From: Variovorax flavidus
GTDB taxonomy: Bacteria; Pseudomonadota; Gammaproteobacteria; Burkholderiales; Burkholderiaceae_C
Assembly (NCBI RefSeq): GCF_030317145.1
Contig: NZ_JASZYE010000001.1
Coordinates: forward strand, 496,001-560,000
DNA: 64,000 nt
Direction of reading: 5' to 3'
Shown here: positions 1 through 64,000 of the stretch, one piece after another
How positions within the stretch are numbered: position 1 is the stretch's first letter
Layout of the letters: every line of letters begins with the position of its first letter
Notes under the pieces: model-generated
Seen by the model: only the letters and a program-made list of their open reading frames with translations
Told to the model about the DNA's origin: nothing
Databases searched by the model: none
Made by a program: the position numbers and the translations under genes

Positions 1-151
1 GGACGACCGACTGCGCGTCGAGCGACACCGGCGAGCTCACGTCCAGGTGATCGCCGGCGATCACCACCAGGTCGAAGGACGGCGCCACCCGGACCACCCA
101 GTCGAGCTGGGGCAGGGTGTAGTGCAGGTCGGAAACGAGGAGGATGCGCAC
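1..151 (-). CDS. Metallophosphoesterase, N-terminal part (truncated by window edge)
   Basis: Read on the minus strand from a GTG at 151, the protein begins V-R-ILLVSDLHY and continues to VVIAGDHLD. The pattern DLHY followed by GDHLD matches the first two metal-binding blocks (DxH and GDxxD) of calcineurin-like phosphoesterases. Only about 50 residues are inside the window, so the substrate cannot be judged. It is divergent from the small gene at 241. Confidence 0.6.
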   Translation of the reverse strand, partial: MRILLVSDLHYTLPQLDWVVRVAPSFDLVVIAGDHLDVSSPVSLDAQSVV

Positions 152-240
152 GGCAAGGGCGGCAGCGGCGGAGCTCGCATTGTGGCGGCTGGAATGCCTT
201 GGCGATGCTCTTTTCGCGGCCTTCCGGGTAGCATCGACGG

Positions 241-414
241 ATGCCTGAATTCACGCTCCTGAATGCCGCGATCACGACGTGTATTGCCGCAGGCGTCATG
301 ACGGTCGGCTTTGCCGCGCGAGAGACGCGCTGGGGCACGCCCCTCATGATGTTCGGCATTGTCGGATTGCTGGCGATCATCGGGTACGGCATCGTGGACC
401 TGGTCAGTTTCTGA
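241..414 (+). CDS. Small hypothetical membrane protein (57 aa)
   Basis: A short frame starting MPEFTLLNAA and ending IVDLVSF. It has two hydrophobic stretches, roughly residues 8-24 and 34-53, separated by a charged loop (AARETRWGT), so a two-pass inner-membrane protein is likely. The composition is protein-like, the gene ends 30 bp before the convergent gdhA stop, and nothing else explains this interval. No family is recognised and the ribosome binding site is weak, so it could be spurious. Confidence 0.45.
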   Translation: MPEFTLLNAAITTCIAAGVMTVGFAARETRWGTPLMMFGIVGLLAIIGYGIVDLVSF

Positions 415-444
415 TCGTCCAGGTCCGGGGCCCAAGGCAAGCGG

Positions 445-1788
445 TCAGATCACGCCTTGCGCCAGCATCGCGTCGGCCACTTTCACGAACCCTGCGACGT
501 TGGCTCCGTTCACGTAGCTGACCGTGCCGTCCTCGCGACGGCCATGCTGGAGGCAGGCCTCGTGGATGCTGCGCATGATGCCGTGCAGCCGCGTGTCCAC
601 TTCCTCGCGCGGCCACGAGATCCGCATGGCGTTCTGGCTCATTTCGAGGCCGGAGGTCGCCACGCCGCCGGCGTTGCTGGCCTTGCCCGGCGCGAACAGG
701 ACACCGCTGCCTTCGAAGGTGCGGATCGCGTCCATGGTGGAGGGCATGTTCGCGCCCTCGGCCACGCAGCGCACGCCGTTGCGGACCAGTGTGGCGGCAT
801 CCTGGCCGTCGAGTTCGTTCTGCGTCGCGCAAGGCAGCGCGACGTCGACGGGGATGTGCCAGGGGCGCTTGCCGGCATGGAACTCGGCGCCGACCCGGCG
901 GGCGTACTCGTCGACCCTGCCGTACAGATGGTTCTTCACTTCCATCAGTTGGGCCAGCTTGTCCTGCGTGAAGCCGGCTTCGTCGTAGACGGTGCCGCTC
1001 GAGTCGGACACCGTCACCACACGGGCGCCCAGCGCCATGGCTTTCTCGACCGCGAACTGGGCCACATTGCCTGAACCCGAGACGCCGACCCGCAGCCCTT
1101 CGAGCGTCTGGCCCTTCTGTCTGAGCATCTCTTCGGTGAAGTAGACGGTGCCGTAACCCGTGGCTTCGGGCCGCATCAGCGAACCGCCGTAGCTCAGGCC
1201 CTTGCCGGTGAAGACGCAGTCGGCGTTGTTGCCGAGCTTTTTCATCATGCCGGCCATGAATCCGATCTCGCGGCCGCCGACACCGATGTCGCCGGCCGGG
1301 ACGTCCCGGTCCGCGCCCACGTGGCGGAACAGTTCGCTCACGAAGGCCTGGCAGAAGCGCATGACCTCGCCGGGACTGCGCCCTTTGGGGTCGAAGTCGG
1401 AGCCACCTTTGCCGCCGCCCATGGGCAGCGTCGTCAGCGCATTCTTGAAGGTCTGCTCGAAGGCGAGGAACTTCAGGATCGACAGGTTGACCGAGGGGTG
1501 GAAGCGCAGTCCGCCCTTGTAGGGGCCGATGGCCGAGCTGTGCTGGATGCGGTAGCCGCGGTTGACCTGCACCTCGCCGTGGTCATCCACCCAGGAGACG
1601 CGGAACATGATGACCCGCTCCGGTTCGATCAGGCGATCCAGCAGTCCGTGCTCTGCATACCTGGGATGCCGCTGGATGTACGGCCACAGGCTTTCCGTGA
1701 CCTCGGCAATGGCTTGCAGGAACTCGGGCTGGCCGGGATTGCGCGCAGCGGCGCCGTGCATGAACTCTTCGGACGATTTGTATTTCAT
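445..1788 (-). CDS. gdhA: Glutamate dehydrogenase (NADP-type, about 447 aa)
   Basis: Interconverts 2-oxoglutarate plus ammonium and glutamate in the cytoplasm. The length (447 aa) and N-terminal layout are those of the hexameric 50-kDa family. The substrate/catalytic block PMGGGKGGSDFDPKG lies near residues 121-135, preceded by GPYKGGLRFHPSVN, and the dinucleotide-binding block GVSGSGNVAQFAVEKA lies near 235. SNAGGVATSGLEMSQN near 375 is the usual C-terminal signature. The start MKYKSSEEFM is the typical family N-terminus. It is a single gene, divergent from the AraC regulator at 1963, and the shared 174-bp spacer holds an inverted repeat. Confidence 0.95.
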   Translation of the reverse strand: MKYKSSEEFMHGAAARNPGQPEFLQAIAEVTESLWPYIQRHPRYAEHGLLDRLIEPERVIMFRVSWVDDHGEVQVNRGYRIQHSSAIGPYKGGLRFHPSVNLSILKFLAFEQTFKNALTTLPMGGGKGGSDFDPKGRSPGEVMRFCQAFVSELFRHVGADRDVPAGDIGVGGREIGFMAGMMKKLGNNADCVFTGKGLSYGGSLMRPEATGYGTVYFTEEMLRQKGQTLEGLRVGVSGSGNVAQFAVEKAMALGARVVTVSDSSGTVYDEAGFTQDKLAQLMEVKNHLYGRVDEYARRVGAEFHAGKRPWHIPVDVALPCATQNELDGQDAATLVRNGVRCVAEGANMPSTMDAIRTFEGSGVLFAPGKASNAGGVATSGLEMSQNAMRISWPREEVDTRLHGIMRSIHEACLQHGRREDGTVSYVNGANVAGFVKVADAMLAQGVI

Positions 1789-1895
1789 TGGCTAGGGAAC
1801 GATGCGGATCGCGTGGACGGTGGACAGGGGGCTCAAGATCTTATCGAGGTCCCCAAGCGCCGCTGCCAAAGACCGGGTTTGGATCGCGCCCTTGC

Positions 1896-1924
1896 AGGAT
1901 CGTTGAGGATGTTTGCACGATCCT
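1896..1924. promoter_or_regulatory. Inverted repeat in the gdhA/araC divergent spacer
   Basis: Perfect 8-bp arms AGGATCGT (1896-1903) and ACGATCCT (1917-1924) are separated by 13 bases. It lies 39 bp before the AraC-type start and about 110 bp upstream of gdhA. The spacing between arm centres is close to two helical turns, which suits a dimeric repressor or activator. No T-run follows, so a terminator is unlikely. Confidence 0.35.
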
Positions 1925-1962
1925 CCGGCTGACCCTCGGGAGTCGAGACAAGCGCTGTCGAG

Positions 1963-2946
1963 ATGCCTAAGCTTCGCTCCATGTTGACATCCACCGCCAA
2001 TGCACTGCGCAGCGATCGCCCCGTCGATCAACTGCAGACCACCGTCATGAGGGCCGAACTGGCCGCGATGATCGACCGCATCACCGTCATCGACGGTGCC
2101 CACGCGACGGCGATTCCGCGCCTGACCCTCGCCCGGGCTTCGCTCATGCAGCATCCCGTTCACGCGATGCACGAACCCGCCTTCTGCGTGCTGGCGCAAG
2201 GCAGCAAGCGGGTGCTTCTCGGCGACGAGGTCTATATCTACGACAGCAGCCAGTACCTGGTGGTGTCGCAGAACCTGCCCGTGTCGGGGCAGATCATCGA
2301 CGCTTCGCCGGAGGCGCCGTACCTGGGCCTGCGCCTGAGCTTCGACGTCAAGGACATCACGGCGCTCGCACTGGAGCTGCAGCTCGGCGAGACGCTGCCG
2401 AAGCGGGCGTCGCAGCGCGGCATCTTCACCGGCGAGCTGTCCACCACGCTGCTGGATCCGGTGCTGCGGCTGGTCAGGCTGCTGGACTCGCCCGAAGATG
2501 TGCCGGCCCTGGCGCCGCTGGTCACGCGCGAGATCCTGTACCGCCTGCTGAGGTCGGCCGATGGCTGGCGCCTGGCGCAGATGGCCGTGGTGGACAGCCA
2601 CAGCCAGCGCATCGCGCAGGCCATCAGCGTGCTGTCGCAGCGCTTCCAGGAGCCGCTCCGGGTCGAAGACCTGGCGGACGAAGTCCACATGAGCGTGTCG
2701 TCGCTGCACCAGCATTTCAAGGCCGTCACCGCAATGAGCCCGCTGCAGTTCCAGAAGCAACTGCGCCTGCAGGAGTCGCGCCGCATCATGATCAGCGAAC
2801 ACGTGGACGCAGCCACCGCCGGCCACCGCGTCGGCTACGAGAGCCAGTCACAGTTCAACCGCGAATACAGCCGCTTCTTCGGCCTGCCTCCCGCGCGCGA
2901 CGTCAAGCGCTTGCGCGAAAACCAGCTCGGCCGTTCAAGCACCTGA
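1963..2946 (+). CDS. AraC-family transcriptional regulator (AraC_N type)
   Basis: A 327-aa cytoplasmic regulator. The N-terminal half has the AraC-type N-terminal effector fold (HAMHEPAFCVLAQGSKRVLL, then YDSSQYLVVSQNLPVSG). The C-terminal third holds two helix-turn-helix motifs (LRVEDLADEVHMSVSSLHQH and GYESQSQFNREYSRFFG). The start could also be the ATG at 1981 (MLTSTANALR). The downstream cyclophilin-fold gene starts 7 bp after its stop and is probably co-transcribed. The effector is unknown. Confidence 0.88.
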   Translation: MPKLRSMLTSTANALRSDRPVDQLQTTVMRAELAAMIDRITVIDGAHATAIPRLTLARASLMQHPVHAMHEPAFCVLAQGSKRVLLGDEVYIYDSSQYLVVSQNLPVSGQIIDASPEAPYLGLRLSFDVKDITALALELQLGETLPKRASQRGIFTGELSTTLLDPVLRLVRLLDSPEDVPALAPLVTREILYRLLRSADGWRLAQMAVVDSHSQRIAQAISVLSQRFQEPLRVEDLADEVHMSVSSLHQHFKAVTAMSPLQFQKQLRLQESRRIMISEHVDAATAGHRVGYESQSQFNREYSRFFGLPPARDVKRLRENQLGRSST

Positions 2947-2953
2947 GGACCTC

Positions 2954-3511
2954 ATGAAGATTCATCTCAAACTGAATGGCCGGGTGATTCCGGCCACCCT
3001 GGAAGACAACGCCACGGCACATGAATTCATCTCCATGCTGCCGCTGACGATCACGATGCACGATCTCTTCAAGAGAGAGAAATTCGGCCCGCTCCCCGGC
3101 GCCATCTCGGGCCAGGGCACGCATACCCGGTCCTACGAGGTTGGCGACCTGATCTGCTGGGCGCCCGGCCCCGACGTGGCGATCTTCTACCGTCATGACG
3201 GCCAGACGATCAGCGGCGCGTGCCACGTCCTCGGCAAGCTCGACTTCGGGGCGGAGGCGTTCGGCGTGCCCGGCCCCATCGAGGTGACGATCGAAGTGCC
3301 GGCGCCGCAAATCCGGGTCAAAGAAGATCTTCGTCGACCAGCGTCGCGAGCATCGAGAGCCGCAGCCGCCGTCCCCAGGTCGAGTCCGGCTCGCCGGCGT
3401 GCACGACCGGGTTCCGGCCGTTCTGGTCGACCCACTGAAGGCGCCGCCGGTCACCCGTGTAGCGGACCTGGTAGCTCTGCGGCATGCGTTCGTTGCGCAG
3501 GAGTGTCGTGA
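2954..3511 (+). CDS. Cyclophilin-like fold protein with a run-on C-terminus
   Basis: Residues 1-115 (MKIHLKLNGRVIPATLEDN to GPIEVTIEVPA) match the small bacterial cyclophilin-like fold family: NATAHEFISMLPLTITMHDL, then VGDLICWAPGPDVAIFYRHDG. Family members normally stop right after this beta-strand. Here the frame continues for about 70 Arg/Ala/Ser-rich low-complexity residues that overlap the 3' end of the convergent phospholipase D gene by 194 bp. The tail looks like antisense translation, so loss of the original stop or a frameshift near 3310 is likely. No enzymatic activity is established for the family. Confidence 0.7.
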   Translation: MKIHLKLNGRVIPATLEDNATAHEFISMLPLTITMHDLFKREKFGPLPGAISGQGTHTRSYEVGDLICWAPGPDVAIFYRHDGQTISGACHVLGKLDFGAEAFGVPGPIEVTIEVPAPQIRVKEDLRRPASRASRAAAAVPRSSPARRRARPGSGRSGRPTEGAAGHPCSGPGSSAACVRCAGVS

Positions 3512-4976
3512 CCTGGCCGGCCAGCACCGGGCTGTCGACGATGAGGCTCATCTCCGTGTTGTAGCGCGCCGAGCGGCGGTCCATGTTCATCGATCCGATC
3601 GAAAGCCAGCGCTGGTCCACCACCGCGAGCTTGGCGTGCAGGCGGCCGAGGGAGCCGTGGGGGCCTTCGGCGATGGACGTCCGTTCATCTTCGTCGTCGT
3701 CCGGCATCAGCTCGTAGAGCGCAACGCGCATCTTGAGCAGCGCCACGCGGTGGCGCGCATAACCGTAGTGGGCGAGCGGCTCGTCCGTCGTCGCCAGCGA
3801 GTTGGTCATGACGGACACGCTCACCTCGCTGTCGGCCGCTTGCTGGAGGATCTCCATCGTGCGGCGGCCGGGGATGAAGTAGGGCGACGCCAGGAGCACT
3901 TCCGAGCGCGCCGACTGCAGCAGGTCCAGGTTGCCGTTCATGACCACGCCGTCGGAGAGCAGTTCGTTGTCCGCATCGGCCTTGCGCGGCGCATCGGCCA
4001 CCACACGCACTGCCGCCATGTGCAGGTCCACGCGGCCGGCGGCGAGTTGCGTGGCGACGCTGCCCTGGCCCAGCGAGTCGCGTGCCGCGACAGGCATCGT
4101 CACTGCACCGGCTTCGCGCACGGACTGCTCGAAACGGCGCCGTGCAACCGCTGGGTCGACACCCGGCGCGGCGAGTTTCTCGATGGGGTAGGCGTGCCGG
4201 CTGTTCCAGTAGGCGTCAAACACTGCGGCCATCTCCGGCACCACCGGGCCCGTGGAGAGCATGTCCATGTCGATGAAGTTGGCAGGTTCGCTGCGGCCGA
4301 AGTACTCGTCGCCGATGTTGCGGCCACCGCTGACGGCGAAGGCGTTGTCCACGATGAACAGCTTGTTGTGCATGCGCCGGTTGATGCGTGAGAACTCGTG
4401 CATCGAGAGCAGAACGCGCGAGCGGACGCTTCCGTCGCGTACGGGCAGCGGGTTGAACATGCGAAGCTCGACCTGGGGCTGGGCGGCGAGGCCGGCCAGC
4501 AGCGCGTCCTCGCCGTTGGCGTGCAGGTCGTCCAGCAGGATGCGGACCCGCACGCCACGGGCGGCGGCGTCGCTCAGCTCCCGCAGGAACTGCCGCCCTG
4601 AAGCGTCGTCGGCGATCTGGTAGTACTGCGCGTCGATCGACTTCTCGGCGGCGCGGGCCAGGGCGATGCGCGCCTCGAAGGCCTGGTCGCCGGCCGGCAG
4701 CAGGCGCATGCCGGAGAGCTGCGGGTCGGCGCCGGCGGGCATCGATGCCGCCGCCACGGTGGCGAGGCGGGTATCGGCCACGTCGGTGATCGTCTGGGAG
4801 GCGGGCCGGTGGAGGTTGTCCGGGAGGCTGGCGCAACCCGAGAGCATGCCCAGCAGCACCACCGCGAAGACAAGGAGCGCCACGCCGCCTCGGGCCTGGG
4901 CGAGTCCGATCTCCATCAGGCGCATGCCGATGCTGTGGGCGATCAGCATGGGGCAGCGTTTGAGGAGGGTCTTCAT
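3318..4976 (-). CDS. Phospholipase D / cardiolipin synthase-like lipoprotein (ClsC type)
   Basis: A 552-aa phospholipid transferase/hydrolase candidate with two HKD motifs: HNKLFIVDNAFAVSGG near residue 203 and HAKLAVVDQRWLSIGSMN near 447. Pairs like this form one active site in ClsC/YmdC-type cardiolipin synthases. The N-terminus has a hydrophobic segment ending LLGMLSGCASLPDN, a good lipobox, so the protein is probably a lipoprotein or membrane-anchored. The start MKTLLKRCPM could be later (MRLMEIGLAQ at 4925). Its 3' end overlaps the run-on tail of the convergent cyclophilin-fold gene. Confidence 0.85.
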   Translation of the reverse strand: MKTLLKRCPMLIAHSIGMRLMEIGLAQARGGVALLVFAVVLLGMLSGCASLPDNLHRPASQTITDVADTRLATVAAASMPAGADPQLSGMRLLPAGDQAFEARIALARAAEKSIDAQYYQIADDASGRQFLRELSDAAARGVRVRILLDDLHANGEDALLAGLAAQPQVELRMFNPLPVRDGSVRSRVLLSMHEFSRINRRMHNKLFIVDNAFAVSGGRNIGDEYFGRSEPANFIDMDMLSTGPVVPEMAAVFDAYWNSRHAYPIEKLAAPGVDPAVARRRFEQSVREAGAVTMPVAARDSLGQGSVATQLAAGRVDLHMAAVRVVADAPRKADADNELLSDGVVMNGNLDLLQSARSEVLLASPYFIPGRRTMEILQQAADSEVSVSVMTNSLATTDEPLAHYGYARHRVALLKMRVALYELMPDDDEDERTSIAEGPHGSLGRLHAKLAVVDQRWLSIGSMNMDRRSARYNTEMSLIVDSPVLAGQVTTLLRNERMPQSYQVRYTGDRRRLQWVDQNGRNPVVHAGEPDSTWGRRLRLSMLATLVDEDLL

Positions 4977-5083
4977 GGCGGACTCGGACGGTGCGGAGAT
5001 GTGAGATCAGTTCTTCCCTGGTTGTAGGACGGAATCTATGCAAGGTGCATCGTTTTCGCGAGGAAACAGTGCGCAGCGCGCAA

Positions 5084-5097
5084 GTGACATAGGTCAC
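5084..5097. promoter_or_regulatory. Crp/Fnr-type palindrome upstream of the Crp-family gene
   Basis: GTGACATAGGTCAC is a GTGA-N6-TCAC palindrome, the core arrangement of Crp binding sites. It lies 32 bp before the start of the Crp-family regulator at 5129 and 108 bp upstream of the divergent phospholipase gene. Autoregulation is the simplest reading. At this distance it would overlap the transcription start, favouring repression of its own gene. Confidence 0.5.
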
Positions 5098-5128
5098 ATC
5101 CGGCCCCGCGCCGTCTCATAATCGTTCG

Positions 5129-5773
5129 ATGAGCTCCGCCGACGAAGGCCCAGACGACCGCCTGCCGCAGTCCCTGCTCGACGCGATTGCGCCGCGCGGG
5201 CACACACGCTCATTCCCGGCCCACGCCATCCTCATCAATGAGGGGGATACGACCGATTCGCTCTACATCGTGCTCAGCGGCCGGGTGAAGGTCTACGCCA
5301 GCTCGGACGACGGCCGCGAACTGGTGCTCACCGAGTACGGCCCCGGCGGCTATTTCGGCGAGTTGTCCATCGACGGCGAAAGGCGCTCGGCATCGATCAA
5401 GGCCATCGAAGCGTGCACCTGCCGGGTGGTGCAGGGATCGGAGCTGCGCCAGTTTCTCGCGGAAAGCCCCGATTTCGCCTTCCACCTGACTCGCAAGCTG
5501 ATCCGCATGGTGCGTCGGCTGACCGAGCAGGTTCGCAGCATCGCCCTGCAGGACGTCTACGGGCGGATGGTGCGTGTGCTGACCGAGCTGTCCGAGCCCG
5601 TCGGCGATGAGCGAGTGCTGCGCCACAAGCTCACGCAGAAGGACATCGCCGACCGCGTCGGTTCCTCACGCGAGATGGTGAACCGGGTGATGAAGGAACT
5701 CACCGCCGGCGGCTACGTCGGGCAGCGCGACGGGCGGATGGTGATCCTGAAGAAGCTGCCAGCGTCCTGGTAG
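5129..5773 (+). CDS. Crp/Fnr-family transcriptional regulator (cyclic-nucleotide-binding type)
   Basis: A 214-aa regulator. The N-terminal cNMP-binding domain carries GEL near residue 77 and RSAS near residue 86 (YFGELSIDGERRSASIKA), the phosphate-binding Arg-Ser pair seen in cAMP-binding Crp. There is no N-terminal Fe-S cysteine cluster as in Fnr. The C-terminal winged helix includes LTQKDIADRVGSSREMVNRV near 170-190. It converges on a receiver-cyclase gene 22 bp away, which suggests that it reads the cyclic nucleotide made there. A palindromic site lies in its promoter. Confidence 0.9.
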   Translation: MSSADEGPDDRLPQSLLDAIAPRGHTRSFPAHAILINEGDTTDSLYIVLSGRVKVYASSDDGRELVLTEYGPGGYFGELSIDGERRSASIKAIEACTCRVVQGSELRQFLAESPDFAFHLTRKLIRMVRRLTEQVRSIALQDVYGRMVRVLTELSEPVGDERVLRHKLTQKDIADRVGSSREMVNRVMKELTAGGYVGQRDGRMVILKKLPASW

Positions 5774-5795
5774 GCAGCGCCTTTTGTGATTGAAG

Positions 5796-6848
5796 CTAGC
5801 CGTTGGCGGCCGCCGCGACGGCGTACACCTCGACCGCCGCCGCCTTGCCCCGGAACGAGGCCGGCCCCAGGGAGTCCGTCGCGATGCGGCCATCGAGCGC
5901 GGCGAGGGTCGCGGGATCGATCAGGATCGTTCGTTTGGCGAGCTTGGTGTGCTCCTCGAGCCGCGCGGCGAGGTTCACCGTGTCGCCGATGCAGGTGTAG
6001 GTCGCGCGCTGGTGCGTGCCGGTGTAGCCCGCCACCATCTCGCCGGAGGCGACGCCGACACCGATGCGGATCGCAGGCTTGTTCGCCGCTGTGCGCTCGA
6101 TGTTCAGCAGCTCGATCATCTCCACCATGTCGAGCGCCGCGCGCACCGCTGCCGCGCCATGGTCGGGCAGCGGCAGCGGCGCGCCGAAGATCGCCATCAG
6201 TCCGTCACCGATCATCTGGTTCACCACGCCACCATGGCCGTTGATCGCATCGAACATCAGCGTGTAGTAGGTGTTCAGCAGCTCGATGGTCTCTTCCGGC
6301 GGCTGCGACTCGACCAGCGAGGTGAAGCCGCGGATGTCGCAGAACATCACCGTGGCCTGCACCCGCCGTCCGCCCAGCGCGAAGCCGGATTGCTGCAGGT
6401 CCTGTGCGACCTCGGAAGTGGCGAAGCGGCGCACCATCTCTTTCTGCTGGTCGCGTAGGCGCTTCTTCTCGAGGCTCGCGCCGATGCGCGCCTTCAGCAG
6501 CACGGCGTTGACGGGCTTGTGCAGGTAGTCCTCGGCGCCGAGTTCGATGCAGCGCGCGATGTCGGCCACGCCTTCGAGCGAAGACGTCACGATCACCGGC
6601 AGGTCGCGCAGCTTGACGTCGGCGGTCAGGTGCTCCAGCACCTCGAAGCCGGTCATCTCGGGCATTTCCATGTCCAGCAGCATCAGGTCGAAGGCGTCGC
6701 GCCGCAGCATCTCCAGCGCGATGCGGCCGTTTTCGGCGCACTGGACGCTGTGGCCCTGGAGTTCGAGGCTGCGCGTCATCAGCAGGCGATTGACCTTGTT
6801 GTCGTCCGCCACCAGCAGGCGGGCCGGCGCGTGGCGCAGATCAACCAT
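5796..6848 (-). CDS. Response-regulator adenylate/guanylate cyclase
   Basis: A 350-aa two-domain output protein. Residues 10-125 are a receiver: acidic DD in RLLVADDNKVN, phospho-acceptor Asp near 57 in LMLLDMEMPEM. Residues 165-340 are a class III cyclase catalytic domain: ATVMFCDIRGFTSLVE carries the first metal Asp, and VGVASGEMVAGYTG and CIGDTVNLAARLEEHTK follow. The substrate-selecting Lys is not evident by eye, so ATP versus GTP is unresolved. It is the last gene of the kinase-Hpt-cyclase operon and overlaps the Hpt stop by 8 bp. Its expected job is to turn phosphorelay input into a second messenger. Confidence 0.88.
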   Translation of the reverse strand: MVDLRHAPARLLVADDNKVNRLLMTRSLELQGHSVQCAENGRIALEMLRRDAFDLMLLDMEMPEMTGFEVLEHLTADVKLRDLPVIVTSSLEGVADIARCIELGAEDYLHKPVNAVLLKARIGASLEKKRLRDQQKEMVRRFATSEVAQDLQQSGFALGGRRVQATVMFCDIRGFTSLVESQPPEETIELLNTYYTLMFDAINGHGGVVNQMIGDGLMAIFGAPLPLPDHGAAAVRAALDMVEMIELLNIERTAANKPAIRIGVGVASGEMVAGYTGTHQRATYTCIGDTVNLAARLEEHTKLAKRTILIDPATLAALDGRIATDSLGPASFRGKAAAVEVYAVAAAANG

Positions 6849-7182
6849 GGCTCAGCTCCTGGAGGGCGGCGGCGACGCGGTCGTATTCCTGCGTGAGTGC
6901 ATCGAGCGCGTTCGATTGTTGGGCCGCCGCGAGGCCGCCGAGTTCCTGCTCGCGCGCCATGGCGCCGAGAGTGAGGGCGCCGAACGTGAGGCTGTTCGAT
7001 TTCAGCGAATGTGCCGCGCGGCGAAAGGTGTCGGCGTCGCCCGCGGCGAGCGCATCGCGAAGCTCCTGCAGCATCGCAGGGGCTTCCTCGAGAAAGGTCT
7101 GCACCAGCTCCTTCACGAAGTCGGCGCCTGCGGCTTCCTGCAACTCCGAAAACGTTGCAAGGTCTACCGTCACATTGCTCAT
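6841..7182 (-). CDS. Hpt domain phosphotransfer protein
   Basis: A 113-aa stand-alone histidine phosphotransfer module. The motif FRRAAHSLKSNSLTFGA near residue 55 contains the phosphorylated His followed by the conserved LKSNS. The kinase stop is 1 bp before its start, and its 3' end overlaps the cyclase gene. It should relay phosphate between the kinase's C-terminal receivers and the cyclase's receiver. The kinase lacks its own Hpt domain, so this small protein completes the relay. Confidence 0.9.
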   Translation of the reverse strand: MSNVTVDLATFSELQEAAGADFVKELVQTFLEEAPAMLQELRDALAAGDADTFRRAAHSLKSNSLTFGALTLGAMAREQELGGLAAAQQSNALDALTQEYDRVAAALQELSHG

Positions 7183-7183
7183 C

Positions 7184-12499
<5,316 letters not shown>

Positions 12500-12592
12500 G
12501 GGGCATTCGCTCCTGCGATCAAGGGGGTGATGCGCGGAGGGCGCGCACCGCGTGGAGTCTAGCGAAGCGGCGGGAAGATGCGCAGCCCCCGA

Positions 12593-13495
12593 TCAGGTGA
12601 CGAACAGCCGCTGCACCAGCCCGCGCAGCCAGATGTTGGATGCGTCCTGGTGAAAACGCCGGTGCCAGAACTGGTGCACCTCGACCACGGGCGCCTTGAA
12701 CGGCGGGTCGACGATGCGGATGCTGGCGTAGCGCATGCAGATGTTCGCCAGATCGCGCGGCACCGTTGCGACCAGATCCGATGCCTCGATGATGGGCAGC
12801 AGGCTCATGAAATGCGATAGCCCCACCAGCACTCGCCGCTTCAGCCCCCGGCGCTGCAGGAACTGGTCGAGCAGGTGCTCGCGGCCGTCGGGGCTCACCA
12901 CCGCGTGGGAAGCGGCCAGGTAGGTCTTGAGGGTCAGGCGCTCGCCGATGGCCGGATGGTCGCCGCGCACGATGCACACGTAGTCGTTGCGAAACAGCTT
13001 CTGCAGGAAGAAGCCGGCCTTCTGCAGGTCCGGCAGGTAGCCGATGGCGAGTTCGGCCGCACCGGTTTCCAGCGCTTCGGCCGCCGTCTGGCGCGGCATC
13101 GAGAGCGTACGCAGGTCGCAATGCGGCGCCTCCCGGGCGAAGGCAGCCAGGATGCGCGGCAGGAAATGGACTTCGGCGATATCCGGCGTGACGAGGGTGA
13201 ACACCTTGCTGGCCTGCAGCGGCTCGAATCCGGGCGCCGGCAGGATGTCGGCCTTGATGGTTTCGATGACGCGCCGCACCGCACCGTCCAGCTCGGCGGC
13301 GCGCGGGGTCGGCTGCATGCCGGCGCCGGTCTTCACGAACAGGGCATCGTTGAACAGCAGCCGAAGTCGCGAGACGGCCGCGCTCATGGCCGGCTGGCTC
13401 AGGCCGACGGCCTCTGCGGCGCGCGTGACGCTGCGGTGCTCCGACATGGCGTGGAACGCCACCAGCAGGTTGAGGTCGACTTGCCTGATATCCAT
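12593..13495 (-). CDS. LysR-family regulator of the adjacent aromatic operon
   Basis: About 300 aa. The N-terminal winged helix is MDIRQVDLNLLVAFHAM, then SVTRAAEAVGLSQPAMSAAVSRL, and an effector-binding periplasmic-binding-protein-like domain follows. The start is set at MDIRQVD; an upstream in-frame ATG (13534) would add 13 atypical residues. It is divergently placed 138 bp from the operon beginning at 13634, the classical position for a LysR activator that responds to a pathway intermediate. Confidence 0.9.
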   Translation of the reverse strand: MDIRQVDLNLLVAFHAMSEHRSVTRAAEAVGLSQPAMSAAVSRLRLLFNDALFVKTGAGMQPTPRAAELDGAVRRVIETIKADILPAPGFEPLQASKVFTLVTPDIAEVHFLPRILAAFAREAPHCDLRTLSMPRQTAAEALETGAAELAIGYLPDLQKAGFFLQKLFRNDYVCIVRGDHPAIGERLTLKTYLAASHAVVSPDGREHLLDQFLQRRGLKRRVLVGLSHFMSLLPIIEASDLVATVPRDLANICMRYASIRIVDPPFKAPVVEVHQFWHRRFHQDASNIWLRGLVQRLFVT

Positions 13496-13605
13496 GCCAT
13501 GGATTCTATGTATACGCCAAATCCACTTCATCAATGGAGCGGCGCTGCCTAGACTTCGCCTCCAACAGCCCGCCGACGTGGTCGCGACGGGTGACAGGAG
13601 ACAAC

Positions 13606-13641
13606 ATGATTCAGATCCGTCGGGGCGCAGGGCATGGCTGA
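13606..13641 (+). CDS. Possible 11-codon leader peptide before the aromatic operon
   Basis: The ATG at 13606 has a strong Shine-Dalgarno (CAGGAG, 13595-13600) and encodes MIQIRRGAGHG, stopping at 13641. That stop lies 5 bp inside the amidohydrolase gene, whose own ATG (13634) has only a weak ribosome binding site. This suggests translational coupling. Alternatively, the original N-terminus of the amidohydrolase was shifted out of frame. Confidence 0.35.
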   Translation: MIQIRRGAGHG

Positions 13642-14707
13642 AGGCACACCGCGCCTACGCTGCGCATGCGGCGGTATCGACGTGCATGCGCACGTGGTGC
13701 CGGCCGAGCTTCCGGCCTACCTCGGCAGCAAGGTGCCGGCGCAGTGGCCTTCCACCGCGCTCGCGCCCGATGCAGGGGGTCTGTGCCATCGCCACGTGAT
13801 GATCGCCGGCAAGAACTACCGCACGGTCTCGGAAAAGTGCTGGAGCGTGACGCGCCGGTTGGCCGATCTGCCGGACATGGGGTTGGCGCACCAGGCCATC
13901 TCGCCGATGCCGGAACTGCTGTCGTACTGGATGGAGCCGGCCGATGCACAACAGCTTCTGCGCTACCTCAACGAGCAGATCGCGGTGATGGTGGCCGAGT
14001 CGGGCGGCGTGCTGATCGGCATGGGCGCGGTGCCGCTGCAGGACATCGACCTTGCCATTGCCGAGCTTCGGCACGCCGTCGGGACACTGGGATTCGCGGG
14101 CGTCGAGATCGGCAGCAACGTCAACGGCACGCCCATCGGCGACCCGCGCTTCGATCCCTTCTTCGAGGCTTGCGAGGCGCTGGATGCGGCGGTGTTCGTG
14201 CATGCACTCAAACCGACCGGCATGGACCGCCTGGTGGGCCCGGCGCCTCTGCAACAGGTGCTCGCCTATCCGACCGATGTCGGGCTGGCGGCTGCATCGG
14301 TCATCACCGGCAATCTGTTGATGCGCCGGCCGAAGCTGCGCATCGCCTTCAGCCACGGCGGCGGCACGCTCGCGATGCTGCTGCCGCGCCTTCAGCAGGG
14401 GTGGGGCGTGTTTCCGGCGCTGAAGGAGCAGCTGCAGGCATCGCCTGTCGAGCAGGCCCGCCGCCTGTTCTACGACACGCTGGTATTCGACACGGCCACG
14501 TTGGCGCATCTGGTGGCGCTTTTTGGCGGCACGCAGTTGATCGTCGGCACCGACTACCCGTTCAATTTCCACGAGCATGCGCCGCTGGCGCGGATCGAAG
14601 CGGCCGGCCTGGGAGCCGACGCGGCAGACCTGTTGATCGACGGCAATGCGCGCCGCTTCCTCGCGCGTGCCTTCGCATCGACAAAAGCATTAAAGGAGCG
14701 CCCATGA
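13634..14707 (+). CDS. Amidohydrolase, aminocarboxymuconate-semialdehyde decarboxylase family
   Basis: A 357-aa metal-dependent TIM-barrel enzyme of the ACMSD/5-carboxyvanillate decarboxylase group. The HxH metal motif is at residues 18-20 (DVHAHVVPAEL), a later His lies in AFSHGGGTLA near 238, and the Asp in GTDYPFNFHEHA near 307. Family members decarboxylate aromatic acids or ring-cleavage products without oxygen. Its place before an extradiol dioxygenase, an FAH hydrolase and a flavin hydroxylase implies decarboxylation of an aromatic acid or of a muconate-type intermediate. It overlaps the next gene by 4 bp. Confidence 0.82.
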   Translation: MAEGTPRLRCACGGIDVHAHVVPAELPAYLGSKVPAQWPSTALAPDAGGLCHRHVMIAGKNYRTVSEKCWSVTRRLADLPDMGLAHQAISPMPELLSYWMEPADAQQLLRYLNEQIAVMVAESGGVLIGMGAVPLQDIDLAIAELRHAVGTLGFAGVEIGSNVNGTPIGDPRFDPFFEACEALDAAVFVHALKPTGMDRLVGPAPLQQVLAYPTDVGLAAASVITGNLLMRRPKLRIAFSHGGGTLAMLLPRLQQGWGVFPALKEQLQASPVEQARRLFYDTLVFDTATLAHLVALFGGTQLIVGTDYPFNFHEHAPLARIEAAGLGADAADLLIDGNARRFLARAFASTKALKERP

Positions 14708-15615
14708 GTTCACCCTGGATCAGCGGCCTGCGCAGCGTCGCGCTCGACGTGCCCGACCTCGAGCGCGCCGAGGATTTCTATACGCGCGTCTGGCATCTGC
14801 AGGTCGCGGCGCGCACTGACGATGCGCTCTACCTGCGCGGGACGGGTGCCGACCATCACCTGCTGGCGCTGCACCGCGGCGGCGCGGCGTGCGCGATCCG
14901 GCATGTGAGCTTGCGGGCGCGCAATGCGGAGGCCTTGCAGGCCGTGGCCGAGGCGGCTGTGCGTGCTGGAGGCCGGATCGTCGAAGCGTCTGCGCCTATT
15001 TCGGAGCCCGGCGGCGGCATCGGACTCACGCTGCGCGATCCGCACGGCCGCTTGCTGCAAGTGGTGCACGGCGATGCCCTGCACGCCGATGCGCACGGGG
15101 CCGAAGACCAGCCGATCCGCCTCGCGCATGTGGTGCTCAACAGCCATGACGTGGCCGCCACGCAAGCCTTCTTCGAGCAGGCGCTGGGATTCCGGCTGGC
15201 CGATCGCACGCGGATCATGGCCTTCCTCAACTGCAACGCCGACCACCACAGCGTGGCGCTGGGCGACACCGACAACGATGCGCTCAACCACATCGCCTTC
15301 GTGATGCCCGATCTCGAATCGGTGATGCGTGGCGGCGGCCGAATGAAGGATGCAGGCCACGAGATCGAATGGGGCCCTGGCCGGCACGGACCCGGCGACA
15401 ACGCTTTCAACTACTTCATCGGTCCCTTCGGCGAAGTGATCGAGTACACGGCCGAGGTCGAGCAGATCGACGACAGCTACGTGGCGGGCGGTCCGGCCGA
15501 CTGGACCTGGCCGCCGGGCCGCGTCGACCAGTGGGGCATCTCGCAACCGCCCTCGGCGCGCCTCAAGGAAGCGCAGCGACAGGTTTTCTTCATCCCGACT
15601 CCGGAGCATTCATGA
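14704..15615 (+). CDS. Extradiol ring-cleavage dioxygenase (VOC superfamily)
   Basis: A 303-aa two-module vicinal-oxygen-chelate protein. The N-terminal module (SVALDVPDLERAEDFYTRVW) is structural. The C-terminal module carries a plausible Fe(II) 2-His-1-carboxylate triad: His near 142 (LAHVVLNSHD), His near 197 (LNHIAFVMPD) and Glu near 247 (EVIEYTAEVE). This spacing is that of type I catechol 2,3-dioxygenases. The start ATG overlaps the amidohydrolase stop (ATGA), and the stop overlaps the FAH gene start. The expected reaction is meta-cleavage of a substituted catechol or similar diol. Confidence 0.85.
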   Translation: MSSPWISGLRSVALDVPDLERAEDFYTRVWHLQVAARTDDALYLRGTGADHHLLALHRGGAACAIRHVSLRARNAEALQAVAEAAVRAGGRIVEASAPISEPGGGIGLTLRDPHGRLLQVVHGDALHADAHGAEDQPIRLAHVVLNSHDVAATQAFFEQALGFRLADRTRIMAFLNCNADHHSVALGDTDNDALNHIAFVMPDLESVMRGGGRMKDAGHEIEWGPGRHGPGDNAFNYFIGPFGEVIEYTAEVEQIDDSYVAGGPADWTWPPGRVDQWGISQPPSARLKEAQRQVFFIPTPEHS

Positions 15616-16475
15616 AATTCACCACTTTCCTGCACAACGGGGCCGCGCGCCTCGGCGTGGTCGATGGCGACCACCTCATCGACCTGCAAGCGGCGCAGCC
15701 GCAAGTGCCGTCGGACTTGCGCGCTGCGCTGGCGGCAGGCGTCGATCTCTCGGCGGCGGCACAGGCCGCCATCGCATCGAGCGCGCCGCGCATCCCGGTG
15801 GCCGGCCAGCAGTTCGCGCCGCTGGTGCCCGAGCCGGGAAAGATCATCTGCCTCGGCCTCAACTACTTCGACCACGCGAAGGAGGGCGGTCGCGAGAAGC
15901 CCGAGTACCCGTGGTTCTTCTTCCGCGGTGCGACCTCGCTGGTGGCGCATGGCGCGCCGGGCATCCTGCCGAAGGTGTCCGGCAAGTTCGACTACGAGGC
16001 CGAGCTGGCGCTGGTGATCGGCCGCCGCGTGCCGCGCCATGTGTCGCAGGAGGACGCACCGGGCTACGTGTTCGGCTACACCTGCTTCAACGACATGTCG
16101 GTGCGCGACTACCAGAAGCGCACGCCGCAATGGACCATCGGCAAGAACTTCGACGGCACGGGCGGCTTCGGCCCGGTGCTGGTCACGTCCGATGAACTGC
16201 CGGCCGCAGCCGCGGGCCTGAAGATCCAGGGTCGCCTCAATGGCGAGGTGATGCAGAGCGCCAACACGACCGACATGATCTGGGGCGTGGCCGAGACCAT
16301 CTCCCTGCTGAGCGACGTGCTCACGCTGGAGCCCGGCGACGTGATCGTGATGGGCACGCCGGCCGGCGTGGGCCAGGCGCGGACGCCGCCGGTGTGGATG
16401 AAGGCGGGCGACACCTTCGAGGTCGAGATCGAACGCATCGGCACGCTCGTGAACCCGATCCGCGCCGAGGACTGA
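15612..16475 (+). CDS. Fumarylacetoacetate hydrolase family protein
   Basis: A 287-aa FAH-fold protein. It has a short N-terminal domain (MKFTTFLHNGAARLGVVDGD) and a C-terminal catalytic domain with acidic metal ligands in FDYEAELALVIGRR near 125, followed by YTCFNDMSVRDYQ, GKNFDGTGGFGPVLV and LEPGDVIVMGTPAGVG. Members hydrolyse, hydrate or decarboxylate 2-oxo-acids produced by meta-cleavage. It is translationally coupled to the dioxygenase (4-bp overlap) and followed by the hydroxylase after 4 bp. Confidence 0.88.
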   Translation: MKFTTFLHNGAARLGVVDGDHLIDLQAAQPQVPSDLRAALAAGVDLSAAAQAAIASSAPRIPVAGQQFAPLVPEPGKIICLGLNYFDHAKEGGREKPEYPWFFFRGATSLVAHGAPGILPKVSGKFDYEAELALVIGRRVPRHVSQEDAPGYVFGYTCFNDMSVRDYQKRTPQWTIGKNFDGTGGFGPVLVTSDELPAAAAGLKIQGRLNGEVMQSANTTDMIWGVAETISLLSDVLTLEPGDVIVMGTPAGVGQARTPPVWMKAGDTFEVEIERIGTLVNPIRAED

Positions 16476-16479
16476 AGGC

Positions 16480-18039
16480 ATGGCTTCATCTCTGCAGCGT
16501 GGCGTCGACTCCGACGTCGCGGTGGTCGGCTTCGGCCCGTCGGGCGCGGTGGCGGCGGGACTGCTCGCGGGCATGGGACTGCGTGTGTGGGTGTGCGACC
16601 GTTCTCGCGAGGTGTATGACAAGCCGCGCGCCATCGCCGTGGACCACGAGATCCTTCGCGTGTTCCAGCAACTCGGCGTGATGGACGCGGTCATGCCGCA
16701 CCTGGAGCCCTTCACGCCCTCGGAGTACTTCGGCGTGGACGGCCAGCTGATCAAGCGGCTGACCATGGTCGCACCGCCGTACCCGCTGGGCTACACGCCG
16801 TCGAACGTGTTCACGCAGCCGCCGGTCGAAGCCGCGTTGCGCGCGCAGGTGCAGGCGCATGCCAACGCCACGGTCGCGCTCGGGGTCCAGGTGATGTCGC
16901 TGGATCAGGACGGGGAGGGCGTCACGCTGCAGTGGCGCCGCGACGACGGGGAAGAGGGCAGCACGCGTGCGCGCTGGGTCGTGGCATGCGACGGTGCGTC
17001 GAGCAGCGTGCGCGAGCAGGTGGGCATTGCGCTGGAGGACCTGTCCTTCGACGAGCCGTGGCTTGTAGTGGATGTGCTCGCCAATGAACGCGGCCTGGCG
17101 AAGCTGCCCACGACCAGCGTGCAGTACTGCGAGCCCGATCGGCCCTGCACGATGGTGATCGGCCCTGGAAATCACCGGCGCTGGGAGATCTCGCTCAAGC
17201 CCGGAGAGGATCCGCAGAAGGTCGTCGAGCCGGCCGAGACGTGGAAGCTGCTGTCCCGCTGGCTGACGCCGGAGGATGGAATGCTGTGGCGGCAGGCGAG
17301 CTACCGCTTTCATGCGCTGGTGGCCGACCGCTGGCGCAGCGGCCGGGTGTTCGTCGCAGGCGATGCGGCACACCAGCAGCCGCCCTTCCTGGGCCAGGGC
17401 ATGTGCCAGGGCGTGCGCGATGTCGCCAACCTGGCCTGGAAGCTCGCCGCGGTGTGCCATGGCGAAGTGCGCGGTGCGGCGGCCGAGGCATTGCTCGACA
17501 GCTACGGGATCGAGCGCGCGCAGCACGTGCGCCAGCTCACGAGCCGCATCAAGGGCATCGGCGCCGTGATCTGCGAGCGGGACGAAGCCAGGGCGCGCGA
17601 GCGCGACGCCCGCATGCTGGCCGAATGCGGCGGCGTGGTGCGCGATATGCCGCGGCAGGACGTGCTGCCGGGGCTCGAGGGCGGACTGTTGTCACCCCTG
17701 GCGCATGGCGCCAACGGCACGATCTTTCCGCAGCCATGGATCGAGCAGGGCGCGGAGCGCGTGCGATTCGACACCCTGGCCGGCAGCGGCTGGTGGCTGG
17801 TGCTCGACCCGGCCTTCGACGCCCTCGATGCGGCGGCGCTGGCGCGCGGCGTGCCTTCCATGACTTGCCTGCGCCTCGGCGACGCACTTCGGGAGACCGA
17901 GGGCGTGGCCGCAGGCTGGTTCCGCCGCCACGGCTGCCGCGCCGCCATCGTGCGACCCGACCGCTATGTGTACGGCGTGGCTTCCAGCGCCGCGGAACTC
18001 GACGTGCAACTGGGCGCGCTCGCCGCCCGGTTTGGCTGA
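16480..18039 (+). CDS. FAD-dependent aromatic hydroxylase (MhpA-like)
   Basis: A 519-aa class A flavoprotein monooxygenase resembling 3-(3-hydroxyphenyl)propionate hydroxylase. The FAD GxGxxG variant VAVVGFGPSGAVAAG is near residue 10-24. The DG block WVVACDGASSSVREQVG is near 165, and the GD motif VFVAGDAAHQQPPFLGQGMC is near 290. It probably adds a hydroxyl ortho to an existing phenol to form the diol cleaved by the upstream dioxygenase. The substrate cannot be assigned from sequence alone. Confidence 0.87.
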   Translation: MASSLQRGVDSDVAVVGFGPSGAVAAGLLAGMGLRVWVCDRSREVYDKPRAIAVDHEILRVFQQLGVMDAVMPHLEPFTPSEYFGVDGQLIKRLTMVAPPYPLGYTPSNVFTQPPVEAALRAQVQAHANATVALGVQVMSLDQDGEGVTLQWRRDDGEEGSTRARWVVACDGASSSVREQVGIALEDLSFDEPWLVVDVLANERGLAKLPTTSVQYCEPDRPCTMVIGPGNHRRWEISLKPGEDPQKVVEPAETWKLLSRWLTPEDGMLWRQASYRFHALVADRWRSGRVFVAGDAAHQQPPFLGQGMCQGVRDVANLAWKLAAVCHGEVRGAAAEALLDSYGIERAQHVRQLTSRIKGIGAVICERDEARARERDARMLAECGGVVRDMPRQDVLPGLEGGLLSPLAHGANGTIFPQPWIEQGAERVRFDTLAGSGWWLVLDPAFDALDAAALARGVPSMTCLRLGDALRETEGVAAGWFRRHGCRAAIVRPDRYVYGVASSAAELDVQLGALAARFG

Positions 18040-18075
18040 ACGCTCATCCCATTCAAAACAACGGAGACAAAAGTG

Positions 18076-19050
18076 ATGAACAGAAGAAGCTTTCAACTGA
18101 CGCTCGCGGCGGCTGCACTGGCACCCCATGCATGGGTGCGTGCGCAGGAGCCCTGGCCCGGCAAGCCCATCAAGGTGGTGCTGTCGCAGCCGGCAGGCTC
18201 CGGCCCCGACAACATCGCGCGACTGCTGGGCGACGGGCTTGCGCAGTCGATCGGCCAGCCCTTCGTGATCGACAACAAGCCGGGCGGCCAGAACGTGATC
18301 GGCGCGCAGGCGGCCAAGCAGTCGGCGCCCGATGGCTACACCTTCTACTTCGCGACGACGGCCGCGCTGGTGACCAACAGCTATCTGTTCAAGACACTGC
18401 CGTACGACCCGCTGAAGGATTTCGTGCCCGTGGCCTTCGTCGCCAACAGCCCGTTCGCGCTGCTGGTGAGTGCCGATTCACCCATCAAGTCGGTGGAGGA
18501 ACTGATCGCACGCAGCAAGGCGGAGCCGGGCAAGCTGTCGCTGGCCAACGAAGGCCCGCGCACCTTCGGCGGGATGATCGCGCGCCTGTTCAACGCACGC
18601 GCCAAGGCCGGCGCCAACCTGGTGGCCTACAGCTCGATCGGCACCGGCGTGCAGGACCTCATGGGCGGCCACTCGGAAGCGCTGGTGGCCGATGTGGCAT
18701 CGACCGCGCAACTGGTGCGGCAGGGGCGCCTGCGCATGCTCGCCGTCACCTCGCCGAAGCGCATCGCTGGCTGGGACCAGGTGCCCGCGCTGGCCGAGAC
18801 CTTGCCTGGCGTGGACATGGTGGGATGGCTGGCGGTCGTTGCGCCGGCAGGCACGCCGGCACCCATCGTCACCCGCATGAACACGGGCATCAACGCCATG
18901 CTCGCGAACCCGGCCTTTGCCGAGAAGCTGCTGGCGATCGGGCCGATTGCGGCGCCGCCGCAGTCCCCCCAGCAGTTCGATGCCTTCCTGCGCGAGGAGC
19001 ACCGCCGCCTCGGGCTGATCGCCGCGGAGATCGGCTTGCTGCCGGAGTGA
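18076..19050 (+). CDS. Bug-family substrate-binding protein (tripartite tricarboxylate transport)
   Basis: A roughly 324-aa periplasmic solute-binding protein with an N-terminal signal (MNRRSFQLTLAAAALAPHAW, cleavage near VRAQ). Its Bug signatures are IKVVLSQPAGSGPDNIARLL, VIDNKPGGQNVIGAQAAK and DGYTFYFATTA. A GTG three bases upstream is an alternative start; the ATG has better spacing from GGAGAC. It ends the aromatic operon and probably delivers the aromatic acid or a pathway metabolite. No membrane TctAB genes lie nearby. Confidence 0.9.
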   Translation: MNRRSFQLTLAAAALAPHAWVRAQEPWPGKPIKVVLSQPAGSGPDNIARLLGDGLAQSIGQPFVIDNKPGGQNVIGAQAAKQSAPDGYTFYFATTAALVTNSYLFKTLPYDPLKDFVPVAFVANSPFALLVSADSPIKSVEELIARSKAEPGKLSLANEGPRTFGGMIARLFNARAKAGANLVAYSSIGTGVQDLMGGHSEALVADVASTAQLVRQGRLRMLAVTSPKRIAGWDQVPALAETLPGVDMVGWLAVVAPAGTPAPIVTRMNTGINAMLANPAFAEKLLAIGPIAAPPQSPQQFDAFLREEHRRLGLIAAEIGLLPE

Positions 19051-19065
19051 ATTTCGCGGTGGCGT

Positions 19066-19491
19066 TCAGCCGGGCTCGAAGCCGGCCGCCTTGACGCCGG
19101 CCATGCAGATCGCCTCGTCTTCGTCCCCGGTGCCGCCGCTGGCTCCGACAGCGCCGAGCACCTTGCCTTGCGCATCCTTGATCAGCACGGCGCCGGTCTG
19201 TGGCAGGAAGCGTCCTCCCGAGGTGGCGGCCAGCGACACGAAGAAGTTCGGGTTGCCCTTCGCGCGCTCGCCGAGCGTGCGGCTCGACACGCCCATGCCG
19301 ACCGCGCCCCAGGCCTTGCCCTGCGCCACTTCGAAACGGAACATGCTGGCGCCGTCTTCGCGCGCAAAGGCCTTGAGGTGGCCGGCATCGTCGAGCACCA
19401 CCACGCCCATGGGCTGGTAGCCGGCCTGCTTCGATGCGGCGAGGGCGGCGCTGATGATCTGGTTGGCCTGGTCGAGTGTGAGTGAGGTCAT
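19066..19491 (-). CDS. GlcG/HbpS-like heme-degrading-domain protein
   Basis: A 141-aa single-domain protein with the GlcG family pattern: LDQANQIISAALAASKQAG, GVVVLDDAGHLKAFARED, and a C-terminal LGAVGASGGTGDEDEAICMAG. The family is associated with 2-hydroxyacid and aromatic catabolic operons and with haem binding, but its reaction is uncertain. It is the third gene of the minus operon Bug protein, ThDP enzyme, GlcG-like, starting 35 bp after the ThDP enzyme stop. Confidence 0.82.
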   Translation of the reverse strand: MTSLTLDQANQIISAALAASKQAGYQPMGVVVLDDAGHLKAFAREDGASMFRFEVAQGKAWGAVGMGVSSRTLGERAKGNPNFFVSLAATSGGRFLPQTGAVLIKDAQGKVLGAVGASGGTGDEDEAICMAGVKAAGFEPG

Positions 19492-19525
19492 GGTGCGCGA
19501 TAGGTGTGGGGGTAGGGAGGAATTG

Positions 19526-21256
19526 TCAGGTTGCGGGCGTCGGCCGCGTCAACGCGTCGAAGCCGAAGCGGTTCATGCTGCCGAAAGCCGGGCCGGCAGG
19601 GTGCGGCACGAATCGGGTGTGGCAGTCCAGCACGGCCGGCAGGCCCGACGCGAGCGCACGCGCCATCGCGGGCGCCACGTCTTCTGATCGAGTGACCGCC
19701 TCGCCGAAGCAGCCGAAGCCGCGCGCGATGGCGGCGTAGTCCGTGCCTTCCAGGGCGGTGCCGAACTCGAAGTCCAGTTGCGCCTTCTGGCCGGAGCGGA
19801 TGATGCCCCACGAGGCGTTGTTGTGGACGATGGTGAGCACGGGCAGCCTGGCGCGGCGTGCCGTGTCGAGTTCGTTCAGCGTGAAGCCGAAGGAGCCGTC
19901 GCCGGTGATGTGGACCACCGGCCGCGTGGGGTGCTGCAACTGCAAGGCCATGGCATAGGGCAGGCCGAACCCCAGATGGCTCATGCCGGGCTCGTGCAGG
20001 CGCGTGCGCACCTCGCTGACCGGTGTGAAATCGTTGCTCCAGAAGGTCGTGTGGCCGCCGTCGAACACCGCGAGGGCATCGGCGGGCAGGGCATCGGCAA
20101 TGGCCTTGGCAAGCGCTGCGGGATGCATCGGCTCCGTCGTCTCGCCCGCCATCGCCGCCAACCTTGATTCGTGGCCGGCGCGTACCGCTCGGATGCGCTC
20201 CAGCCATCCGGCCTCGGCGCCGGGTGCGGGTTGACCATCCAACGCCGCGAGCAGGTCTTGCAGTGCCAGCTTGGCATCGGCCTGCATGGCCACTTCATGC
20301 AAGGCCGGCTGGCCGAGCGCGGAAGGGTCGATGTTGATGTTGATGGTGCGGTGATGCCGCCGCGCAAAGGGGCCGCGGTCGTCCCACATCCAGGAGGAGA
20401 AGCGGCACCCGATGCTGAGCACGACGTCGGCGCCGTCGAAAGCCGCGCGTATCGCATCGCCGGCGATCAGCCCGCCATGGCCAATGAAGTGCGGGCTGTC
20501 GCTCGCGATCACGCCGAGCGCCATCTGCGTCGGCACCACCGGCGCGCCGAGGCGACGCGCCATCTCGCGCACGAGTTCCGCCGCGCCGCTGGTGACGACG
20601 CCGCCACCGGCGACCACGACCGGGCGCCGGGCCTGGCGAAGCAATTGCGCCGCATCCTCGACCGCCGATGACGAAGGCCGCGGCATGGTCGTGGCGCGGT
20701 AGCGGGACGGCGCGAGATCGAATTCGTCATCCGCGAATTCGGCTGCGGCCGACAGCACGTCCTGCGGCACATCGAGATGCACCGGACCCGGCCGGCCCGA
20801 GAGCGCTTCGCGAAATGCACGCCGCGTCAGTTCCGGCATGCGCCGCGGGTCATGCACCACCGCGTTCCATTTGGTGAGCGGTGCCAGCACGGCACGCGTG
20901 TCGAGATCCATGAACATGCCGCTGTGCGGGTAGGCCGCGGCGCGGTGCTGGTTGGTCGTGATGGCCAGCAGCGGCAGGTTGTTGTTGAGCGCGACGCCCA
21001 TGCCTGATGCCAGGTTGAGCCCGCCCGGACCCATCTCGCCGATGGCAACGGCCATGCGGCCAGAGCCGGCATGCACCGCCGCGGCCATCATCGGGCCGGT
21101 CGCTTCATGCCGCACGCCGACGAAGCGCACCGCCTGCTGTTGCGACAGGGCGTGCATCAGCGGTGCGAGCTTTCCGCCGACGATGCCGAAGGCGAACGGA
21201 ACCTGTTCCGCCGCCAGGACGCGCACCAGGGCCTGGGCGCCAGTCAATCGAAGCAC
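19526..21256 (-). CDS. Thiamine-diphosphate-dependent enzyme (acetolactate synthase/decarboxylase-like)
   Basis: A 576-aa three-domain ThDP enzyme. The activating Glu is in GVRHEATGPMMAAAVHAG near residue 47. The central domain has RRPVVVAGGGVVTSGAAEL. The ThDP/Mg motif runs from HITGDGSFGFTLNELDTA to TIVHNN near 450-480. The start is the GTG at 21256 (V-L-R-L-TGAQALVRVL), preceded by GGAGGA and only 4 bp from the stop of the Bug gene. A longer open frame extends upstream but is antisense-like. Beside GlcG and Bug genes, it is more likely a 2-oxoacid decarboxylase or carboligase of a catabolic route than biosynthetic IlvB, since no IlvH is present. Confidence 0.85.
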   Translation of the reverse strand: MLRLTGAQALVRVLAAEQVPFAFGIVGGKLAPLMHALSQQQAVRFVGVRHEATGPMMAAAVHAGSGRMAVAIGEMGPGGLNLASGMGVALNNNLPLLAITTNQHRAAAYPHSGMFMDLDTRAVLAPLTKWNAVVHDPRRMPELTRRAFREALSGRPGPVHLDVPQDVLSAAAEFADDEFDLAPSRYRATTMPRPSSSAVEDAAQLLRQARRPVVVAGGGVVTSGAAELVREMARRLGAPVVPTQMALGVIASDSPHFIGHGGLIAGDAIRAAFDGADVVLSIGCRFSSWMWDDRGPFARRHHRTININIDPSALGQPALHEVAMQADAKLALQDLLAALDGQPAPGAEAGWLERIRAVRAGHESRLAAMAGETTEPMHPAALAKAIADALPADALAVFDGGHTTFWSNDFTPVSEVRTRLHEPGMSHLGFGLPYAMALQLQHPTRPVVHITGDGSFGFTLNELDTARRARLPVLTIVHNNASWGIIRSGQKAQLDFEFGTALEGTDYAAIARGFGCFGEAVTRSEDVAPAMARALASGLPAVLDCHTRFVPHPAGPAFGSMNRFGFDALTRPTPAT

Positions 21257-21260
21257 GGGA

Positions 21261-22250
21261 TCAGTCCTCCGCCGTGAAGCCGGTGGCACGCACGATCGGG
21301 CCCCAGCGCTCGTAGTCCGCCTTGACGCGGCGTGCGAATTCCTCTGGCGACTGATGCACCGGCTCCAGCCCGTAGGTGGCGAGGGCGGCGATGAAATCAG
21401 GCGCCTGCAATGCCTCGCGCACCAGTGTGTTGAGGCGCTGCACGGTGGCCGCGGGTGTCCTGGCTGGCAAGAACCAGCCCAGCCATTCCTGCACCGCGAT
21501 GTCCTTGTAGCCCTGCTCGACGAGCGTCGGCACCTCGGGCAGGAAGGGCGAGCGCTGCGCACTGGTCACGCCGAGCGAGCGCAGCTTGCCCGAGCGGATG
21601 TGCGGCATCACCTCGCCGACCACGTTGAAGCTCACGGGCACCTGTCCGCCCATCACGTCGTTGAGAAGCGGCGCGCCGCCGCGATAGGCCACGCTGGTCA
21701 TCTCGATGTCGGCCGCCTTCTGCAACATCATCCCGGCGAAGTGAAGCGCCGAGCCCGCTGCCGGCACGCCATAGGTCGCCAGCTTGGGATTGGCCTTGGC
21801 CCACTTCACGTAGTCGGCAACCGTCTTGATCTCGGCCGGCAGGCCGGGACCCGCCGTGAACGAGAACGCATAGGTGACGGTGGATGTGACGGGGGCGAAA
21901 TCGACCAATGGGTCGTAGTTGAGCTTCTTGTAGGTGTGGGGGTACAGCACCATGGGCGAACTGGGAATCTGCAGGATCGTCAGGCCGTCCGGTGCGGCGC
22001 GCTTGACGTATTCCACCGCGATGCGGCCGCCTGCGCCGGTGCGGCTTTCCACCGTCAGGCTGCTCGCATAGTGGCCGCGCAGCTTCTCCGCGATCGGTCG
22101 TGCCACGTTGTCGCCCATGCCGCCGGCCGGAAAGCCCGACACGATGGATGCGTTGCCGTTGAGTTGGGCCAGCGCCTGCCGCGGCAGGCCCAGGGATGCA
22201 AGGGCCGAGAGCCCGGCGCCGCGCAGCAGCACCTCACGCCGATTCCACAT
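21261..22250 (-). CDS. Bug-family substrate-binding protein
   Basis: About 329 aa. The start is set at MWNRREVLLRGAGLSALASL, a signal with an RR pair reminiscent of Tat, cleaved near ALAQ; upstream in-frame ATGs give no signal peptide. The Bug pattern follows: IVSGFPAGGMGDNVARPIAE, ESRTGAGGRIAVEYVKRAAP and DGLTILQIPSSPM. It is the first gene of the AraC-controlled operon and probably binds the carboxylate processed by the downstream ThDP enzyme. It is divergent from the AraC gene at 22360. Confidence 0.88.
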   Translation of the reverse strand: MWNRREVLLRGAGLSALASLGLPRQALAQLNGNASIVSGFPAGGMGDNVARPIAEKLRGHYASSLTVESRTGAGGRIAVEYVKRAAPDGLTILQIPSSPMVLYPHTYKKLNYDPLVDFAPVTSTVTYAFSFTAGPGLPAEIKTVADYVKWAKANPKLATYGVPAAGSALHFAGMMLQKAADIEMTSVAYRGGAPLLNDVMGGQVPVSFNVVGEVMPHIRSGKLRSLGVTSAQRSPFLPEVPTLVEQGYKDIAVQEWLGWFLPARTPAATVQRLNTLVREALQAPDFIAALATYGLEPVHQSPEEFARRVKADYERWGPIVRATGFTAED

Positions 22251-22359
22251 GGTCTGTCTCCTGTCTTGTAGTGCGTGAAGCTTAGGCAGTCCTCCGTGGC
22301 AGCGCCATGGACGAAGGAGCCTGGGCCATGTAGATTTCCGGCATCCTGATGGATCCGCC

Positions 22360-23274
22360 ATGCCCGCCACACCGCTTCTCGTCGTTCCGTTTCGCGAGGT
22401 CCGCCACTTCGGCCCCGAAGACAGCCTGCACGTCGAGGCGATCCGCGTGCGCGCCAGCCAGCATCAATGGACGATTCCGGCACATCGCCACGAAGGCCTG
22501 CACCAGTTCCAGTTGCTGACCGAAGGCGCGATGGTCGGCATCCTCGATGGCGAGCGGCATGCCTTGAAGGCGCCGGCCGCGGTGATGGTGGCGCCGGGCG
22601 TGGTGCACAGCTTCGTGTACGAGCCCGACAGCGCAGGCTCGCAAGTTACCGTGCCGAGCGAAGCGCTGGCGTCGCTGTCGGCGCATTCGCCCGCGATCGG
22701 GCAGCGGCTGTCGCAGAAGCTGATCCTCGATGAAGCGGCTTTGGGTGCGGGCCTGGCCGATTGCGCGCAGCGCTTCGCGATGCTGGGCGACGAGTTCATG
22801 GCGCAGCGCGCCGGCCGGGCCGAGGCACTGCAATCGCATGTCATCCTGCTGGCGCTGTGGTTCCTGCGACATCAGGAAGCGATCAGCGGCAGCGGCCGCC
22901 TGCGCGCATCGCGCGACACCCTGGTGCAGCGCTACCGTGGGCTCGTCGAACTGCATTTCGCGGAGCACAGGCCGCTGGGTTTCTACGCCGGGTCGCTCGG
23001 TGTGACCGCGGACCACCTGAGCCGCGTATGCCGCGCGACGACCAGCACTGGTGCGCTGGAGCTTCTGCATGCACGCGTCGCGCTGGAGGCCAAGCGGATG
23101 CTGGCGCACTTCGACCTGACCGTGGCGGACGTGGCGGAACGACTCGGATTCGACGACGTCGGGTATTTCAGCCGCTTCTTCAAGGCGACCACGGGGAGCG
23201 CGCCGTCTGCTTATCGGGAGGCGCTGGCCGAGGGGCTTGCGGCTGCGCCGCGTCGAGCCCGCTCACTGGGGTGA
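22360..23274 (+). CDS. AraC-family regulator with cupin sensor domain
   Basis: A 304-aa regulator. The N-terminal cupin includes WTIPAHRHEGLHQFQLLTEG and APGVVHSFVYEPDSAG, and the C-terminal pair of helix-turn-helices includes GVTADHLSRVCRATTS and VADVAERLGFDDVGYFSRFF. It resembles PobR-type activators of aromatic catabolism. The divergent position, 109 bp from the Bug-ThDP-GlcG operon, makes that operon the likely target. Its 3' end is overlapped on the opposite strand by the degraded tetR gene. Confidence 0.88.
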   Translation: MPATPLLVVPFREVRHFGPEDSLHVEAIRVRASQHQWTIPAHRHEGLHQFQLLTEGAMVGILDGERHALKAPAAVMVAPGVVHSFVYEPDSAGSQVTVPSEALASLSAHSPAIGQRLSQKLILDEAALGAGLADCAQRFAMLGDEFMAQRAGRAEALQSHVILLALWFLRHQEAISGSGRLRASRDTLVQRYRGLVELHFAEHRPLGFYAGSLGVTADHLSRVCRATTSTGALELLHARVALEAKRMLAHFDLTVADVAERLGFDDVGYFSRFFKATTGSAPSAYREALAEGLAAAPRRARSLG

Positions 23275-23702
23275 GTCGCCCGTGAGCGACGGGCCCGACG
23301 AGCCGGTTCGCCGGCCACGGTCCCGACCAGCTGGCCGACCACCAGCCGAACCTGCGATCGCAGCACGGCAACGGCGCGGCGATCACCTGCCAGGTGCTTC
23401 AGCAGGCACTGCTGGAACAAGCCGTCGAACATGGCGTACGCGACGCTGCTCGGAACGCGCACCGGCGCACCGGCGAGATCGGCGAAGCGAGACAGCACAC
23501 GCCAGATCATCCGCTCGAGGCTCTTGTCGATCTCCGCGACATCGGCCCGGAACGCCGGCTCGAACAAGGATTGCGCCCGCAGGTCGTACCACAGCCGATG
23601 CATGCTCGCATCCTTGCGGACGGTTTCGGCCAGGCCGGCCGTGAACCCTTCCATCAGTTCGTCGAATGAAGCCGCTTCGGCGGTGACCTCGTCGTAGCGC
23701 GT
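23211..23702 (-). pseudogene. TetR-family regulator remnant lacking the DNA-binding domain
   Basis: On the minus strand, from about 23702 downwards, the sequence reads like the ligand-binding domain of a TetR protein: YDEVTAEAASFDELMEGF, LRAQSLFEPAFRADVAEIDK, then AYAMFDGLFQQCLLKHLAGD. No helix-turn-helix precedes it. Upstream the open frame continues only as antisense of the acyl-CoA ligase fragment, so the first 60-70 residues are gone. Both broken genes meet within about 20 bp near 23702-23724. Confidence 0.7.
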
Positions 23703-23715
23703 CACACAGCGCGCC

Positions 23716-23943
23716 TTGTACTGGCGCACGGTCGTCCAGTTGCGCGCGGGTCGTGGCAACGACATCGAGAAGACCGCGCAGGAGATCCAGGCTTTTGTGA
23801 AAGCGCGCATCGGCAGCGTGAAGACTCCCAAGCAGGTCGAGGTCTGGCCGGACCTGCCCCGCTCCAAGGTCGGCAAGGTGCTGAAGAGGGATATTCGTTC
23901 GACGCTCTTCGAACGGCTGCGCGACGCTGCGGGGAAATCATGA
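23716..23943 (+). pseudogene. 3' fragment of an acyl-CoA synthetase / AMP-binding enzyme gene
   Basis: The frame reads VVQLRAGRGNDIEKTAQEI, then IGSVKTPKQVEVWPDLPRSK and VGKVLKRDIR, which is the C-terminal AMP-binding subdomain with the catalytic Lys region (KVGKVLKRD). About 450 upstream residues of a normal ligase are missing. It is back-to-back with a tetR remnant missing its own 5' end, so one deletion probably removed the divergent promoter region and both 5' ends. Confidence 0.72.
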
Positions 23944-24128
23944 GCAGGCGTTGATCTCGACCGGTGCTCGACGCCGATCGAGTTGACGCAGGCGGCACCT
24001 CCGGGTGCCGTTTGTCTTTGCTCCTGCCTCTTGCGCCTTGCCAGGTTGCATCTCGTCACCCAAGGCGGCGAACTGGCTTTTCACAATGCATGACAGGGCG
24101 GTGAATAGCAACCTTGAAGAGGGCCATC

Positions 24129-24893
24129 ATGCAGTTGAGCAAATCTTCGTTTGTGCTCGGCAATATCGCCGGATCCGTGGTTGTCGGCCTGATTGCAGTT
24201 GCCTGCGGCGGCGGCAGCGACGGCTTCGTGTTCATCCCGCCCCCGTCATCCAGCGGGGCAGGGGGCACGCTCAAGGCGTCGAATGTCATCGTGCGGGCAG
24301 GAGCCCAGACAGCTTCGTCGAAAGCCGGCATTGTCCGTGTGCAGGCCAATCAGCTTCCAGAGAACGTCCAGGTTCAAGCGTCCAATGTTTCGCTGGTCAC
24401 CGTGGCAAACGATCTCCAATCCACCGATCTTCAGTCAGCACTCGACAAGGAAATCGCGGTGGATCTACAAAAGGCAATCGTTGGAGTGTGGAACGTGGAA
24501 AACTTCAGTTCCGATTCGACATACGCCGGTGAATTTGCCTCCGGCCGGGTCGAATTCCGAACCAATGGGAGCTACGTCATCTTGAGCGGTGGATTCGCGG
24601 CGGCCGGCAAAGTCGCGCCTGGCACCACGTCATTCTGTATCGTTCCGAACGCGATGAGCTTTAGCCTGGTTGATGGCGCCATCTACTTTCAAGCGGACTC
24701 TGGGGGGAACAGCGTGGCTACGGTGGCGAAGTCCACTACCAGTGCCATCACTTTGATTGGTGACGGCGGCTGCGGCCAGCAGGGGACCTCACGAATATCT
24801 CGCCTGACTCGATTGGGAACGCAGCCGACCTCGGCTGTGCGGCAACCGCTCAAGTCGGTCAAGCAAATGGTGGCGATGACTACTACGAACTGA
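24129..24893 (+). CDS. Hypothetical lipoprotein (254 aa)
   Basis: The start ATG at 24129 is preceded by GAAGAGGG. The N-terminus MQLSKSSFVLGNIAGSVVVG leads to LIAVACGGGSDG, a lipobox with Cys near residue 27 followed by a Gly/Ser linker. The rest is a soluble beta-rich domain (GEFASGRVEFRTNGSYVILS, NAMSFSLVDGAIYFQADSGG) with no recognised family. Base composition is visibly less GC-rich than the neighbours, hinting at acquired DNA. It ends 36 bp before the left copy of the tRNA-Arg repeat. Confidence 0.72.
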   Translation: MQLSKSSFVLGNIAGSVVVGLIAVACGGGSDGFVFIPPPSSSGAGGTLKASNVIVRAGAQTASSKAGIVRVQANQLPENVQVQASNVSLVTVANDLQSTDLQSALDKEIAVDLQKAIVGVWNVENFSSDSTYAGEFASGRVEFRTNGSYVILSGGFAAAGKVAPGTTSFCIVPNAMSFSLVDGAIYFQADSGGNSVATVAKSTTSAITLIGDGGCGQQGTSRISRLTRLGTQPTSAVRQPLKSVKQMVAMTTTN

Positions 24894-24929
24894 TGGGCCG
24901 TAGCGCGGCCGGACGGTGTCCGAGGCCAT

Positions 24930-24950
24930 TTGGCCTGCCCGGAGGAGATC
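24930..24950. repeat. Left attachment-site-like repeat (copy of tRNA-Arg 3' end)
   Basis: TTGGCCTGCCCGGAGG followed by A and GATC. It is identical to 27726-27746 except for one base (A versus G at the 17th position). It includes the CCA end, discriminator and acceptor/T-arm 3' strand of the tRNA gene. Confidence 0.65.
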
Positions 24951-25777
24951 ATTGGTCCTACGGCGAGCGCTCCTTCAGCCCACAGAAGAAAGCCGAGCAC
25001 CTGCACATTCTGCGTGATGTGATCGCGGGCAAGTACGGTGATCAGTGACCTGTTGAGTGGCCGCTTGGCAGCGAATGTGCTCCGCTCACGCAGGGCGCTA
25101 CTTGACCCGCTTCCAGTACGAGACAGCCTCGCTCCACTCGTGCGAGGAGGTGGCCGACTGGCCTGCATTCCTCCAATGCGTCGAACGATGAGTGGGTGTA
25201 TCAAGTTCTTGCTGAGAGCAAGACACTCCGGGCATTCGTGCGGTTCGTATGGCTAAGCCTGCTGGGCCGCCCAGTGCGCTTGACGCGGTGCTGGGCGGGC
25301 ACCGGAAGGTCCCCGCCCTTGTTCTTTGGGCAAGAACCCCGGAACCCCTACATCCCTACGGGAATTCGCGTCGCGCGTCTCCCCCACGGGCGCTGCATTC
25401 GGGGTGTTATGAGGCGATCTAGCCTCATCAGGACCCGAAGGGTGCAGCCATGGCCAGCTTTGCCACTGGCTTTCCGTCTCGGCGGCACCCCTGCCGTGGC
25501 TGAGTCTGCCTTCGTGAGCTGGTTCGTCTGCCTGCTCGCAAAGGAGCCGTTTTCAGGGGGCCTTTGTATGTCCGGGCCGGAAAAACGGCTCAAAAAATCG
25601 CTGAGCGGGGCGACCACATCTTATTCGTCCTGGACGTGACTTATTCCACGGACGCGAGTGCGTCCCCCCCCATCGAGCAGGGGGGCTGGGCACGCCTGCA
25701 AAACGAGACTCTGGCTGTACACATCTCTCCCGAACGCACGGCACATGTGCGAACAACCCGCAGCAACAAGACTCATC
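24951..25777. other. Gene-poor stretch inside the island remnant
   Basis: No convincing gene. A short coherent reading at 24956-25048 (SYGERSFSPQKKAEHLHIL, ending in a stop at 25046) looks like the tail of an unrecognised protein. The rest has scattered stops in all frames, long C-runs, and short repeats around 25380-25450. Nothing identifies an insertion sequence or origin. Confidence 0.4.
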
Positions 25778-25852
25778 ATGAAGAAACTCCTCACCATCGC
25801 AGCGCTCATCGCAGCGCTCATCGCAGCCTCCATTGCTTCCACTGGCAGCTGA
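25778..25852 (+). CDS. Tiny signal-peptide-like ORF (24 aa)
   Basis: MKKLLTIAALIAALIAASIA then STGS and stop: a positively charged start and an Ala/Ile/Leu core with the internal repeat AALIAALIA. The following +1 frame reads LSELAEADGELAKLLARED, which is protein-like. The original gene may therefore have been an exported protein broken by a frameshift after the signal peptide. Confidence 0.3.
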   Translation: MKKLLTIAALIAALIAASIASTGS

Positions 25853-26118
25853 GCGAGCTGGCCGAGGCCGACGGCGAGCTGGCGAAGCTGCTCGCGCGTG
25901 AGGACGTGAACCATGACGCGCTTGCCAACGAGGACGAAGCCGAAGCTCTCAACGTCGCGGCCCGAGCCGCGCTACCGCCAGCGCAACGAAGCCTCCCGAG
26001 GCTTGAGCCCCGGCCCGTGCGCTGCCCGGCGCGATCCCTTCGCCCATTCTCAACCCGCCTTGCTACTTTTTGATTTCCCTGGAGTTTTCTTTTGCCCGCC
26101 CCGACTCATTGGCAACCG

Positions 26119-26334
26119 ATGCCGCATCCGACGATCCCTGGCGCCTTCTGCCTGGAGCGTTATCCCCATGCTGACCGCATCGAGCGGCTCTCCAACCGGC
26201 TGAGCACCAGCCCGGCCGTCGAGGCCTTCGCCTCGCGCAAGCAGGCCGTGGACACCGCCGAGTTCCTGAACGCGCGCCGCCGCAGCTTTCACCCCTCCGA
26301 AGAAATCCACGAGCTGGACTTCGCCGACTGCTAA
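26119..26334 (+). CDS. Small hypothetical protein in the island remnant (71 aa)
   Basis: From the ATG at 26119 the frame reads MPHPTIPGAFCLERYPHADR, then IERLSNRLSTSPAVEAFASR and ends HPSEEIHELDFADC. The composition is that of a normal soluble protein, unlike the surrounding frames. A TTG at 26092 is an alternative start. No family is recognised. It may be a gene of the island or the end of a larger one. Confidence 0.4.
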   Translation: MPHPTIPGAFCLERYPHADRIERLSNRLSTSPAVEAFASRKQAVDTAEFLNARRRSFHPSEEIHELDFADC

Positions 26335-26429
26335 CGGCGAAGGCTCACGGCTCTAGCCGATCCTGGCGCGCGCGAGCGTGCCCGTGTCGGTTTGCTCCGG
26401 CGGGCTTTTCCCCGGGCATTCCCAAAACG

Positions 26430-27434
26430 ATGAACATGCAAACTACAAAACCTCTCCTGGCGACGGCGCTCCTGCTGTCGCTCGCGGCCTGCGGCGGTGG
26501 TGGTGGAGGCGGTGGCGCCTTCCCGATCGCGGCAGCCCCTGCTCCTGCTGCTGCCCCTGTTGCCCAGACGCCCGCGCCGACTCCCGTGCTGCCCGACGAG
26601 CTGCCGCCGCCACCCGCGCCCGACGATGGCGTCTCGCCGCCTGCACCGGCACCCGCACCTGCACCGGTCGAGCCGCCTGCGCCGGTCGAGCCGCCCGCGC
26701 CGCCGGTACCCAAGACGTGGAAGGATGCCGACTGCTCACGCACCGGCCTGACCCTGACGGCCTGCTCGGTGGACTTCTCCGACAACAACTCCACCGTGAC
26801 GGTCGTCAGCGAGGGCGGTGTCGTCGACGCGGTGCAGCTCGAATCGATCGCCAAGGCAAAGGCCACCAGCCGCAGCTTGAACAACGGTGTGTTCGGCAAC
26901 AAGGCCGTCTACGGCATCTCGTTCCTGCACAAGCTCGCGCTGGCCGACTACCCGGGCATCGCCTTCGAGGCGAAGCTCAACACCTCGGCGCGCGGCGACA
27001 CCACCATCGAGGATGACCTGTACGTCACCACGACCGTGAGCCCGAACTGCGATGGCTTGAGCTACATCAACCTCGTCACGCTGATCCGCGACATGGAGCC
27101 GCAACCCACCGCCGACGGCTACTTCCGTTACTCGGTGAAGCCGCGCGAGGCCAAGTGGTATCGCACCGGCGCCAACACCTACCCGGTGTCGGGCGGCCCG
27201 GTGCTGCTGAACGGCGTGCTCAACAAGTTGCAGCCGCACGGCCCGGCGATGGCCCTGGACGCGTTCCTGGGCGCATTCCCGAAGGCCTGCATCTGGAACT
27301 TCCAGAACCCGACCACGCTGGTTCCTGGCGGCATCACGCCCGCGCTGGACTTCAACCTGGGCGACTCGGAAACGGAAACCAACAAGAAGGCCTGGGTGAA
27401 GTCGATCGTGATCGGCGACAAGGTCGTGTTCTAA
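26430..27434 (+). CDS. Hypothetical lipoprotein with Gly8 and Pro/Ala-rich linker (334 aa)
   Basis: The N-terminus MNMQTTKPLLATALLLSLAA is followed by the lipobox Cys near residue 21-22 and eight consecutive Gly. Residues 30-100 are a Pro/Ala linker containing repeats of APAP and EPPAPVEPPAP, typical of a wall-spanning tether. From about 105 a soluble domain follows (KDADCSRTGLTLTACSVDFS, FEAKLNTSARGDTTIEDDLY) with several Cys that could form disulfides. No known family. It lies inside the tRNA-bounded region and ends before a clear terminator, so it is a complete, probably expressed cargo gene. Confidence 0.75.
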   Translation: MNMQTTKPLLATALLLSLAACGGGGGGGGAFPIAAAPAPAAAPVAQTPAPTPVLPDELPPPPAPDDGVSPPAPAPAPAPVEPPAPVEPPAPPVPKTWKDADCSRTGLTLTACSVDFSDNNSTVTVVSEGGVVDAVQLESIAKAKATSRSLNNGVFGNKAVYGISFLHKLALADYPGIAFEAKLNTSARGDTTIEDDLYVTTTVSPNCDGLSYINLVTLIRDMEPQPTADGYFRYSVKPREAKWYRTGANTYPVSGGPVLLNGVLNKLQPHGPAMALDAFLGAFPKACIWNFQNPTTLVPGGITPALDFNLGDSETETNKKAWVKSIVIGDKVVF

Positions 27435-27454
27435 AGTCCTGATGCTTTCCGAAG

Positions 27455-27488
27455 GCCGCCGGCGCGTCACAGCCTGGCGGCTTTTTTT
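27455..27488 (+). terminator. Rho-independent terminator after the island lipoprotein gene
   Basis: The stem GCCGCCGGC (27455-27463) pairs with GCC-T-GGCGGC (27472-27481, one bulged T) across an 8-base loop, followed immediately by seven T. It is 21 bp after the lipoprotein stop. Confidence 0.8.
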
Positions 27489-27725
27489 GTCCATTCCTTT
27501 TCGCGGCGTCTCGCGGGGTTGCTCCGCTATCAGGCCCGCTTTCTTCATCTTGGCCATGACGCGTGGGGCTCAGGGCTGCGAGTGGCTCGGCCAGGCGGAC
27601 GGCTTCTAGTTCGGGTCCAACTCGCAGCGGCCTGTCTGGCGGGCGCTTTGGGCCGTTTTTCGGACCATTGCGACGCTGAATCGCCATTGAGGCAGTGATC
27701 GCTACCATCGAAAGCGGCATGCGTG
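27489..27725. other. Right end of the island remnant, no clear gene
   Basis: Between the terminator and the tRNA-Arg gene no frame has convincing coding character. A Lys/Arg-rich minus-strand frame begins near 27557 (MAKMKKAGLIAEQPRETPRK), but it is short, runs into the terminator and has no recognised homologue. An integrase gene would be expected here for a tRNA-targeting island, and none is seen. Confidence 0.35.
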
Positions 27726-27746
27726 TTGGCCTGCCCGGAGGGGATC
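27726..27746. repeat. Right attachment-site-like repeat inside tRNA-Arg
   Basis: TTGGCCTGCCCGGAGG followed by G and GATC, overlapping the CCA end and T-arm of the tRNA gene. It pairs with the copy at 24930-24950. Confidence 0.65.
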
Positions 27747-27803
27747 GAACCCCCGACAACCTGCTTAGAAGGCAGGTGCTCTATCCAACTGAGCTACGGG
27801 CAG
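27727..27803 (-). tRNA. tRNA-Arg (anticodon TCT)
   Basis: On the minus strand the gene starts at 27803. Acceptor CTGCCCG pairs with CGGGCAG, followed by discriminator G and an encoded CCA. The D-arm is GCTC-AGTTGGATA-GAGC. The anticodon stem CCTGC/GCAGG has loop CTTCTAA, giving anticodon TCT. The T-arm is CGGGGGTTCGATCCCC. All arms pair, giving a 77-nt gene including CCA. It decodes AGA/AGG, rare codons in this GC-rich genome, and served as the integration target of the adjacent island. Confidence 0.96.
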
Positions 27804-27929
27804 TGAGTGTGGGAGCAAGATTCTACGGTGCCCGCCGACCGTCAGCGCCGGCCGACAGGCGATGACGAGTTTGCCCGGGTTGCGGAGGCGGTCCCAGGTG
27901 CAAGTCTCGGCTTTTGCATGGAGCCCAGC

Positions 27930-28136
27930 ATGACCGATACAGCGCGCGCAGATTCACCGAGCAGACAACCCGCCACCAACGAGGAACCCGAGATCGGCTT
28001 CGAGGAATCGATTCCCTCCGACGGCAAGGACGAGGTTGGGGAAAAGATGATCGAGGACCTTGGCCGCGACAGGGCGAAGGACGATCCGGCGACGCGCTCC
28101 GCCGAGCCGATGCCGCAGCAGTTTCCGGCCAGTTGA
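27930..28136 (+). CDS. Small acidic hypothetical protein (68 aa)
   Basis: MTDTARADSPSRQPATNEEP, then EIGFEESIPSDGKDEVGEKM and a C-terminal AEPMPQQFPAS. It is strongly acidic and hydrophilic, without Cys or hydrophobic segments, so probably a small disordered protein. An in-frame ATG at 27918 would add four residues. It ends 15 bp before the convergent SDR stop. The composition argues that it is real, but no family is recognised. Confidence 0.5.
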   Translation: MTDTARADSPSRQPATNEEPEIGFEESIPSDGKDEVGEKMIEDLGRDRAKDDPATRSAEPMPQQFPAS

Positions 28137-28151
28137 CCCGGCCGTCCGGCC

Positions 28152-28940
28152 CTACACCACCATCGGCACGGCTGCGCCGTCCATCGAGATGATGGCGCCC
28201 GAGATATAGCTGGCGCTCGGCGAAGCGAGGAAGACGACCGCATTGGCGATGTCTTCCGGCTTGGCCAGGCGGCCCAGCGGCATGCGCGCCTCGGCGTCGC
28301 GCAACACTTCCTCTTCGGTCACCTTCCGCAGGCGCGCATCCGCCGCGATGCCTTCGGCCATGCGGTCGGTCAGCGTCAGCGCGGGGTTCACCGCGTTCAC
28401 CCGAACTCCGCGTGGGCCGTACGCGGCGGCCAGGCCCGCGGTGGCGAGCGTCAGCGCGGCGTTGGCGGCACCGCCTGCAAGATGCGTCGGCGATGCGACC
28501 TTGCCGCCCATGCCGATGACGTTGACGATGGCGCCCGACCCCCGTTCACCCATGCGCTTGATGAGCGGGTCCATCACGTTGATGTAGCTGAAGAACTTGG
28601 CCTGCATGGCGTCGTGCCAGTTCTGGGGCTGCAGTTCGTCGAAGGGCGTGCGGCGCGCCGCCCCGGCGGAATTGACGAGGATGTCGATCGGGCCGGACTC
28701 GGCCTGCACGGCGTCCAGCACGTGCAGCGCAGCACGGGCATCGCTCAGGTCCGCGCTGTAGCCGCCGACCGAATGTCCTTCGGCAAGCAGTTGTGCCGCG
28801 GCGGTGTCGAGATGAGCCGGTGTGCGCCCGGCGAGGCTTACCCGCGCGCCTTCGCGCAGGAAGGCCCGCGCACAGGCCAGGCCGATGCCTCGGCTGCCAC
28901 CGGTCACGAGCACATGCTTGCCGGTCAGTTGAAGATCCAT
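28152..28940 (-). CDS. SDR-family protein lacking the YxxxK catalytic pair
   Basis: A 262-aa Rossmann-fold protein. The start is set at MDLQLTGKHVLVTGGSRGIG, preceded by TGGAGG; an upstream ATG adds 25 atypical residues. The cofactor motif TGGSRGIG is near residue 13 and LVNSAGAARRTPF near 87. Where the active-site Tyr-x-x-x-Lys should be (after IVNVIGMGGKVASPTHL near 150) it has AGGAANAALTL, so both Tyr and Lys are missing. C-terminal NPALTLTDRMAEG and SPSASYISGAIISMDGA are normal for the fold. It may bind nucleotide and substrate without classical catalysis. Confidence 0.85.
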   Translation of the reverse strand: MDLQLTGKHVLVTGGSRGIGLACARAFLREGARVSLAGRTPAHLDTAAAQLLAEGHSVGGYSADLSDARAALHVLDAVQAESGPIDILVNSAGAARRTPFDELQPQNWHDAMQAKFFSYINVMDPLIKRMGERGSGAIVNVIGMGGKVASPTHLAGGAANAALTLATAGLAAAYGPRGVRVNAVNPALTLTDRMAEGIAADARLRKVTEEEVLRDAEARMPLGRLAKPEDIANAVVFLASPSASYISGAIISMDGAAVPMVV

Positions 28941-29032
28941 GGGGCCTCCAGGAATTGATCGTTGAACTTCGATTGTGGATGCTGCCGCTCGCAGCCAGAA
29001 TGCACCAAAGTCCAAAAGGATGGAGGACGCCG

Positions 29033-30136
29033 ATGGTGACGAAATCGCTCGCGTGGCGGGGCATCGCGTCGATGTGCCTGGCGCTGTCGTACGTTTCGCC
29101 GGTGGGCGCGGCCGATGGCACTCCAGCGCAAACGCGTCCCTTGCGTGTGGTCACCGGACCACTGGCGCCCTTCGTCTTCAAGCAGGGCGATCAGTACACG
29201 GGGTTCAGCATCGACCTGTGGAACGAGCTCGCGCGCCGGATGCGGGTCGACTTCGTGTGGGTGGATGCAGGCTCGCGTGCCGACCAACTCGACAGCGTGC
29301 CGCGCGGCGACGCGGACGTTGCCATTTCGGCCATCGTGATGACGCCCGAACGCGAACGGATCGCGGATTTTTCGCAGTCCTACTTCGATTCGGGCCTGCA
29401 GATCATGGTCCGCGCCGAGGAGGAGAGTCCCATCCTCGCCATGCTGGCCGCCATTCCGTGGAAGTCCATGGGCAAGCTGTTCGGCGTGGCGATGGTGCTG
29501 GTGTTTATCTGGGCGAACGTCCTGTGGTTCATCGAGCGCAGGCGCGGCGGGAATTCCCGCAAGGGATATGCCGTGGAGATCGGCAACCAGATGTGGAACA
29601 CGCTGCTGATCATCGCCACCGGCGAGCATGGCGAGCGCAGCGACCCTGGGGCGCTGAGGCGCATCGTGATCGCCTGTGTCTGGCTGATGGGCATCGTGCT
29701 GATCACGCAGTTGACGGCGACGGTCACCTCATCGCAGACGGTGCAGCGGTTGCGATCGACCATTGCCGGCCCGGGGGACCTGCCCGGCAAGACCGTCGCG
29801 ACCGTGCCTGGCACCGTCGCGGCAGAGTACCTTGCGAGCATGCACCTGCCCGTGGTCGAAGTCGCGGATGCCGCGGCGGGCATCGAGTTGCTGATGCATG
29901 GCAAGGTGCAGGCCCTCGTCTTCGACGCACCCACGCTGCAGTACTGGGCCGCCAGATCGGGCAAGCACTCGCTGCAGGTGGTGGGCCCCCTGTTCCGGCC
30001 GGAGAAGTACGGCATCGTGGTTGCGCTGGGCAGCCCGCTGCGCAAGCGGATCAACGAGGCATTGCTCGAGGTCTATCAGGATGGGACGTACGAGCAGATC
30101 CACGAGCGGTGGTTCAAGGCGCGGACGTCGTCCTGA
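29033..30136 (+). CDS. Ionotropic-receptor-like ligand-gated channel (bacterial iGluR type)
   Basis: A 367-aa protein with a signal peptide (residues 1-27, cleaved near VGAAD) and a type-3 solute-binding domain split by a membrane unit. S1 spans about 36-140 (LRVVTGPLAPFVFKQGDQYT, DVAISAIVMTPERERIADFS). TM1 is about 147-167, a re-entrant pore segment about 183-202 (GNQMWNTLLIIATGEHGERS), and TM2 about 211-232. S2 is about 240-360 (LPGKTVATVPGTVAAEYLAS, IVVALGSPLRKRINEALLEV). This is the GluR0 arrangement. The pore reads TGEHGERSD rather than the K+ filter TVGYGD, so ion selectivity is open. The ligand is probably an amino acid or similar. Confidence 0.82.
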   Translation: MVTKSLAWRGIASMCLALSYVSPVGAADGTPAQTRPLRVVTGPLAPFVFKQGDQYTGFSIDLWNELARRMRVDFVWVDAGSRADQLDSVPRGDADVAISAIVMTPERERIADFSQSYFDSGLQIMVRAEEESPILAMLAAIPWKSMGKLFGVAMVLVFIWANVLWFIERRRGGNSRKGYAVEIGNQMWNTLLIIATGEHGERSDPGALRRIVIACVWLMGIVLITQLTATVTSSQTVQRLRSTIAGPGDLPGKTVATVPGTVAAEYLASMHLPVVEVADAAAGIELLMHGKVQALVFDAPTLQYWAARSGKHSLQVVGPLFRPEKYGIVVALGSPLRKRINEALLEVYQDGTYEQIHERWFKARTSS

Positions 30137-30138
30137 GA

Positions 30139-30939
30139 TCAACGCACGATCTTGTCGAGGTTCGTGGCGCGATCGAGCCCCTTGGCCTCGGCGAAACCCT
30201 TCACATCGCGAAAGACCGTCCCATCGAGATCGGCCTCGGTGAAGTCGGCAGCTGTCACGTCAGCGCCCGTGAGGTCGGCCCCCGCCAGCTTGACCCGAAA
30301 GAAGTTGGCACCCCGGAGATTGCTGCCCTTCAGGTTGCTGAAGGCCATCAAGGACCGGTTGAAGTCGGCGCCCGCCAAGGTGGCGCCCGCCAGGTTGGCC
30401 CCGGCAAGATCGGTGCGCATCTGCCCCATGCCCTGGTTCTTGATGTTGACGCCCACGACGGCGTTGCTGAAGTTGGCCCCGGAGAGGTCGGCCCCCGGCA
30501 GATCCGCGATCATCCGGACGCCCGTCATGTTCGCGCCCTTGAAGATTGGCATCTTCTTGACTTCGCCACCCAGGACGACGACCGAAAGCAGGCTTGCGCG
30601 GTTCAGATCGGCTCCCGTGAAGTCCGTGCCCATCAGCCAGGCGCCATTGAGGTTCGCGCCTTCCAGTACCGCACCGCGGAAGTCGGACAGCACGAGCTTG
30701 CTGCCGAAGAAGCTGGTGCCCCGCAGGTTGGCACGCCGAAAGTCGAGCCTGCTCAGGTCGAGGTCCGAGAGGTCCTTGCCTGCAAGGTCGACGGGCTGGG
30801 CCGGCGAGGCATTCTTCAGCGCGTCCCTCACCTGATCCACCGACAGCTCCGCCCCGCCGGCATGCATGGCGCAGACCATGGCCAGCAGCGCGGCCACGCC
30901 GGACAAGCTGGAGATCGTGAATCGTGGGTTGCGGTTCAT
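30139..30939 (-). CDS. Exported pentapeptide-repeat protein
   Basis: A 266-aa protein starting MNRNPRFTISSLSGVAALLA with a signal sequence cleaved near HAGGAE. From about residue 48 to the C-terminus it consists of A(D/N)LXX-type repeats (DFRRANLRGTSF, GANLNGAWLMGTDFTGADLN, GADLTGADVTAADFTEADLD), which fold as a right-handed quadrilateral beta-helix. Three blocks of repeats are separated by short non-repeat loops. Most characterised pentapeptide proteins are cytosolic, so periplasmic location is the notable point. Function unknown. The stop lies 2 bp from that of the channel gene. Confidence 0.88.
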   Translation of the reverse strand: MNRNPRFTISSLSGVAALLAMVCAMHAGGAELSVDQVRDALKNASPAQPVDLAGKDLSDLDLSRLDFRRANLRGTSFFGSKLVLSDFRGAVLEGANLNGAWLMGTDFTGADLNRASLLSVVVLGGEVKKMPIFKGANMTGVRMIADLPGADLSGANFSNAVVGVNIKNQGMGQMRTDLAGANLAGATLAGADFNRSLMAFSNLKGSNLRGANFFRVKLAGADLTGADVTAADFTEADLDGTVFRDVKGFAEAKGLDRATNLDKIVR

Positions 30940-31040
30940 GGGGACTCCTCTCTTGGCTTCGCGGCTATCCGCGGGGTCGGCGAGCGCAGCGGCCGGCGGC
31001 GCCATAGCATTGGATGATCGCCACTTCGCAAGGGGCCGAC

Positions 31041-31430
31041 ATGACCAAATGGCGCAAGCAGTCTGCATCCGAGGTGTTCACGCCTGAAGAGACCACCGCG
31101 CGGCTCGCCGAAGAGCTGCCGAAGTGGTATTTCGAGGACGGCTGGATTCGACGCAAGTTCAAGACCAGCGGCTGGAAAGGCACGCTGATGGTGGTCAATG
31201 CCGTGGGGCACCTCGCGGAGGCTGCCTGGCACCACCCGGATCTCACGGTGTCCTACGCCTTCGTCACGGTGAAACTGATGAACCACGCCGCCAAGGGCAT
31301 CACCGAGAAGGACTTCGAGCTCGCCAGGAAGATCGAGGAAGTCGTGATGTGGCAACCCGGCGCCGTGGAAGGGTCGTCGCTCGAAGGGACTCCGGACGAC
31401 CCGCGCTTCAAGTACCTGAAGTACGACTGA
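31041..31430 (+). CDS. Pterin-4-alpha-carbinolamine dehydratase-like protein of the H4MPT cluster
   Basis: A 129-aa DCoH-fold protein. The active-site signature is present: AWHHPDLTVSYAFVTVKLMN, then HAAKGITEKDFELARKIEEV. It is longer than typical PhhB at the C-terminus (EGSSLEGTPDDPRFKYLKYD). No phenylalanine hydroxylase gene is nearby. It heads the H4MPT plus-strand block, and DCoH-like genes are repeatedly found in bacterial H4MPT clusters, so a pterin-related role in H4MPT formation is more likely than phenylalanine metabolism. The start ATG at 31041 is favoured over the upstream 31014. Confidence 0.85.
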   Translation: MTKWRKQSASEVFTPEETTARLAEELPKWYFEDGWIRRKFKTSGWKGTLMVVNAVGHLAEAAWHHPDLTVSYAFVTVKLMNHAAKGITEKDFELARKIEEVVMWQPGAVEGSSLEGTPDDPRFKYLKYD

Positions 31431-31595
31431 GCTTTCTGGCGCGGACGCGCGTGGTGACACAGTGTCCTCAACTCGATACAGGTCCGCGCAGGCCCGCCGA
31501 GCCGGGGCGTGACGCTCCGGGAGAAAAGGTCAGCGGAACAGACCTTGCTTTGCAAGCCTTGAGCCACCCCTGCCTTTCAACACGCCGGAAGCACG

Positions 31596-32651
31596 ATGGA
31601 TCGCCCTCGAAATTTTCCCGAAGCGAGCTTCGTCGACCGCCCGGCGACGGTCGCGCTGCGCGCTCCTGCGCGATTGCACCTGGGGTTTCTTGACCCTGCC
31701 GGTTCGCTGGGCCGCAGCTTCGGCAGCGTGGGGCTCGTGATCGGCGGCTTCGAAACGGAGGTCGAGATCAGCGCGTCGCCTGTCGACCGGGTCACTGCGA
31801 ACGGACCTGCAGCCCATGCCGAAATCGAGCGCGCGGCCGCTTGCTTGCGCATGCTGCGAGGCCACACCGGCCGGCGCGATCCGCTGCACCTCAGGCTGGA
31901 GCAGGTATTGCCCGCGCATGCCGGATTCGGATCAGGAACGCAACTGGCGCTGGCGATCGGGCGGGCGTTCGCGCTGTGGCACGGCCTGAGCGTCCCGACC
32001 GCCACATTGGCGCAATGGCTGGGGCGCGGGCTGCGCTCGGGCATCGGCATCGCGGGGTTCGACCACGGGGGCCTGATCGTCGATGGCGGCCCGGGCGCGA
32101 ACGGCGCACCTGCGGCAGTGTTGTCGCGCATTCCGCTGCCCGAAGCCTGGCGCGTCCTGATCGTGCAGGACAGCGCGCAGAAAGGCTTGTCGGGCGACGA
32201 GGAAAGACAGCGCATCGCCAGCCTGCCGCCATTGCCGCGGGCACTGGCCGCCGACATCTGCCATCAGGTGCTGATGTGCGTGCTGCCGGGCGCCGCCGCT
32301 GCGGACTTCGCTCCCTTTGCTGCCGGTGTCACGCGAATCCAGCAGGTGCTGGGCGAGCACTTCGCGTCCGCCCAAGGGGGCCGTGCTTTCGCAAGTGAAG
32401 CGGTGGGTTGCCTGCTCGGATGGGTTCTGCAGCACCGTGGCGAGCATCTCGCTGCCATCGGCCAGAGCTCCTGGGGGCCGACCGGCTTCGCGATCTTCCC
32501 CTCGCAGGCGCGGGCGGAAGCCGCCATGCAGGCCATGCAGGCCGCAGGTGTCGTCGCGCCATCGCTGGCGCTGCGCGTCGTATCCGGCCGCAACGCAGGC
32601 GCCACGCTGCTCGATCGTCGCCCCTCGTCGCCGCTCATCTCGACGCCTTGA
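31596..32651 (+). CDS. Beta-ribofuranosylaminobenzene 5'-phosphate (beta-RFAP) synthase
   Basis: A 351-aa GHMP-kinase-fold enzyme condensing p-aminobenzoate (or 4-hydroxybenzoate in archaea) with PRPP, with decarboxylation, the first committed step toward the arylamine part of H4MPT. Family features: APARLHLGFLDPAGSLGRSF near residue 27, and LPAHAGFGSGTQLALAIGRA near 105, which replaces the GHMP ATP loop. RSGIGIAGFDHGGLIVDGG follows near 148. It equals orf4 of methylotroph clusters and precedes mtdB by 16 bp. Its substrate is supplied by the pabBC fusion at 52989. Confidence 0.92.
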   Translation: MDRPRNFPEASFVDRPATVALRAPARLHLGFLDPAGSLGRSFGSVGLVIGGFETEVEISASPVDRVTANGPAAHAEIERAAACLRMLRGHTGRRDPLHLRLEQVLPAHAGFGSGTQLALAIGRAFALWHGLSVPTATLAQWLGRGLRSGIGIAGFDHGGLIVDGGPGANGAPAAVLSRIPLPEAWRVLIVQDSAQKGLSGDEERQRIASLPPLPRALAADICHQVLMCVLPGAAAADFAPFAAGVTRIQQVLGEHFASAQGGRAFASEAVGCLLGWVLQHRGEHLAAIGQSSWGPTGFAIFPSQARAEAAMQAMQAAGVVAPSLALRVVSGRNAGATLLDRRPSSPLISTP

Positions 32652-32667
32652 TCAACACAGGTTTCTC

Positions 32668-33576
32668 ATGGAACGCCCCTACATCCTCCACATGTTCACA
32701 CCGGGCCGGCAGATGAGCCCGTTCGACATCAACATGGCCGCCGACGCGGGCTACCAGGTCATCGTGCCGTACTGCGAGGTGGGCGCGGACGGCATTGCCG
32801 GCCTCACGCAGGACACGATCTTTTCGCGCAGTCCGAAGGGCCTGCTGCGCACCGGCATCTTCATCGGCGGGCGCGACGTGGTGGAAGCCGCCGACATGCT
32901 CGACCGGGCGAAGGCATCCATGTTCAAGCCCTTCGTCGTGTCGCTGATGGCGGACCCCAGCGGCGCCTACACGACCGCGGCCGCGATGGTGGCTTGCGTC
33001 GAGGCTGCGCTCGCCCGCCACCACGCGAAAGGCCTGGACGGCCAACGTGTCGTCGTCGTCGGCGGCACGGGGCCGGTGGGCCGCATCGCCGGCGTGATCG
33101 CGGCACAGGCGGGCGCCCAGGTTTTTCTCTCCAGCCGCGGCGGTGCCGACGCGGCCGAAGCGGTTGCGCGCGAGACCGGCAAGCGCTTTGGCGTCAGCCT
33201 GGGAGGCGTGGCCGGTGGCGATGCGGCGGCCGTGCGCGCATCGGTCGCCGACGCTGACGTGCTGCTCGCCTGTGCGCCGGCAGGCGTGCAGGCCGTCTCG
33301 GCCGATGTGCTGACCTCGGCCGCGCGGCTCAAGGTCGCGGCCGACGTGAATGCGGTGCCGCCGGAGGGCATTGCCGGCGTCGCCGTGATGGACAACGCCA
33401 AGCCGCTGCCCGACACCGCGGCGGTAGGCATCGGCGCATTGGCGATCGGCAACGTCAAGTACCAGACCCAGCAAAGGCTGCTGGTGCAGATGCATGAGGC
33501 CGAATCGCCGGTGGTCCTGAGCTTTCCAGAGGCGTTTGCCACCGCTCGGGCCTTCATTGCCGAAAAGGCAGCCTGA
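32668..33576 (+). CDS. mtdB: NAD(P)-dependent methylene-H4MPT dehydrogenase
   Basis: A 302-aa cytoplasmic enzyme oxidising methylene-H4MPT to methenyl-H4MPT. The N-terminus ERPYILHMFTPGRQMSPFDI and the dinucleotide loop GTGPVGRIAGVIAAQAGAQV near residue 130 are those of the MtdA/MtdB family. Placement between beta-RFAP synthase and mch matches mtdB rather than the folate-linked mtdA. The start ATG at 32668 removes an artefactual upstream extension. Part of the formaldehyde oxidation route Fae-MtdB-Mch-Fhc. Confidence 0.93.
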   Translation: MERPYILHMFTPGRQMSPFDINMAADAGYQVIVPYCEVGADGIAGLTQDTIFSRSPKGLLRTGIFIGGRDVVEAADMLDRAKASMFKPFVVSLMADPSGAYTTAAAMVACVEAALARHHAKGLDGQRVVVVGGTGPVGRIAGVIAAQAGAQVFLSSRGGADAAEAVARETGKRFGVSLGGVAGGDAAAVRASVADADVLLACAPAGVQAVSADVLTSAARLKVAADVNAVPPEGIAGVAVMDNAKPLPDTAAVGIGALAIGNVKYQTQQRLLVQMHEAESPVVLSFPEAFATARAFIAEKAA

Positions 33577-33594
33577 TCGATCCGGCCATCGACC

Positions 33595-34734
33595 ATGACA
33601 GCGTTGGCCGTCGCTTCCATCTCGGCGCGAGTGCTCGCCGAATCGGCCGTCGACGACGGATTCGAGGTCGTGGCGCTCGATCTGTTCGGCGACGCGGACA
33701 CACGGCGAGCCTGTTCCGAGTGGTATTCGATCGGCGATCCAGCGGACTTGAGCATCGATGGCGCGCGGCTGCTGTCGGCGCTGGAGTCGCTCTCGCAGCG
33801 GCGGCGCGTAGCCGGCTGGATCGCCGGCTCCGGCTTCGAGGGGCGGCCGGATCTGCTGGAGAGCGGCGCGGCGTTGCTGCCGCTGATCGGAACGCAGGCC
33901 GACGCCATGCGGCGCGTGCGGGAGCCGGGGAGCTTCTTCGGATTCCTCGACGCGCGAGGGATCGCCCATCCGGCCGTCCGGATGACAACGCCGGAGGATG
34001 CCGCCGGATGGCTGATCAAGGATGCACACGGCTGCGGCGGGTGGCATATCCGCCGCGTGGAATCGCAGCAGGGCAGGGCGCCATCCGACGCCGTGAGCGC
34101 CCATCACTACTTCCAGCGCGAGGCTTCGGGCACGCCCATGTCGGCGACATTCGTCGCCAATGGACGCGATGCCTCGGTGCTCGGGTTCAACGAACTGATC
34201 GTGCGTCCCCTGGCGGGGCGGCCCTTCGTGTTTTGCGGTGCCGTGGGGCCGGTGCCGCTGCCCGACATCGTGGCCGCCCGAGTGAAGGCCGCACTGCGCG
34301 CACTGGTGGAAGCCTTTTCCCTGCGCGGCCTCGGCAGCCTGGACTTCATGCTGGACGGCGATGCCGTCAGCGTGCTCGAGGTCAACCCGCGGCCGCCGGC
34401 CAGCATGGCGCTTTACGGTCGCGGCATCGTGGCAGCGCATGTGCGCGCCTGTGTACGGGGCAAGCTTGCGCCATGGCCCACGCAGGCAGCGAACGACCCC
34501 GTTCGTGGCAACGAAGTCGTCTTCGCCCCGCGCCGGCTCTGGCTCGATGAGCCCGCCGCGCAACGTCTGGCCGCACGCGCCGGATGCCACGATCTGCCCA
34601 CCGCTGCTTCGGGCTTCGAGGCCGGAGATCCCTTGTGCAGCGTGAGTGCCAGCGGCGCTAACGCCCTGCAGGTGCGCGAGTTGCTGCAGCGTGGCCGCCT
34701 GGCCGTGCATCAATCCCTGGAGTCCACCGTATGA
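33595..34734 (+). CDS. ATP-grasp protein of the H4MPT cluster (orf5 type)
   Basis: A 379-aa ATP-grasp-like protein. The N-terminal domain begins VASISARVLAESAVDDGFEV. The central nucleotide-binding region includes WLIKDAHGCGGWHIRRVES near 140. The catalytic acidic block GSLDFMLDGDAVSVLEVNPR near 248-267 contains the Mg-binding E-x-N. It lies between mtdB and mch, as orf5 does in Methylobacterium-type clusters, and overlaps mch by 4 bp. A ligase role in cofactor assembly is expected, but the substrate is not established. Confidence 0.85.
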   Translation: MTALAVASISARVLAESAVDDGFEVVALDLFGDADTRRACSEWYSIGDPADLSIDGARLLSALESLSQRRRVAGWIAGSGFEGRPDLLESGAALLPLIGTQADAMRRVREPGSFFGFLDARGIAHPAVRMTTPEDAAGWLIKDAHGCGGWHIRRVESQQGRAPSDAVSAHHYFQREASGTPMSATFVANGRDASVLGFNELIVRPLAGRPFVFCGAVGPVPLPDIVAARVKAALRALVEAFSLRGLGSLDFMLDGDAVSVLEVNPRPPASMALYGRGIVAAHVRACVRGKLAPWPTQAANDPVRGNEVVFAPRRLWLDEPAAQRLAARAGCHDLPTAASGFEAGDPLCSVSASGANALQVRELLQRGRLAVHQSLESTV

Positions 34735-35738
34735 CCGATGCCGCGGCGGCACCCCTTGCCGCATCCACGCTCAGCGTGAACACCCTCTCGCGGCCGCTCG
34801 TCGAGCGACTGCTGGCCACCGCCGATGCGCTCGGCGTGCATGCACACCGTGACGGGACCGGTCCCTGCATCGTCGACGCGGGCATCTCCGTCGGCGGCAG
34901 CGTGGCGGCGGGCCTGCTCGTGGGTGAGATCTGCATGGGTGGCCTCGGCCAGGTGAACCTGCGTCCCGACGGAAAAGACGGCTGGCCCACCTGGATCGAG
35001 GTGCACAGCGCACAGCCGGTGCTGGCCTGCCTGGGCAGCCAGTACGCCGGCTGGAGCCTCGCGGCCAGCAAGGAGGAAACGGGCGGCAAGAAATTCTTCT
35101 CGCTCGGCTCGGGACCGGCGCGCGCGCTGGCGACCAAGGAAACGCTTTTCGATGAACTCGGCTACCGCGACCGCGCGGACGCGGGGGTGCTCGTGCTGGA
35201 GGTCGATCGCGAGCCGCCGCAGGTCATCATCGACAAGCTGCTGCGCGATTGCCACTTGAGCGGCGAAGGGCTGACGCTGATCCTCACGCCGACGACCAGC
35301 CTCGCCGGCACCACGCAGGTGGTGGCGCGCGTGGTGGAGGTCGCGCTGCACAAGGCGCACCAGCTGGGCTTCGCCCTTGGCAACATCGTGGGCGGTGCGG
35401 GCTCGGCCCCATTGCCGGCGCCGAGCCACGACGCCGTGGAAGCCATGGGGCGAACCAACGATGCGATCCTGTACGGCGGCCGCGTGCACCTCACCGTGCG
35501 TGGCGAGGACGCGGCCGCCCGCGACCTCGCGAAGCGGCTGCCGTCGAGCAACTCGACCGACTACGGCCGTTCGTTCGCCGACATCTTCACGGCGGCCGGA
35601 TACGACTTCTACAAGATCGACGGCGCCTTGTTCGCGCCCGCCGAGGTATGGGTCAGCAACCTCGACAGCGGCAACACCTGGCACGCCGGCGGCCTGGACA
35701 TGCCCCTGCTGCTGGGCTTGTGGCAAAAGGAGGCGTGA
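34731..35738 (+). CDS. mch: Methenyl-H4MPT cyclohydrolase
   Basis: A 335-aa enzyme hydrolysing methenyl-H4MPT to 5-formyl-H4MPT in the cytoplasm. Recognised by length and conserved blocks: GLLVGEICMGGLGQVNL near 58, SLAASKEETGGKKFFSLGSG near 105, GNIVGGAGSAPLPAPSHDAV near 220, and the end EVWVSNLDSGNTWHAGGLD. It sits third in the mtdB-orf5-mch-orf7 order found in methylotrophs. The ATGA overlaps at its start and a TGATG overlap at its stop imply translational coupling. Confidence 0.95.
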   Translation: MTDAAAAPLAASTLSVNTLSRPLVERLLATADALGVHAHRDGTGPCIVDAGISVGGSVAAGLLVGEICMGGLGQVNLRPDGKDGWPTWIEVHSAQPVLACLGSQYAGWSLAASKEETGGKKFFSLGSGPARALATKETLFDELGYRDRADAGVLVLEVDREPPQVIIDKLLRDCHLSGEGLTLILTPTTSLAGTTQVVARVVEVALHKAHQLGFALGNIVGGAGSAPLPAPSHDAVEAMGRTNDAILYGGRVHLTVRGEDAAARDLAKRLPSSNSTDYGRSFADIFTAAGYDFYKIDGALFAPAEVWVSNLDSGNTWHAGGLDMPLLLGLWQKEA

Positions 35739-36718
35739 TGACCCGGCTCGGGGGCCTCACCGTGGCCATCATGACGGACGAGACCGGCTGGCACACGCGC
35801 CGGCTCCAGGCGGCGCTGCGTGCGCGCGGCTGCATCGGCCGCTGCGTCGACCTGGCGGATTGCCGCATCGACACGACGGCGGCCTGGCATGGCCTGGTCA
35901 TCCCCGGCTTCGGCCGCGACCTGCCCGATGCGGTACTGGTGCGCGGCATCGCAAGCGGGACCTTCGAACAGGTCACGAAGCGGCTCGGCGTGCTGCATGC
36001 GCTGCGCGAGCTCGGCGTCTCCGTGTACAACGACGCCCGGGCGATCGAACGCAGCGTCGACAAGTCGATGACCAGCCTGCTGCTGCATGCGGCGCGCGTT
36101 CCCACGCCGCCGACCTGGGCCACCGAATCACTCGCGCACGCGCAGCGCATCGCGATCCGCGAAGGCGCGGCCGGCCACGCGCTGGTGCTCAAGCCGCTGT
36201 TCGGTTCGCAGGGCAAGGGTTTGCAGCTGGTGGGCCAGGTGGATGGCGTTCATCACCGGCTGCCGGACATCGGGGCCGCCTACGGGTCGCTCGCCTATCT
36301 GCAGCGCTTCATTCCGCCGCTGACGGCGCCCGGCTTCGACTGGCGGGTGCTGGTGGTCGGAGGACGGGCCGTCACCGCGATGCGGCGGGTGAGCAGCCAC
36401 TGGATTCACAACGTCGCGCAAGGCGCACGCTGCGAACCCGCGGAACTGACGCCCGAGCTTGCCAGTCTGGCCGAGGGCGCGGCGCTGGCACTGGGCATGG
36501 ACTACGCCGGGGTGGACCTGATGCCTTCGCCACCGCGCACGAAGTGGGGATCGAGGCACGGCATCCAGGTGATCGAAGTCAACGGCGTGGCCGCCTGGCA
36601 GGGCTTGCAGCGCGTGACCGGCTTCGATATCGCCCGCTGCATCGTCGACGACCTGCTCGATCGCAAGCTCGCGGCCTCGCAGGCCGGCACGCAGTCGAAG
36701 CTGGCGCGCCGCGCATGA
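35738..36718 (+). CDS. RimK-type ATP-grasp ligase of the H4MPT cluster (orf7 type)
   Basis: A 326-aa RimK/ATP-grasp protein starting MTRLGGLTVAIMTDETGWHT at the TGATG junction with mch. Visible blocks: SVDKSMTSLLLHAARVPTPP near 105, the ATP loop VLKPLFGSQGKGLQLVGQVD near 150, and the Mg-binding IQVIEVNGVAAWQGLQRVTG near 280. RimK relatives add Glu to cofactors: archaeal MptN adds L-glutamate to H4MPT. A glutamyl or related ligase step is therefore likely. It overlaps the next gene by 4 bp. Confidence 0.85.
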   Translation: MTRLGGLTVAIMTDETGWHTRRLQAALRARGCIGRCVDLADCRIDTTAAWHGLVIPGFGRDLPDAVLVRGIASGTFEQVTKRLGVLHALRELGVSVYNDARAIERSVDKSMTSLLLHAARVPTPPTWATESLAHAQRIAIREGAAGHALVLKPLFGSQGKGLQLVGQVDGVHHRLPDIGAAYGSLAYLQRFIPPLTAPGFDWRVLVVGGRAVTAMRRVSSHWIHNVAQGARCEPAELTPELASLAEGAALALGMDYAGVDLMPSPPRTKWGSRHGIQVIEVNGVAAWQGLQRVTGFDIARCIVDDLLDRKLAASQAGTQSKLARRA

Positions 36719-37668
36719 ACATGCCTGTCACAGAAATGCGCCAGTGCGCGACGGACCGCGCCAGGGCCTGCTTCCTGCGCGCCTGCGAGCTCGACGTGGC
36801 GGTGCGCAAGCCCGGCAACGTGAGCCGGGCGTCGGCCGGGCATGGAATGACGGCCGATGCCTTCGTCGCCAGCGCCGAGGCCGCGGCCGGACCGCTGTTC
36901 GAGCGCGGGACATCGGTGGGCGAGCGCATCGAGGCGGCTGTGGAGGCGACATGGGCGGTGGCGGGCTGCAACACGAACCTGGGCATCGTGCTGCTGTGCG
37001 CGCCCATCGCGCGCGCAATCGAATTGCGGCCCGACGCCTCGTCGCCGGCGGAGCTGCAGGACGCCATCGAATCCGTGCTGGGCGCGCTCGACCTGTCCGA
37101 CGCGCAGGCTGCCTTCCGTGCCATCGCCCGGGCTCGCCCGGGCGGACTGGGCACGGCAGCGGACCAGGACGTCCGGCACGCGCCCAGCATGGACCTGCGC
37201 GCGGCGATGGCGCTCGCGGCGCACCGGGACAGCATCGCGGGCCTGTACCGCGACGGCTACGGTGCGCTGTTCGACCTGGGTGTGCCAACGCTCGGAACCG
37301 GGTTTTCATTGAAGACGACCCGGGTCGGAGGCCCGCCGGATGCCGCCACCGTCGCGGCGGTCCAGCGGCTCTATCTGGCACTGCTGAGCAGCGTTGCCGA
37401 TTCACACATTGTTCGAATTCATGGCGACGCCGTGGCACACATTGTCATGACTGCGGCGCAGGGATGGCGGGTGCGCGAGCGCTGCCGTGGCGGGCTCGAC
37501 GCCGATCCTGATTTCGCAGCCTGGGACGCCTCGCTCAAGGCCGACGGCATCAACCCGGGGACCACTGCAGATTTGACGGTCGCGACCTTGCTGATCGCGG
37601 GCCTGGCGAGTCCCTCGCGGCCCGCCGCCGGATGGTCCGGGCCGGGTGGCACGGATCGTGATACCTGA
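36715..37668 (+). CDS. Triphosphoribosyl-dephospho-CoA synthase-like (CitG/MdcB family) protein
   Basis: A 317-aa protein with the CitG-family pattern: [20 protein letters not shown] near 25-45, then [20 protein letters not shown] near 90 and [20 protein letters not shown] near 165. CitG/MdcB make the prosthetic-group precursor of citrate lyase or malonate decarboxylase, but no lyase or decarboxylase subunit is present here. It is embedded by 4-bp overlap in the H4MPT block, where homologues recur in methylotrophs. A phosphoribosyl-transfer step in cofactor biosynthesis is the inference. It ends 67 bp before fae. Confidence 0.83.
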
Positions 37669-37735
37669 CACGTTGCGCTGGCCGGCAGGCCAGTGTCCCC
37701 TATGGCCCCAGAACGCACTCAGGAGACTAATAACC

Positions 37736-38248
37736 ATGGCAAAAATTGATCGCATGATGGTCGGCGAGTCACTCGTCGGTGAGGGCAATGAAGTCGCTCA
37801 CATCGATCTGATCATCGGGCCGCGCGGCAGTCCTGCCGAAACAGCCTTCGCGAATGCTCTCACCAACCAGAAGGACGGCTTCACCTGTCTGCTGGCCGTG
37901 GTGGCGCCCAACCTGCTGACAAAGCCCGCGACCGTGCTTTTCAACAAGGTCACCATCAAGGGAGCCAAGCAGGCCGTGCAGATGTTCGGGCCGGCCCAGC
38001 GGGCCGTTGCCATGGCGGTGGCGGACTGCGTCGAAGACGGCACGATCCCCAAGGATGAGGCCGACAACCTGTTCATCTGCTGCGGCGTCTTCATCCACTG
38101 GCTGGCCGACGACGACACGAAGATCCAGGACTACAACTACCAGGCCGTCAAGGAATCGATCCAGCGCGCGGTATCGGGTTCGCCCACCGCCGCCGAAGTC
38201 GTCGCCAAGAAGGGCAGCGCCAGCCATCCCTTCGCCGCGCATAGCTGA
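37736..38248 (+). CDS. fae: Formaldehyde-activating enzyme
   Basis: A 170-aa enzyme catalysing condensation of formaldehyde with H4MPT to methylene-H4MPT. The N-terminus has [20 protein letters not shown] with the catalytic His near 22. [20 protein letters not shown] and [19 protein letters not shown] follow. The length is canonical. AGGAG at 37721 lies 10 bp before the start, stronger than for its neighbours, consistent with the very high expression usual for Fae. The 67-bp gap upstream may hold its own promoter. A dispersed repeat follows the stop. Confidence 0.97.
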
Positions 38249-38250
38249 GG

Positions 38251-38348
38251 TCGCCCCCAGTCTGCGCGCACTTCGTGTCGCTTCGCCAACCCCCTTCCGG
38301 GGGCAACACCCGGCGGCCCGGCGAAGCCGGTTCCGCGGTGTTCCTGGA
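38251..38348 (+). repeat. Dispersed intergenic repeat, copy 1
   Basis: It begins TCGCCCCCAG, contains CACTTCGTGTCG, then the hairpin CCCCCTTCCGGGGGCAA and a second hairpin CCGGCGAAGCCGGTTCC, and ends CCTGGA. Related copies are at 47882-47976 (same strand) and 55611-55702 (opposite strand). It lies between the convergent fae and folB genes, where it could serve as a bidirectional terminator. Confidence 0.8.
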
Positions 38349-38378
38349 AGGGGCTGGGGGTGCGCGGCTGGAGCGTGC

Positions 38379-38882
38379 CTACCCCGGGACCATGCCGGAG
38401 CCGATCAGGTGCAGGACTGCGCCTGAGTGGGTGAGGTGTTCCTTGGCGGGTGGCGCGCGGCGCTCTATCTGCACGCCAACGGCTGTCACGTCGTCGAACT
38501 TCCGCGGCTTGGCGACCTTGACGCGAACCCAGGCCGCGCCGAACTCGCGGATCACGATGTCGGCGATGGTTTCGGCGAAAGCCTCCAGCAACTGCAGCTT
38601 GTGTTCCGCCATCAGGCGGCGCAGGCGCTCGCACACCGCGCCGTAGTCGATGGTGTCGGCGATGCGATCGGTGTCGCAGGCGCGTGCGCGCGCCAGGCCC
38701 GCATGCACGCCGATCACCAGGGGCTGCGTGCGGTGCAGCTCCGTCTCGTGGATGCCGATGACCGTGTGGCCCACGAAGCCTTCGATGAAGATCACGTCCA
38801 GCGCAGGCGCGTCCGCCAGCGAGGGAGGGGCGATCCAGGGCGTGGAACTCTCTGAGGGCTGGCCGGAAGTCAACGTGTGCAT
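38379..38882 (-). CDS. folB: Dihydroneopterin aldolase-like protein (FolB)
   Basis: A 167-aa FolB-fold protein. The core includes VIFIEGFVGHTVIGIHETEL with the active-site Glu-Leu region near 40, then DTIDYGAVCERLRRLMAEHK near 85 and QLLEAFAETIADIVIREFGA near 105. It has about 25 extra residues at the N-terminus compared with housekeeping FolB. Position between fae and the sigma-54 activator suggests a dedicated paralogue supplying 6-hydroxymethyl-dihydropterin for H4MPT. The start is set at MHTLTSGQPS. A 20-bp palindrome lies 36 bp upstream. Confidence 0.85.
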   Translation of the reverse strand: MHTLTSGQPSESSTPWIAPPSLADAPALDVIFIEGFVGHTVIGIHETELHRTQPLVIGVHAGLARARACDTDRIADTIDYGAVCERLRRLMAEHKLQLLEAFAETIADIVIREFGAAWVRVKVAKPRKFDDVTAVGVQIERRAPPAKEHLTHSGAVLHLIGSGMVPG

Positions 38883-38917
38883 ACGGGGTAGTGCTCTTGT
38901 GTGTAGCGGCGTGCTGT

Positions 38918-38937
38918 CGCAAAAAGTATCTTTTGCG
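38918..38937. promoter_or_regulatory. Perfect palindrome between folB and the sigma-54 activator gene
   Basis: CGCAAAA-N6-TTTTGCG, with spacer AGTATC. It lies 36 bp before the folB start and 93 bp before the activator start. A half-like element GCAAAATGC follows near 38958. The perfect 7-bp arms in an AT-rich patch of an otherwise GC-rich region make it a good operator candidate, possibly for the adjacent activator itself. Confidence 0.5.
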
Positions 38938-39029
38938 CGCAATGCGGCTCAAGCTGCAAAATGCGGGCCATACATACAGCGGATCCGCGCACCGCGCATC
39001 GGGCGGGCCGGTCGCACACGGAGACATCG

Positions 39030-41111
39030 ATGGCGTTGACCCTTCGGAAAGGCACAAGGCCCGCCGATCCTCACGCGGATCGCGTGCTGGACATCGTGCG
39101 CGGCGGGCTTCAGGACCGGACCACCGACGTGGTCACGAATTCGTGGATCCGCTGCCTCAACGAGTACCACCTGGAGCCGGACAAGCCGCACGACCCGAAC
39201 GTGATCTCGCGCGTACCGCTCGAAGAGCGGCGCGCACGCCACGCCGCCGTGATCGAGTGCGCGCGGTATGAGATGACCACGCTCTACCAGCAGTTGGCCG
39301 ACAGCGAGATCGCGGTGTTGTTGACCGACACCGACGGCGTGATCCTCCACATGGTGTCGTCCCCCGAGTTCGCAGCCGAGGTCGGCCCGCTGGGCTTGCG
39401 CGCCGGCGGCATCTGGAGCGAAACCGAAGCCGGCACCAACGGCATGGGCACCTGCCTGGCCGCCGCGGGGCCGGTGACCGTGTGCCGCGACGATCACTTC
39501 TACACGCAGTTCACGCAACTCACCTGTTCGGCCGTCCCGGTGTTCGATCCGACGGGCAGCATCGTCGCCGCGCTCGACGTGACGAGCCGTTCCAGCCTGA
39601 TGCAGCAGCACCTGCTGGTGCTGCTGTCCATGACGGCGCGAATGATCGAGAACCGCCTGATCGATCGCCAGTTCCGCAACGCGCATCCGCTCCATTTCCA
39701 CAGCCGGCCGGAGTTCGTCTACACGTTGCACGAGGGCAAGCTGGCGGTCGACGACGACGGCCGCATCCTTGCCGCCAATCGCAGCGCGATGTTCCAGCTC
39801 GGACTGCAGTCGATGGACCAGATCCGCTCGCGGCGCATCGAGGACCTGTTCCAGACCTCGCTCGCCGACATGCTGCACCGCAGCGCGTCGTCGTCGTTCC
39901 ATCCGGTCGTGACCTACGGCACCGATGCCGCGCTGCGATTCTTCGCGGTCGCGCGACGCCCGGCTTCGGCCGCCGATGCAATGCTCGTCTCGTCGTCGGC
40001 CGCCGTGTCGCCATCGGGCGGAGCGTCGATGGTGCCGGTCTCGCGCGCCAAGGCGAGGCCGCTGGTCGTGCGGGCCGGGACGGCCGACTGCACCTTCGAG
40101 GATGCGCGGCTCGAAGCCCAGCTGGAAGTCGGCCGGAGGGTGATCGCCCGTGGCACGCCGGTGCTGGTCTGCGGCGAAACCGGCGCGGGCAAGGAAGTCT
40201 TCGCGCGCGCGCTGCACGACGGCAGTCCGCGCTCGACCGGCCCCTTCGTGGCAATCAATTGCGCGAGCCTGCCCGAAGCCCTGATCGAATCCGAGCTCTT
40301 CGGCTATTGCGCCGGTGCATTCACCGGCGCGCAGCGTTCCGGGCGCCGCGGCAAGGTCCTGCAGGCGGACGGCGGCACGCTGTTCCTCGACGAGATCGCC
40401 GACATGCCGCTGGAGCTGCAGTCGCGCCTCCTGCGCGTGCTCGACGAGCGGCGCGTGACGCCGCTGGGCACCGAGGAAAGCCATTCGGTCGACTTCCAGC
40501 TGATCAGCGCCAGCCATCGCTACTTGCCGGCATTGGTGCGCGAAGGGAAGTTCCGCGAAGACCTGTACTACCGGCTCGCCGGCATCGAGGTGCAGTTGCC
40601 GCCGCTGCGCGAGCGCAGCGACAAGCTCGAACTGATCCGTGCGTTGCTGGCGACCGAGGGCGGTCCCGATGCATCGCTGAGTGCCGAGGCCGAGCGCCTG
40701 CTCATGGCGCACGGCTGGCCCGGCAACATCCGCCAGTTGAGGCACGTGCTGCGCACCGCGGCGGCGCTGGCCGACGGCAAGCCGATCACCCGCGTCCATC
40801 TGCCCGCGATGGCCGTCAACCTCCAGCCGGCGTCGGGCATGAACGGCGAACGGATCGACGCGACGGCGCCCGCCGCGACAGCGGCCGCGGCGCCGGGATC
40901 GGTACGCGACGGACACGGCGACAACGCGCCGGGCTCTGCCAAGCTCAACCTGATCCAGGCCAACGAACGGCAACTGCTGCTGCAGATGCTGGAACAGCAC
41001 CGCTGGAACGTGAGCAACGTCGCCAAGGCGCTGGAGGTCAGCCGGAACACCCTCTACCGCAAGATCCACAAGCTCCAGATCGAGGTCTCCCATCCCGAGC
41101 AAGATTCCTGA
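39030..41111 (+). CDS. Sigma-54-dependent activator, AcoR type
   Basis: A 693-aa enhancer-binding protein. The N-terminal GAF-like sensor is about 60-230 (IAVLLTDTDGVILHMVSSPE, ETEAGTNGMGTCLAAAGPVT). A PAS-like segment follows, about 250-310. The AAA+ domain spans about 370-600: Walker A CGETGAGKEVFARAL, sigma-54-contacting GAFTGA, Walker B GGTLFLDEIADMP. The Fis-type helix-turn-helix at the end is RWNVSNVAKALEVSRNTLYR. AcoR relatives respond to small alcohols, acetoin or aldehyde-derived signals. Lying inside the C1 cluster and 47 bp ahead of the dmrB-like operon, it is the best candidate regulator of the cluster. Confidence 0.9.
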   Translation: MALTLRKGTRPADPHADRVLDIVRGGLQDRTTDVVTNSWIRCLNEYHLEPDKPHDPNVISRVPLEERRARHAAVIECARYEMTTLYQQLADSEIAVLLTDTDGVILHMVSSPEFAAEVGPLGLRAGGIWSETEAGTNGMGTCLAAAGPVTVCRDDHFYTQFTQLTCSAVPVFDPTGSIVAALDVTSRSSLMQQHLLVLLSMTARMIENRLIDRQFRNAHPLHFHSRPEFVYTLHEGKLAVDDDGRILAANRSAMFQLGLQSMDQIRSRRIEDLFQTSLADMLHRSASSSFHPVVTYGTDAALRFFAVARRPASAADAMLVSSSAAVSPSGGASMVPVSRAKARPLVVRAGTADCTFEDARLEAQLEVGRRVIARGTPVLVCGETGAGKEVFARALHDGSPRSTGPFVAINCASLPEALIESELFGYCAGAFTGAQRSGRRGKVLQADGGTLFLDEIADMPLELQSRLLRVLDERRVTPLGTEESHSVDFQLISASHRYLPALVREGKFREDLYYRLAGIEVQLPPLRERSDKLELIRALLATEGGPDASLSAEAERLLMAHGWPGNIRQLRHVLRTAAALADGKPITRVHLPAMAVNLQPASGMNGERIDATAPAATAAAAPGSVRDGHGDNAPGSAKLNLIQANERQLLLQMLEQHRWNVSNVAKALEVSRNTLYRKIHKLQIEVSHPEQDS

Positions 41112-41157
41112 GGCTGCCGCGCGCAGCGCCGCCGCGGATGCGCCCGGCGACGAGGCG

Positions 41158-41733
41158 ATGGCCCACGACGGTGAGCCGCGTTCGCGCTTTGCCTGGTGCG
41201 TGACCGGGTCCGGCCACTTTCTCGACGAGGCGCTGGCACTGGCCGCGCGTCTGCCGAAAGTCGACCTGTTCGTCTCGGCCGCCGGCGAAGAAGTGCTGGA
41301 GATCTACCGGCTGCATCTCGACGATCTGAAGTTGCGGTTCCGGATCTTTCGCGACAAGACGGCCAGCGGCGTTCCCGTGGGCATGCTGTACGAGGACATC
41401 TATCACACGGTCGTCGTCGCCCCTGCCACCAGCAACACGGTGGCCAAGTGCGCCTACGGCATCAGCGATTCGCTGCCGACCAACATGTTCGCGCAGGCCG
41501 GCAAGCGGGGCATACCGGGCATCGTGTTTGCATGCGACACCGAGCCGGTGGTCGTGACCCGGTCGCCGCACGGCTGGGTGACGTTGCAACCCCGGGGCAT
41601 CGAACTGGACAACGTGGAGCGCTTGCGCAAGATCGATTTCTGCCGGGTCGTCGCTTCGCCCGCCGAGCTCGAAGCCGCGCTCGACGCCCGATTGAAGGAA
41701 GTCTCTCTCGCATGGAACACATCCTCTTCCTGA
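41158..41733 (+). CDS. dmrB: Dihydromethanopterin reductase-like flavoprotein (DmrB type)
   Basis: A 191-aa flavoprotein of the archaeoflavoprotein/DmrB group proposed to reduce dihydromethanopterin to H4MPT. Sequence cues: AWCVTGSGHFLDEALALAAR (phosphate-binding loop for FMN), HTVVVAPATSNTVAKCAYGI and GIPGIVFACDTEPVV. Two flavoprotein-type FMN contacts, the TGSGHF loop and the PATSNT loop, are visible. It starts a four-gene operon and overlaps the next gene by 22 bp. The gene name rests on family resemblance to the Burkholderia protein. Confidence 0.78.
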   Translation: MAHDGEPRSRFAWCVTGSGHFLDEALALAARLPKVDLFVSAAGEEVLEIYRLHLDDLKLRFRIFRDKTASGVPVGMLYEDIYHTVVVAPATSNTVAKCAYGISDSLPTNMFAQAGKRGIPGIVFACDTEPVVVTRSPHGWVTLQPRGIELDNVERLRKIDFCRVVASPAELEAALDARLKEVSLAWNTSSS

Positions 41734-43118
41734 CCGGCCACCTCGCGCAGCCGAGTCTGGAGCGGGTGCTGGCCAGCATCGATTCCGCGCCCTTCACCTG
41801 GGAAGTGCGGGACCTGGGCCTGCAGGTGGCGGGGCTGATGACGGCCGACATGATCCGCCGCCGGGTGCCTCCGCAGGCCGGCTTCGACCGCATCGTCGTG
41901 CCGGGGCGCTGCCGCGGCGACATGGATGCGCTGTCGCTGCATTTCGGCATCCCGGTGCAGCGCGGGCCCGATGAGGTGAAGGACTTGCCGCGCTTTTTCG
42001 ACCGTGCCGCCAAGGCCATCACGCTGGACGAATACGAAGTCGCGATCTTTGCCGAGATCGTCGACGCGCCTCGCCTGAGCGTGCCGGAGGTCGTCGCGCG
42101 CGCCGGGCGCCTGCGCGCCGACGGCGCCAACGTGATTGACCTGGGCTGTCTGCCGGCGACCCCGTTCGCCCATCTGGAAGAGTGCGTCCAGGCGCTGAAG
42201 GCCGGTGGCTTCCGGGTCAGCGTCGATTCGATCGACACCGGTGAACTGTTGCGCGGCGGCCGCGCAGGCGCCGACTATCTGCTCAGCCTGACGCTGGACA
42301 CCCTGTGGGTGGCCGACGAGGTGGCATCCACCCCGGTCCTGATTCCCCGCATCCCCAGCGATGAAGCGTCGTTGCACGAAGCGGTCGAAGTCATGCAGCG
42401 GCGAGGCAGGGAGTTCCTGGCCGATTCGATCCTCGATCCGATCCCGTTCGGCCTGACCGCCTCCATCGTGCGCTACCACCGGCTGCGCGAGCGATTTCCC
42501 GAGGTGTCGATCATGATGGGCGTGGGCAACCTGACCGAGCTGACGGAAGCCGACACGAGCGGCATCAACGCATTGCTGTTCGGCATCTGCGCCGAACTCG
42601 ACGTGGCGGCGGTCTTGACCACGCAGGTCAGCAACCATGCCCGCCGTGCAGTGAAGGAGGCCGACTGGGCGCGCCGCATCATGTACGCCGCGCGCCATCA
42701 CGGCACGCTGCCCAAGGGCTTGAGCGATGCGCTGATGACGGTGCATGCCAAGCGGCCGTTCCTCGACACGCCTGAAGAGATCGCGGCCACCGCCGCGCAG
42801 GTGCGCGATCCGAACTTCCGCGTGCAGGTGTCCGCGACCGGACTGCACGTCTACAACCGTGACGGGCTGCGCAAAGGGCAGGGCGCGTTCGACCTGTGGC
42901 CGCAACTCGGCCTCGAAGGCGACGCGGCGCATGCCTTCTACATGGGCGTGGAACTGGCGCACGCCGAGATCGCCCACAAGCTTGGCAAGCGCTATGTGCA
43001 GGACCAGCCCCTGGATTGGGGGTGCGCCGTCGAACGCCAGCACGAGAACCCCGACGCGTGGTGCGCGCCGGGCACGACACGAGCCGTACGCAAGACGACC
43101 GAAGAGCCCTTCAAATGA
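41712..43118 (+). CDS. Dihydropteroate synthase-like protein of the H4MPT pathway
   Basis: A 468-aa protein. An N-terminal domain (MEHILFLTGHLAQPSLERVL) precedes a pterin-binding TIM barrel: EVVARAGRLRADGANVIDLG near 140, FRVSVDSIDTGELLRGGRAG near 165-185, SIMMGVGNLTELTEADTSG near 260. This matches the large archaeal-type DHPS-like proteins of H4MPT clusters rather than FolP (about 280 aa). The likely role is coupling hydroxymethyl-dihydropterin to beta-RFAP. It has a 4-bp overlap with the next gene. Confidence 0.85.
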   Translation: MEHILFLTGHLAQPSLERVLASIDSAPFTWEVRDLGLQVAGLMTADMIRRRVPPQAGFDRIVVPGRCRGDMDALSLHFGIPVQRGPDEVKDLPRFFDRAAKAITLDEYEVAIFAEIVDAPRLSVPEVVARAGRLRADGANVIDLGCLPATPFAHLEECVQALKAGGFRVSVDSIDTGELLRGGRAGADYLLSLTLDTLWVADEVASTPVLIPRIPSDEASLHEAVEVMQRRGREFLADSILDPIPFGLTASIVRYHRLRERFPEVSIMMGVGNLTELTEADTSGINALLFGICAELDVAAVLTTQVSNHARRAVKEADWARRIMYAARHHGTLPKGLSDALMTVHAKRPFLDTPEEIAATAAQVRDPNFRVQVSATGLHVYNRDGLRKGQGAFDLWPQLGLEGDAAHAFYMGVELAHAEIAHKLGKRYVQDQPLDWGCAVERQHENPDAWCAPGTTRAVRKTTEEPFK

Positions 43119-43708
43119 ACGACGTCATCTTCGAAACCGTCGTCACCACGGTCGCGCCCGACGGCAAGCCGCATGTCGCGCCGATGGGCGTGCGCTACCG
43201 CGGTGCGCAGGTGGTGCTGATGCCGTTCAAGCCCTCGACCACCTACGACAACATCGACGCGACGGCCTGCGCTGTGCTCAACATCGTGACCGATACCCGC
43301 GTTTTCGCAGGGTGCGTGACCGGCCGCCGCGACTGGCCGACGCGGCCGGCCGAGAAGATCGCGGGCGTACGCCTGGACTGCGCCTTGAGCCACGTCGAAT
43401 TGAGGTTGGCCGAGCGGATCGACGACGTGCAGCGCCCGGTGTTGCACATGATGCGGGTGCACGAGGTCGTGCACTCGGGCTTCGCCGGCTTCAACCGCGC
43501 GCAGGCGGCCGTGATCGAGGGCGCGGTGCTGGTGAGTCGCCTGCACATGCTGCCGCCGCAGAAAGTCGACAGCGAGATGGCCTATCTGCAGATCGCCATC
43601 GACAAGACGGCCGGCCCCGAGGAGCGTGAAGCCTGGGGTTGGCTGGTCGATGCCGTGCGACGCCACCGCGCCGACGCCCCCCATGTCATTCAGGAACCAC
43701 CGTCATGA
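43115..43708 (+). CDS. DUF447-family protein of the H4MPT cluster
   Basis: A 197-aa protein with a flavin-reductase-like split-barrel look: FETVVTTVAPDGKPHVAPMG, VVLMPFKPSTTYDNIDATAC, and AVLNIVTDTRVFAGCVTGRR. The DUF447 family is conserved in methanogens and in H4MPT-containing bacteria, but its reaction is unknown. It is translationally coupled on both sides (ATGA at start and stop), so it almost certainly shares function with its neighbours. Confidence 0.8.
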   Translation: MNDVIFETVVTTVAPDGKPHVAPMGVRYRGAQVVLMPFKPSTTYDNIDATACAVLNIVTDTRVFAGCVTGRRDWPTRPAEKIAGVRLDCALSHVELRLAERIDDVQRPVLHMMRVHEVVHSGFAGFNRAQAAVIEGAVLVSRLHMLPPQKVDSEMAYLQIAIDKTAGPEEREAWGWLVDAVRRHRADAPHVIQEPPS

Positions 43709-44412
43709 AACTGCTTGTCAGCGTCCGGAGCGTCGAGGAAGCCTTGCTGGCTGCAGACGGGGGAGCCGACTTCATCGACCTCAAGGAGCCGGGCCACGGT
43801 GCGCTGGGCGGCCTGCCGATCGCCACCATTCGCGAGATCGTGGGCGCACTGCGCCACCACGGCAGCGGCCTGGACATCAGCGCGACCATCGGCGATGTCG
43901 CTATGGACGAGGCGGATCGCATCGCGGCGTGTGTCGATGCGGTTGGCGCTTGCGGCGTCGACTATGTCAAGGTCGGCATCGAGCGTGCGCCGCAGGCACG
44001 GGCGGTGCTCGACGCGCTGGCCGCCAGCGGGTGGCCCATCGTGCCGGTGTTCATCGCCGACAAGGGACTGGACCTGGCCGATGTCGCACACGCATGCGCC
44101 CTGGGCTTTGCCGGCGTGATGGCCGACACCTCCGACAAGCGTGCGGGCAGCCTGTTCGATGCCGTGCCGATGGCCGAACTGCGCCGCTTCATCGCCACGG
44201 CGCGCGAAGCCGGGGTGATGGTCGGCCTGGCAGGCGCGTTGCGTGCCGCGCACGAGCCGCTGTTGCGCGCGCTCGCGCCCGGGTTCGCGGGCTTCCGGAC
44301 CGCGGTGTGCGAGGGCGACCGGAGTGCGGCGCTCGACCCCCAGCGCCTGCGGACGCTGGTCGCAGTGATGCTCGGCCATGCGACCGCCGAACCCGGCGCG
44401 ACGCATCATTGA
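43705..44412 (+). CDS. mfnB: (5-formylfuran-3-yl)methyl phosphate synthase
   Basis: A 235-aa TIM-barrel enzyme that makes the furan phosphate of methanofuran from two glyceraldehyde 3-phosphate molecules. Conserved blocks: MKLLVSVRSVEEALLAADGG, DFIDLKEPGHGALGGLPIAT with the active-site Lys near 27, YVKVGIERAPQ near 85 with a second Lys, and GVMADTSDKRAGSLFDAVPM near 140. The length and pattern fit MfnB closely. Last gene of the dmrB-DHPS-DUF447-mfnB operon; its 3' end overlaps the convergent kinase gene by 7 bp. Confidence 0.92.
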   Translation: MKLLVSVRSVEEALLAADGGADFIDLKEPGHGALGGLPIATIREIVGALRHHGSGLDISATIGDVAMDEADRIAACVDAVGACGVDYVKVGIERAPQARAVLDALAASGWPIVPVFIADKGLDLADVAHACALGFAGVMADTSDKRAGSLFDAVPMAELRRFIATAREAGVMVGLAGALRAAHEPLLRALAPGFAGFRTAVCEGDRSAALDPQRLRTLVAVMLGHATAEPGATHH

Positions 44413-45005
44413 TTGTCGAAGCGGACGTGGCCGAGCAGCAACGACCGGACGCGGCCCACCTCGTTGAAATGGACGATGTCGATCGGAAAGTCCGCGCCAT
44501 CCGACAGCGCGCCGAATCGCTGGTCGACGACGCCCGCATCGCGCAGTTGAGCCAGGCTCAATCGCGGGTCGATCTCGCAGGACTTGACCAGCACCAGGCG
44601 CTCCGCATTCAGGCGATGGGCGAGGTCGAGCGCGATGCTGTCCGACGTGAACTCCCAGTTCGTCTGGTCGGTCGACCGGCTGCGTTGCAGTTCGAAGGGC
44701 AGCCATAGCGCCGTGCGTCCCTTGTGCAGCACGCGCTGGATGTCGGACTTGGTTCGCGTGAGCTGCAGCGCGGGATTCAGGCCGTGCATCAGGTAGGCGG
44801 TCTGCGCCATGGCGAGGATCGCCATGTTGTGCGCGCTGAGGTCGCTGAAGCGCCACTGCGCCTGGGCGCGTCGCACCTCGTCGCCGAACGTGCCGCCACC
44901 GCAGACGACGATCACGCGTCCGCCCCCGCATTCAGCCAGCAGGTCGAGCCATGCTGGCAGCATCGGATTCGCGTTCAGGCTGCCGCCGATCTTGACGATC
45001 CACAT
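44406..45005 (-). CDS. Amino-acid-kinase-family protein, MfnE-like
   Basis: A 199-aa small kinase of the aspartokinase fold. The start MWIVKIGGSLNANPMLPAWL contains the phosphate-binding KIGGS, followed by RVIVVCGGGTFGDEVRRAQ near 40 and LVLVKSCEIDPRLSLAQLRD near 145. Archaeal MfnE of this family phosphorylates aminomethylfuran phosphate to the pyrophosphate during methanofuran assembly. The start was chosen at 45005 because upstream codons are antisense-like; it overlaps the MfnF-like gene by 31 bp. Confidence 0.8.
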   Translation of the reverse strand: MWIVKIGGSLNANPMLPAWLDLLAECGGGRVIVVCGGGTFGDEVRRAQAQWRFSDLSAHNMAILAMAQTAYLMHGLNPALQLTRTKSDIQRVLHKGRTALWLPFELQRSRSTDQTNWEFTSDSIALDLAHRLNAERLVLVKSCEIDPRLSLAQLRDAGVVDQRFGALSDGADFPIDIVHFNEVGRVRSLLLGHVRFDNQ

Positions 45006-46126
45006 ACCGAGGGGTCCATATCGAAGAGCGTTGCCACGGCGACGCATGGCGCGCACACCTGCGCCCAGTCCTGCACCGCGGCGTGGCCGGTGCTCGCGTG
45101 CGCGCGCGCCACGTCGCGGCCGTACGCGACGTGACGGCGCGCGGGCCAGGATTCCGGCGCGCCTGCGCTGGCACTCGCCACCACATCGGGAACCAGGAAG
45201 TCGCCGCAGCCGGCGCTGACGATCACGGCGTCGCGTGCAAGCCCGTGAGCTTCCATCACGCGGCGCATCTCGCCACCCAGCACGGCCACCTGCACCGCCC
45301 GCCAGGATCGCGCGAAGTCCAGCCAGTCATCGGGTGAGCCGTCGCGCCCGTCGAGCCCGATCATGCGGGCCAGGCGCTGCCGGGTCGCGTCTGGGTCCTT
45401 GGCAGCGTTGTCGGCGCTCGGGTGCAGGTCGTGGGCGGGGTTCAGTTCGCCGGTCAGGCGATACACGTCGGCGCTGGTCGCAAACAGTTCGTTCATCACG
45501 TTGTGCGGCTCGCCACGCCAATCGATGCGGTGCGCCACAGCGCACAGCGGCGTGCGCACGACACCGTGGTAGACCAGCTCGCCGCTGGCCAGGCGCTGGG
45601 CATCGGTGCGGCTGCCGGTCAGGATGCGTCCGTTCCTGAATGCGATCAGGTCGGTCGTCGTGCTGCCGATGTCCACCAGCAAGCCCGTGCCGATGCGTTG
45701 TGCCGCATGTCGCGCCGTCGCCAGCCAGTTGGCAGACGCGATGGCGTTCCAGAGAGCCGGCACCTCGGCGTCGCGGCACCAGCCGGCATCGCCAGCGAAG
45801 AAATGGACGGCACCATGGCCGTCGCCCGGGCGCGCCGGGTCCGATGCAGGCAGTGCACGCGCCAGTTCCGCCGCGATCTTCCGCACGCCGTCTTCGCGGT
45901 CCGTGAACAGGTCGACCATCTCGCCGGTCATGGTGACGGCGTGCTGCGCCGCGGCCAGCCCAGTCCATCGCTGGCGCGCTGCGTGCAGCACGGCGTCGAG
46001 CCGGTCCATGCCCATCCACAGCGCGCAGGGCCATTGCGCCACGTCGAGAACTTCGCCGCCTTGCAGAAGGCAGGCCTTGGCGTGTGCGCCGCCGATGTCC
46101 CAGCCGATCACGGTGCGCTCAGACAT
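44975..46126 (-). CDS. H4MPT-linked C1 transfer pathway protein, MfnF-like (hydantoinase/kinase fold)
   Basis: A 383-aa actin-like ATPase-fold protein. The phosphate-1 loop is VIGWDIGGAHAKACLL at residues 6-21; phosphate-2 is GTGLLVDIGSTTTDLIAFRN near 150. Intervening TMTGEMVDLFTDREDGVRKI and C-terminal VIVSAGCGDFLVPDVVA are typical of the H4MPT-linked family. In archaea the relative MfnF joins the furan pyrophosphate with the tyramine-glutamate moiety. It overlaps the MfnD-like gene by 8 bp and the kinase gene by 31 bp, forming a tight MfnD-MfnF-MfnE operon. Confidence 0.85.
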   Translation of the reverse strand: MSERTVIGWDIGGAHAKACLLQGGEVLDVAQWPCALWMGMDRLDAVLHAARQRWTGLAAAQHAVTMTGEMVDLFTDREDGVRKIAAELARALPASDPARPGDGHGAVHFFAGDAGWCRDAEVPALWNAIASANWLATARHAAQRIGTGLLVDIGSTTTDLIAFRNGRILTGSRTDAQRLASGELVYHGVVRTPLCAVAHRIDWRGEPHNVMNELFATSADVYRLTGELNPAHDLHPSADNAAKDPDATRQRLARMIGLDGRDGSPDDWLDFARSWRAVQVAVLGGEMRRVMEAHGLARDAVIVSAGCGDFLVPDVVASASAGAPESWPARRHVAYGRDVARAHASTGHAAVQDWAQVCAPCVAVATLFDMDPSVCGSSRSAAA

Positions 46127-47084
46127 GAATGTGCGCCACCTTCGGGCTCGAAGCCCGCTCGCCGACGTGCATGGCGATCACCTCGGACGCCAGGTTGCGG
46201 CCCAGCGCGCGCGACAGGCCGACATAGGCGCAGGTCACACGCGGGTTGATCTCGATCACCACCGGCCCGCGCCGTTCGTGCCACACCAGGTCGATGCCGA
46301 CGAAGCCGCGCAGACCCGGGATGACCTGATGCACGCGGGCGGCGAGGGCACCCAACGTTGTCGCGCGCGGATCCGCGAGCGGCATCGTATTCACCTCGAC
46401 ACCGCGAAACGACAGCAGGCCTTGCGCGTCGATGTCCAGGTGCTGTCGGTTGATGCTCAGCAGCTCGCATCGCTTCCTGCCGCACAGCAGCGACAGGCTG
46501 AGCGCCATGCCGTCGACCCAGGGCTCGATCGCCATCGGGCTGCCGGCGCGCGAGCGTGCCGACCAGTCATCCACCGCCGCTGCGGGGTCGTGGTGCAGGC
46601 GGGTCGCGACGGCCCCGGCGCCGTCGTCCGGCTTGACCACCCAGCGCGTGGTTTCCGGTGCGTGATCGAAGGCCAGTGGCGTGGCGATGCCGGCTTCTGC
46701 CAGCGTCATGAGAGTCATGCGCTTGCGGGTCGCCAGCTCGATCGCCGGGCCATCGCAGCCCAGCCAGCGGCCCGGATCGACGCATTGGTGCAGGCGTGCC
46801 AGCAGGCCATCGGTCTCCGGCGCGACCACCCAGGCAAGGTCGTGCGCGTCGGCCTGCCGCGCGACGAAGTCGAACGCCGACTCGCCGTCGCGTGGCGTGA
46901 CCGGCCGCGCAGGCTCCGGCACCGGCGACGCCCGCTGACAGGTGGCGACCGACACCTCGTGGTTTCCAAGGCGAAGCAAGTCGGCCATGATGGCATCGCG
47001 CATGGACTGCCCCATCGCCAGCAGTTCGCCGGGGGCCGTCTCCCCGCCGCCACTCAGGTATTCGTAGACAAAGATCCGCTTCAT
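46119..47084 (-). CDS. ATP-grasp ligase, MfnD-like (tyramine-glutamate ligase type)
   Basis: A 321-aa ATP-grasp protein beginning MKRIFVYEYLSGGGETAPGE. Visible parts: IELATRKRMTLMTLAEAGIA near 110, WVVKPDDGAGAVATRL near 145 (ATP loop), and IDLVWHERRGPVVIEINPRV near 275 (Mg-binding E-I-N). MfnD attaches glutamate to tyramine in methanofuran biosynthesis; co-location with mfnB, MfnE-like and MfnF-like genes supports this. The start is set at 47084; the longer frame is antisense of the HisA-like gene. Its start is only 33 bp from the divergent 47118 start. Confidence 0.82.
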   Translation of the reverse strand: MKRIFVYEYLSGGGETAPGELLAMGQSMRDAIMADLLRLGNHEVSVATCQRASPVPEPARPVTPRDGESAFDFVARQADAHDLAWVVAPETDGLLARLHQCVDPGRWLGCDGPAIELATRKRMTLMTLAEAGIATPLAFDHAPETTRWVVKPDDGAGAVATRLHHDPAAAVDDWSARSRAGSPMAIEPWVDGMALSLSLLCGRKRCELLSINRQHLDIDAQGLLSFRGVEVNTMPLADPRATTLGALAARVHQVIPGLRGFVGIDLVWHERRGPVVIEINPRVTCAYVGLSRALGRNLASEVIAMHVGERASSPKVAHIHV

Positions 47085-47117
47085 CGCTCCACCCGTCACC
47101 TCCCTCGTTCGCTCGAC

Positions 47118-47819
47118 ATGAACCTCATTCCCGTCATCGACCTCATGCAGGGCCAGGTGGTGCGCGCCGTGCGCGGCAACCGCCAGGCCTACCGGCCCAT
47201 CGAGTCGCGGCTGTGCCATGGCAGCGACCCGGTGACGGTGGCGAAGATCCTCTGCGAGCACTGCGCCACGCGGCAGTTGTACGTGGCCGATCTCGATGCC
47301 TTGCTCGGGCGCCCCAGCCAGACGGCGGTCTTGCGCACGCTGCTGCAGGCCATGCCCGGGCTGGAACTGTGGCTCGACGCCGGCTTTGCAAACGCAGGCG
47401 CGGCCGATGCGCTCAGGCTGGAACTCGGCGACGCCGGCTCGCAGGTCGTTCCGGTCTTCGGCAGCGAGTCGCTGGCGTCGCGCGAAGAACTCGAGCGCTG
47501 TTTCGGCGGGAACGACGAAGGCGTGCTGTCGCTGGACCGCCGCGACGGCCAGCACCTGGACGCCGCGGGCTGCTGGAATGCGCCCGCCCTCTGGCCGGGG
47601 CGCGTGATCGTCATGACGCTCGAACGCGTCGGCGCAGGTGCCGGCCCCGACCTGGAGACCTTGGCCGAGGTGCGCCGCCAATCGCCTTCGACCTTCTTCG
47701 TCGGCGCCGGAGGCATCCGTAACCAGAGTGACCTGGAAGCCGCGGGCGAAGCGGGTGCCAGGGCCTGGCTGGTGGCCAGCGCGTTGCACGACGGCGGGCT
47801 GCCCCGGGTGCGCGGCTGA
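47118..47819 (+). CDS. HisA-like TIM-barrel protein of the C1 cluster
   Basis: A 233-aa protein related to HisA/HisF (hisAF-related group). It has MNLIPVIDLMQGQVVRAVRG with the first catalytic-type Asp, LYVADLDALLGRPSQTAVLR near 55, and FVGAGGIRNQSDLEAAGEAG near 190. It is not the histidine enzyme: no other his gene is nearby, and the phosphate-binding and second-Asp regions are altered. Homologues recur in methanogens and H4MPT bacteria. A role in cofactor synthesis is inferred; the reaction is unknown. Confidence 0.83.
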   Translation: MNLIPVIDLMQGQVVRAVRGNRQAYRPIESRLCHGSDPVTVAKILCEHCATRQLYVADLDALLGRPSQTAVLRTLLQAMPGLELWLDAGFANAGAADALRLELGDAGSQVVPVFGSESLASREELERCFGGNDEGVLSLDRRDGQHLDAAGCWNAPALWPGRVIVMTLERVGAGAGPDLETLAEVRRQSPSTFFVGAGGIRNQSDLEAAGEAGARAWLVASALHDGGLPRVRG

Positions 47820-47881
47820 CCAGGGCCGAAGGTGGTTCGCATCATGGGTTAACCCGCATCACGTTTCGTGCCAAGGGGTTG

Positions 47882-47976
47882 CTCGCCCCCAGGCTTGCTC
47901 ACTTCGTGTAGCCGCCTACCCCCTGCCGGGGGCAATACCGGCGGACCGGCAGAGCCGGTTCCGCGGTATTTCTGGA
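47882..47976 (+). repeat. Dispersed intergenic repeat, copy 2
   Basis: Same order of elements as copy 1: CTCGCCCCCAGG, CACTTCGTGTAG, hairpin CCCCCTGCCGGGGGCAA, then ACCGGCAGAGCCGGTTCC and CGCGGTATTTCTGGA. It differs at scattered bases, several of which keep the hairpins paired. Confidence 0.8.
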
Positions 47977-48072
47977 ATTGGACGGGGTGGTGGCTCATGG
48001 GGGGTGGCGTGGTGGGAAACGGGGGGTGCGTTCGGGCCAGAACTGCAACAGGAAGCGCCACACAGTGTTTCA

Positions 48073-48112
48073 CTTCTGGCCGGCTTCTGGCCGGCTTCTG
48101 GCCGGCTTCTGG
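48073..48112 (+). repeat. 11-bp tandem repeat upstream of fhcB
   Basis: Three perfect copies of CTTCTGGCCGG plus a partial CTTCTGG, ending 71 bp before the fhcB start. The unit length is close to one helical turn, so the copies lie on the same DNA face. Confidence 0.85.
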
Positions 48113-48183
48113 GCGCTGTCCGGTTGCGCATCGCGAGCGCTTGCATCGCGGGCAGTGGCACATCGCTTGCGTGAAGCAGGGCG

Positions 48184-49488
48184 ATGACCGAATCCTTGCT
48201 GGCGGCGGAAAGCGGTCCCGCTCGCTGGACCTGTCCCTTTTGCGTGTTGCTTTGCGACGACCTGAGCGTCCGGGCCAGCGCGTCCGGCACATCGTTGGAA
48301 CTGGCCGATGGCGAGTGCGCCAGCGCGCGCAGCGGGCTCGCACGGTTCCCGGCCACGCCTTCGGCTGCGACGCCGTTGGTCGACGGGCATCCGGCCGATC
48401 TGGCCGGGGCGATCGCTGCGGCTGCCCGCATCCTTGCCGTGAGCCGTCAGCCGCTGTTCGGTGGCCTGGGCACCGACGTGGCGGGCGCCCGCGCGGTGTA
48501 CCGCCTGGCCTGCGAAACGGGCGCGATCTGCGATCCCGCCGGCGGAGCGGTGCTGATGCAGTCGGTGCGATCACTGCAGGATCGGGGCGGCTTCACGACC
48601 ACGCTGGCCGAGGTGCGCACCCGCGCCGACCTCATCGTCTGCCTGAACGAATTGCCCACCGGCGAAGCCGCCGAGTTCTTTGCGCGCTGCGGGTTGGCGG
48701 AGGAGGGCTTGGTGCCGCAGAGGCATGTGGTGCTGCTCGGGGGCAAGGCGGACGACCCGGCCGGCTTGGCAGCGCTGGCCCGAAACAGTGGCGTCACGAC
48801 CGAGGTGGTCCCTCTCCACGGCGATCTGTTCTCGACGGTGGCGTTGCTGTCGGCGCTGCTGGCCCGGCGCTCCGTACGCGCCGTGCCTTTGCCGCTCTCT
48901 GCGTTGGCCGATCGCCTGCGCGCGGCACGCTACGCGGTGATCGTCGGCCAGACGGACCGGTTGCCGGCGCAAGGAGGGTTGATCGTCGAGGCCATCCATC
49001 GGATCGTCGGCACGCTCAACGCCACCACGCGCGCGGGCGCGATGTGGCTCGGCGGCGGCAACGGCGCGGGCACGGTCAACGAGGTCTTCACCTGGCTGTC
49101 GGGCTTGCCCTTGCGCACGCGCGCCGGCCCCGCCGGGCTGGAACACGAACCGCTGTGCTTCGACACCTCGCGCCTCCTGGCCGATGCGGCCGTGGATTGC
49201 CTGCTGTGGATTTCGAGCTTCGACCCCATGTGCGCGCCGCCGGTCTCACCTGTGCCGCTCGTCCTGCTGGGGCACCCCGGCCTGGCGTCTTCGGCGGCGC
49301 ACGTAGGGAGCGTGTTCATTCCGGTGTCGACACCGGGCATCGGATCGGCCGGTCATCTCTTTCGCGCTGACGGCGGCACGGTGCTGCCGCTGGTTCCGGT
49401 CTATCGCGACACCTTGCCGGCACTGGCCGACGTGCTCGGCCGCATCACGCAGGGCGTGTCCGCGTTGCGTGCAAGGGCCAGCCCATGA
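48184..49488 (+). CDS. fhcB: Formyltransferase/hydrolase complex subunit B
   Basis: A 434-aa homologue of formylmethanofuran dehydrogenase subunit B. The N-terminal Cys motif is kept (WTCPFCVLLCDDLSVRAS), followed by DGECASARSGLARFP. The middle has the molybdopterin-oxidoreductase-like fold (LFGGLGTDVAGARAVYRLAC, MWLGGGNGAGTVNEVFTWLS). In methylotrophs this subunit has no dehydrogenase activity and serves as a scaffold in the FhcABCD complex that converts formyl-H4MPT to formate. First gene of fhcBADC; 4-bp overlap with fhcA. Confidence 0.92.
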   Translation: MTESLLAAESGPARWTCPFCVLLCDDLSVRASASGTSLELADGECASARSGLARFPATPSAATPLVDGHPADLAGAIAAAARILAVSRQPLFGGLGTDVAGARAVYRLACETGAICDPAGGAVLMQSVRSLQDRGGFTTTLAEVRTRADLIVCLNELPTGEAAEFFARCGLAEEGLVPQRHVVLLGGKADDPAGLAALARNSGVTTEVVPLHGDLFSTVALLSALLARRSVRAVPLPLSALADRLRAARYAVIVGQTDRLPAQGGLIVEAIHRIVGTLNATTRAGAMWLGGGNGAGTVNEVFTWLSGLPLRTRAGPAGLEHEPLCFDTSRLLADAAVDCLLWISSFDPMCAPPVSPVPLVLLGHPGLASSAAHVGSVFIPVSTPGIGSAGHLFRADGGTVLPLVPVYRDTLPALADVLGRITQGVSALRARASP

Positions 49489-51176
49489 GCACCGTGCGCC
49501 TTCGCGGCGGTCGCGTCATCGATCCGACCCAGCCCGCCGACACCGTGCGGGATGTCTGCGTGCAGGACGGCCGTATCGCGTCGCTCGATGCCCGCGACCC
49601 GGTCGACGAGGAGATCGACGCCAGCGGCTGCGTGGTGATGGCGGGCGGCATCGACATGCACACGCACATCGGCGGCGGCAAGGTCAACCTGGCGCGCCTG
49701 CTGATGCCTGAGTTGCATCGCGCCAACGGCAATCCGATGGCGCTCCCGGCCAATCCGCTCGAACTGGCGTCCTGCGGCGGTTGTGCGCCCGGTACGCTGG
49801 CCACGGGCTACCGCTATGTGGAGATGGGCTACACCGCGGCCTTCGAGCCGGCGATGGTGGCGAGCAACGCCCGCCACGCGCACATGGAAATGGGCGACAC
49901 GCCGATCCTCGACCACGGCGCCTACGTGATGCTCGGCAACGACGAACTGTTTCTCGAACTGCTTTCCAAGGGCGGCGAGGGCGGCCACAACTTCGAGACC
50001 CTGCGCGACTACATGGGCTGGACGATTCATGCCACCAAGGCGATGGGCGTCAAGGTGGTCAATCCGGCGGGCATCTCGGCCTTCAAGTTCAACCAGCGCA
50101 AGCTCGATGTCGACGAGCGCCATGTCCACTGGCAGGTGACGCCGCGCCAGGTGGTGCACACGCTGGCGCGGGCCCTGCGCGAGCTCGGCGTGCCGCACCC
50201 GTTGCACATCCACGGCAGCAACCTGGGCGTGGCCGGCAACATCGAATCGACGCTCCAGACCATCCAGGCGCTGGAAGGACTGCCGGCGCACCTCACGCAC
50301 GTGCAGTTCCACGCCTATGGCACCGAAGGGCCGAAGAAGTTCTCGTCGGCGGCGCTGCAGCTCGCCGAAGCCGTCAATGCCAACCCGAACATCAGCATCG
50401 ATGTCGGGCAGATCATGTTCGGCCAGACCGTCACGGCCTCGGGCGACACGATGCGCCAGCACGCCCAATCCGGCCTAGCCAGCCCGCGCAAATGGGCCGG
50501 CAGCGACATCGAGTGCGAGGCCGGCTGCGGTGTCGTCCCGTTCAAGTACCGCGAGCAGAGCTACGTGAACGCCCTGCAGTGGGTGATCGGCCTGGAGATC
50601 TTCCTGCTCGTCACCGACCCCTGGCGCGTGGTGCTGACCACCGACCATCCCAACGGCGGACCGTTCACCAGCTACCCGCACCTGATCCGGCTGCTGATGG
50701 ACCGCAGCTTCCGCGAGGAGCAGCTGGCGAAGCTGCACCCGGACGTGTCTGCCCATTGCGCGCTGCGCTCGATCACGCGCGAACTGAGCCTGCGGGAGAT
50801 CGCCATCATGACGCGCGCCGCGCCCGCACGGCTGCTGGGCCTTCGCGACCGGGGCCACCTGGGCGTGGGGGCCGCGGCGGACATCGCGGTGTACCGCGAG
50901 CAGGCCGATCGCGAAGCCATGTTCTCGACGCCCGAGTTCGTCTTCAAGGATGGCGCGGTGGTCGCGCGCGGAGGCCGCATCACCGCCGTGCCGACCGGCG
51001 GCACGCACTTCGTCGAACCCGAGTACGACCGCGGCATCGAGAAGACCTTGCGCAAGCATCTCGCGGCACACGGCTCGGTGAACTTCGACCGCATCGCGAT
51101 CGGCCACGACGAACTGTGCAGCTGCTGCAACGGCGGGCGGCTCTTGCCGGCGGCGTGCTTCAGGACCGTGCCATGA
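49485..51176 (+). CDS. fhcA: Formyltransferase/hydrolase complex subunit A
   Basis: A 563-aa amidohydrolase-fold subunit that hydrolyses formyl-methanofuran to formate. The metal motif GGIDMHTHIGGGKVNLARLL is near residue 55. GVKVVNPAGISAFKFNQRKL is near 190, HPLHIHGSNLGVAGNIEST near 245, and LTTDHPNGGPFTSYPHLI near 387 carries a catalytic Asp/His pair. The order B-A-D-C and the 4-bp overlap with fhcB are as in Methylobacterium. It ends 58 bp before fhcD. Confidence 0.95.
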   Translation: MSTVRLRGGRVIDPTQPADTVRDVCVQDGRIASLDARDPVDEEIDASGCVVMAGGIDMHTHIGGGKVNLARLLMPELHRANGNPMALPANPLELASCGGCAPGTLATGYRYVEMGYTAAFEPAMVASNARHAHMEMGDTPILDHGAYVMLGNDELFLELLSKGGEGGHNFETLRDYMGWTIHATKAMGVKVVNPAGISAFKFNQRKLDVDERHVHWQVTPRQVVHTLARALRELGVPHPLHIHGSNLGVAGNIESTLQTIQALEGLPAHLTHVQFHAYGTEGPKKFSSAALQLAEAVNANPNISIDVGQIMFGQTVTASGDTMRQHAQSGLASPRKWAGSDIECEAGCGVVPFKYREQSYVNALQWVIGLEIFLLVTDPWRVVLTTDHPNGGPFTSYPHLIRLLMDRSFREEQLAKLHPDVSAHCALRSITRELSLREIAIMTRAAPARLLGLRDRGHLGVGAAADIAVYREQADREAMFSTPEFVFKDGAVVARGGRITAVPTGGTHFVEPEYDRGIEKTLRKHLAAHGSVNFDRIAIGHDELCSCCNGGRLLPAACFRTVP

Positions 51177-51234
51177 ACGCCGCCCGGCCGCCCGAAGGCG
51201 ATCGCACCGCAGTGCGCGGCACGGAGGTTCGCCA

Positions 51235-52158
51235 ATGAGCGACCCGTTGATCCGGAACGGCGTGCAGATCGACGATGGCTTCGCCGAAGCCTTCCCGATG
51301 AAGGCCACGCGCATCCTCATCACAGCGCACAACGCCACCTGGGCGCGCCACGCCGCGGTGTCGGCGACCGGCCTGGCGACCTCGGTGATCGCCTGCGGGT
51401 GCGAGGCCGGCATCGAACGCGAACTCCGCGCCGACGAGACGCCTGATGGACGCCCCGGCCTGAGCGTGCTGATCTTTTCCATGTCGGGCAAGGAGCTGGC
51501 CAGGCAGGTCGAGCGGCGTGTCGGCCAATGCGTGCTGACCTGCCCGACGACCGCGGTCTACGCCGGCATCGCAGAGGGGGAGGCGATCGCGCTGGGGCAA
51601 AACCTGCGCTTCTTCGGCGATGGCTGGCAGATCTCCAAGGTCATCGATGGCGTCCGCTACTGGCGCGTGCCGGTGATGGATGGCGAGTTCGTCGCGCAGG
51701 AGAGCACGGCGGTGGTCAAGGGCGTGGGCGGCGGCAACCTGCTGCTGCTGTGCAGCGACACCGACAGCGCGCTGGCCGTCTCCGAAGCCGCCGTCAACGC
51801 CATGAAGGCGCTGCCCAACGTGATCCTGCCTTTTCCCGGCGGGGTGGTGCGCTCCGGCTCGAAGGTGGGCAGCAAGTACGCGGCGCTGAACGCATCCACC
51901 AACGAGGCTTTCTGTCCCAGCCTCTACGGCCTGGTGGCCCACAGCGAGCTGACGCCGCAAACGCGCTGCGTGATGGAGATCGTGATCGACGGCCTGACCG
52001 AAGCCGATGTCGGCGCGGCGATGCGCGTGGGCATGCAGGCCGGCATCGCCTGTGGTGCGGCGTGCGGGCTGCTGCGCATTTCGGCAGGCAACTATGGCGG
52101 CAAGCTCGGTCCGTTCCACTTCCATTTGCGCAAGCTGCTGGGGGAGGGCGGACCATGA
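51235..52158 (+). CDS. fhcD: Formylmethanofuran--H4MPT formyltransferase
   Basis: A 307-aa subunit that moves the formyl group from 5-formyl-H4MPT to methanofuran. Family blocks: IDDGFAEAFPMKATRILITA near 10-30, LGQNLRFFGDGWQISKVIDG near 120, PVMDGEFVAQESTAVVKGVG near 145, and GLTEADVGAAMRVGMQAGIA near 260. A short gap after fhcA carries GGAGG-like AACGGAGG spacing (CACGGAGGTT ending 6 bp before the ATG). It has a 4-bp overlap with fhcC. Confidence 0.96.
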   Translation: MSDPLIRNGVQIDDGFAEAFPMKATRILITAHNATWARHAAVSATGLATSVIACGCEAGIERELRADETPDGRPGLSVLIFSMSGKELARQVERRVGQCVLTCPTTAVYAGIAEGEAIALGQNLRFFGDGWQISKVIDGVRYWRVPVMDGEFVAQESTAVVKGVGGGNLLLLCSDTDSALAVSEAAVNAMKALPNVILPFPGGVVRSGSKVGSKYAALNASTNEAFCPSLYGLVAHSELTPQTRCVMEIVIDGLTEADVGAAMRVGMQAGIACGAACGLLRISAGNYGGKLGPFHFHLRKLLGEGGP

Positions 52159-52970
52159 GCGGCTGGCGGTTGACGCTCAAGGCATCGCCTGCGCTTCGGG
52201 TGGACTTGCGTGGCGTGACACCGGCGTCGTTGGCGGATCTCTCACTTGCCGAGGTCGAGCGCCGGCCAGTGGGCTACGGCAATGCATGGGTGCCGCTCGC
52301 CGAATTCTTCGAACTGGAAGCGCGTGACGACGATGCACTCGTCTTCGATGGCGACCTGGCTCGCTTCGATCGCGTGGGCTGGCAGTTGGCGGGAGGCCGC
52401 ATCCGCGTCGATGGCGACGTCGGGCACTACGCCGGCGGCTGCATGAGCGCGGGCGAGCTGATCGTCAACGGCCGCGCCGGCCTGCTGGCCGCCTGCGAGA
52501 TGGCAGGCGGCAGCTTCACCGTGCAGGGCGACGTGGACGATTTCGCGGCCAGCACCTTGCCGGGCAGCATGGACGGCATGCGCGGCGGTACCTTTGTCGT
52601 GAAGGGCAATGCCGGCGCGCGATTCGGAGACCGCATGCGGCGCGGCAGCGCGATCGTGCACGGCGATGCCGGCGATTTCCTGGCTTCGCGCCTGGTAGCC
52701 GGCACCATCGCGGTCGGCGGGCGCGCCGGAGCGCACGCGGGGTGGGGCATGCGGCGCGGCAGCGTGGTGTTTGCCACCGGGCCTGCGGCGTTGGAGGTTG
52801 CCGCGACCTTTGTTCCGGCGCTGGCTGCGGCGGACGTGTTCTGGCAACTGCTGGCGCGCGATCTGGCACGACATGGCGGACCTTTCGCGACGCTGCGCAC
52901 CCGGCGTATCGAACGGCACCTGGGAGATCTGGCAGTGGACGGCAGGGGCGAAATTATCATTGCACGTTAG
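52155..52970 (+). CDS. fhcC: Formyltransferase/hydrolase complex subunit C
   Basis: A 271-aa subunit related to formylmethanofuran dehydrogenase C and the glutamate synthase C-terminal beta-helix. Repeated G-x-x-x-G units are visible: GGRIRVDGDVGHYAGGCMSA, GGSFTVQGDVDDFAASTLPG, GGTFVVKGNAGARFGDRMRR and GSAIVHGDAGDFLASRLVAG. The role is structural, binding the A and D subunits. It ends 18 bp before the pabBC fusion, which may be co-transcribed. Confidence 0.93.
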   Translation: MSGWRLTLKASPALRVDLRGVTPASLADLSLAEVERRPVGYGNAWVPLAEFFELEARDDDALVFDGDLARFDRVGWQLAGGRIRVDGDVGHYAGGCMSAGELIVNGRAGLLAACEMAGGSFTVQGDVDDFAASTLPGSMDGMRGGTFVVKGNAGARFGDRMRRGSAIVHGDAGDFLASRLVAGTIAVGGRAGAHAGWGMRRGSVVFATGPAALEVAATFVPALAAADVFWQLLARDLARHGGPFATLRTRRIERHLGDLAVDGRGEIIIAR

Positions 52971-52988
52971 CAACCGAACTGCACCCTG

Positions 52989-54893
52989 ATGACCTTGGCC
53001 GCCCATAGTTTCGCGTTGCTCGACGACTGCGCAGCAACCCGCGATCGGCCGACGAGCCGGCTGTACCGGGGATTCGTGCGCGAGCACCACTGCACCGACC
53101 CGGCCGGACTCGACGCGATGTGGGGACCGGTGGAAGCCGACCTGCGCGACGGGCTGCATGCGGTCCTGCTCATCGACTACGAATGGGGCGCCAAGCTCCT
53201 GAAGGCCGGCCACGAGCGGCTCGGCCACGACGATGCATCGGCCCTGCGCGTGCTGATGTTCCGTGAGCTTTCGCGACTCTCGGCCGCCGAGGCGGGCGAT
53301 TGGCTCGCGGGCCTCGAACCGGGGCCGGTGTCTGCGGCGGGCGTCATGGACCTGGCGCCCAGCGTGGACGAGCCGGCGTTCACCGAGGCCATCGCGCGCA
53401 TCCACGAGGCCATCGCGGGCGGCGAGACCTACCAGGTCAACTACACCTTCCGGCTGCAGGGGCAGGCCTACGGGTCGCCCGTGGCGCTGTACCGGCGGCT
53501 GCGCGGGCGCCAGCCGGTGTCCTACGGCGCGCTGATCGCCTTGCCCGCACGGTGCGGATCGGCGGACGCGGTGACGCATGTCCTGTCCTGCTCGCCGGAA
53601 TTGTTCGTGCGCCATGACGATGGCCTGCTTACCTCACGGCCCATGAAAGGCACGGCCTCCCGCGCGGAAGGGGCGGAAGGCGACAGCGAGACCGCACGCC
53701 TCCTGTCGATCGACGTCAAGAACCGGGCCGAGAACGTGATGATCGTCGACCTGCTGCGCAATGACCTGGGGCGCCTCGCGCAGATCGGCAGCGTGAAGGT
53801 GGCGCAGCTGTTCGCGATCGAACCCTACAACACGCTGTTCCAGATGACCTCCACCGTGGAGGCCCGTCTGAAGCCCGAGATCGGATTTCCGGACGTGTTG
53901 CGTGCCGTGTTCCCGTGCGGGTCGATCACCGGCGCGCCCAAGCACCACACGATGCAGCTGATCTCCGGCTTGGAAACCACGCCCCGCGGGCTCTACTGCG
54001 GGGCCATCGGCTGGATGGATGCGCCGCAGGGCGCGGCGCGGGTGGGCGACTTCTGCCTGTCGGTCGCGATCCGCACGCTCACGCTGGGGCACGAAATGCG
54101 GGGCTTGCGGCCGGCGCGCCTGGGCATCGGCGCCGGCATCGTGGCCGACAGCCAGGCGGGTGACGAGTTCAGGGAAAGCCATCTGAAGGCGCGCTTCCTG
54201 ACCGGCCTGGACCCGGGGTTCGAATTGTTCGAGACGATGCTCGCGACCGCGGAGCAGGCGGAGCGGGGCGCCCCGCCGGTACTTCGCCATCTCGATCGCC
54301 ATCTGGCACGGTTGGCGCACAGCGGCCGCGTGCTGGGCTTCCGTTTCGATCGCGCCGCAGCCCTGGACGCCGTGTCGGCACTCGCCCGGACCTTGACGCC
54401 CGACAAACGCTGGCGCGTGCGGCTGGCGCTGTCCCATGACGGAAGCCTGCAACTCCAGCACGCGCCGCTCGCGCCCTTGGCGGACGAATCGGTTTTGCTG
54501 CGGGTGGCTGACGAGCGTTTGCCCGATTTCAACCCGCTGTCCGCCCACAAGACCACGGTGCGGCAGGTGTACGACGAAGCCGTGCGCGCGGCCGAGCGCG
54601 ATGGCGCATTCGACAGCCTGTTCTTCACCGCCGGCGGCCGCCTGGTCGAAGGCGGCCGCACCTCGGTGTTCCTGAAGATCGACGGCCGATGGGCCACGCC
54701 GCCGCTGGCCGATGGCGCACTGCCCGGCGTGATGCGCGGCTGCCTGCTCGAAGACCCGGAGTGGCGCGCCGTCGAGCGCAGCCTCGGCTGGAACGATCTG
54801 CAACGTGCCGAGGCCATCGTCGTGTGCAATGCGCTGCGCGGCACGCTGCCGGCGCGGCTGCTGCAAGCGGTGCCCGCACAGGTCGGCGGGTGA
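52989..54893 (+). CDS. pabB: PabB-PabC fusion: aminodeoxychorismate synthase component I / lyase
   Basis: A 634-aa bifunctional enzyme for p-aminobenzoate. The chorismate-binding domain (about 1-400) has RPMKGTASR, whose Lys is diagnostic of aminodeoxychorismate rather than anthranilate synthase, then NRAENVMIVDLLRNDLGRLA and FPCGSITGAPKHHTMQLISG. The C-terminal PLP fold-type-IV domain (about 415-634) shows LFETMLATAEQAERG and LSAHKTTVRQVYDEAVRAAE with the likely PLP Lys. It directly follows fhcC. pABA is the substrate of the beta-RFAP synthase at 31596, so this copy plausibly serves H4MPT as well as folate. Confidence 0.92.
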   Translation: MTLAAHSFALLDDCAATRDRPTSRLYRGFVREHHCTDPAGLDAMWGPVEADLRDGLHAVLLIDYEWGAKLLKAGHERLGHDDASALRVLMFRELSRLSAAEAGDWLAGLEPGPVSAAGVMDLAPSVDEPAFTEAIARIHEAIAGGETYQVNYTFRLQGQAYGSPVALYRRLRGRQPVSYGALIALPARCGSADAVTHVLSCSPELFVRHDDGLLTSRPMKGTASRAEGAEGDSETARLLSIDVKNRAENVMIVDLLRNDLGRLAQIGSVKVAQLFAIEPYNTLFQMTSTVEARLKPEIGFPDVLRAVFPCGSITGAPKHHTMQLISGLETTPRGLYCGAIGWMDAPQGAARVGDFCLSVAIRTLTLGHEMRGLRPARLGIGAGIVADSQAGDEFRESHLKARFLTGLDPGFELFETMLATAEQAERGAPPVLRHLDRHLARLAHSGRVLGFRFDRAAALDAVSALARTLTPDKRWRVRLALSHDGSLQLQHAPLAPLADESVLLRVADERLPDFNPLSAHKTTVRQVYDEAVRAAERDGAFDSLFFTAGGRLVEGGRTSVFLKIDGRWATPPLADGALPGVMRGCLLEDPEWRAVERSLGWNDLQRAEAIVVCNALRGTLPARLLQAVPAQVGG

Positions 54894-54894
54894 C

Positions 54895-55584
54895 ATGGTC
54901 TCCGGCAAGCTCGCGCTCTTCGATCTGGACCTGACGCTGATCCCTTTCGACAGCGGCATGGCCTGGACGCAATTCCTGATCGGCCGTGGCATCCTGCCGG
55001 CCGAAGCCGAGCCGCGCTACCTGGCCTACTGCCATGAGTACATCGCGGGCACGCTCGACATCCATGCCATGCACCGCTCCAACATGCGGCCGCTGCTGCA
55101 GTATTCGCGAGCGACGCTGGCGCAATGGCAGCAAGACTTCGAAGCCGAGATGGCGCCCCGCATGCCGGCATGGAGCCTGGCGCTGGTCAAGCGCCATCAG
55201 GAGAGTGGAGACCTGTGCGCCATCGTCACTGCAACGACGGAACTGATCTCCGAGCCGATCGCGCGCCTGTTCGGCATCGACCACCTGGTGGCCACGCGCC
55301 CCGCGACCGTGGATGGCTTGGCCGGCGCCCCGTTCACCGGAGAGATCGATGGCGAGCCCTGCTATCGGCAGCACAAGGTGACGCGCGTCAATGCCTGGCT
55401 GGCTTCGCGGCCCCAAGGATCGGGCCGCAGCCTGTCCGAGTTCGAGCAGTCGTGGTTCTACTCCGACGCCATGGGCGACCTGCCCTTGCTCAGCGCCGTC
55501 TCGCACCCTGTCGTGGTCTGCCCCGATGAGCGACTGCACGCCCACGCGCTGCAAGCAGGATGGCCCATCCTGTACCCTGCCTGA
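54895..55584 (+). CDS. HAD-IB family phosphatase
   Basis: A 229-aa HAD hydrolase similar to SerB-like phosphatases. The catalytic DxD is in KLALFDLDLTLIPFDSG near residue 10-12, motif II Thr in LCAIVTATTELISEPIARLF near 110, and motif IV in WFYSDAMGDLPLLSAV near 190. The insertion between motif I and II is the all-helical IB cap. It begins 1 bp after the pabBC stop and is therefore likely co-transcribed. The substrate is unknown; a phosphorylated cofactor precursor is possible but unproven. Confidence 0.85.
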   Translation: MVSGKLALFDLDLTLIPFDSGMAWTQFLIGRGILPAEAEPRYLAYCHEYIAGTLDIHAMHRSNMRPLLQYSRATLAQWQQDFEAEMAPRMPAWSLALVKRHQESGDLCAIVTATTELISEPIARLFGIDHLVATRPATVDGLAGAPFTGEIDGEPCYRQHKVTRVNAWLASRPQGSGRSLSEFEQSWFYSDAMGDLPLLSAVSHPVVVCPDERLHAHALQAGWPILYPA

Positions 55585-55610
55585 CGTCGCCGCTACGCTC
55601 CTTGCGGCCG

Positions 55611-55702
55611 CCAGGAATCCCGTGGAACCGGCTTCGCCGGGCCACAGGGATTGCCCCCGGAAGGGGGTGGAGAGCGACACGAAGTGCGCGAGCCTGGGGG
55701 CG
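55611..55702 (-). repeat. Dispersed intergenic repeat, copy 3
   Basis: Read on the minus strand: CTCGCCCCCAGGC, CACTTCGTGTCG, hairpin CCCCCTTCCGGGGGCAA, GGCCCGGCGAAGCCGGTTCC and CGGGATTCCTGG. It lies between the convergent HAD phosphatase and LuxR-type regulator genes, like copy 1 between convergent genes. Confidence 0.8.
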
Positions 55703-55711
55703 AGCCCATCC

Positions 55712-56341
55712 TTAGGCTTGAATGAGTCCCCAGCGTAGCGCGACGAGCGTCAACTCCGACTGGTTGCTCGCACCCAGCTTCTGCTTGACGTGGTACAGGT
55801 GCGTGCCCACCGTGCTCGGCGACAGGTTCAGGGTTTCGGCGATCTGCGCCACGGTCTGGCCGCGCGCGAGCTGGATGAAGACCGAGAACTCGCGCTCGCT
55901 CAGCGCATCGGCAGGGCTGGTGTCGCCTTCGAGTTGCGTCAGCGCCAGGGCCTGTGCCGTGCGGGCATCGACATAGCGCTCGCCACGCGCCACCGCGGTG
56001 ACCGCGGCGATCAGCGCGTCAGGTGCGCTGCGCTTGGTCAGGTAGCCGAGCGCTCCGGCGCGCAGCACGCGCCTCGGGTGGGCGGTGTCCTCGTGAGCCG
56101 ACAGGGCCAGCACGCGCGCCTTCGGGTCTTGCGCCAGCAGGCGCCGGACCGCCTCCAGCCCGCCGATGCCGGGCATCGAGATGTCCATCACCACGACGTC
56201 CGGCCTGACGCGCGGATAGTCGATGCAGGCTTGTTCGCCGCTCTCGGCCTCCGCCACCACTTCGACCTGCGCGTCGGCCAGCAGCATGCGAAAACCCACG
56301 CGCACCAAGGCGTGATCGTCGACCAGCAGCACGCGGATCAT
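55712..56341 (-). CDS. LuxR/NarL-type response regulator
   Basis: A 209-aa regulator. The receiver is IRVLLVDDHALVRVGFRMLL with phospho-acceptor Asp near 53 (PDVVVMDISMPGIGG). The C-terminal LuxR helix-turn-helix is ALSEREFSVFIQLARGQTVA, then LSPSTVGTHLYHVKQKLGAS. The start MIRVLLVDD overlaps the kinase stop by 4 bp. It lies next to the pqq operon and resembles regulators of PQQ-dependent alcohol dehydrogenase systems. Its likely target is the TCATGA cluster before pqqA. Confidence 0.9.
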   Translation of the reverse strand: MIRVLLVDDHALVRVGFRMLLADAQVEVVAEAESGEQACIDYPRVRPDVVVMDISMPGIGGLEAVRRLLAQDPKARVLALSAHEDTAHPRRVLRAGALGYLTKRSAPDALIAAVTAVARGERYVDARTAQALALTQLEGDTSPADALSEREFSVFIQLARGQTVAQIAETLNLSPSTVGTHLYHVKQKLGASNQSELTLVALRWGLIQA

Positions 56342-57705
56342 GCGGCCTCCTTGTCGGTCGACAGGGGCAGGCGCACCTGCAAGCGCACGCCGTGGGGCGA
56401 TGCGCGCCCGATCTCCAGGGTGCCCCCCAGCGCCTCGACCCGCTCGGCGAGCCAGCGCAGCCCGTAGTGGCCGCTGCGCGGTGGGTCGTCGGCCGGCATG
56501 CCGCTGCCGTCGTCGACGAGTTCGAGCGTCAATTCGCCGGCGCGGCATTGCAGGCTGAGCTGCAGATGACGGGCCTTGCCGTGGCGCAGCGCATTGGTGA
56601 GTCCTTCCTGTGCCGCCCGGTACAGGGCGAGCGAGGCGTCGGCGCCGGGTACCGCGTCGGCCAGTTCGACCTTGAGCGCAAGCTGCACCTCGGGATGGGT
56701 GCGCCGCGTGCGCTCGGCTAGGTCGTTCAGTGCCTCGGCCAGTCCGAAGTTGTCCAGCACCAGAGGGGTCAAGCGAGGGATGATGCCGTGCATCGCGTCG
56801 TACAAACGCGAGGACTCGTCGGCGATCAGGCGCGCCGCCTGTTCGGCCTGCGGGTCGAAGGAGTGCACACGGCTGGCGATCGACAGCGCCATGCTGCGCA
56901 TCGCCGTCACCGACTGGCCGAGTTCGTCATGCAGTTCGCGCGCGATCATGCGGCGTTCGGCCTCGACGTGCTTGTCGATCCACTGCGCGAGTTCGCGGCT
57001 GTCGGAGAGCTGCATCTCGGCGCGCACCGCCCGGCGTTCCGTTTCGATGTGCCCCTGCAACTCGCCGACCATGCGGTTGAAGGCCCCGCCGATGGCCGCG
57101 GCCTCGGTGCCCGCCAGCGGTGGCAGCGCCACGTCGAACTGCCCGGCCTGCAGCCGGTTCAGCGCCTGGACGATCTGGCCGAAGGGTCGCACGGCGCGCC
57201 CGACCAGCCAGAACACCATGGCATTGACCACGAGCAGGAAGCCCAGCGCGCCGCCGGCCAGTGTCACCACGTAGTCCCAGGCATCGACTTCGGCGCGCGA
57301 GGCGTTGGCCTGCACGACCAGCTTGCCATCGGGGAACTGGATGAACTGCACCGAGGGGGCCGGCGTGATCAAGGCGCTGAACCAATCCGGCGCGTCGCGG
57401 CCGGCCTTGTAGGTGGGCGGCGGGGAGCGGTAGAGCTCGTTTCCCTGCGCATCGAACAGCGTGAGGTCGTTGGAGCGGATGCGTCCGATGCTCTGCAGGA
57501 AGGCCAGCATCGCCGGCGTGCCTTGCGCCGCGTAGCGCAAGGCGGTGCCCTGCAGCAGCAGCGCGGCGACGCGGTTGGCCGCCATCACTTCCTCGTGCAC
57601 GGACTCGCGCATGCTGCGCAGCTCCAGCGCCAGCACGGTGGCCGCGAAGAAGAAGGTCAGCGAGACGACGATGAGGTTGATCTTCAGCCGGAGGCTCATG
57701 GGCAT
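56338..57705 (-). CDS. Sensor histidine kinase (NarX/UhpB type)
   Basis: A 455-aa membrane kinase. TM1 is about 9-29 and TM2 about 147-167, with a periplasmic sensor of about 115 residues between (YRSPPPTYKAGRDAPDWFSA, FIQFPDGKLVVQANASRAEV). A HAMP domain follows (GRAVRPFGQIVQALNRLQAG). HisKA_3 has the phospho-His near 258 in RRMIARELHDELGQSVTAM, then a HATPase ending GLRWLAERVEALGGTLEIG. It pairs with the response regulator by a 4-bp overlap. A periplasmic sensor beside pqq genes suggests detection of an alcohol or redox state. Confidence 0.9.
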   Translation of the reverse strand: MPMSLRLKINLIVVSLTFFFAATVLALELRSMRESVHEEVMAANRVAALLLQGTALRYAAQGTPAMLAFLQSIGRIRSNDLTLFDAQGNELYRSPPPTYKAGRDAPDWFSALITPAPSVQFIQFPDGKLVVQANASRAEVDAWDYVVTLAGGALGFLLVVNAMVFWLVGRAVRPFGQIVQALNRLQAGQFDVALPPLAGTEAAAIGGAFNRMVGELQGHIETERRAVRAEMQLSDSRELAQWIDKHVEAERRMIARELHDELGQSVTAMRSMALSIASRVHSFDPQAEQAARLIADESSRLYDAMHGIIPRLTPLVLDNFGLAEALNDLAERTRRTHPEVQLALKVELADAVPGADASLALYRAAQEGLTNALRHGKARHLQLSLQCRAGELTLELVDDGSGMPADDPPRSGHYGLRWLAERVEALGGTLEIGRASPHGVRLQVRLPLSTDKEAA

Positions 57706-57771
57706 GGATGGCCGGGTTGGAACGGACGCGGGCCATGGTAGCGGCTCGTCGAGCCCGGTGCGGGCCTCGAT

Positions 57772-57800
57772 TCATGAAAATCATGAGCCTTCAATCATGA
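57772..57800. promoter_or_regulatory. Triplicated TCATGA operator candidate upstream of pqqA
   Basis: The palindrome TCATGA occurs at 57772-57777, 57781-57786 and 57795-57800, spaced 9 and 14 bp, within the 199-bp spacer between the divergent kinase gene and pqqA. The cluster lies 105-133 bp before the pqqA start, a suitable place for an activator of pqqA and/or an autoregulator of the two-component operon. Confidence 0.5.
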
Positions 57801-57904
57801 TCCGCGGGCTGTGCGGATCGGGCGCGAGGCGCGACCATGCGTCACGGGATCAAACGATTCCCGCGGCACCACACGGTGTCCGTGTCATTTCAAAGGAGAC
57901 CTTT

Positions 57905-57979
57905 ATGAAATGGGAAACCCCGACCGCGACTGACGTGCGCCTCGGCTTCGAAATCACGATGTACGTGGCAGCCCGCTGA
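57905..57979 (+). CDS. pqqA: PQQ precursor peptide PqqA
   Basis: A 24-aa ribosomally made precursor MKWETPTATDVRLGFEITMY followed by VAAR. The conserved Glu16 and Tyr20 (E-I-T-M-Y), which PqqE cross-links to form PQQ, are present. A strong AAAGGAG at 57892-57898 suits the high expression required of a substrate peptide. It is separated from pqqB by a 90-bp gap, which often allows excess pqqA transcript. Confidence 0.96.
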   Translation: MKWETPTATDVRLGFEITMYVAAR

Positions 57980-58069
57980 CGCCGGTTGCGGCATGTCCGG
58001 CACTCCGGAGGCATTGCCTTCGGCGTGTCGGCTTGTCCGCTCCGGGTTGGGCACCGTCCATCCCCGCCG

Positions 58070-58990
58070 ATGCGCATCACCGTCCTGGGTTCGGCTGCCG
58101 GCGGAGGCTTTCCGCAGTGGAACTGCAATTGCCGCAACTGCGCGGGCCTGCGCGCGGGCACGCTCCATGCCAAGGCACGCACGCAATCGTCGATCTTCGT
58201 GCGGCCTGACGGCGGCGTGGACGGCGTGCTGTTCAACGCATCCCCCGACATCCTGGAACAGATCCGCGGCAAGCCGGCGCTGCAACCGGCGCGCGCGCTG
58301 CGCGATACGGCCATCGCCGGCGTGGTGCTGATGGATGGCCAGGTCGATCACGCGACAGGGCTTTTCATGCTGCGCGAGCGCAAGGGCGCGTTGCCCTTGT
58401 GGTGTACCGACCCGGTCGAGGAAGACCTGAGTCAGGGAAATCCCGTGCTTCGCGTCCTGGGGCATTACTGCGGCGTGGACCGGCATCGCATCGCGCTCGA
58501 CGGCACTTCCTTTGCCGTGCCGGGCGTCGCCGACCTCAGCTTTCGTGCCTTGCCGCTGTCGAGCAAGGCCGCGCCTTACTCGCCGCACCGCGATCGGCCG
58601 GTGGAGGGCGACAACATCGGCATGCTGATCTCCGACGGCCGCAGCGGCAGGCGAGTGTTCTACGCGCCCGGGCTCGGGCAGATCACGCCCGAGGTGTTCG
58701 ACGCCATGGCGCTCGCCGACTGCGTGCTGGTCGACGGCACCTTCTGGACCGATGACGAGATGCCGCGCCTCGGCCTCGGTGCCAAGACGGCCCGCGACAT
58801 CGGCCACCTGCCGCAGTCGGGTCCGGACGGAATGATCGAGTGGATGGCCAGGCTGCCGCAGCGCACGCGGCGCATGCTCATTCATGTCAACAACACCAAC
58901 CCGATCCTCGACGAGGACTCCGATGAGCGCGCGCTCCTGAAACGCGCCGGCATCGAGGTCTGCGAGGACGACATGCAGATCGACGTATGA
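58070..58990 (+). CDS. pqqB: PQQ biosynthesis protein PqqB
   Basis: A 306-aa metallo-beta-lactamase-fold protein, proposed to hydroxylate the cross-linked Glu-Tyr intermediate. The N-terminus [20 protein letters not shown] and the Cys-rich [12 protein letters not shown] are family hallmarks, followed by [20 protein letters not shown]. The start at 58070 excludes an atypical upstream extension. It overlaps pqqC by 4 bp. Confidence 0.95.
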
Positions 58991-59703
58991 CTTCAACCAC
59001 ACAGGCATGGACGCGGGATGAGTTCGAGGCGAAGTTGCGCGAGCGCGGGCGCAGCTATCACATCCACCATCCGTTCAACCTCATGCTCAACAGCGGCCGC
59101 GCCACGCCGGAGCAGGTGCGCGGGTGGGTGGCCAACCGCTTCTACTACCAGATCGCGATCCCGATCAAGGATGCGGCCGTGATGTCCAACTGCCCCGACC
59201 AGGAGGTCCGGCGCGGCTGGGTGCAACGCATCCTCGACCATGACGGCTTCGAGCTGAATGGGGTGCGCGACGAAGGCGGCATCGAAGCGTGGCTGCGCCT
59301 GGCCACGGCCGTGGGCCTCACGCGCGAGGAAGTGCTCGATCTGCGCCACGTGGCCCCGGCCATGCGCTTCGCGGTCGATGCCTACGTGAACTTCGCACGG
59401 CGCGCGCCATGGCAGGAGGCGGTCTGCTCGTCGCTGACCGAACTCTTTGCGCCCGAGATCCACAAGCAGCGGCTGGCGAACTGGCCCGAGCACTACCCCT
59501 GGATCGAGCCGGAGGGGATGGCGTACTTCCGCAGCCGCGTGAGCCAGGCGCGGCGCGACGTGGAGCAGGGGCTGTCGATCACGCTCGCGCATTTCACGAC
59601 CCGGCCCTTGCAGGAACGGGCGCTGGAGGTGCTGCAACTCAAGCTCGACATCCTGTGGGCCATGAGCGATGCGATGGCGCTGAAGTACGGGGTGAGTCCA
59701 TGA
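58987..59703 (+). CDS. pqqC: Pyrroloquinoline-quinone synthase PqqC
   Basis: A 238-aa cofactorless oxidase that performs the final ring closure and oxidation to PQQ. The signature is clear: [20 protein letters not shown] near the start, [20 protein letters not shown] near 42, and [20 protein letters not shown] near 165. The all-helical heme-oxygenase-like fold and the length are canonical. It is translationally coupled to pqqB and pqqD. Confidence 0.97.
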
Positions 59704-59975
59704 CGCCGCTGGATGCCGCCACCCGCCCGCGCGTCGGCACGGGCTTCCGCCTGCAGTGGGAGCCTGCACAGAACAGCCACGTGCTGCTCTACCCGGAGGG
59801 CATGGTGAAGCTGAACCAGAGCGGCGGCGAAATCATGAAGCGTTGCGACGGCCAGCGCAGCGTGGCGCTCATCGTCAGCGAACTGGAGCAGGCGTTTTCG
59901 ACCCAGGGGCTGGACAAGGATGTGCTGGCCTTCGTCGAGATGGCGGGCAAGCAGCGGTGGCTGGCATGGGACTGA
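59700..59975 (+). CDS. pqqD: PQQ peptide chaperone PqqD
   Basis: A 91-aa RiPP recognition element that binds PqqA and presents it to PqqE. It shows [20 protein letters not shown] then [20 protein letters not shown], the winged-helix RRE pattern. The start overlaps the pqqC stop (ATGA). Length and position are canonical, and it is not fused to PqqC or PqqE as in some species. Confidence 0.95.
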
Positions 59976-61114
59976 TGCAGAACGCTCCCCCCGGGCCTCC
60001 GCTGTGGCTGCTGGCGGAGCTGACCTACCGCTGCCCGCTGCATTGCGTGTTCTGCTACAACCCGGTCGATTTTGCGCGGCAGGAAGAGGAACTCACGACC
60101 GAGGAGTGGATGAGGGTGCTGAGGCAAGGGCGCGAACTGGGCGCCGTGCAGCTCGGCCTGTCGGGCGGCGAACCCCTGGTGCGCGACGACCTGGAGACGA
60201 TCACGGCCGAAGCCCATCGCCTGGGCTACTACACCAACCTGCTGACTTCCGGCGTCGGCCTGACGGCGGCCCGCGCCGCGGCACTGAAAGCCGCCGGGCT
60301 CGACCACGTGCAACTCTCCTTCCAGGATTCGACGAAGGAGATGAACGACTTCCTCTCGCACACCCGGACCTTCGAGCTCAAGAGCCGGGTCGCGAAGATC
60401 ATCAAGGACCAGGGCTGGCCGATGGTGATGAACGTGGTGATCCACCGCATGAACATCGACCACATCGACCGCATCATCGGCATGGCAGCCGAACTGGGCG
60501 CGGAGTACCTGGAACTCGCGAACACGCAGTACTACTCGTGGGCCTTCCTGAATCGCGACCACCTGCTGCCCACGCATGCCCAGCTGCAGCAGGCCGAACG
60601 CACGACCGACGCCTGGCGCGCCCGGATGGGCGAGCGCATGCGGATCTTCTTCGTCGCGCCCGACTACCACGAAGGCACCCCCAAGCGCTGCGTCAACGGC
60701 TGGGGCAGCACCTTCCTCAACGTCACGCCGGACGGCACGGCCTTGCCTTGCCACACCGCGAAGATGCTGCCGGGCCTGAGCTTTCCGAACGTTCGCGAAC
60801 AGGGCCTGCGCGAGATCTGGTTCGACTCCGAAGGCTTCAACCGCTACCGCGGCACCGGCTGGATGAAGGAGCCGTGCGTGAGCTGCGAATTCCGCGAGCA
60901 GGACCTGGGCGGGTGCCGCTGCCAGGCCTACATGCTGGCCAACGACCCGGCCGTCGCCGACCCGGCCTGCGTGAAGAGTCCGCACCACCACCTGGTGCAA
61001 GAGGCCGTCGAGCGAGCGGGCAGCCTGTCGCCGGAGCGTGCGGTGGAACACCCCCTGGTGTTTCGCGCGCCGGAGAATTCGCGGCGGCTGAGCGGGGTGG
61101 TCGCCAGCCCCTGA
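59975..61114 (+). CDS. pqqE: Radical SAM PqqE (PqqA peptide cyclase)
   Basis: A 379-aa radical SAM/SPASM enzyme forming the Glu-Tyr carbon-carbon bond in PqqA. The [4Fe-4S] motif is CPLHCVFC near residue 23-30 (LAELTYRCPLHCVFCYNPVD), then LGLSGGEPLVRDDLETI near 60. The SPASM cysteines are in CVNGWGSTFLNVTP, CHTAKMLPG and CVSCEFREQDLGGCRCQA. The start is taken at the TGATG junction with pqqD; the ATG at 59966 is also possible. Last pqq gene here; no pqqF protease follows. Confidence 0.97.
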   Translation: MQNAPPGPPLWLLAELTYRCPLHCVFCYNPVDFARQEEELTTEEWMRVLRQGRELGAVQLGLSGGEPLVRDDLETITAEAHRLGYYTNLLTSGVGLTAARAAALKAAGLDHVQLSFQDSTKEMNDFLSHTRTFELKSRVAKIIKDQGWPMVMNVVIHRMNIDHIDRIIGMAAELGAEYLELANTQYYSWAFLNRDHLLPTHAQLQQAERTTDAWRARMGERMRIFFVAPDYHEGTPKRCVNGWGSTFLNVTPDGTALPCHTAKMLPGLSFPNVREQGLREIWFDSEGFNRYRGTGWMKEPCVSCEFREQDLGGCRCQAYMLANDPAVADPACVKSPHHHLVQEAVERAGSLSPERAVEHPLVFRAPENSRRLSGVVASP

Positions 61115-61177
61115 ACGAGGGCTTGCCATGGCATGGCGCGAGGAATAGATTGCGCTGACCACGATGGAGACAATGCC

Positions 61178-61636
61178 ATGGCTTCACTCACTGTGAACGG
61201 TGCGTCCCGCAACTTCGACGGCGACGCCACGATGCCCCTGCTCTGGTACCTGCGCGACGAGCTGCAGATGACGGGGACCAAGTTCGGTTGCGGCATGGCG
61301 CTGTGCGGCGCCTGCACCGTGCACCTGGACGGCAACCCGGTACGCTCCTGCAGCACGCCGATGAGCGCGGCGGTCGGCAAGCGCGTCACCACCATCGAGG
61401 GGCTGGACGCCAACGGCCAGCATCCGCTTCAGGTGGCCTGGCGCGAACAGGGCGTGCCGCAGTGCGGCTACTGCCAGTCCGGCCAGATCATGCAGGCCGC
61501 TGCGTTGCTGAAGGACGGCCGACGACCGACCGACGCCGAGATCGAGTCCGCGATGGCCGGCAACATCTGCCGATGTGGCACCTACACGCGCATCAAGGCC
61601 GCGATCAAGCAGGCCGCCACCATGAAGGGAGCGTGA
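61178..61636 (+). CDS. (2Fe-2S)-binding subunit of a molybdenum hydroxylase (IorA-like)
   Basis: A 152-aa xanthine-dehydrogenase-family small subunit. The first plant-type [2Fe-2S] cluster is [21 protein letters not shown] near 38-58. The second is [16 protein letters not shown] near 103 with [18 protein letters not shown] near 130. Two-cluster small subunits of this length pair with large subunits as in isoquinoline 1-oxidoreductase or membrane-linked aldehyde dehydrogenase. The start ATG follows ATGGAGACA. It lies 1 bp before the large-subunit gene. Confidence 0.93.
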
Positions 61637-61637
61637 C

Positions 61638-63941
61638 ATGGACACCATCCTTCAAGCCACGCCGCGGCTGCAAGTCGGCAAGCTCTCCCGTCGCAGCCTG
61701 CTCGGCGGTGCCGCAGGCGGCTTCGCACTCGCCCTCGGCTGGCCCGAGCCTGCCGAAGCACAGGATGCGCCGAAGAAATACGGCGCCTACGGGATGCCCA
61801 ATGGCGTGGTCGAGAACCCGCTGGTGTTCGTCTCGATCGCCGACGACGGCATCGTCACGATCACCTGCCATCGCGCCGAGATGGGCCAGGGCGTGCGCAC
61901 CGGCGTGCCGATGATCATCGCCGACGAGCTGGAGGCGGACTGGTCGAAGGTGCGTGTCGTGCAGGCGCCCGGTGACGAAGAGCGCTACGGCAACCAGGAC
62001 ACCGACGGCTCGCGCACCACGCGGCACTTCTTCATGCCGATGCGCCGCTGCGGCGCATCCGCGCGCCAGATGCTCGAAGCCGCGGCGGCGGCGCGCTGGG
62101 GCGTGCCGGCGGCCGAAGTGAGCGCGAAGAACCATCAGCTCCTGCACCGCCCGACGGGCCGCGCGCTCGATTTCGGCGCGGTTGCGCGCGATGCGGCCGC
62201 CTTGCCCGTGCCCACCGGCGCCGATCTGCGGCTGAAGAAGCCGGCCGAGTTCCGCTACATCGGCAAGGGCACTGTCCCGATCATCGACGGCTTCGACATG
62301 ACGACCGGCAGGGCCATCTACGGCATCGACGTGGTGCTGCCCGACATGCTCTACGCCGTCGTCGCGCGCAGCCCGACCTACGGCGGTACCTTGCGCGGCT
62401 TCGACTCCGCCGACGCGATGAAGGTGCCGGGCGTGGTGAAGGTCGTGGAGATCAAGGGCTCGCCGGTGCCGAGCGCCTTCCAGCCGCTGCCGGGGGTGGC
62501 GGTGATCGCCAATAGCACCTGGGCAGCGATGAACGGCCGCAAGGCGCTCAAGCTCGACTGGGACGGCGGCCCGAACGGCAGCTATTCGTCGGACAGCTAC
62601 CGCGCCGAGATGATGGCCGCCGCCGGCAAGCCGGGCAAGGTGATCCGCAATGCCGGCGATGTCGATGCAGCGCTGAAGTCGGCAGCCAAGGTGGTGAAGG
62701 CGCAGTACTACATGCCCCACCTGACGCAGGCGCCGATGGAGCCGCCGACCGCGACCGCGCGCGTGAGGGACGGGCGCTGCGAAGTGTGGGGCCCGTTCCA
62801 GAGCCCGCAGGCGGTACGCACCGACATCAGCAAGCGGCTCGAATTGACGCCGGACAAGGTAACGGTCAACGTGACGCTGCTCGGTGGCGGCTTCGGCCGC
62901 AAGAGCAAGGGCGACTACGGGATCGAAGCCGCGCTGCTCGCGCGGGAGACCGGCGGCAAGCCGGTGAAGGTGATCTGGACGCGCGACGACGACCTGCACC
63001 ATTCGTTCTATCATACGGTCTCGGTCGAGCATCTCGAAGCCGGACTCGATGCCAAGGGCAAGCCGGTGGCATGGCTGCACCGCAGCGTCGGGCCGACCTT
63101 GCTGGCGCTCTTCATGGCCGACCCGAAGACCGAGTCGCCGATCGAACTCGGCATGGGCCTGACCAACGTGCCCTTCGCGATTCCGAACCTGCGGGTGGAG
63201 AACCCCGAGGCCGCTGCGCACACGCGCGTGGGCTGGTATCGCGCGGTGTCGAACCTTCCGCATGCCTTCGCGATCCAGTCCTTCGTCGACGAGATGGCCC
63301 ATGCGGCCGGTCGCGACCCGAAGGACTTCCTGCTCGAACTGCTCGGCCCGCCGCGCAAGATCGACCCGCGCGACATCAACGACACCTGGAACCACGGCGA
63401 AGACCCGTCCGCTTATCCGGTGGACATCGGGCGGCTGCGCCGTGTCACCACGATGGCGGCCAAGGAGGCCAATTGGGGCCGTCCGATGGGCAAGGGGCGC
63501 GGCCTGGGCATCGCGGCGCACTACAGCTTCACGACCTACGTCGCCGCCGTGATCGAGGTGGCGGTGGATGCCAAGGGCGAGCTGACGATCCCGCGCGTGG
63601 ACATCGCGATCGACTGCGGCGCCATCGTCAATCCGGAGCGGGTGCGCTCGCAGATGGAAGGCGCGTGCGTCATGGGCCTCGGCAATGCGCTGTCCGGCGA
63701 GATCTCGTTCAAGGACGGCCGGGTGCAGCAGGACAACTTCCATCAGTTCGAAGTCCTGCGCATGAACGCGGCGCCGAAGGCGATCGTGGTCCACCTGATA
63801 CCGGGCGACTACAGCGCACCGCTGGGCGGCGTGGGCGAACCCGGCGTGCCGCCGATCGCGCCGGCGCTGGCCAACGCGATCTACGCTGCCACGGGCAAGC
63901 GCATCCGCAACCTGCCGATCAGGGATCAGCTGCGCGCCTGA
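61638..63941 (+). CDS. Molybdopterin-binding subunit, isoquinoline 1-oxidoreductase/aldehyde dehydrogenase type (Tat-exported)
   Basis: A 767-aa large subunit. The Tat signal is LSRRSLLGGAAGGFALALGW (residues 17-36), so the holoenzyme acts in the periplasm. Molybdenum-cofactor blocks include VTITCHRAEMGQGVRTGVPM near 72 and LLGGGFGRKSKGDYGIEAAL near 414, and the catalytic Glu is in GGVGEPGVPPIAPALANAIY near 735. No medium FAD subunit or cytochrome c subunit is seen within the window. Beside pqq genes, oxidation of an aldehyde or N-heterocycle in the periplasm is plausible. Confidence 0.9.
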   Translation: MDTILQATPRLQVGKLSRRSLLGGAAGGFALALGWPEPAEAQDAPKKYGAYGMPNGVVENPLVFVSIADDGIVTITCHRAEMGQGVRTGVPMIIADELEADWSKVRVVQAPGDEERYGNQDTDGSRTTRHFFMPMRRCGASARQMLEAAAAARWGVPAAEVSAKNHQLLHRPTGRALDFGAVARDAAALPVPTGADLRLKKPAEFRYIGKGTVPIIDGFDMTTGRAIYGIDVVLPDMLYAVVARSPTYGGTLRGFDSADAMKVPGVVKVVEIKGSPVPSAFQPLPGVAVIANSTWAAMNGRKALKLDWDGGPNGSYSSDSYRAEMMAAAGKPGKVIRNAGDVDAALKSAAKVVKAQYYMPHLTQAPMEPPTATARVRDGRCEVWGPFQSPQAVRTDISKRLELTPDKVTVNVTLLGGGFGRKSKGDYGIEAALLARETGGKPVKVIWTRDDDLHHSFYHTVSVEHLEAGLDAKGKPVAWLHRSVGPTLLALFMADPKTESPIELGMGLTNVPFAIPNLRVENPEAAAHTRVGWYRAVSNLPHAFAIQSFVDEMAHAAGRDPKDFLLELLGPPRKIDPRDINDTWNHGEDPSAYPVDIGRLRRVTTMAAKEANWGRPMGKGRGLGIAAHYSFTTYVAAVIEVAVDAKGELTIPRVDIAIDCGAIVNPERVRSQMEGACVMGLGNALSGEISFKDGRVQQDNFHQFEVLRMNAAPKAIVVHLIPGDYSAPLGGVGEPGVPPIAPALANAIYAATGKRIRNLPIRDQLRA

Positions 63942-64000
63942 CTATCTGGCGTCGGCGTTGATGAAGCATCCCTTCTCGGCCTTGGCCTGGAGCTCGCGGT
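63942..64000 (-). CDS. C-terminal end of an unidentified protein (truncated by window edge)
   Basis: The minus-strand frame ends at a TAG complementing 63942-63944 and reads RELQAKAEKGCFINADAR at its C-terminus. The Lys-Gly-Cys pattern near the end faintly recalls the C-terminus of OsmC/Ohr-like proteins, but 18 residues are too few. Convergent with the molybdenum hydroxylase gene. Confidence 0.4.
   Translation of the reverse strand, partial: RELQAKAEKGCFINADAR

Follow-up and report, generated by a model that had tools for sequence, protein, structure and literature searches.

In the window, by which we mean the whole 64,000-nucleotide stretch of Variovorax flavidus DNA analysed here, one gene encodes a GluR0-like receptor with the layout S1-M1-P-M3-S2, an assignment supported by family, sequence and structural comparisons. 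Residues 195-204 of its pore read ATGEHGERSD, and TGEHGE stands where the K+ selectivity filter TVGYGD would be found in a K+-selective relative. On the sequence evidence we lean, with modest confidence, towards the reading that the protein is an amino-acid-gated cation channel with an inverted pore and without K+ selectivity. The gene and the domains of its product are located in the window as follows.

29033-30136, forward strand: receptor coding sequence of 367 amino acids, with the ATG at 29033 and the stop codon at 30134-30136
29022-29027, forward strand: GGAGGA, a Shine-Dalgarno-like site 5 nt upstream of the ATG, recognised by reading
29033-29110, forward strand: signal-peptide-like region, residues 1-26 (basic residues, a hydrophobic stretch and V-G-A), recognised by reading
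29123-29428, forward strand: S1 lobe, residues 31-132 (phmmer match to 2pyy at 35-130; model strands at 37-127)
29459-29542, forward strand: M1 helix, residues 143-170 (AlphaFold model and hydropathy)
29567-29620, forward strand: pore helix, residues 179-196 (AlphaFold model)
29618-29638, forward strand: filter T196-G197-E198-H199-G200-E201-R202, in register with TVGYGDK
29651-29758, forward strand: M3 helix, residues 207-242 (AlphaFold model), containing TATVT (228-232)
29762-30127, forward strand: S2 lobe, residues 244-365 (phmmer match to 2pyy at 244-365)

The S1-TM-P-TM-S2 layout given in the preliminary description is found alike by Pfam, by a PDB sequence search and in an AlphaFold model. 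Across residues 39-362 the receptor matches the Pfam family SBP_bac_3 (E 1.5e-28), and according to Pfam, phmmer and AlphaFold this domain is split by the pore into S1 and S2; Lig_chan-Glu_bd is matched at E 1.8e-9 and Lig_chan barely above its cut-off (30.9 versus 30.8 bits), and Ion_trans_2 was not reported in the Pfam scan of the receptor. In the PDB sequence search the top match is 2pyy, the ligand-binding core of Nostoc GluR0 (E 2.6e-44), confined to residues 35-130 and 244-365, that is, to the flanks of the pore; ranked after it are glutamine-binding proteins, then Synechocystis GluR0, with animal delta receptors soon after. Two transmembrane helices are visible in the hydropathy profile, and the loop between M1 and P holds five basic and two acidic residues, a balance expected of a loop on the cytoplasmic side.

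A monomer was modelled with AlphaFold from an 18-row alignment of the window protein and proteins from related loci (mean pLDDT 82.8, pTM 0.65). The model places the pore helix at 179-196, ending at T196, followed by a loop at 197-206 and M3 at 207-242, with the filter loop among its least certain parts (block pLDDT 63-69), and the signal-peptide-like region is predicted to hold a helix at residues 8-19, at low confidence. The predicted overall fold is that of receptor ligand-binding and transmembrane domains. AMPA-receptor chains rank first in Foldseek and span about the whole model; among the best 50 matches listed, they cover 363-397 columns at query-length TM-scores of 0.53-0.68. A structure comparison ordered by Z has an engineered glutamine-binding protein (28.7) and 2pyy (28.4, 212 residues, 2.2 A) tied at its top, both of which match the binding lobes only, and an NMDA-receptor chain, 9ooq_B, reaches Z 26.1 over 324 residues with an rmsd of 9.1 A. 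Receptor identity, also claimed at the outset, is borne out by Pfam, the 2pyy match, the AMPA-receptor-like fold and the pore profile scores.

These pore scores come from a profile built on 12 TVGYGD receptors, on which M1-P-M3 of all eight TGEHG receptors reaches 44.2-57.3 bits, compared with a best score of 13.9 bits for shuffled M1-P-M3 controls, of which 1,600 were made and 1,588 reported. The register of the filter is identical from a 45-row alignment and from this profile: TGEHGE aligns without a gap with the TVGYGD of a K+-filter receptor from the same order, and the replacement of the K+ filter by ATGEHGERSD, as first described, is confirmed. The pore motif goes beyond chance, because the clade that carries it holds without the pore columns and because the profile scores exceed those of the shuffles. 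After the shared Thr, V is replaced by G, G by E, Y by H and D by E, and the second Gly alone is unchanged; with four of these five positions altered, no K+ filter proper can be formed. At the place of the K+ filter that defines Group 1 of Ger et al., TGEHGE is found. On the alignment, G197 occupies the Q/R/N place, E198 the +1, H199 the +2 and E201 the +4 site, with the last of which the filter Asp of GluR0 is equated in the part of PMC12226733 consulted. An acid stands in the +4 column of only 28 of the 44 receptors; within the TGEHG clade it is Glu, or Asp in some members.

Three residues of the ligand pocket can be placed by comparison with the other receptors.

29351-29353, forward strand: R107, with Arg in 41 of 44 receptors and in six of the eight of the TGEHG clade
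29924-29926, forward strand: D298, acidic in 41 of 44 receptors and kept in all eight of the TGEHG clade
29336-29338, forward strand: V102, in a pocket column that is Ser or Thr in 38 of 44 receptors

In GluR0, as described in the part of PMC2950845 consulted, the S1 Arg binds the alpha-carboxylate and the S2 Asp the alpha-amino group of the ligand. Val at pocket column 102 is found in the window protein and in its nearest orthologue, from V. ginsengisoli, and because it replaces the pocket Ser/Thr, the ligand may be other than glutamate. In two other members of the TGEHG clade (L101 and L102), Gly replaces the carboxylate-binding Arg, and these proteins may for this reason respond to a non-amino-acid or be unliganded.

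Eight intact genes with the filter TGEHG[ED]R were found, in Variovorax and a second Burkholderiales genus: the window gene, two of V. ginsengisoli, one each of Variovorax dw_308 and genome G854, and three of genus g322, which belongs to a different Burkholderiales family from the window's. A phylogeny of the pore class, called for in the preliminary description, joins all eight in one clade (support 100/100), whether the pore columns are included or not, and every tree row bearing another filter falls outside it. Pairwise identity within the clade has a minimum of 50% and a median of 56%, and 36% of positions 31-365 are invariant across the eight intact members. Invariant runs of four or more residues number nine; TGEHG is among them, as are GDADVA and YFDSGLQI in the binding lobes and, in M3, TATVT (228-232), which is the same in the whole clade and close to the expected gate. 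The invariance of TGEHG in eight of eight is partly so by definition, because the genes were first grouped by their filter; the clade itself is not. The gene as a whole is under purifying selection, with whole-gene dN/dS of 0.13-0.21 in six pairs, two of them with dS near 2, and 0.21 between the window gene and its 78% identical orthologue. By region, and with a P stretch of 21 codons only, the comparison of the window gene with L010 gives 0.11 for S1, 0.22 for M1-P-M3, 0.24 for P and 0.21 for S2, and that with L103 gives 0.29 for M1-P-M3, 0.51 for P and 0.13 for S2, dS of S1 not being computable. The pore is therefore no tighter than the lobes, which speaks against it as the most guarded part of the protein.

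A partial copy from Paraburkholderia sp. CNPSo 3274 (L023, 5815-6819), with the pore TGEYGER, has lost S2; no S2 match was found anywhere in the whole 12.6-kb locus, and this copy was excluded before trees were built. Solute-binding proteins among L028-L060 were likewise kept out of the trees, one locus was kept of each duplicate pair (L011/L091, L012/L094, L019/L010, L020/L094, L089/L101 and L093/L021), and tree rows L078 and L088 are near copies.

By filter, the 44 receptors comprise 12 with TVGYGD, eight with TGEHG, seven with SGK/SGR-like filters and 17 others, including VIGYDD, SGSGE, TQADQM, NGGFEER and TQAGAAQN types; the filters of some relatives are shorter by two residues or so. The TVGYGD relatives of the window protein are 37-40% identical to it. 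On the tree built without pore columns, the TVGYGD rows are not monophyletic (AU p 3.6e-76), and their distribution takes four changes by parsimony. Our interpretation, on a tree whose root is not fixed, is that the filter was replaced repeatedly while the scaffold stayed the same; the K+ filter is probably old in the family, and exchange of whole pores between receptors may be an alternative source of the variety. When 11 relatives of the TVGYGD receptor of G162 are added (of 27 places, the 12 that had loci were taken, and one of these was already present as L062), TGEHG stands beside a TVGYGD clade and an AGQ-type clade at an unresolved fork (SH-aLRT only).

Some of these relatives are of interest in their own right. 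The SGK/SGR-like class, which we call the SGK group, a name coined in this analysis, is fully supported and spans four Pseudomonadota families (L066, L068, L069, L071, L072, L079 and L105); Lys or Arg is found in the filter of six of its seven rows, and Gln in that of L105. In an Acidimicrobiales metagenome-assembled genome, a 742-residue open frame (L027, 4452-6677) carries an OpuAC domain, a glycine-betaine-type binding domain, fused N-terminally to a TVGYGD receptor with SBP_bac_3, Ion_trans_2 and Lig_chan matches, and this extra binding domain recalls the amino-terminal domain of animal receptors. A receptor-like gene whose pore is of the TTGKTSHK type (L121, 1396-2451) lies about 1 kb from an IS66 transposase on a plasmid of Salmonella that is typed as conjugative, and its annotation is that of a binding-domain protein only; the plasmid matches grouped with this observation are H20-H22, with H21 and H22 taken from the match listing.

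The gene is rare. At E 1e-25, four of 101 genomes of the genus have a match, with five genes that all carry TGEHG, and the other 97 have none, marking the gene as dispensable. The same threshold gives four matching genomes of 399 in the order sample (two with TGEHG, one with TVGYGD and one with AQAPRM) and 27 of 398 in the phylum sample, with TGEHG in the window's own genome alone; at 1e-30, three of 399 match in the family sample, again with TGEHG in the window's own genome alone, and the family of G702 has three matching genomes out of 43, each with TGEHG. The genome samples overlap and their counts are not additive. In the searches made here, the TGEHG class was found only in Burkholderiales; the contig scan leaves its absence elsewhere unproven, because the two exact peptide patterns used are not carried by G702-type members. 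There was no relative among 67 pattern matches in viral contigs; two phage records have partial S2-like matches, and plasmids gave 63 records, none of which reaches 60% identity, with 23-33% identity in the 23 records that span 80% or more of the query. In two relatives the site is empty.

28983-30138, no strand: segment absent from the syntenic locus of G002, which has 26 bp instead
28989-30138, no strand: segment absent from the syntenic locus of G812, which has 18 bp instead

In both genomes the flanking SDR and pentapeptide-repeat genes adjoin each other and are 88-91% identical to those of the window. The receptor is an accessory gene, a presence/absence difference of a single gene for which gain and loss are both possible. 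Base composition is unremarkable and hence gives no sign of recent foreign origin.

At its locus, the receptor gene stands alone. Its neighbours are the SDR gene, the pentapeptide-repeat gene and then genes resembling those of a tetrahydromethanopterin C1 pathway (window 31014-35738: pterin dehydratase-like, GHMP kinase, Mpt_N dehydrogenase, ATP-grasp and cyclohydrolase). Twenty neighbouring proteins were scanned, 10 around the window gene and 10 around five other copies, with some immediate neighbours of those copies falling outside the latter set; no Pfam family is matched by three of those around the window gene and two of those around the other copies. The surroundings of the five other copies include TctC at two loci (G854 and G846), a hydantoinase, a lipase, a dioxygenase, an HlyD/M50 protein and DUFs, and no partner gene family was common to all loci examined. 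Promoter-like sites numbered 0, against 0.3 expected in shuffles, and the two terminator-like sites found both lie within the receptor gene.

In the mechanism that we favour, the protein would form a tetrameric inverted-pore channel in the inner membrane, its S1/S2 clamshell projecting into the periplasm. Closure of the clamshell on an amino acid gripped by R107 and D298 would tug on M3 and so open the bundle crossing around TATVT, and cations would then traverse the G197-E198-H199-G200-E201 filter near the cytoplasmic side. The ring of E198 at +1, together with the acid retained at +4 as E201, leads us to expect a non-selective or divalent-permeable cation channel, which H199 may also make sensitive to protons or metals. 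The earlier suggestion of a different ion selectivity or of pH gating is plausible in view of register and conservation. A bolder version, doubtful at present, is that the TGEHG clade might be a ligand-gated channel, permeable to Ca or to divalent ions, in which four-fold rings of Glu and His occupy the former K+ filter in register, with gating tuned by protons or metals at H199; it would then represent an independent bacterial parallel to the change from K+ to mixed-cation pores in animal receptors.

How far the pore conducts at all, and what it conducts, divides the main alternatives. The protein could be a non-conducting ligand sensor that has kept the scaffold while its pore is shut or collapsed, and that signals through M3 or a partner protein, much as animal delta receptors signal partly without current. 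Consistent with this, filter types are diverse among relatives and some are about two residues shorter, a pattern that pore drift could leave behind; the P stretch is no more constrained than the lobes, and His and acidic residues could plug a narrow filter. Yet TGEHG and TATVT both belong to the nine longest stretches without variation in the clade, and a candidate partner gene common to all examined copies is absent, TctC lying near only two of five. We regard such a sensor as unlikely, though the strongest of the alternatives. A channel that is still selective for K+, with K+ sites formed by backbone carbonyls in spite of the altered filter sequence, would fit the Thr, second Gly and +4 acid retained in register and the TVGYGD of a nearby clade. 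It is less probable again, since V, the first Gly and Tyr are all replaced, E198 puts a charge where the K+ filter has a glycine, and a filter change of this kind abolishes K+ selectivity in K+ channels generally.

Two further readings would remove the protein from the channels or the gene from the functional ones. SBP_bac_3 and GlnH models are the best matches, as they would be for a membrane-anchored solute-binding protein of the ABC type serving a transporter, but the insertion of two helices and a P loop inside the binding domain is homologous to receptor pores, and the GlnH-type models of NCBIfam fall far under their cut-offs (GlnH 131.6 versus 303). Moreover, ABC permease and ATPase families are absent from the 20 neighbours scanned, which makes the transport-accessory role, named earlier as the finding that would count against a channel, less likely; we consider it very improbable. 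A plain ABC binding protein was rejected as a candidate on the same two grounds, the pore that interrupts the binding domain and the absence of ABC neighbours among the 20. That the gene is a decaying relic of horizontal acquisition would suit its patchy distribution, the empty site in relatives and the Paraburkholderia copy without S2, and is at variance with the open frame, the Shine-Dalgarno-like site and the dN/dS against the closest orthologue; we give this reading the least credence of all, and a pseudogene was rejected as the main reading in view of the open frame and dN/dS.

The favoured ligand-gated channel can be set against known receptors. GluR0 (Synechocystis Slr1257) and the Nostoc core 2pyy share with the window protein the S1-M1-P-M3-S2 layout and the ligand-binding Arg and Asp, whereas GluR0 has the K+ filter (PMC2950845 and PMC3483616, both in the parts consulted) and the window protein has TGEHGE, as well as V102 for the usual pocket Ser/Thr. 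GluR0 is described in part of PMC13099474 as having K+ channel activity and a role in the response to high K+, and as reported there it has been used to rescue E. coli deficient in K+ uptake. In the part of PMC2950845 consulted, Ger et al. (2010) listed 22 prokaryotic receptors with such a topology; a K+ filter was recognised in 12 of them, and the P regions of the other 10 were left unassigned. Bacterial receptors without a K+ filter have accordingly been known as Group 2 since 2010, and the remark in the preliminary description that few bacterial members are characterised fits the literature, but this pore is not the first non-K+ one. With Group 2 the window protein shares the receptor topology without a recognisable K+ filter, a likeness drawn from description rather than from sequences set side by side. 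In the open-licence literature, we found no bacterial receptor with a TGEHG filter in titles or abstract openings, and no recording or flux datum for members of the TGEHG clade. Eukaryotic AMPA, kainate and NMDA receptors share the ligand-binding fold, pore homology at the level of Pfam Lig_chan and the +4 acid. They differ from the window protein, which has Gly at the Q/R/N place and lacks an amino-terminal domain and M4: at 367 amino acids it has no space before S1 and no helix beyond residue 361.

In CNG and other cation channels, filters derived from TVGYGD are non-selective through acidic or shortened filters; in comparison with CNG-type channels, the window receptor has the opposite membrane orientation and unrelated gating domains. 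The question that these findings address is the route by which glutamate receptors passed from K+-selective to mixed-cation pores. In the literature consulted in part, the bacterial receptor that has been characterised is GluR0, a K+ channel. Bacterial receptors hold many filter types, with TVGYGD in only 12 of the 44 compared here, and for the other types no assignment of an ion was found in that literature. The TGEHG clade and its TVGYGD relatives constitute a natural swap experiment, in which an exchange of five residues would reveal the role of the filter.
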